Made by a program: the position numbers and the translations under genes. Source: a virus. Taken from it: a DNA stretch of 20,593 nucleotides. Location of the stretch: positions 1-20,593 of the IMG/VR virus record IMGVR_UViG_3300013004_000229; one strand, written 5' to 3'. How positions within the stretch are numbered: the first letter of the stretch is position 1; each line of letters begins with the position of its first letter. The notes beneath the pieces were generated by a model. It was not told where the DNA came from. It was given only the letters and a program-made list of their open reading frames with translations, and made no database searches. This document shows, in pieces, positions 1-20,593 of the stretch.

Positions 1-120
1 AGTGTACTTGTATGTTGCAGAAGATACTTGATCAGAAACCTGATTTAAAGCATTTGTAATCTGATAGATATAGGCAACGTCAATAGGCTGTCCACGTTCT
101 GGTAAAGGTACTTTTGGCAT
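1..120 (-). CDS. Tail-tip/fibre protein, N-terminal fragment
   Basis: Forty codons are visible before the left edge; the gene continues outside the window. It starts at ATG 120 with MPKVPLPERGQPIDV, followed by AYIYQITNALNQVSDQVSSA. The short proline-rich lead followed by a helical stretch resembles the start of tail-fibre or minor tail proteins encoded at the end of actinophage tail operons; this is recollection of the family, not a search result. It lies 15 bases downstream of the fibronectin-type gene, with no Shine-Dalgarno sequence in the gap. Instead the gap holds TGATATAAT, spaced so that transcription would begin at or next to the ATG. Function is inferred from position only. Confidence 0.7.
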   Translation of the reverse strand, partial: MPKVPLPERGQPIDVAYIYQITNALNQVSDQVSSATYKYT

Positions 121-126
121 GGTTCT

Positions 127-135
127 ATTATATCA
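127..135 (-). promoter_or_regulatory. Extended -10 promoter candidate, leaderless start
   Basis: The minus strand reads TGATATAAT, a perfect TGn plus TATAAT extended -10 element, in the 15-base gap between two tail genes. Six bases (AGAACC) separate it from the ATG at 120, so the predicted +1 falls on or beside the A of the start codon. There is no ribosome-binding site and no recognisable -35 box. This fits leaderless transcription of the next gene; it has not been tested. Confidence 0.45.
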
Positions 136-642
136 CTATAGAGTAGTCTTTGGGGTTTGAAAAAGAGTTAGAGCTGTTACTGTTGGATAGTTCTCTTTAG
201 TCTTTTGATATGTTGGTCTTTGAACAGCAACTTGTATATGCTTAACAACCTCTGTTCCGCCATTTGGATCTGGTATGCTTGCAGGAAAAGCAAATAGTTG
301 GTTGTTTGTTGGCGTGTTTGTTACAAAAGCCCATGGATAATTTGTTGTATTATCAGTTCTATTGCCTATCCATCTAACAAAAACATCATAGTTACTAAGC
401 CCTAATTCTGGCTTTGGGTTCCAAGCAACAGTAACAAGACTAGCAGAATTAGTCACTGCAATACTATAGTCTAGCAATGTTGTAGCTGGTGCAGTAATAT
501 CTACTATTGGAGACCATGCAGAAAATCTATTTTTATCTTCAGAAACAACCCTATATCTAACACCATAAGAAATTGTATTGGCATTAACAGCAGGAAGTTC
601 AGCTTTAGAAACAATAACTTTTTTTATTCCAGCGTCTGCCAT
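136..642 (-). CDS. Fibronectin type III-like minor tail protein
   Basis: A 168-residue protein predicted to sit at the tail tip. Residues 20 to 50 include YGVRYRVVSEDKNRFSAWSP, the pattern of a fibronectin type III strand pair (Tyr-x-Val-Arg-Tyr-Arg-Val, then a Ser-Ala-Trp-Ser-Pro turn). Residues 65 to 100 hold a second beta stretch with VTVAWNPKP and YDVFVRW, again Fn3-like. No signal peptide, membrane segment or catalytic motif is visible. The ATG overlaps the TAA of the upstream fibre-like gene (TAATG), so it is translationally coupled to it. Fn3 domains in phage tails usually act as surface or carbohydrate-contacting modules; the exact role here is inferred from neighbours. Confidence 0.7.
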   Translation of the reverse strand: MADAGIKKVIVSKAELPAVNANTISYGVRYRVVSEDKNRFSAWSPIVDITAPATTLLDYSIAVTNSASLVTVAWNPKPELGLSNYDVFVRWIGNRTDNTTNYPWAFVTNTPTNNQLFAFPASIPDPNGGTEVVKHIQVAVQRPTYQKTKENYPTVTALTLFQTPKTTL

Positions 643-2195
643 TACGTCACATCCACAATAAATCTAAACTCAACGAAGTTGCTAGTGTTAGGAGCTTTAA
701 TAATACTTGTTGCTGAACCATTTTGAACAATAGAGTATCCAGTCATACCATAAAGAACATTCTGTGTTTGAACATTGTCAAGCCTTAAGGCATCTAGAGC
801 AACATAATAGTTAGAAGATGGTGCTCCATTGTTAAAAACAGAAGCATAAACTTTTACTACTTCAACGGCATTCCAGTTAAAACCTGAAGATCTATATAGT
901 CCTTGCAACTCTGTTGCTGCAACAATAAATCTATTTTTTGAAAAATCGTATTGTCCAATTCCAGTTCCATTATCTAAATCAATTTGGAATCTTGCAAATT
1001 CTCCTCCGCCAAGGATGTCTGTTGTTGAAAAGTCTACAACAATCCTAACTGAGTCAGGCTGATCAAGATCTTCACCGTCTTTACTCACAACAGAAAATGC
1101 AAGCTTTAGCAAGTCTGCTGGAGAGTTTCTTGTAAGATCATAACCTTTTCTATTAAGGTGAATGTGTTTTGAAGATGGAGATATTAGCAATTCCTGAGCT
1201 TCGTTAGTTTTTACAGCCTGGCCACCAGAAACATAAGTTGTAGTTGTTGCATTTGCTCTAGTAAAGGTTGTTGCATTTGTTACTGTAATTGCTGAGCTTG
1301 TAGCGTTATATCCAGTTGGGTTGATGCCTGTAATAGTTACAGTATCTCCAGTTGCAAATCCGTGTGGTATTGAAGTTGTATATGTGACAGTTGTTCCATT
1401 ACCAGTTACCCCAGAAATTGGAGCATGGTCATAAATTGCAGCATCGTTGCCAGCCATAAAAATAGTATTGCTAAAAAAGCGTGGCCTTTCGTATCTTGTA
1501 AGACGATCTGCACTAGTAAAAGTTCTGTTGCTTGCTGATGCCTGAAATACTGGAGACTCAACGCTAATAACATCATCATCATTTCCGTCAAGTGGCACGT
1601 TAATTGTTGGAATAGCAATAGAGGCTAAGTCTGTGTGGTATTCCCAGTTTTCTCCCTCAGCAAAAGAGTATAAGAGTTTGCTGTCATAAATACCTGCAAC
1701 ACCGTTTGATCCAGCAGAAAAGACTCCAATTTCTGTAATTTCATATCTTTCTTCTGCTGGTAATTGTGCAGTAAAGACAACCTTGTTTACTCCATTATCA
1801 TTAACATACCCACGAGAAGTAATTGGAGTTCTAAACATTTCAAAATCTAAAACTTTTTTTGATGAATCTGGCTGTAATGAAAGTGTAGCAGAGCTTAGGG
1901 CAACAGATGGTGCATAGTTAACAGTAAATTGTGTGCCGCTAACTATTGAAGTCACAATTGTATTCCCTGTAGAAGATAGTGTTCCAGTTCCAGAAACTTT
2001 TACTATTTGGGCACCAACCCAAAGGCCAAGCGTGCTATCGGTTGTTATTGTTGTGCTAGATGAGCTAACACCAGTTAATGTAGTCACATTGTTTCTTGGC
2101 TGTGGTCCACAGCCTAATGCAATGTAAGATGCGTACGCTGGTGTATTGCCAACCAGGTACTTTGCAATAATTCCTTTACCTACGTCTGTAATCAT
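642..2195 (-). CDS. Fibre-like minor tail protein with two inserted beta modules
   Basis: A 517-residue virion protein. The N terminus (MITDVGKGIIAKYLVG, then YIALGCGPQP) and the stretch around residue 155 (RYEITEIGVFS) match the start of phage tail-collar/fibre proteins, in which an 'ITEIG(V/L)F' motif is characteristic. Around residue 340 the motif SSKHIHLNRKGYDL resumes the conserved scaffold, and the protein ends in VEFRFIVDVT. Two Thr/Ser-rich beta modules appear inserted, at about residues 37 to 108 and 258 to 329; the second has HGFATGDTVTITG, a pattern seen in many phage surface modules. The start is supported by AGGA six bases upstream of the ATG. The gene follows the proline-rich gene after three bases. 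Likely role: host-contacting tail-tip component (inferred). Confidence 0.75.
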   Translation of the reverse strand: MITDVGKGIIAKYLVGNTPAYASYIALGCGPQPRNNVTTLTGVSSSSTTITTDSTLGLWVGAQIVKVSGTGTLSSTGNTIVTSIVSGTQFTVNYAPSVALSSATLSLQPDSSKKVLDFEMFRTPITSRGYVNDNGVNKVVFTAQLPAEERYEITEIGVFSAGSNGVAGIYDSKLLYSFAEGENWEYHTDLASIAIPTINVPLDGNDDDVISVESPVFQASASNRTFTSADRLTRYERPRFFSNTIFMAGNDAAIYDHAPISGVTGNGTTVTYTTSIPHGFATGDTVTITGINPTGYNATSSAITVTNATTFTRANATTTTYVSGGQAVKTNEAQELLISPSSKHIHLNRKGYDLTRNSPADLLKLAFSVVSKDGEDLDQPDSVRIVVDFSTTDILGGGEFARFQIDLDNGTGIGQYDFSKNRFIVAATELQGLYRSSGFNWNAVEVVKVYASVFNNGAPSSNYYVALDALRLDNVQTQNVLYGMTGYSIVQNGSATSIIKAPNTSNFVEFRFIVDVT

Positions 2196-2198
2196 ATT

Positions 2199-3092
2199 TT
2201 ATCCTGCCTCATATATTGTACCACTAGAAGCTAGCTGTACCTCTACTAATTCATCGTTTGCCAAGTTTATAAATTCAATCACTAGGTCACCATTAGCATC
2301 TAGGTATGTGTTAGCACCGCCTGAACCACTACCAACTTGTGGAATTTTATCAACAAGGTTAATTGAAAAATTTCCAAAAATTGTATTAGATGTGTCTCTA
2401 AGCTTTAAGAGATTGCTTGGGTTATATTGTTGCTGCAATATGTTAATGTTTTTGATAGGCTGATAAAGCACAGTCTGGCCATTGACAGTATCGTGTCTTG
2501 AAATGGTTAATATTTCTTGACCGCCAATACTTTCAAACAACAAGTCAGCAATAATTTCTTTTGGAACAGCGTCATCGTCAAACAATATAGTATCTATTGG
2601 TGCTACCTTTACCTTTGGTGGTGGAGGAGGAGGAGGTGGTGGTGTTGGGTAAGATGGTTCTGGATTTACTACAACAGCCGCAGTCCCTTCTTCTTCCACA
2701 ACTGGGTCTTGCTCTACTACAGGATCCGATATTTGTGGCAATGTTGTTAGCTTAGCCGTAAACATTGGAGGTGGCGTAAACATTGGAGGTGGCGTAAACA
2801 TTGGAGGTGGTGGGGGTGGCCCAGCTTGATTATCTAGCGTCCTCATATACTGAGTAAGACTCATACCAGAAGCTTCAAAAGCTGCTTTACTAGAAGCCTG
2901 CTCTCTAGCTGCTGGAGGTGGAATTGAAAACCTTGGTGGAGGTGGCGGTGGCGGATTAAACATGGGTGGCGGAGGCGGAGGAACCGAAAACCTTGGTGGT
3001 GGCGGAGGGGGTGGGGAAAACATTGGAGGGGGTGTCTTGGGAGGTGGAGACACTCTATCTGCAACTATTGGGCCTATTCCTGCTCGTGCCAT
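2199..3092 (-). CDS. Proline-rich minor tail protein
   Basis: A 297-residue protein in two parts. Residues 15 to about 160 are dominated by polyproline blocks of up to nine prolines, separated by short spacers such as RFS, MFN and MFT. The only longer non-proline island is an Ala-rich helical stretch (AAREQASSKAAFEASG). Residues about 170 to 297 form a folded domain with ILTISRHDTVNGQTVLYQPI and DLVIEFINLANDELVEVQL, a type I recall from actinophage minor tail proteins. Long proline runs would probably need elongation factor P for translation. The start lies two bases after the hub stop codon, with GAGG seven bases upstream. Position places it at the tail tip; the polyproline part may be a rigid spacer. 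No enzymatic motif is visible. Confidence 0.75.
   Translation of the reverse strand: MARAGIGPIVADRVSPPPKTPPPMFSPPPPPPPRFSVPPPPPPMFNPPPPPPPRFSIPPPAAREQASSKAAFEASGMSLTQYMRTLDNQAGPPPPPPMFTPPPMFTPPPMFTAKLTTLPQISDPVVEQDPVVEEEGTAAVVVNPEPSYPTPPPPPPPPPKVKVAPIDTILFDDDAVPKEIIADLLFESIGGQEILTISRHDTVNGQTVLYQPIKNINILQQQYNPSNLLKLRDTSNTIFGNFSINLVDKIPQVGSGSGGANTYLDANGDLVIEFINLANDELVEVQLASSGTIYEAG
2761..2811 (-). repeat. 18-bp tandem repeat within proline-rich gene
   Basis: On the plus strand the unit aacattggaggtggcgta occurs twice exactly, followed by a third copy that matches for its first 14 bases. It is in frame and encodes repeated PPPMFT units in the proline-rich tail protein. The two exact copies imply recent slippage or unequal exchange; copy number could vary between related phages. 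Confidence 0.85.
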
Positions 3093-3094
3093 TT

Positions 3095-6000
3095 CTATAC
3101 CTCACTCACATGCACGGTCATAGACGGACCCTGGCTATTTCTTGTATACTCAATATTATACACAACAAACCTTGTGTCTGGTGTAGCAATTGCTTGAATT
3201 GTTCTTGGAACGTAGTTTACATTCACAATATCTCCAAGCTGCATTGTTGGGATTGGGAAAATTTGCATACCAACTGATTTTCTTGGTCTTAAGTTTTTAT
3301 TAATAATCCACTGAAGCAACTCTTCAGCAGAGTCTTGATCTTGAATATAATCACTCTGTAAAGAGAAGTCATTCTTGCCATACAACAATCTACTATTTTT
3401 AATCTTATCGTATTGCTCTAAAACAACCAGTGGGGACTGAACCAATGTGCTACCCTTTAGTTCTGGATCAGAAAGGTTTCCTCTTCTCTTTAAGTAGTCA
3501 TCAACTGTAATTGTGTTAGTTGTATCTTGAGTAAACGTTACCCCCTGAATTCTTAAATAGTTTCCAGTTGTTTCGTCAAGATTAAGAATGGTGTCAGTAT
3601 TATTAAATACCAAAAACTCTGCTCCATAAGAATCTGCAGTAAATCCAGAAACGGTGTAGCCTCTTAGCCTATTAAATGTTGGAGCAATCTGTGCATATAG
3701 TGCAGGGTAGGAGCGATCATATTTAATATTAAAGTACGCACACTCTCTCATGATTTCTCCAAACTCTTCATAATAAAGTTGGTAGGCTGGTGTGCCACTA
3801 GGAGATATACCGCTTAGGTATGTGCTTTGAACAACTCCAGATATGGAGTATTTTTGAAGAGCTTCTAGGGCATTTATTTGATTGTTGTCATCACCAAATA
3901 CTGCAGCAATAGGGACGTTTGTATCAAACACTGTATTTTGTGCATAATTTTTTCCTAATGCATAAACGTTTTCAAACATTAGCTTTGAGGTGCCACGAAC
4001 AAACAATCCTATAGATGGGGAAGAAAATGTTAATGGTGATGTATCAGTTATTGTTTTTACAAGTCTTTGGTTAATATATAAGTAAAAAACCCTAGTACCT
4101 TCGTTTACATCAATATACTCAATTGCTACATCATAAACAGTTGGATTTTCTTCACCAGTAAATCTGTATTGTCCAGTAAAGTTTCCATCATCAACAGTGA
4201 TGTTTCCAATCCCACCCCAAAGTTTAACTGGAATAGCGTCACTAGATGATGCATCTTTTTGTATTTTATAAAATATCAAATTCTGTATTCCTACTGTTGG
4301 ATTACCGTCTTTATCCTTTTTAAGATATTGCTCTATGTTGCCAGCAGTTAATGCTGCAATTTCAAAATAGTATCCATTATTTGTTGTTGGATCAACTAGC
4401 GAAATACCACCAGATCCACCACCAAGGGTTATGGTTTTTGTTGGGTCTTCGTTTTCAAGAGTAAAGTAGTTCATGCCACCAACAGGAGACTGCTTGTTTT
4501 CTCCGTTTGCTTCAATTTTTCCTATAATACGAAGCCTAGTTCCAAAATGCTTGTACGCTTTGTCAATTGGCTTATACACATAAGACAAAAAGTCTTGTGG
4601 CTTTTCATCGCTATTAAAGGTTGGTCCAGTAAAAACTAATGCAGATGATTGAATAGTTCCAGAGCTTGTTGACTTTAAGTTAGAGACATCTGTTTCTGTT
4701 GCGTAATTACTAGACAAAAAGTTTTTAATAATTCCATTTCTTTGAGACTTTTCTGCCTTAGTTTTATTTAGTCCAGCAGCACCAGCAGTTGTAGCTGGAC
4801 CAGTAATTAGTGGATCAATATTGTACAAGAATTGAGATTTCATATTACATCCCTGAACATTATCAATGCTTGTCCAGTATGTATCAATTGAAGCCTTATG
4901 CTCAGTAACTGGTGTCCCAAACTGCCCACGTCCGTGACTAACAACTTCTCCATTTTTTAACTTTGTTATTCCATCTTTAGTTTCGTAAAATGGCTCTGCA
5001 TAAATTCTTATTCTGCCTGTAGGGTATATTTTTCCATTGAAAGGAAGATTAGAAAAGTATCTTTGGTATTCAAGATTGTCTGACAGGAATACGTTTCCAG
5101 TCCCAGTTATAGAATACTCTACAGCATCATACTTAATAATTTCTCCACCAGCATAAAGGTATCCCTTAAACCTAGTAATCCAATATGCGTTTTCCCCAAC
5201 ATCAAAAATATTATTAATTATTTCGTGATTTGAAACTGATGGAACTGAGCTGCTTAGGTTTGAATTAAGTGGCATAGCCCCTAGTGCAAACTTTTCTTGT
5301 TTTTGTGCATTGGCAGTTGTAGTTTTTTCTGTACCAGAAACTTCCCACAAAAGTGATGGCTTATATATCCAAGTTTTATCAACATGCAGCGATTGCTGAA
5401 GCGATCCATAGCTTCTTTGAATTGACCTTGTTGTATAATCAATTGTTCCAGCATTAAAAACTTTTTTGTCTGCTGAAGAAATAGCAATAATATTTGAAAG
5501 CTCTCCTGGGTCCCCAGAAAAATCTCCAACATCGTTTTGCTCTTGTCCTCTTAAAACCATGTTTACTGGCCTAACGCCTTCGTCTAGCATATAGCCTTTA
5601 GTCATAACTATAAAGTTATTGTACTCGTCAAAGAACATGGCTGATTGTGTTGCTACTGCTAAATCAGCAAGAACCTCTGCAACGCTTTGGTTTGGTGCAA
5701 TAAAGAAATATGGAATAACTGGATCTTTTTCATTTGGCAATCTTCTAATTGCGTAATTACTAAACCCAATAGAGTCAAGCAAAAGACATACAGCTTGGCT
5801 AAGAGAAACCTCTGTCAAAAGAACATGTGGTGATTCTAGTGATTCAAAATGAAAGAATAAGTCTCTAAGGCTAATAGATATTTTTCCAGGGTCGCTTGAG
5901 TTTTGTGGAATACCCTCAGAGTATAAGCTTTTTAAAGGAACATAATAACTTGTGTCGTTTACGTTTTCAATTAACTCATAAAAAGAAAACTTAATATTTT

Positions 6001-7423
6001 TATTTAAGTATTTTGAAATGATACTGCCAAGTCTTCCGCCTGTCCACACATTAAATTCATTAAAGGCTTCATCATAGTCAAAAATGTCGATGCTACCAGT
6101 AGATGCAAGTATTTGTCCTACAGGCAAGCCAGCACCAGATAAATCAGATAAGGTTTTTGTTAGTCTAAACTCAGCAGTTATATCTGACATGTTAACAACT
6201 AATCTTGAAGAAAATTCAATAAGCTCTAGTGGCGTATTTGGCGTGTTCATTGTTTCTACAATTAGCCTAATTCCCTTTAACATTATAAATTCCCTAAAGG
6301 TAGTAGATCCATTATCATTTTCTGTGTAGTAAGAAGGATCAACTAGCTTAGTAACAAACCTATCTCCATCTGCAGTCAAATTGCTACCTAGACCCCAAGA
6401 GTATTTTGGCACAACTATAAACCAGTCATTTCCGTCCCAAATGTATAAATCTCCCTTATCATCATCACTTGAAGTAATTAGATAACCGTCTCCAAGAGAC
6501 TGATTAATTGATGGTAATTGCAGTGTGCTAGCAAGCTGACCAAGATACCTAAAATCTTCTCCAAACTGATATGGATTTTCTAATCCATACTCTAGAGATA
6601 AATATCCATCAACGTCAAATATTGGGCTTTCTCCATCATCTCTTAGCGACAAAGAAGTAAAGCTTGCTGCATCAAGCCATTGATTATTTGGATCTAAATA
6701 CTGAACCTTAAAGTTAACTGGTGTTGTTTTGTTAGATGCTCCAAAAAACGGGTCTGGGAATGCTGTACCATTTGGACCTCTAAATGGACCAAGGTCTATG
6801 TTTCCCACGTTAGTCTGCAGCTTTATAATAATCCTATTAGTTGGAACTGCCTCTTTATAAACTACAAAAGGAACAGCGTCATCAATTGGATAAACGCCAG
6901 TAGTGCTATTTTTAGAAATTCCATATTCTTGAGTAACACCATTTGCACTCTCAGTTCTATATGATCTCCAATACTTAAACTCGTCATCTCTAGTAGACAT
7001 GTAATATCTTGGACGCAAAAACATGTTTGAGTCTGAGTTTGGCAAATACCGATTATTAAAATAAGATAACTTATTGATTCCAGACCTTGGCCTAAACGGC
7101 TTAATGCATTCTTCTAAAGAATAATATAGCCCTTCTTTTTGTTTTGGATATTTAAAAACGATAGGCTCGTCATCTTCATTAACAAACCCAGAATCAATTG
7201 TTACGTCTGCATCAGTTGCACCAGTATATGTATTTGCTGTATCTACTAACTCAAAGTAATTGGGCAATACATTGTACAAAGTTCCATCTTTGCGATATCT
7301 GTAATTTCCAAGTTTTTGAATATTTCCAGGAATATTCATATTCCATTCAGCAATCACAACGCTTTTTGAACTTACAGTTTGTGATGTTAAGAGGTAGTCT
7401 TTTAGCTCTTCATTCTCAAACAC
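3095..7423 (-). CDS. Large tail-tip hub (tail-associated) protein
   Basis: A 1442-residue protein beginning at GTG 7423. The GTG shares its G with the TAG stop of the preceding gene (TAGTG) and has GAGGAGG four bases upstream; an in-frame start 33 bases earlier lacks such a site. Residues to about 420 are beta-rich, with GIRLIVETMNTPNTPLELIE followed by SSRLVVNMSDIT, reminiscent of discoidin-like or carbohydrate-binding modules. Residues about 500 to 610 (ISLRDLFFHFESLESP; SVAEVLADLAVATQSAMFF) look like a phage hub domain. Residues about 945 to 1155 resemble a concanavalin/LamG-like jelly roll, and residues 1175 to 1442 return to a hub-like C terminus (QDQDSAEELLQWIINK, then MQLGDIVNVNY). No lysozyme or peptidase motif was seen. 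It lies directly after the distal-tail-like gene, where the hub is expected. Confidence 0.8.
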   Translation of the reverse strand: MFENEELKDYLLTSQTVSSKSVVIAEWNMNIPGNIQKLGNYRYRKDGTLYNVLPNYFELVDTANTYTGATDADVTIDSGFVNEDDEPIVFKYPKQKEGLYYSLEECIKPFRPRSGINKLSYFNNRYLPNSDSNMFLRPRYYMSTRDDEFKYWRSYRTESANGVTQEYGISKNSTTGVYPIDDAVPFVVYKEAVPTNRIIIKLQTNVGNIDLGPFRGPNGTAFPDPFFGASNKTTPVNFKVQYLDPNNQWLDAASFTSLSLRDDGESPIFDVDGYLSLEYGLENPYQFGEDFRYLGQLASTLQLPSINQSLGDGYLITSSDDDKGDLYIWDGNDWFIVVPKYSWGLGSNLTADGDRFVTKLVDPSYYTENDNGSTTFREFIMLKGIRLIVETMNTPNTPLELIEFSSRLVVNMSDITAEFRLTKTLSDLSGAGLPVGQILASTGSIDIFDYDEAFNEFNVWTGGRLGSIISKYLNKNIKFSFYELIENVNDTSYYVPLKSLYSEGIPQNSSDPGKISISLRDLFFHFESLESPHVLLTEVSLSQAVCLLLDSIGFSNYAIRRLPNEKDPVIPYFFIAPNQSVAEVLADLAVATQSAMFFDEYNNFIVMTKGYMLDEGVRPVNMVLRGQEQNDVGDFSGDPGELSNIIAISSADKKVFNAGTIDYTTRSIQRSYGSLQQSLHVDKTWIYKPSLLWEVSGTEKTTTANAQKQEKFALGAMPLNSNLSSSVPSVSNHEIINNIFDVGENAYWITRFKGYLYAGGEIIKYDAVEYSITGTGNVFLSDNLEYQRYFSNLPFNGKIYPTGRIRIYAEPFYETKDGITKLKNGEVVSHGRGQFGTPVTEHKASIDTYWTSIDNVQGCNMKSQFLYNIDPLITGPATTAGAAGLNKTKAEKSQRNGIIKNFLSSNYATETDVSNLKSTSSGTIQSSALVFTGPTFNSDEKPQDFLSYVYKPIDKAYKHFGTRLRIIGKIEANGENKQSPVGGMNYFTLENEDPTKTITLGGGSGGISLVDPTTNNGYYFEIAALTAGNIEQYLKKDKDGNPTVGIQNLIFYKIQKDASSSDAIPVKLWGGIGNITVDDGNFTGQYRFTGEENPTVYDVAIEYIDVNEGTRVFYLYINQRLVKTITDTSPLTFSSPSIGLFVRGTSKLMFENVYALGKNYAQNTVFDTNVPIAAVFGDDNNQINALEALQKYSISGVVQSTYLSGISPSGTPAYQLYYEEFGEIMRECAYFNIKYDRSYPALYAQIAPTFNRLRGYTVSGFTADSYGAEFLVFNNTDTILNLDETTGNYLRIQGVTFTQDTTNTITVDDYLKRRGNLSDPELKGSTLVQSPLVVLEQYDKIKNSRLLYGKNDFSLQSDYIQDQDSAEELLQWIINKNLRPRKSVGMQIFPIPTMQLGDIVNVNYVPRTIQAIATPDTRFVVYNIEYTRNSQGPSMTVHVSEV

Positions 7424-8055
7424 TATACCTCCTCTAAAGTAATGCTGACATTCCACATGTCAAAATTGTCAGCACCTCTTTTTTCTATTGAGTAATTAAA
7501 AGAAGTAATGTACATAAAATAAAAGTCTGTATAGTTGGCTAATTTTCCATAATCTGCGTCTTCATATCCAGAACTTGCAAAATTATCATACGACAAATAT
7601 ACCCAAAACGGAACTCTATGTGTTTGATACCAAGCTAAAATTTCTGCTCCACCAGCTCCACCATCAGCAGTATACTCGTCAGTAGTTTTTGTTAAATCAG
7701 ATATACCAGTTGATTGAGAAAAGTCTGGGTTTGTAGCGTAAGCTCTAGATGGCAGTCTATCCCAGCTTAGCTCAATTGTTCTTTTTTCACTAACATAAAA
7801 AGACCTCATCTGGGCATTAACCATTCTCTGTCTATTTTCAAATCTATTAGACGATATGTTTATTGGTGCACGATTATGATCTGATAAAATAATAAACGAA
7901 TTTTCTGATATGTCAGTTGCTCCATACTCTGAGCTTAACTCAAATCCAGGTGGTCTGGCAACGCCATTAAGAAATACTGGTGCATTATCAGCAAACAATA
8001 CTGCTTGTGGTCTGGAATAACGTTTTCTATTATTCATATATTGCTGGGTAGCCAT
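7423..8055 (-). CDS. Distal tail-like minor tail protein
   Basis: A 210-residue protein between tape measure and hub, the position of the distal tail protein (Dit) in siphoviruses. Visible features are RTIELSWDRLPSRAY near residue 95, an aromatic stretch (VPFWVYLSYDNF), and a C terminus reading NFDMWNVSITLEEV. Such WNVS(I/V)TLEE endings are familiar from minor tail proteins that join the tube end to the tip. It has no lectin-sized extension, so it would be a short Dit form. The ATG overlaps the tape-measure TAA (TAATG) and its own stop overlaps the hub GTG, so three tail genes are coupled in series. The Dit assignment rests mainly on gene order; it could be another tail-tip ring protein. Confidence 0.7.
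   Translation of the reverse strand: MATQQYMNNRKRYSRPQAVLFADNAPVFLNGVARPPGFELSSEYGATDISENSFIILSDHNRAPINISSNRFENRQRMVNAQMRSFYVSEKRTIELSWDRLPSRAYATNPDFSQSTGISDLTKTTDEYTADGGAGGAEILAWYQTHRVPFWVYLSYDNFASSGYEDADYGKLANYTDFYFMYITSFNYSIEKRGADNFDMWNVSITLEEV
7428..7434 (-). promoter_or_regulatory. Ribosome-binding site fixing hub GTG start
   Basis: The minus strand reads GAGGAGG inside the last Glu codons of the preceding gene, four bases before GTG 7423. This strong site, together with the TAGTG stop/start overlap, sets the hub start at 7423 rather than at an upstream in-frame codon. Confidence 0.8.
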
Positions 8056-11000
8056 TAATTAATCACCTTACCCCTGAGTCGCTGAGAATCCATTTGCTTA
8101 ATTTTCCTAATTACAGTGTCTGCGATAGTGTCAGGGTTTGCGTCTGATCCACCCTTAACATTTACACTTAAACTATAATTATACACTGTGCTAGAGTTGT
8201 CTGAGTTAACAATTGATGGATTTTCTGGTGCTCCCAAGTCATAGCCTTTTGGCATAGTAGGCCTAGGCATCCTAGATGGAGCAGTCAAATTTTTCCAATT
8301 TGGTCTAGAAGCTGATGGCACTGAAATCTTTAAATTATTTCTAAACGTTGGCTTGAGCTCAAAAGAATCACCAGGACGCATCATCATGTCCCTAATCATT
8401 CCAGGGAATTTGCTTTCGTTCATTGCTTTAAGCATTGGCATAAATTCTTTTGTAGAAGCTTTGTTAACCACAAACTCTCCTGGGGTTAGCATAGCTGGAA
8501 CTACGTCTCCCATTCCTGTACCGCCAACTACACCACCATAAGCCATCCTCTTAATAACTCCACCATACTTCTTCTTCTGAAGCCTTGACGCTGTAGCGTT
8601 GTCTCTTCTGACCTCTGTAGCGGCTACCTTCTTTTTATCGCTTGCAATCCATCTCTCTGCTGCGTCAGCACTCATACCAGCATATTTGTTTGTAGGAGTT
8701 GTTGACTTCTTTGAATCAGTTGTTGTAGTGGTAGACTTAGAGCTTGTTCCACCACCACCGCCGCCACCACCGCCACTAGCAGGAAGAACGACCTCTTGTA
8801 TGAACAACTTAACAGTTTTATCTTTAATCTCTGTCCAGTTTTTCACAATATCTCCAACAAGTAGCTTAGCTACGTCGAGAACATCTTTGTACTTTCCTGC
8901 AGCAATATTTGAAAGGTCTTGGGCTAGCCTTGCATCTTCAAAGGCTTGTCTCTGAAGGTCAATTGCATCAAGCTGTGTCTGCTTCTGCTGTTCCAAAACA
9001 GCAAGTCTATCTTGAGCAGCCTTGAGAGTTCCAGTTTCAATTGTGTAAATTCTATCCTGTAGATCACGAATTTCACGAAGCTTTACTTCTTTTTGCTCTT
9101 CAAGGTTATAAATCTGCTGAGTAATTGCAAACTGTCTTTGTTCGATTTGTTCTCTGTTTAATCCAGATGCCCCAGTTAGTCCAGCCAACTCTGATTGACG
9201 AGCAGCGTCTAGTGCACCACCAATTGAGCCAGTAGCTGCTGCAGCTGATTGAGCTCTCATGTCTTGCATTAGTCCAGCTGCTGCTGAGATATCTCCCTGG
9301 CTTAATGCATCAGCAAGGCTAATTTGAGACTTCTGCTGATTAATGATATCCTGATTAATCTTTTTAACATCTTCTAGAGCCTTTGCTTGAGCGTCATACT
9401 TTTCAGTAATTGCCTTAGACTTTTGATCAATAATTGCAAGGTCGTTAGAAAGGTCGCTAGCTTCTTCCTGTAGATCAGCAATTGGTCTATCATAAGTAAG
9501 CTCAATAGTTCTTTCTTTTTTAGCAACGTCTTCTTGCAAATCTGAAATTTCTTTTTCAGCTGCTTCAATTGCATCTTGTTCTTTCTTAATCCTGTCACGA
9601 TAGTTTCTTTCAATGTTTCTTTCAAGAATATCGAAGTACTCATTTGCCTTACTAATTATGTCGTCAAGGAATCCATCAAAGTCTGTTTGTACTTTAATTG
9701 ATAACTCTAATGCCTCTAGCTTCTTTGCTTCAGCATTTGTTTGCTTAATAAGGCTAATAAGCTTTTCCCACTGAGCTGTACCTGGTCTTGTTTTAGCTAT
9801 AGCTGCTGCAATTTGTGGATCGCTAGCTGCATCAAAAGCTTCCTTGACACCCATACCAGCTGCACGTAGCTTATTGAATGCACCTATGTTATTCCTAATT
9901 TCGTCTCTTTGCTTCTGCAGGCCCTCAACTGCTTCTTGGTAGTCGCTCTTTTTGCCTGCTCCGCCGCCTCCAGAGCGTGCTACAGGGGATGCGGCAGCTA
10001 AGGCCATCATTTCCCTATATCTATCCATTAACACGGTCTGTTCGGCTGAGTTAGCTGCTGCTGCTAGGGCTGCTGCAAAGTTAGCATCTGCCACTGCAGC
10101 GGTAGCCTCAGCTGCACTAAATCCATTTTGAGTTAATATGTTATAGGCTGTAGCTTCATTTTGAAGTGCTTGGATTCTTGCATCAAGATCATCAAGCCCC
10201 TCTCTATATTCTGCTGCCTCAATTTCAACCTGAAGCTCTTCTTGTTTTGCTTCAGCTGCTGCTTCTGCTGCTTGAACTTCTGCATTGGTAGCCTTGACCA
10301 TGTCTTCTTTAATTCTAAGAAGCTCTTCCTGATCTTTTGGATTAGTGCTCTTAGATAGCTGTGTCATTCTGTCAATTGTTTCTTGAGGCACCTCAACGCC
10401 ACTAAGCAGTGCTTCAATAACAACTAGCTGAGACTCTAAATCAGTTAGCCCCTTAAGCTGCTCTTCTACTCCAAGGTTTTTAGCAATTGTAGGAAGCACT
10501 AGGCCAAGTGCTGCTGGATCTAAACTTCTAAGGTTTCCAGTAATTATAGAAATCTCAGATTGGAATTTTGTTGCAGAGAGGGTTCCCTGATCAAGTCCAG
10601 CCTTCAAGGCAGTAATTGCGGTACTTACTTCTCCACCCAAAGTTGCAGCTTGTTGCTTAAGCTTTTCTGGCAGGATTGCTGCCTGAGTCATAGTTCCTCT
10701 ATAAGTCTCTATTGTTTGAGGAGGAACATATGCTGCTTCAAATGCTTGGTTGTATGCAGAAGCATTAGCCTTTGCTGTAGTTGCAATGCTCTGTAGAGAT
10801 GCAGCATCAGTTGGGTCAAACTTAACACCAAAAGATAGATTTACATCAGTCTTACCTGCTTCAGTTGCAATAGCAGTAGCAAGTGCTGCAGCTGCATCTG
10901 GACTAGATCCTGAAGCAATCAACTGAATAATCATTGAGTTAAGAGCAGACTCTGCTTCTGCAAGTGTTGCACCCTTTATTGCATTAATCTGATCAGCAAA

Positions 11001-14000
11001 ATCAGTAGTAAAGTTTTCGCTTTGCTGTATCTCTTGTGCCTTTGATAGCTGAGAACCCTCAACACCCTTTACCTGAGTAATACCAGCAGAAAGGTTAACT
11101 CCACCTGTTGGGGTAAAGCCAAGAAGTTCTCCTGCCTTCTTCATCTTTTCAGCTGCTAAGAATGCAGTATCTCCAAGACCAGTAATCTTTTTCTTTTGCT
11201 CTTCTATAATACTTCCAACAAACTTAAATGCTTCAAATGCTAGAAGTGCTCCACCAATAAATGGCACTGCTCTTAGTAAGAAGCTTCCAAGTTTTCCTAG
11301 TGGACCAATAACACTAGTTACTGCACCACCAATATTTGCCATTAGTCCAGCACCCTTTGCTAGGCCTGCACCGCCGCCACGCTTTGTCATAGCAAAAAGA
11401 TTTCCACCAATAGCACTTGCTTTTTCGACAAGCTTAGCTGAAGTAAGTGCTGATGTCACTGTGGTAAGAGCAGAGAAAGCCAAGCTTACCTGGAAAAGAA
11501 TGCCAGCAATTTCTCCAACTGTTCCGCCAAACATTGACATAACACCAGCCACACCAGAAATAGCAAAGCTGGCTTTTTGTGCAGTATTTGAGAACTCTCC
11601 TACTTTGGCAATGGTAGATCCAAGCTGAGCAGTAAATGCCCTCTGAAGCCCAACTTGCCTAGAAGCTTCTTGAGCAGCCATCTTAGACGCAGGCTTATAG
11701 TTGCTTGCCTTTGCGTCATAAATTAGATTTTCTCCGCCAGTATTGGCTCGCCTTGGCCTTCCTGCTTGAGTAACAGCTGTAACAGTTTCCTTTGCTGCTT
11801 CTTCAACTTTTGGTTTTCCACGTTTTAATTCATTTGCATATCCATCAACAGTGTCTTTTGCAATTGCCTTTGTTCTTTTTGATTCAGAGTTTGTCTGTGC
11901 CGATTCTTGTAGGCCATCATTAAACTGTGCAAGCTGAACGCCTGCTAAAGGCTGTGCTCTTTCAAACTTGTTTCCTCCAAGGCGTAGCTCCCTGCCCTGA
12001 GAAGTTCTTACACGACTCTTTTGCGACATTCTTGTTGGATCTGCTGAACTTGGAACCTGGTATGGCTGTAATCCTGCAGCCTTTGCATCATCAGCTGTTG
12101 GGTTTACTCTAAACTGGTAAAGTCCTTTTTCTGCTGCATCAAGTGCTGCTCGTAATTTAGATGTAGCTGGAATTGACTGACGAACTTCTTTTTCAAGTAA
12201 TGCAAACTGCTCAGAAGTTATGGTAGCATTTTTGTTTTGACTAACAAGAGCAGAAACTCCCTTTGCAATTTCAGCATCATAAAGTGCAAGTTCTTCTGCA
12301 ACCTCGCTCATCTTGGCACCACCAAGCTTCACACTCTTTGCCCACTTGTCAGCACCTCTTGATTCAAAGTCTGCCAAGAAATCTGATGCTGAAACGGCAC
12401 CACCATCTCTCATTCCAATATTTAACTTAGAATCTTGAGAGAATCCTAGTCCAGAATAAATGTGTGCTTTTAGGTCTGGACCAAATGTGTCACGAAGATC
12501 TTTAACTGTAGACAGCATGGCTTGTGAAATTTTTCCTGTACCACTAGTTAGTGCAGAAACAAGTTCATCAATTGTCACTGTCATTCTATCTGTAACGTGA
12601 GCAAAATCAGCTTTTACTGATGTGCCTGACTTTCCAACTTGACCACCCTGATTAAAACCAGGAAGCTTTCCAGCATTAAGTGCTTCTAAGAAAGGAAGCA
12701 TCTTTTGTGCTACTGATTTCTTAACTACGAATTCACCAGGTGTGAGCATTGCAGCAACAGTATCTTTGTTTCCAGATCCGCCAACTGTTCCACCAGAAGC
12801 AAACTTGGCTCCTGGCTTAAATCCTGGTTTCATCATGTTTGGATTCATTGCTGCAAACTTCATACCAGCTGCCATGGCTTGCTCGTATGCAATCTTTAGC
12901 TGATTAACAGCACCTGCTTCAACATTAAATGTTTGGATGAGGTTTGAGTGAGACTGGTTAAGAGATGCTGCAGCAGCTGATGCTTCTAGCTGCTCCATTG
13001 TCATATACTGGGTTGACTCACCAAGAACCTTAGTCTGACCAGTTATTCCAAGGTAGCCATTTCGTAGCATTGCAATAAATTTAATTGAGTTTGCAATACC
13101 GTTAGCAAGAAGACCAAAAGTCATTAGGATAACTGGACCCAAACCACCAACAATTGCAACAGTAGCAGCTACTGCTTTTTTAATTCCTTCAGGCAGTGCG
13201 TTAAACCTTTCTAGAATGTCTGATATGATTTCTACAAACGGTGTAACAACTTCAAGGAAAACCTCACCAATTGGGGCTAAAGCTATTTTTAAATCTTCAA
13301 CAGTCTTGAGGAACTTGTTCATTGCAGACTCTGCAGTCACTCCAAGTTCTTTTTCAGACATACTTGCTAGCTCACCAATAGAAGCTCCTGCAAGATCTAG
13401 AACACGAGAAGCCTGAGTTCCATCTCTAATTACGTTATCAAACAAAGTAGATAGACGTGCAAACTGGAACTTACCAAATAGTTGCTCAATTGCTTGAGCT
13501 CGTTTTGTTGGCTCTAGCTTATCAAGTGCTTGAGCAAAACCAATAACTACACCCTTAACGTCATTTGGATTAGCTTCAACAATTCCTCTAAGGTTAATTC
13601 CAAGACTTGCTAAGAAAGCTGCAGACTTTTCACTTGGGTTAATCAATGATGCAAGACCAGACTTTAGGGCGTTAGCACCTTCTGAGGCATTAATTCCACC
13701 TTCCTTCATTGCAGCCATGAAGAAGGCTAGATCTTTTACGTCACCACCAAGAGACTGAATAACTGGTGCAACCTTTGGAATAGCTGTTGTGATGTCGTCA
13801 AGAGAAACTACTGTTTGGTTTTCAACGGCGTTAAGGAAATCAATAGACTGAGCTAGATCTGCTGAAGAAAGTCTAAAAGAGTTCTGTAAAGATATTGTTG
13901 TCTCTAGTGACTTCTGGTAATCAATTTGACCAAGTACGGATAGTCGTAAAGATTGCTCAGTCTGTCTTTGTAGGTCTACCCCAGAAAAACCAGCTGCAGC

Positions 14001-14801
14001 AGCTTCAGCTGCAATTCCTACAGTGTCAGCAGCTGCAATTCCATATTGGGTAAATCCAGAAGCCAATGCCTGAATTTCTTCAAGAGCTTTTGCCCTTTCA
14101 GCATCTGGGGTAAATAAATCTCCATATACCTTTTTAAACTTAATTACTTGAGCTTCCATCTCCATGAAAGTTTTTGCTGCAACTGTTCCAAGTGTGACTA
14201 GTGGCAGAGTAAAACCAACCATAAGCTGACGACCAGCCCACTGGGTGTTCTTACCAAAGTTTAGAAGATTTGTAGATCCCTGCTTAACAAGCTGATTAAA
14301 CAATGCTTGCTTTTGAGCAGCAATAGCTGTTTGTGTGCCAAGATCTTTCATGTCAAGGACTTGAGGCCTGATTGCAATTGCTTGCATTGCACCTTGTGCA
14401 TCACGACCAAGCTTGACGTATTGCGTCTGAAGAGTCTTTACTCTCTCAACAGCAACCTTTTCAATTGTATTAAACTCTGCTGCAAAGTTTTTGCCAAATG
14501 TTTTTGTGGCACCAGCAGAGTATCTGAAATACTCTCGCATTGAGAATTTGTTTTTCTCAAGAGAGTTTGTAAAGGTTTCTGCGGAAGTTCTAACAGTACG
14601 CAACTCTGCAGAGAAAGCTCCAATAGAGTTAATGCTATTGACAAAGTTTTTCTGCAGGTTGCGTTGTGCTAAGGCTGCTGCCTCACTGCTTTTTGCTATA
14701 GAACTGTGAAACTGCGAGATCTGACGCTGAAGGGCTTTGAGCTGCGACAATGCATCTGACGTATCTATTCCTACGCCAATATTGGCATTTACATCTGCCA
14801 T
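8055..14801 (-). CDS. Tail tape measure protein
   Basis: At 2248 residues this is the longest gene. It sets tail length and helps genome ejection. Residues 10 to 60 are a heptad-like helix. About 185 to 530 match the TP901-type tape-measure core (WAGRQLMVGFTLPLVTLGTV, followed by SLQNSFRLSSADLAQSIDFL). Hydrophobic segments lie near 545 to 575, 1075 to 1120 and 1170 to 1200. About 1715 to 1970 is a charged coiled coil (KEISDLQEDVAKKERTIEL). A run of nine glycines near 2010 and a Thr/Ser/Lys linker precede the tail-end region. The motif AMLTPGEFVV occurs twice, near 687 and 2105. The C terminus (VYNYSLSVNVKGGSD) is typical of the family. GAGGTGA lies seven bases before the ATG. At about 0.15 nm per residue the tail would be roughly 330 nm long (rule-of-thumb inference). 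Confidence 0.95.
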   Translation of the reverse strand: MADVNANIGVGIDTSDALSQLKALQRQISQFHSSIAKSSEAAALAQRNLQKNFVNSINSIGAFSAELRTVRTSAETFTNSLEKNKFSMREYFRYSAGATKTFGKNFAAEFNTIEKVAVERVKTLQTQYVKLGRDAQGAMQAIAIRPQVLDMKDLGTQTAIAAQKQALFNQLVKQGSTNLLNFGKNTQWAGRQLMVGFTLPLVTLGTVAAKTFMEMEAQVIKFKKVYGDLFTPDAERAKALEEIQALASGFTQYGIAAADTVGIAAEAAAAGFSGVDLQRQTEQSLRLSVLGQIDYQKSLETTISLQNSFRLSSADLAQSIDFLNAVENQTVVSLDDITTAIPKVAPVIQSLGGDVKDLAFFMAAMKEGGINASEGANALKSGLASLINPSEKSAAFLASLGINLRGIVEANPNDVKGVVIGFAQALDKLEPTKRAQAIEQLFGKFQFARLSTLFDNVIRDGTQASRVLDLAGASIGELASMSEKELGVTAESAMNKFLKTVEDLKIALAPIGEVFLEVVTPFVEIISDILERFNALPEGIKKAVAATVAIVGGLGPVILMTFGLLANGIANSIKFIAMLRNGYLGITGQTKVLGESTQYMTMEQLEASAAAASLNQSHSNLIQTFNVEAGAVNQLKIAYEQAMAAGMKFAAMNPNMMKPGFKPGAKFASGGTVGGSGNKDTVAAMLTPGEFVVKKSVAQKMLPFLEALNAGKLPGFNQGGQVGKSGTSVKADFAHVTDRMTVTIDELVSALTSGTGKISQAMLSTVKDLRDTFGPDLKAHIYSGLGFSQDSKLNIGMRDGGAVSASDFLADFESRGADKWAKSVKLGGAKMSEVAEELALYDAEIAKGVSALVSQNKNATITSEQFALLEKEVRQSIPATSKLRAALDAAEKGLYQFRVNPTADDAKAAGLQPYQVPSSADPTRMSQKSRVRTSQGRELRLGGNKFERAQPLAGVQLAQFNDGLQESAQTNSESKRTKAIAKDTVDGYANELKRGKPKVEEAAKETVTAVTQAGRPRRANTGGENLIYDAKASNYKPASKMAAQEASRQVGLQRAFTAQLGSTIAKVGEFSNTAQKASFAISGVAGVMSMFGGTVGEIAGILFQVSLAFSALTTVTSALTSAKLVEKASAIGGNLFAMTKRGGGAGLAKGAGLMANIGGAVTSVIGPLGKLGSFLLRAVPFIGGALLAFEAFKFVGSIIEEQKKKITGLGDTAFLAAEKMKKAGELLGFTPTGGVNLSAGITQVKGVEGSQLSKAQEIQQSENFTTDFADQINAIKGATLAEAESALNSMIIQLIASGSSPDAAAALATAIATEAGKTDVNLSFGVKFDPTDAASLQSIATTAKANASAYNQAFEAAYVPPQTIETYRGTMTQAAILPEKLKQQAATLGGEVSTAITALKAGLDQGTLSATKFQSEISIITGNLRSLDPAALGLVLPTIAKNLGVEEQLKGLTDLESQLVVIEALLSGVEVPQETIDRMTQLSKSTNPKDQEELLRIKEDMVKATNAEVQAAEAAAEAKQEELQVEIEAAEYREGLDDLDARIQALQNEATAYNILTQNGFSAAEATAAVADANFAAALAAAANSAEQTVLMDRYREMMALAAASPVARSGGGGAGKKSDYQEAVEGLQKQRDEIRNNIGAFNKLRAAGMGVKEAFDAASDPQIAAAIAKTRPGTAQWEKLISLIKQTNAEAKKLEALELSIKVQTDFDGFLDDIISKANEYFDILERNIERNYRDRIKKEQDAIEAAEKEISDLQEDVAKKERTIELTYDRPIADLQEEASDLSNDLAIIDQKSKAITEKYDAQAKALEDVKKINQDIINQQKSQISLADALSQGDISAAAGLMQDMRAQSAAAATGSIGGALDAARQSELAGLTGASGLNREQIEQRQFAITQQIYNLEEQKEVKLREIRDLQDRIYTIETGTLKAAQDRLAVLEQQKQTQLDAIDLQRQAFEDARLAQDLSNIAAGKYKDVLDVAKLLVGDIVKNWTEIKDKTVKLFIQEVVLPASGGGGGGGGGTSSKSTTTTTDSKKSTTPTNKYAGMSADAAERWIASDKKKVAATEVRRDNATASRLQKKKYGGVIKRMAYGGVVGGTGMGDVVPAMLTPGEFVVNKASTKEFMPMLKAMNESKFPGMIRDMMMRPGDSFELKPTFRNNLKISVPSASRPNWKNLTAPSRMPRPTMPKGYDLGAPENPSIVNSDNSSTVYNYSLSVNVKGGSDANPDTIADTVIRKIKQMDSQRLRGKVIN

Positions 14802-14827
14802 TCAGGGGTCACCTCGCTTGTATTTTG

Positions 14828-15145
14828 TTAGTTATCTAAAACGTTTGCTACGCTATCAAGCTTTACTCCAGATGCTGCTTCAACAATCTTGTAGACTGTT
14901 GGAAGATCTAGAAGCTCTTCAAGAGCCTTTACATCTCCAGCAAGTTCTGGCTTGTACTGCTTCATAGCAATTTGCACACACTCTAGAAGAAGGTTAACTG
15001 ACTTTTCGTTGTCCTCAGCTACCTCTGCTACCCCCTCAAACTTCTTCATGAATGGCTTAAGAAGAGAGATTTTTAGTGGACGTACGGTAATCTCAGTGCC
15101 ATCGATCAAAGTTAAAGTTTGCTCTGTATAAATTGTGGTTGCCAT
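14828..15145 (-). CDS. Short tail-assembly chaperone paralogue
   Basis: A 105-residue protein immediately before the tape measure, where the gpG-type tail-assembly chaperone sits. It aligns along its whole length, with one single-residue gap, to the first ~104 residues of the gene upstream: shared blocks are PLKI--LK--M--FE, ECV-IAM-QY-PE and DL--YKI--AA-G-K. It lacks the C-terminal extension of that neighbour. Both alternative frames at its 3' end close within a few codons, and only 26 bases separate it from the tape measure, so no frameshifted extension is possible there. AAGGA lies six bases before the ATG. Likely role: coats the tape measure during tail assembly and is absent from the mature virion (family knowledge). 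Confidence 0.8.
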   Translation of the reverse strand: MATTIYTEQTLTLIDGTEITVRPLKISLLKPFMKKFEGVAEVAEDNEKSVNLLLECVQIAMKQYKPELAGDVKALEELLDLPTVYKIVEAASGVKLDSVANVLDN

Positions 15146-15171
15146 TTAGTGTCCTTCCATATGGTTATTTA

Positions 15172-15180
15172 ATTATACCA
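15172..15180 (-). promoter_or_regulatory. Extended -10 promoter candidate before short chaperone
   Basis: The minus strand reads TGGTATAAT in the 42-base gap between the two chaperone genes, a full TGnTATAAT match. No -35 box is recognisable. Initiation about seven bases downstream would give a leader of roughly 20 bases containing the AAGGA ribosome-binding site. It would let the short chaperone and tape measure be transcribed independently of the long chaperone. Confidence 0.4.
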
Positions 15181-15187
15181 TAGCTAC

Positions 15188-15880
15188 TTAGCCTTTTACG
15201 ACTTCATAGCTTAGGCCCATGCCAATACCAAAGCCAGCTTTTTGAGCGTTTATACCCTGTAATGCAATAATGTCATTAGAGTCACTAGTTGCACCACCAC
15301 TAAATACCCTGGCTTTCATATCTTCCCACTTTTTCTGTGGATCTTCTTGTTGCTGTCCATCAAGGTCTACACCCTGAAGAGCAGCTAAAAACTTTCGTTC
15401 TTCAAAGTTTAACTCTCTTCTAGAATTTAGTATTGCTGTTAATTCTGGAATAGATATAGATTTTTCTAGCTCATCATAATTTTTCCAAATTCCCAACAAA
15501 AACACTTCAGTTTCTAGCTTTGCCAAGTCAAAGTTGTCCCAAGTTGAATCTGACTGCTCTTCTTTGGCCTGTTCTAAAACTGGCTCTTCGTCATTAATCT
15601 TAATACCTGCGGCGGCATCCAATATCTTATAAATTGCCACTAAATCAAAGTTATCCTCAACATCATCAACGCTATTAGAAAACTCTGGATAGTATTGCTG
15701 CATAGCTATTCTGACGCACTCAACCATAACTGAAATAGCTTGCTCGTCAGTTTCACTAATTTTAATAGTTTCAAAACGACTCATTAGCTCTTTAAGATAT
15801 TTAATCTTTAGCGGCGAAAGCTCTATCTCCATCATGTCCATAGTATAGACGTAGTCTAGTCTGTAGATTTCTGTAGGCAT
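15188..15880 (-). CDS. Long tail-assembly chaperone (G-T type, in frame)
   Basis: A 230-residue protein between the major tail protein and the short chaperone. Residues 1 to 104 are paralogous to the short chaperone. Residues about 117 to 230 form a second domain (LAKLETEVFLLGIWKNYDEL; RKFLAALQGVDLDG) ending in KAGFGIGMGLSYEVV, a type of ending I associate with the frameshifted 'T' part of chaperones in other siphoviruses. Here the two parts are joined in one frame, so the long form needs no programmed frameshift. The start at ATG 15880 is supported by residue-by-residue N-terminal alignment with the paralogue, though no clear ribosome-binding site precedes it. It lies just after a strong terminator, so its expression should be far below that of the tube protein. 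Role inferred: recruits the tail tube subunit to the chaperone-coated tape measure. Confidence 0.8.
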   Translation of the reverse strand: MPTEIYRLDYVYTMDMMEIELSPLKIKYLKELMSRFETIKISETDEQAISVMVECVRIAMQQYYPEFSNSVDDVEDNFDLVAIYKILDAAAGIKINDEEPVLEQAKEEQSDSTWDNFDLAKLETEVFLLGIWKNYDELEKSISIPELTAILNSRRELNFEERKFLAALQGVDLDGQQQEDPQKKWEDMKARVFSGGATSDSNDIIALQGINAQKAGFGIGMGLSYEVVKG

Positions 15881-15895
15881 TATATAAGTTTACCA

Positions 15896-15928
15896 TAAAA
15901 GCAAAGCCCACCTCCGAAGAGATGGGCT
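15896..15928 (-). terminator. Intrinsic terminator after major tail protein
   Basis: On the minus strand AGCCCATCTC pairs with GAGGTGGGCT (ten pairs including one G-T) around a TTCG loop closed by C-G, the very stable UUCG tetraloop arrangement. TTTGCTTTT follows. It lies about 20 bases after the major tail protein stop and 16 to 25 bases before the long chaperone start, so it should end most transcripts after the tube gene. Confidence 0.8.
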
Positions 15929-15947
15929 AGGCCTTTGTGTTTAGTTA

Positions 15948-16592
15948 TTAGGTAGCTGGAACAAATGTACGGTCGATGATCTTTCCGTAGGAAGCATCTG
16001 AGTCATCTGGTAGCAAGCGGAAAGAAACTTCAAACATTGAAGCCTCGTCACGCTTTGCGGATACGGTTACGTTCTCAATTGAAAGAGCACGGTAAGCTGC
16101 GTAAATACGCTCTACTGTCTCTCCAACTGCACAGTCACCTGTACCTGCACCAACTGCAATAATACCACGCTCTACTGGACATTCTCCAAGAGAACCTGAA
16201 CTTAGGTCTAGGGTTCTTCCTGCAGACTGTGACTTGTTACCTGATAGCTTATCGTTATTGTATGCCAATGCGATAAGTAGGTTTTCAAGGGTTGCCTCAG
16301 CAAAAGCTGTATTTAGGTTTACCTGCATGCCCTGCTTGTATAGCTTTGCTACGTCAAGGAGCTGGTCAACCTGTACTTCACCAAAATCTGGTGCGAAGCT
16401 AAGCTCCAAACCATTCATGGTGTATCCAACGTTTGTGTAATCAGCAGTATACGGAGCCTCTGATAGAGTCTCACGGTAAGATTCTGATGACACGAAAGCT
16501 GGTAGGGTGCTCGCATCAACGACGGTGTCTGCAACGAAGAACGAAGCTGCACCTACGATGATGTTATTAGAGTTACCACGTGTGTATGCCAT
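15948..16592 (-). CDS. Major tail (tube) protein
   Basis: A 214-residue protein that builds the tail tube. The chosen start is ATG 16592 because GAGGTGA lies five bases upstream; an in-frame GTG at 16601 overlaps that site and is rejected. The sequence starts MAYTRGNSNNIIVGAASFFV and includes GYTMNGLELSFAPDFGEVQV and ISI-like C-terminal strands (VTVSAKRDEASMFEVSFRLL), a pattern of a beta-sandwich tube protein with an N-terminal arm. Codon use stands out from its neighbours: Arg is mainly CGT and Tyr mainly TAC, as in the capsid gene, which suggests high expression. It has its own candidate promoter upstream and a strong terminator downstream, so it is close to a single-gene transcription unit. 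Confidence 0.85.
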   Translation of the reverse strand: MAYTRGNSNNIIVGAASFFVADTVVDASTLPAFVSSESYRETLSEAPYTADYTNVGYTMNGLELSFAPDFGEVQVDQLLDVAKLYKQGMQVNLNTAFAEATLENLLIALAYNNDKLSGNKSQSAGRTLDLSSGSLGECPVERGIIAVGAGTGDCAVGETVERIYAAYRALSIENVTVSAKRDEASMFEVSFRLLPDDSDASYGKIIDRTFVPAT

Positions 16593-16597
16593 ATATT

Positions 16598-16604
16598 TCA
16601 CCTC
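16598..16604 (-). promoter_or_regulatory. Ribosome-binding site fixing major tail protein start
   Basis: GAGGTGA on the minus strand lies five bases before ATG 16592. It overlaps an alternative in-frame GTG at 16601, which would have no site of its own; the ATG is therefore preferred. Confidence 0.75.
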
Positions 16605-16658
16605 TTTTTCTAGATAGGAATCATTGTTAAATTGTGTTGGCGTGTTTCCTCAAGACTA

Positions 16659-16667
16659 AGTATATCA
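16659..16667 (-). promoter_or_regulatory. Candidate extended -10 promoter for major tail protein
   Basis: In the 86-base gap after the tail terminator gene the minus strand reads TGATATACT, one mismatch from TGnTATAAT. It would give a leader of about 60 bases ahead of the major tail gene. The flanking AAGACT and AGTCTT could form a small six-pair hairpin over the same site. No clear -35 box is seen. The rest of this gap shows nothing else except the ribosome-binding site. Confidence 0.35.
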
Positions 16668-16678
16668 GTCTTTTTATA

Positions 16679-17281
16679 CTACTTGTATTCTTGGTCGTAT
16701 TCTGGGTTAGCAGTATTTGCGTAATAAACCCTGTCTGAAGCATGGTAGTCAAACTCAATGATTAGTCTAGTTCTGGCAAACGCTAGATTGACGCTATTTA
16801 GCTCTACTAGATCTCTTGATTCATCTGCTTTAAATACCCTGATTTTATGAAAAAATACGTTATGTGGCTTTTCGATATCAAAGCCAAAATTTTCAGATGC
16901 CCACTTATTAAGGTCTTGGGCTGCTGCATCTTCTCTGTCCAGTAATTGCTCAATGATTGTTGTTACGTTATCTGCAATATCAATATCTGGGTGATTTATT
17001 GTTAAAATTAATTGTTCTTTTTTAATCCTGTAAAAAGGATTTGTTCTAAAACGCATTAGCTTGTCATACTGAATCCAAAGGGGCTGCTCAAGACCAGTAC
17101 TTTGAACTAAAGATTCATAGAAGTCTGCCTCAGCTGCCTGACTCAAAGATGGACTGATTGGCACAAAGGTCTGATTAGAAACAACAGCAACTTCGTCAGA
17201 AGGATATTTCTTTAGTTCATTAAAGATAAACTGCCTTAACCAGTAAGCTGGATCTGGTAAATTAGATACTGACTTAGACAT
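16679..17281 (-). CDS. Tail terminator protein
   Basis: A 200-residue protein that should cap the tail tube and present it to the neck. The start is set at ATG 17281, which has AGGAG six bases upstream; an in-frame TTG six bases earlier abuts that site and is unlikely. The N-terminal half has LPDPAYWLRQFIFNELKKYP; the middle has KKEQLILTINHPDIDIADNV, a beta strand and helix pattern seen in lambda gpU/HK97 gp10-type terminators; and the C terminus has FARTRLIIEFDYHASDRVYY. The gene overlaps the end of the neck gene by eight bases. Assignment is by order (directly before the tube gene) and by pattern; no catalytic residues are expected. Confidence 0.7.
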   Translation of the reverse strand: MSKSVSNLPDPAYWLRQFIFNELKKYPSDEVAVVSNQTFVPISPSLSQAAEADFYESLVQSTGLEQPLWIQYDKLMRFRTNPFYRIKKEQLILTINHPDIDIADNVTTIIEQLLDREDAAAQDLNKWASENFGFDIEKPHNVFFHKIRVFKADESRDLVELNSVNLAFARTRLIIEFDYHASDRVYYANTANPEYDQEYK

Positions 17282-17960
17282 CTTCAACTCCTACGGTTGT
17301 ATTGGTAATCCAATTATACCCTGTTTTAATACCAACGGCTTCTCCGCCTCTAACTCCTTCTGCAAAATTATTTTTATAAATCTTAGGATTTTTTAAATAA
17401 TCGTACAAGCCAGAAGCCTTTAAAAAAGACTGCTTGAAGTAATTTGTCATAAAAGAATCAAACACTCTTTCAAAAGATCCTTGAACCTCGTCTCCACCAG
17501 GATTATTAACTCTGACAGAGTTTTTAGTAAAAACCTCTTTTCCACCCACGTTAAATCTTAAAGAGCTAGATCCAGATGGAGTAATTGTTACTGGGATACC
17601 AAGCTCCATAATTCTTGCTTTGTCATAAAATGGTTTTGAAGCATCTCTTGATGCAGTGTTAGACTGCCTAAATGTTCCATCTAAAGATAGACCACCCTTT
17701 GACACTCTATAATCAAAATCAAACAGCCTAGCTGCAGGAGAGCCTTCCTGGTACCATTCATATACATGGTGCAATGCTTGTCTGTCTGATCTGGCCATTG
17801 CATCGATATATTGGTTTAATGCAACAATTGTTCCATTACCAAGATTTTTAAGGAATAAGCTTTTTCCTTTTTCAATGCCACTTAAAAAGCCATTAGAATA
17901 CTTAACGCTATTAGATAATTTTTTAATAAGGTCATCAGTTTTAAAGTTAATAGTTATCAT
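17274..17960 (-). CDS. Neck / tail-completion protein
   Basis: A 228-residue protein starting at ATG 17960, which overlaps the head-closure stop as ATGA; a longer in-frame version from 18008 would overlap that gene by 52 bases and is rejected. GAGGAG lies 11 bases upstream, a slightly long spacing. The N terminus is amphipathic helix (FKTDDLIKKLSNSVKYSNGF), followed by an aromatic segment (HHVYEWYQEGSPAARLFDFD) and beta strands. This matches the order and general make-up of HK97 gp10-like/neck type 1 proteins that sit between head closure and tail terminator. Sequence divergence is high, so the call depends on gene order; it could also be a minor capsid component. Confidence 0.6.
   Translation of the reverse strand: MITINFKTDDLIKKLSNSVKYSNGFLSGIEKGKSLFLKNLGNGTIVALNQYIDAMARSDRQALHHVYEWYQEGSPAARLFDFDYRVSKGGLSLDGTFRQSNTASRDASKPFYDKARIMELGIPVTITPSGSSSLRFNVGGKEVFTKNSVRVNNPGGDEVQGSFERVFDSFMTNYFKQSFLKASGLYDYLKNPKIYKNNFAEGVRGGEAVGIKTGYNWITNTTVGVEDV
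17288..17292 (-). promoter_or_regulatory. Ribosome-binding site fixing tail terminator start
   Basis: AGGAG on the minus strand lies six bases before ATG 17281 and directly against the alternative TTG at 17287. The spacing selects the ATG. Confidence 0.7.
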
Positions 17961-18418
17961 GAAGTCAATGGCTCCTCTATAATAACCTGGCTTCCTGTTT
18001 TTCTCCAAAGCATTTTGTAATATTCGATTGTTCCAAAAGGACCAATAAATGGCTCAATAGTTGCAAGCTCATAAACGGTTCCCTCGCCAGTCCTTGGACC
18101 AGAGGTTTCTTTATAAACAACCTCTCCTGAACAATTTTGAATGTTTGTAATTAAAATGTTAGTTGCAGACTGGCTTGTTCCATCTGCCATAATTCTAATA
18201 TCTGACTTTGATCTAGCAATTAGCTTTCCCTCATACTGTACAAATACTTCTGGCTTTATTTCTTCTGTACCTGCACCACCAACACTAGCTGCATTACATA
18301 CTATAGTTTTATCTAAGGTCCATTCTTTTTTGATTTTGCCAGAAGTAGTTTGAGTTACAGTTGGATAATAGACATCAGCAAAAAATGGATAAAGAAAGTC
18401 TATAGTTTCGCATGACAT
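17957..18418 (-). CDS. Head-closure protein
   Basis: A 153-residue mainly beta protein with the pattern of SPP1 gp16-type head-closure (stopper) proteins: an N-terminal FLYPFFADVYYPTVTQT stretch, a central GKLIARSKSDIRI strand pair, and a C-terminal YELATIEPFIGPFGTIEYYK followed by WRKTG. Its job would be to seal the connector after packaging and provide the tail docking face. It is coupled to both neighbours: its ATG overlaps the adaptor TAA (TAATG) and its TGA overlaps the neck ATG (ATGA). The call is based on size, order between adaptor and neck genes, and general sequence character. Confidence 0.65.
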   Translation of the reverse strand: MSCETIDFLYPFFADVYYPTVTQTTSGKIKKEWTLDKTIVCNAASVGGAGTEEIKPEVFVQYEGKLIARSKSDIRIMADGTSQSATNILITNIQNCSGEVVYKETSGPRTGEGTVYELATIEPFIGPFGTIEYYKMLWRKTGSQVIIEEPLTS

Positions 18419-19413
18419 TACAACATCCTCATCTTTTTAACATTGTTCACATACTTGTTTAGAATCTTGTCTACAAGGATATTTCCTGTTCCGTCGATTA
18501 CAGACTTATCCATCTGAATCCTAAACTGATCAGTAGAATAGCTAGTGATATATCTCTTGTAGTAGTCTAGCTTTCCACATTTAAGATCGTCAATAAGCAT
18601 TAAGGTGGCCTCTTTAATGTCTGATGGGATAATCTTGTATCCCTGCTCAAGCTGGAACCTATAGTCAAACCTTGATGGGAAACTTACTCCTGGCCTAAAG
18701 GTAAATGTGTTTGCACTGTCATCTGTTTCAAAAATTCCAATTGAATCAGAAACTCCAATAAAAGTTGGGTTTGGGTTACTTTCTGATCTGTTATATTCTC
18801 CAGCATAATTTACAGGTGCCTTAGTTATTGCACTCTTGTCTTTTGTAATGAGATAATTCCAGTCTCCCAAAGCTGGTGTCTCTAACGAAGAGTCATAAAC
18901 AAGCTCATCGTTTTCGTATGCTTCTAAAATCTTATAAGTTTTTTCCCAGAGTGGCACGTAGTCAGTACCCTCTCCAGTTGTTTCCATCCAGTTTGATTTG
19001 AAGTAAAAACCATCAGTTGCAGAATCAATAATTGCCCTGGCAATCATTTCATCTTTAGTTGCTTGTGCCAGAGTGTATCCTGCTGAAGTAATAGAGCTTG
19101 GATCTACGTATGGTCTTTCTACTGTCAAGGTATCTTCAACAATAATTTCGTCATTGCTGTCCTGAATCTCTAAGTGGTAATACTCATCATACTTGCTAAA
19201 ATCAACAAGAATGACTTCGTTGTCATCCTCGTCTAGTTCTGTAATTACCCATGGAATGATAACGGTATCTTCTCCATAGGAAACTGTGTAAGTAAAGGAA
19301 GCCAAAAGTTCATCCATGTCGTGGCTTCTAACGTAAATGGTGTAGGTGTCTTCTTCTGGAACTTCATATTCCGCAAAAGAATCAGTATATGGGGGTAACC
19401 TTAAAATATTCAT
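18418..19413 (-). CDS. Head-tail adaptor with N-terminal Ig-like domain
   Basis: A 331-residue protein. Residues about 225 to 331 resemble the helical adaptor of the HK97 gp6/SPP1 gp15 group: IIPSDIKEATLMLIDDLKCG, then SYSTDQFRIQMDKSVIDGTG and a final helix (NILVDKILNKYVNNVKK). Such proteins form a ring under the portal. Residues 1 to about 100 look like a separate beta-sandwich: DTYTIYVRSHDMDELLASFT, then VILVDFSKYDEYYHLEIQDS and IIVEDTLTVERPYVDP. Typical adaptors are only 100 to 150 residues, so this one carries roughly 200 extra N-terminal residues. The ATG overlaps the previous stop (TAATG). Adaptor identity is fairly likely; the added domain's role is unknown, perhaps decoration around the vertex. 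Confidence 0.65.
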   Translation of the reverse strand: MNILRLPPYTDSFAEYEVPEEDTYTIYVRSHDMDELLASFTYTVSYGEDTVIIPWVITELDEDDNEVILVDFSKYDEYYHLEIQDSNDEIIVEDTLTVERPYVDPSSITSAGYTLAQATKDEMIARAIIDSATDGFYFKSNWMETTGEGTDYVPLWEKTYKILEAYENDELVYDSSLETPALGDWNYLITKDKSAITKAPVNYAGEYNRSESNPNPTFIGVSDSIGIFETDDSANTFTFRPGVSFPSRFDYRFQLEQGYKIIPSDIKEATLMLIDDLKCGKLDYYKRYITSYSTDQFRIQMDKSVIDGTGNILVDKILNKYVNNVKKMRML

Positions 19414-19724
19414 TATTTAACGCCGTAGTGTTTTGCTACCTCTTCTGGAGTCGCTAAGCGAACAGTCCTATGAGCTAGCCAAAAATTGGCAGTCTCCTTA
19501 CTAACAATATTATACCCCTTGCTTAGCTCTCCCCACTTAGCTTGTGAAATGTTTCCTTCTGCAAATAACGCTACAGTGTCATTATTTTTTAGGTTTACTT
19601 CTATTTTTGGTATTGTATTTTCTTTTGTTTCTTTTTCTGAAAGCTCTTGCACGGCCTCTTCATAAAGCACTTCTAATGGCTTTAGGCTAATAAAATCTAA
19701 ATCTTTATCAGTTTTTTCATTCAT
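19413..19724 (-). CDS. Small head-module protein of unknown function
   Basis: A 103-residue acidic protein directly downstream of the capsid gene. Residues 1 to 45 are charged and probably helical or disordered (Glu/Lys-rich). Residues 50 to 103 form a compact domain: AEGNISQAKWGELSKGYNIV then NFWLAHRTVRLATPEEVAKH, ending in YGVK. I recall similar 'RLATPEEVA-x-YGV' tails in small proteins next to phage capsid genes, but I know no established function. A strong GGAGG lies six bases before the ATG, and a perfect extended -10 element lies just upstream of that. It starts the connector operon. Possible roles are a minor capsid, decoration or vertex factor; I cannot choose between them. Confidence 0.65.
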   Translation of the reverse strand: MNEKTDKDLDFISLKPLEVLYEEAVQELSEKETKENTIPKIEVNLKNNDTVALFAEGNISQAKWGELSKGYNIVSKETANFWLAHRTVRLATPEEVAKHYGVK

Positions 19725-19742
19725 GATAAACCTCCGTTTACA

Positions 19743-19751
19743 ATTATATCA
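19743..19751 (-). promoter_or_regulatory. Extended -10 promoter candidate for connector operon
   Basis: The minus strand reads TGATATAAT, a perfect TGnTATAAT, between the capsid terminator hairpin and the small head-module gene. No -35 box is recognisable at 16 to 18 bases upstream, where the terminator stem lies. A start about seven bases downstream gives a leader of about a dozen bases that begins almost at GGAGG. Confidence 0.45.
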
Positions 19752-19763
19752 GAATATGACAAA

Positions 19764-19790
19764 GGGGAGTAGGTATTTCTCCTACTCCCC
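19764..19790 (-). terminator. Terminator hairpin after major capsid protein
   Basis: A perfect ten-pair inverted repeat, GGGGAGTAGG and CCTACTCCCC around a seven-base loop, lies about 20 bases after the capsid stop codon. On the minus strand it is followed by TTTGTCATATT, a weak T tract. The stem is GC-rich in an AT-rich background. It is read as an intrinsic terminator or 3' stabiliser of the capsid mRNA. Confidence 0.75.
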
Positions 19791-19810
19791 AAAGTTATAG
19801 TCAGTACGGT

Positions 19811-20593
19811 TTAGCTCTCAGCTGCTGCATCCGCAAATGCAACTGCGTCTAGCTCTTCCCACTGAAGGCCGAAACGAACGAATACGGTGTATTCGATTGT
19901 GTCCTTCTTTGGCTTGTACTCACGGTTTACAGTGATGTCTCTCTGGAAACCCCATACACGGTTAGCAGGGAATGTTAGGTCAACATAACCAGCTGGGTAG
20001 TAAGGAACTTCCTGAACTTCAACACCTAGAACACGGGTAGTGCGAGCACCACCGAATGTCTGTGCTGCACCATCAAGGTATGCCTGACGGTTACGCTCAG
20101 TTCCTGGACCCTTGTCAACAAATGCCTCAGCAATTGCATCAGCAAGAGTACCATTGTTCTTGACGATTCCCTGGAATGCATCAGTACCTGCGTAGAACTT
20201 TAGGTTGTTCTTTAGTGCACGGTACTTACGTGGCATTGCAGTGATAATGTCCTGCATTACGTCTGTAGTCCATGCATTGTCAGTTACTGTTACCAGTGAC
20301 TCGTGTGCATCTCCAGTTGTCTTTACCTTGTGAATGAATCCTTGCATGATCGAAAGGAACGCACCAGTTGTACCGTCACCATTAATGGCTAGGTCTTCGA
20401 TGTCATTCGCAAAAGCGTTAGTCATTAGACGAACTAGGTGATCCTCAAGAGCAGCACCTTCAATATTGTCTTCTAGACCTTCTGTAGATACTTCCCAGTC
20501 TAGACGGATTTTCTTGGTAGTTAGTTCCACCTTTGTGAAGGTAGCACCAGCGTTTGTATACGCACCATCAGCCTGAGCTGCAGCACGGATAAC
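19811..20593 (-). CDS. Major capsid protein, HK97 fold (C-terminal part)
   Basis: The last 260 residues of the gene are visible; the reading frame stays open to the right edge, so the true start is outside (an internal GTG at 20530 is not a plausible start). The sequence includes FTKVELTTKKIRLDWEVS, then LEDNIEGAALEDHLVRLM and ANDIEDLAINGDGTTGAFLS, the spine-helix and 'E-x-x-ax-LNGdGt' region typical of HK97-type capsid proteins. The C terminus has VQEVPYYPAGYVDLTFPANR, WGFQRDITVNREYKPKKDT and YTVFVRFGLQW, the A-domain and P-loop strands. Codon use favours CGT, TAC, TTC and ACC, unlike most neighbours, as expected for the most abundant virion protein. A strong hairpin follows. Scaffold or protease genes would lie further right. 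Confidence 0.9.
   Translation of the reverse strand, partial: VIRAAAQADGAYTNAGATFTKVELTTKKIRLDWEVSTEGLEDNIEGAALEDHLVRLMTNAFANDIEDLAINGDGTTGAFLSIMQGFIHKVKTTGDAHESLVTVTDNAWTTDVMQDIITAMPRKYRALKNNLKFYAGTDAFQGIVKNNGTLADAIAEAFVDKGPGTERNRQAYLDGAAQTFGGARTTRVLGVEVQEVPYYPAGYVDLTFPANRVWGFQRDITVNREYKPKKDTIEYTVFVRFGLQWEELDAVAFADAAAES

Follow-up and report, generated by a model that had tools for sequence, protein, structure and literature searches.

Two adjacent genes of the virus IMGVR_UViG_3300013004_000229 very probably represent a duplicated and split tail assembly chaperone, in which a single ancestral gene with a -1 frameshift was duplicated once, giving rise to a short protein predicted to be abundant and a long protein predicted to be scarce, the latter with an apparently leaderless message. 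The evidence for this reading was obtained by sequence comparison and comprises the homology of the two genes, their synteny, the fit to a single origin, the loss of frameshift signals and conserved start signals that differ between the two genes. On this basis transcription starts and an abundance ratio of the short to the long form are predicted, with chaperone roles carried over from lambda G and GT. The window analysed is the whole stretch of 20,593 nucleotides, positions 1 to 20,593 of the record.

The gene pair and its surroundings

In transcription order, the minus strand of the window carries a capsid-type protein, head-tail genes, the major tail protein, the long gene, the short gene, the tape measure and minor tail genes. 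The major tail (tube) protein gene (15948..16601, minus strand) was identified by PHROG 2175 (E=1.5e-32) and by its position, which is that of the annotated major tail protein in Stanwilliamsviridae. Its open reading frame as listed begins at GTG 16601, and translation probably begins at the ATG located three codons downstream. The tape measure protein gene (8055..14801, minus strand; 2248 residues; PHROG 10030, E=4.4e-94) follows 26 bases after the short gene. The pair is thus flanked by the genes for the major tail protein and the tape measure, as is characteristic of G/GT chaperones. Elsewhere in the tail region, a 297-residue open reading frame (2199-3092, minus strand) contains many proline runs (PPPPPPP-MF/RF repeats) and gave no Pfam or PHROG match.

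The short gene (14828..15145, minus strand) encodes 105 residues consisting of the N domain only, and the long gene (15188..15880, minus strand) encodes 230 residues in which N and T are fused in frame; both assignments draw on the open reading frames, BLASTP, PHROGs and AlphaFold models. In BLASTP the short protein aligned with the first 104 residues of the long one with 41/104 identical (39%) and 70/104 positive residues (E=1e-25), interrupted by one gap of a single residue. At the sequence level this confirms the short protein and the N-terminal (G-like) domain of the long protein (15584..15880, minus strand) as paralogues with a similarity well beyond chance. Open reading frames and alignment thereby agree with a preliminary description of this DNA, which had proposed two separate genes, the short one homologous to the first 104 residues of the long one with only one gap. 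Both proteins match PHROG 10504 (E=7.9e-22 for the short and 3.5e-15 for the long). The T-like domain of the long protein starts at W114 (15191..15541, minus strand), matches PHROG 10474 (E=5.4e-15), aligns with 39-46% identity to Streptomyces phages and is homologous to the T reading frame found in the -1 frame of Stanwilliamsviridae. Homology to the chaperone family of that group (PHROG 10504 / 10474) was accordingly found for N as well as T. A Pfam search with the short and long proteins yielded no match above the cut-off for either, and an Rfam search of the whole window gave no match. An assembly artefact was considered as the source of the pair and ruled out by a second contig that is 100% identical, another that is 97% identical and 252 complete relatives with the same layout.

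The kinship of the two N-terminal domains is also suggested by their AlphaFold models, which share the same order of secondary structure elements (E9-12, E18-21, H26-41, H45/46-63/64, H65/66-68/69, H71/72-77/78 and H80/81-91/92), with a mean pLDDT of about 90 for the long N domain and only 61.6, a low confidence, for the short model. A Foldseek search of both models, including the low-confidence short one, against the solved structures of the PDB gave no match, and among predicted viral structures one named tail assembly chaperone was matched (E=5e-4). The function of this family as tail assembly chaperones is based on gene position and database annotation, and the roles of the two forms would follow by analogy with lambda G/GT.

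Frameshift signals and origin of the pair

Approximately 330 loci were gathered from a viral collection, bacterial genomes and annotated phages, some of them being different stretches of one contig. The arrangement with tail protein, N and T in one frame, N, and tape measure, which the preliminary description had proposed to look for in related phages, recurs in 252 complete loci. A second arrangement, with tail protein, N, T in another frame and tape measure, was found in 43 loci. Among the approximately 330 loci, no complete one has the fusion by itself or combines a frameshift with a second copy, and the loci showing a fusion alone break off at the contig end. Over whole records, exactly two copies of the N domain were counted in 13/13 contigs with the gene pair, and exactly one in two single-copy contigs of the sister group. 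The single-copy relatives consist of Stanwilliamsviridae, one MAG contig and a closer sister group. When bacterial genomes were scanned for the T domain, one locus was found, L248, which has the frameshift layout and lies on a contig filed under a cyanobacterial MAG, its host being unsure. In one further locus, L088, an open reading frame of about 180 residues (MIYIFGDSHTDR...) is inserted between the tail protein and the long gene. A WhiB gene is present in 14/14 large relatives and, of 14 control genomes, only Corynebacterium has one; the presence of WhiB throughout these relatives suggests that the hosts are probably actinobacteria.

In the single-copy loci the T domain lies in the -1 frame in 34/34 distinct cases, and a candidate slip site was found at all 32 N ends tested. 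Standard X_XXY_YYZ heptamers (C_CCA_AAT, C_CCA_AAC, C_CCA_AAA and G_GGA_AAC, thus mainly C_CCA_AAN or G_GGA_AAC) occur at 20/32 of these ends, as against 4.8 expected from codon shuffles, and the remaining 12/32 carry C_CCG_GAA. The latter departs from the X_XXY_YYZ pattern and is the likely slip site in Boydwoodruffvirinae (Stanwilliamsviridae; L163, L165, L166), where it is conserved in 12 distinct loci. Beyond the N stop of the single-copy genes, the -1 frame continues for a median of 100 codons before it closes, and in Patelgo the chaperone is annotated as a joined CDS.

The gene pair lacks these features. The long gene has N and T in the same frame, so that the overlapping N and T frames of G/GT genes are absent, as is a slippery site at the end of N. 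Zero-frame heptamers, none of them conserved, are present in 15/157 of the long linkers, whereas codon shuffles predict 31; beyond the stop of the short gene, the -1 frame closes after a median of 6 codons and the +1 frame after 4. Because the heptamers in the long linkers fall below the shuffles and the -1 frame closes soon after the short stop, the pair, as far as its sequence can tell, retains no frameshift signal. Given the clear -1 layout of the single-copy relatives, one might suppose that recoding, by frameshift or otherwise, persists in one gene of the pair and that the second copy is redundant, but the scarcity of heptamers and the early closure of both alternative frames make this highly improbable.

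This leads to the question of how the pair arose. When each of 158 N domains in a tree is labelled as long, short or single, two changes of label suffice, the minimum possible; this tree rests on only 101 columns and several of its branches are poorly supported, with a modest value of 77/100 for the long group, and a branch separates the short group from the rest in 38% of the bootstrap trees. The T-domain tree needs one change. In the tree of the major tail protein, the single-copy loci with G_GGA_AAC (L276, L281, L310, L326) are placed beside the loci with the gene pair, and Stanwilliamsviridae lie outside. A single ancient duplication that took the place of the -1 frameshift accords with the trees, and the simplest history would have the frameshift as ancestral, followed by one duplication, fusion of the upstream copy and loss of T from the downstream copy. 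That paralogous genes stand in place of a programmed frameshift, the central claim of the preliminary description, is thus upheld by the -1 layout of the single-copy loci, the absence of a slip site or a -1 extension in the pair, the copy numbers of two versus one and the minimal-change trees.

Within one phage the long N domain and the short protein are on average 40% identical (range 0.29-0.49) and do not cluster by phage, and on these grounds neither the N tree nor the within-phage identities show any sign of gene conversion between the two. Between phages the short protein is the more conserved copy, at 69% identity versus 56% for the long N domain, and the two differ in their invariant residues. 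Such divergence and unequal constraint could indicate that the N domains have taken up separate jobs, the short one as a chaperone of the tape measure and the long one as a chaperone of the tube protein, in which case mixed complexes would not be needed and the ratio would not be the point. This alternative is rather unlikely, as the same domain and predicted secondary structure are kept in both proteins and the opposite start signals described below look like a control of relative amounts.

Start signals of the two genes

Between the two genes, where the preliminary description had noted a promoter-like element, a perfect extended -10 element, TGGTATAAT, is found upstream of the short gene (15172..15180, minus strand), followed by the Shine-Dalgarno sequence GGAAGGA (15152..15158, minus strand). 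An element of this type is kept in 166/166 distinct loci with the gene pair, and a Shine-Dalgarno sequence in 165/166, these loci being related sequences and not independent trials. The element is mostly TGNTATAAT and usually ends 24-30 nt before the start. Its columns are 97-100% conserved, whereas most neighbouring columns reach 40-80%, and such conserved elements among variable neighbours are a stronger argument than the raw locus counts. In L045, L046 and their relatives the -10 element of the short gene contains the stop of the long gene (the long protein ends ...VV stop, then TTAA), meaning that the promoter stays put while the stop moves. The single-copy genes have a -10 element at about -31 to -43 together with a Shine-Dalgarno sequence, as in the short gene, and from this shared layout the ancestral control appears to survive in the short copy and the leader to have been lost from the long one.

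The long gene is preceded by different signals. A terminator-like hairpin of 10 pairs with a loop of 4, followed by TTGCTTTTAT, is located between the tail protein and the long gene (15905..15928, minus strand), and the corresponding gap in relatives also folds into a hairpin, with a mean fold energy of the gap of -25.4 kcal/mol. Downstream of it, the extended -10 element TGGTAAACT (15887..15895, minus strand) has its last base 7 nt before the ATG, and because of this spacing the predicted transcript apparently begins at or next to the ATG, as a leaderless message. A Shine-Dalgarno sequence is found in 0/166 of the distinct loci and an extended -10 element in 158/166, ending 6-10 nt before the ATG in 145/158; in the 8 exceptions only the TG is missing, a -10 hexamer being present at the same distance. 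The long gene therefore shows what marks a leaderless gene, namely a -10 element at 6-10 nt from the start codon and no Shine-Dalgarno sequence. Among diverged representatives (less than 78% identical for the long and less than 85% for the short), the long element is present in 67/72 and a Shine-Dalgarno sequence in 0/72, and the short gene has a Shine-Dalgarno sequence in 50/51. The calculated pairing with the anti-Shine-Dalgarno sequence is -10.2 kcal/mol for the short gene and -3.1 kcal/mol for the long. These opposite, conserved start signals, as read from the alignments, are new here and go beyond the preliminary description.

The pair could also be read from one long late transcript, with the -10-like elements being AT-rich noise and the ratio resulting from Shine-Dalgarno strength only. 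In keeping with this, a generic sigma-70 scan of the region showed no excess over shuffles, a scan that needs a -35 and so misses extended -10 elements, and TGNTATAAT occurs 3 times in the window versus 1.2 expected. The elements are nevertheless at a fixed place upstream of both genes, in numbers far above the 9% (short) and 17% (long) seen in shuffled upstream sequences, and an extended -10 element precedes the tape measure gene in only 3/166 and the major tail protein gene in only 4/162 loci. The conservation of the short -10 columns over their neighbours and the terminator-like hairpin ahead of the long gene likewise speak against a single transcript, and in L140 the short gene retains its element despite a 776-nt insert with a methyltransferase-like open reading frame between the two genes. 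A single late transcript is accordingly considered improbable. Since the tape measure gene of the relatives so rarely has an extended -10 element of its own, it is probably part of the transcript of the short gene.

The other two perfect copies of TGNTATAAT in the window, at 127-135 and 19743-19751 (minus strand), are both intergenic and on the coding strand. They are probably further late promoters, the second preceding the gene 19413-19724.

A duplicated and split chaperone would then work as follows. The ancestor would have had one gene, like that of Stanwilliamsviridae, yielding N and, by a -1 ribosomal slip, N-T. After its duplication in one ancestor of the actinophage clade, N and T would have been fused in frame in the upstream copy, with loss of the slip site, and T would have disappeared from the downstream copy. 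The short copy, keeping the ancestral extended -10, a leader of about 20 nt and the Shine-Dalgarno sequence, would owing to its strong promoter and Shine-Dalgarno sequence be made in large amounts, together with the tape measure protein encoded directly after it, which it would coat. The long copy, separated from the transcript of the tail protein by the terminator-like hairpin, would use an off-consensus -10 that starts a leaderless message at the ATG; with this weaker promoter, little long protein is expected. On the tape measure, the N domain of the long protein would join the short one, and tail-tube subunits would be recruited by the T domain. The suggestion of the preliminary description that the ratio is set by transcription and translation and not by slippage is supported by the conserved intergenic element and by the leaderless-type promoter that the long gene has of its own without a Shine-Dalgarno sequence, the ratio itself being a prediction. 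Messages that start at the long gene and read through could also be translated into the short protein. Actinobacteria commonly use leaderless messages; in M. tuberculosis they account for about a quarter of those genes that have a primary start site (PMC3898074). Those of M. tuberculosis are not clearly poorer in protein per mRNA (PMC3898074), and for this reason the equation of leaderless with scarce may fail.

Known chaperone systems and significance

The closest described system is that of Stanwilliamsviridae (Streptomyces phages BillNye, Coruscant, Patelgo, Mildred21, Genie2 and Beuffert), which have homologous N and T domains and the same gene order from the head-tail adaptor to the tape measure, with a chaperone annotation in several records. 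In these phages there is one copy with T in the -1 frame and a conserved slip site, whereas here there are two genes. Lambda likewise has a short N and a long N-T form, G and GT, encoded between the tube protein and the tape measure, but makes both from one frameshifting gene. The G:GT ratio is 30:1, and the excess of short G coats the tape measure while the rare G-T brings tube subunits (PMC5009743). A tblastn search of the long protein against 50,697 phage records returned only Streptomyces (127) and Rhodococcus (3) phages, and hence no sequence link to lambda and no match to T4-like records.

In some T4-like phages, a precedent that the preliminary description does not mention, a separate short gene and a long fusion of the short and the downstream part reportedly replace the frameshift (Vladimirov, Gautam and Davidson 2022, Virology 566:9, as cited in PMC10885494). 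As far as that citing account describes them, these are separate short and fusion genes that share the N domain, as does the pair here, and provide a precedent for two-gene chaperones. The pair differs in belonging to another lineage, that of Stanwilliamsviridae relatives with probable actinobacterial hosts, for which a frameshifting sister group can be named. Judged by the sequences compared, the actinophage case would be independent, with the contrast between a led and a leaderless gene in addition. No paper describing a two-gene chaperone pair in actinophages was found in the open-access literature, most subscription journals lying outside this search.

The G/GT frameshift is among the most conserved recoding events in phages. 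Frameshifting phages are available here both as an outgroup and as a sister group of the two-gene clade, which allows the transition from slippage to duplication to be located on a tree and the control that took over to be read from sequence. There is an even chance that this widespread clade dropped the -1 frameshift once, by duplication, and moved control of the ratio to two dedicated promoters, one for a leaderless message and one for a message led by a Shine-Dalgarno sequence, which would let the ratio respond to the state of the host ribosomes. The pair also offers a testable natural case of leaderless versus led translation setting the stoichiometry of two proteins.
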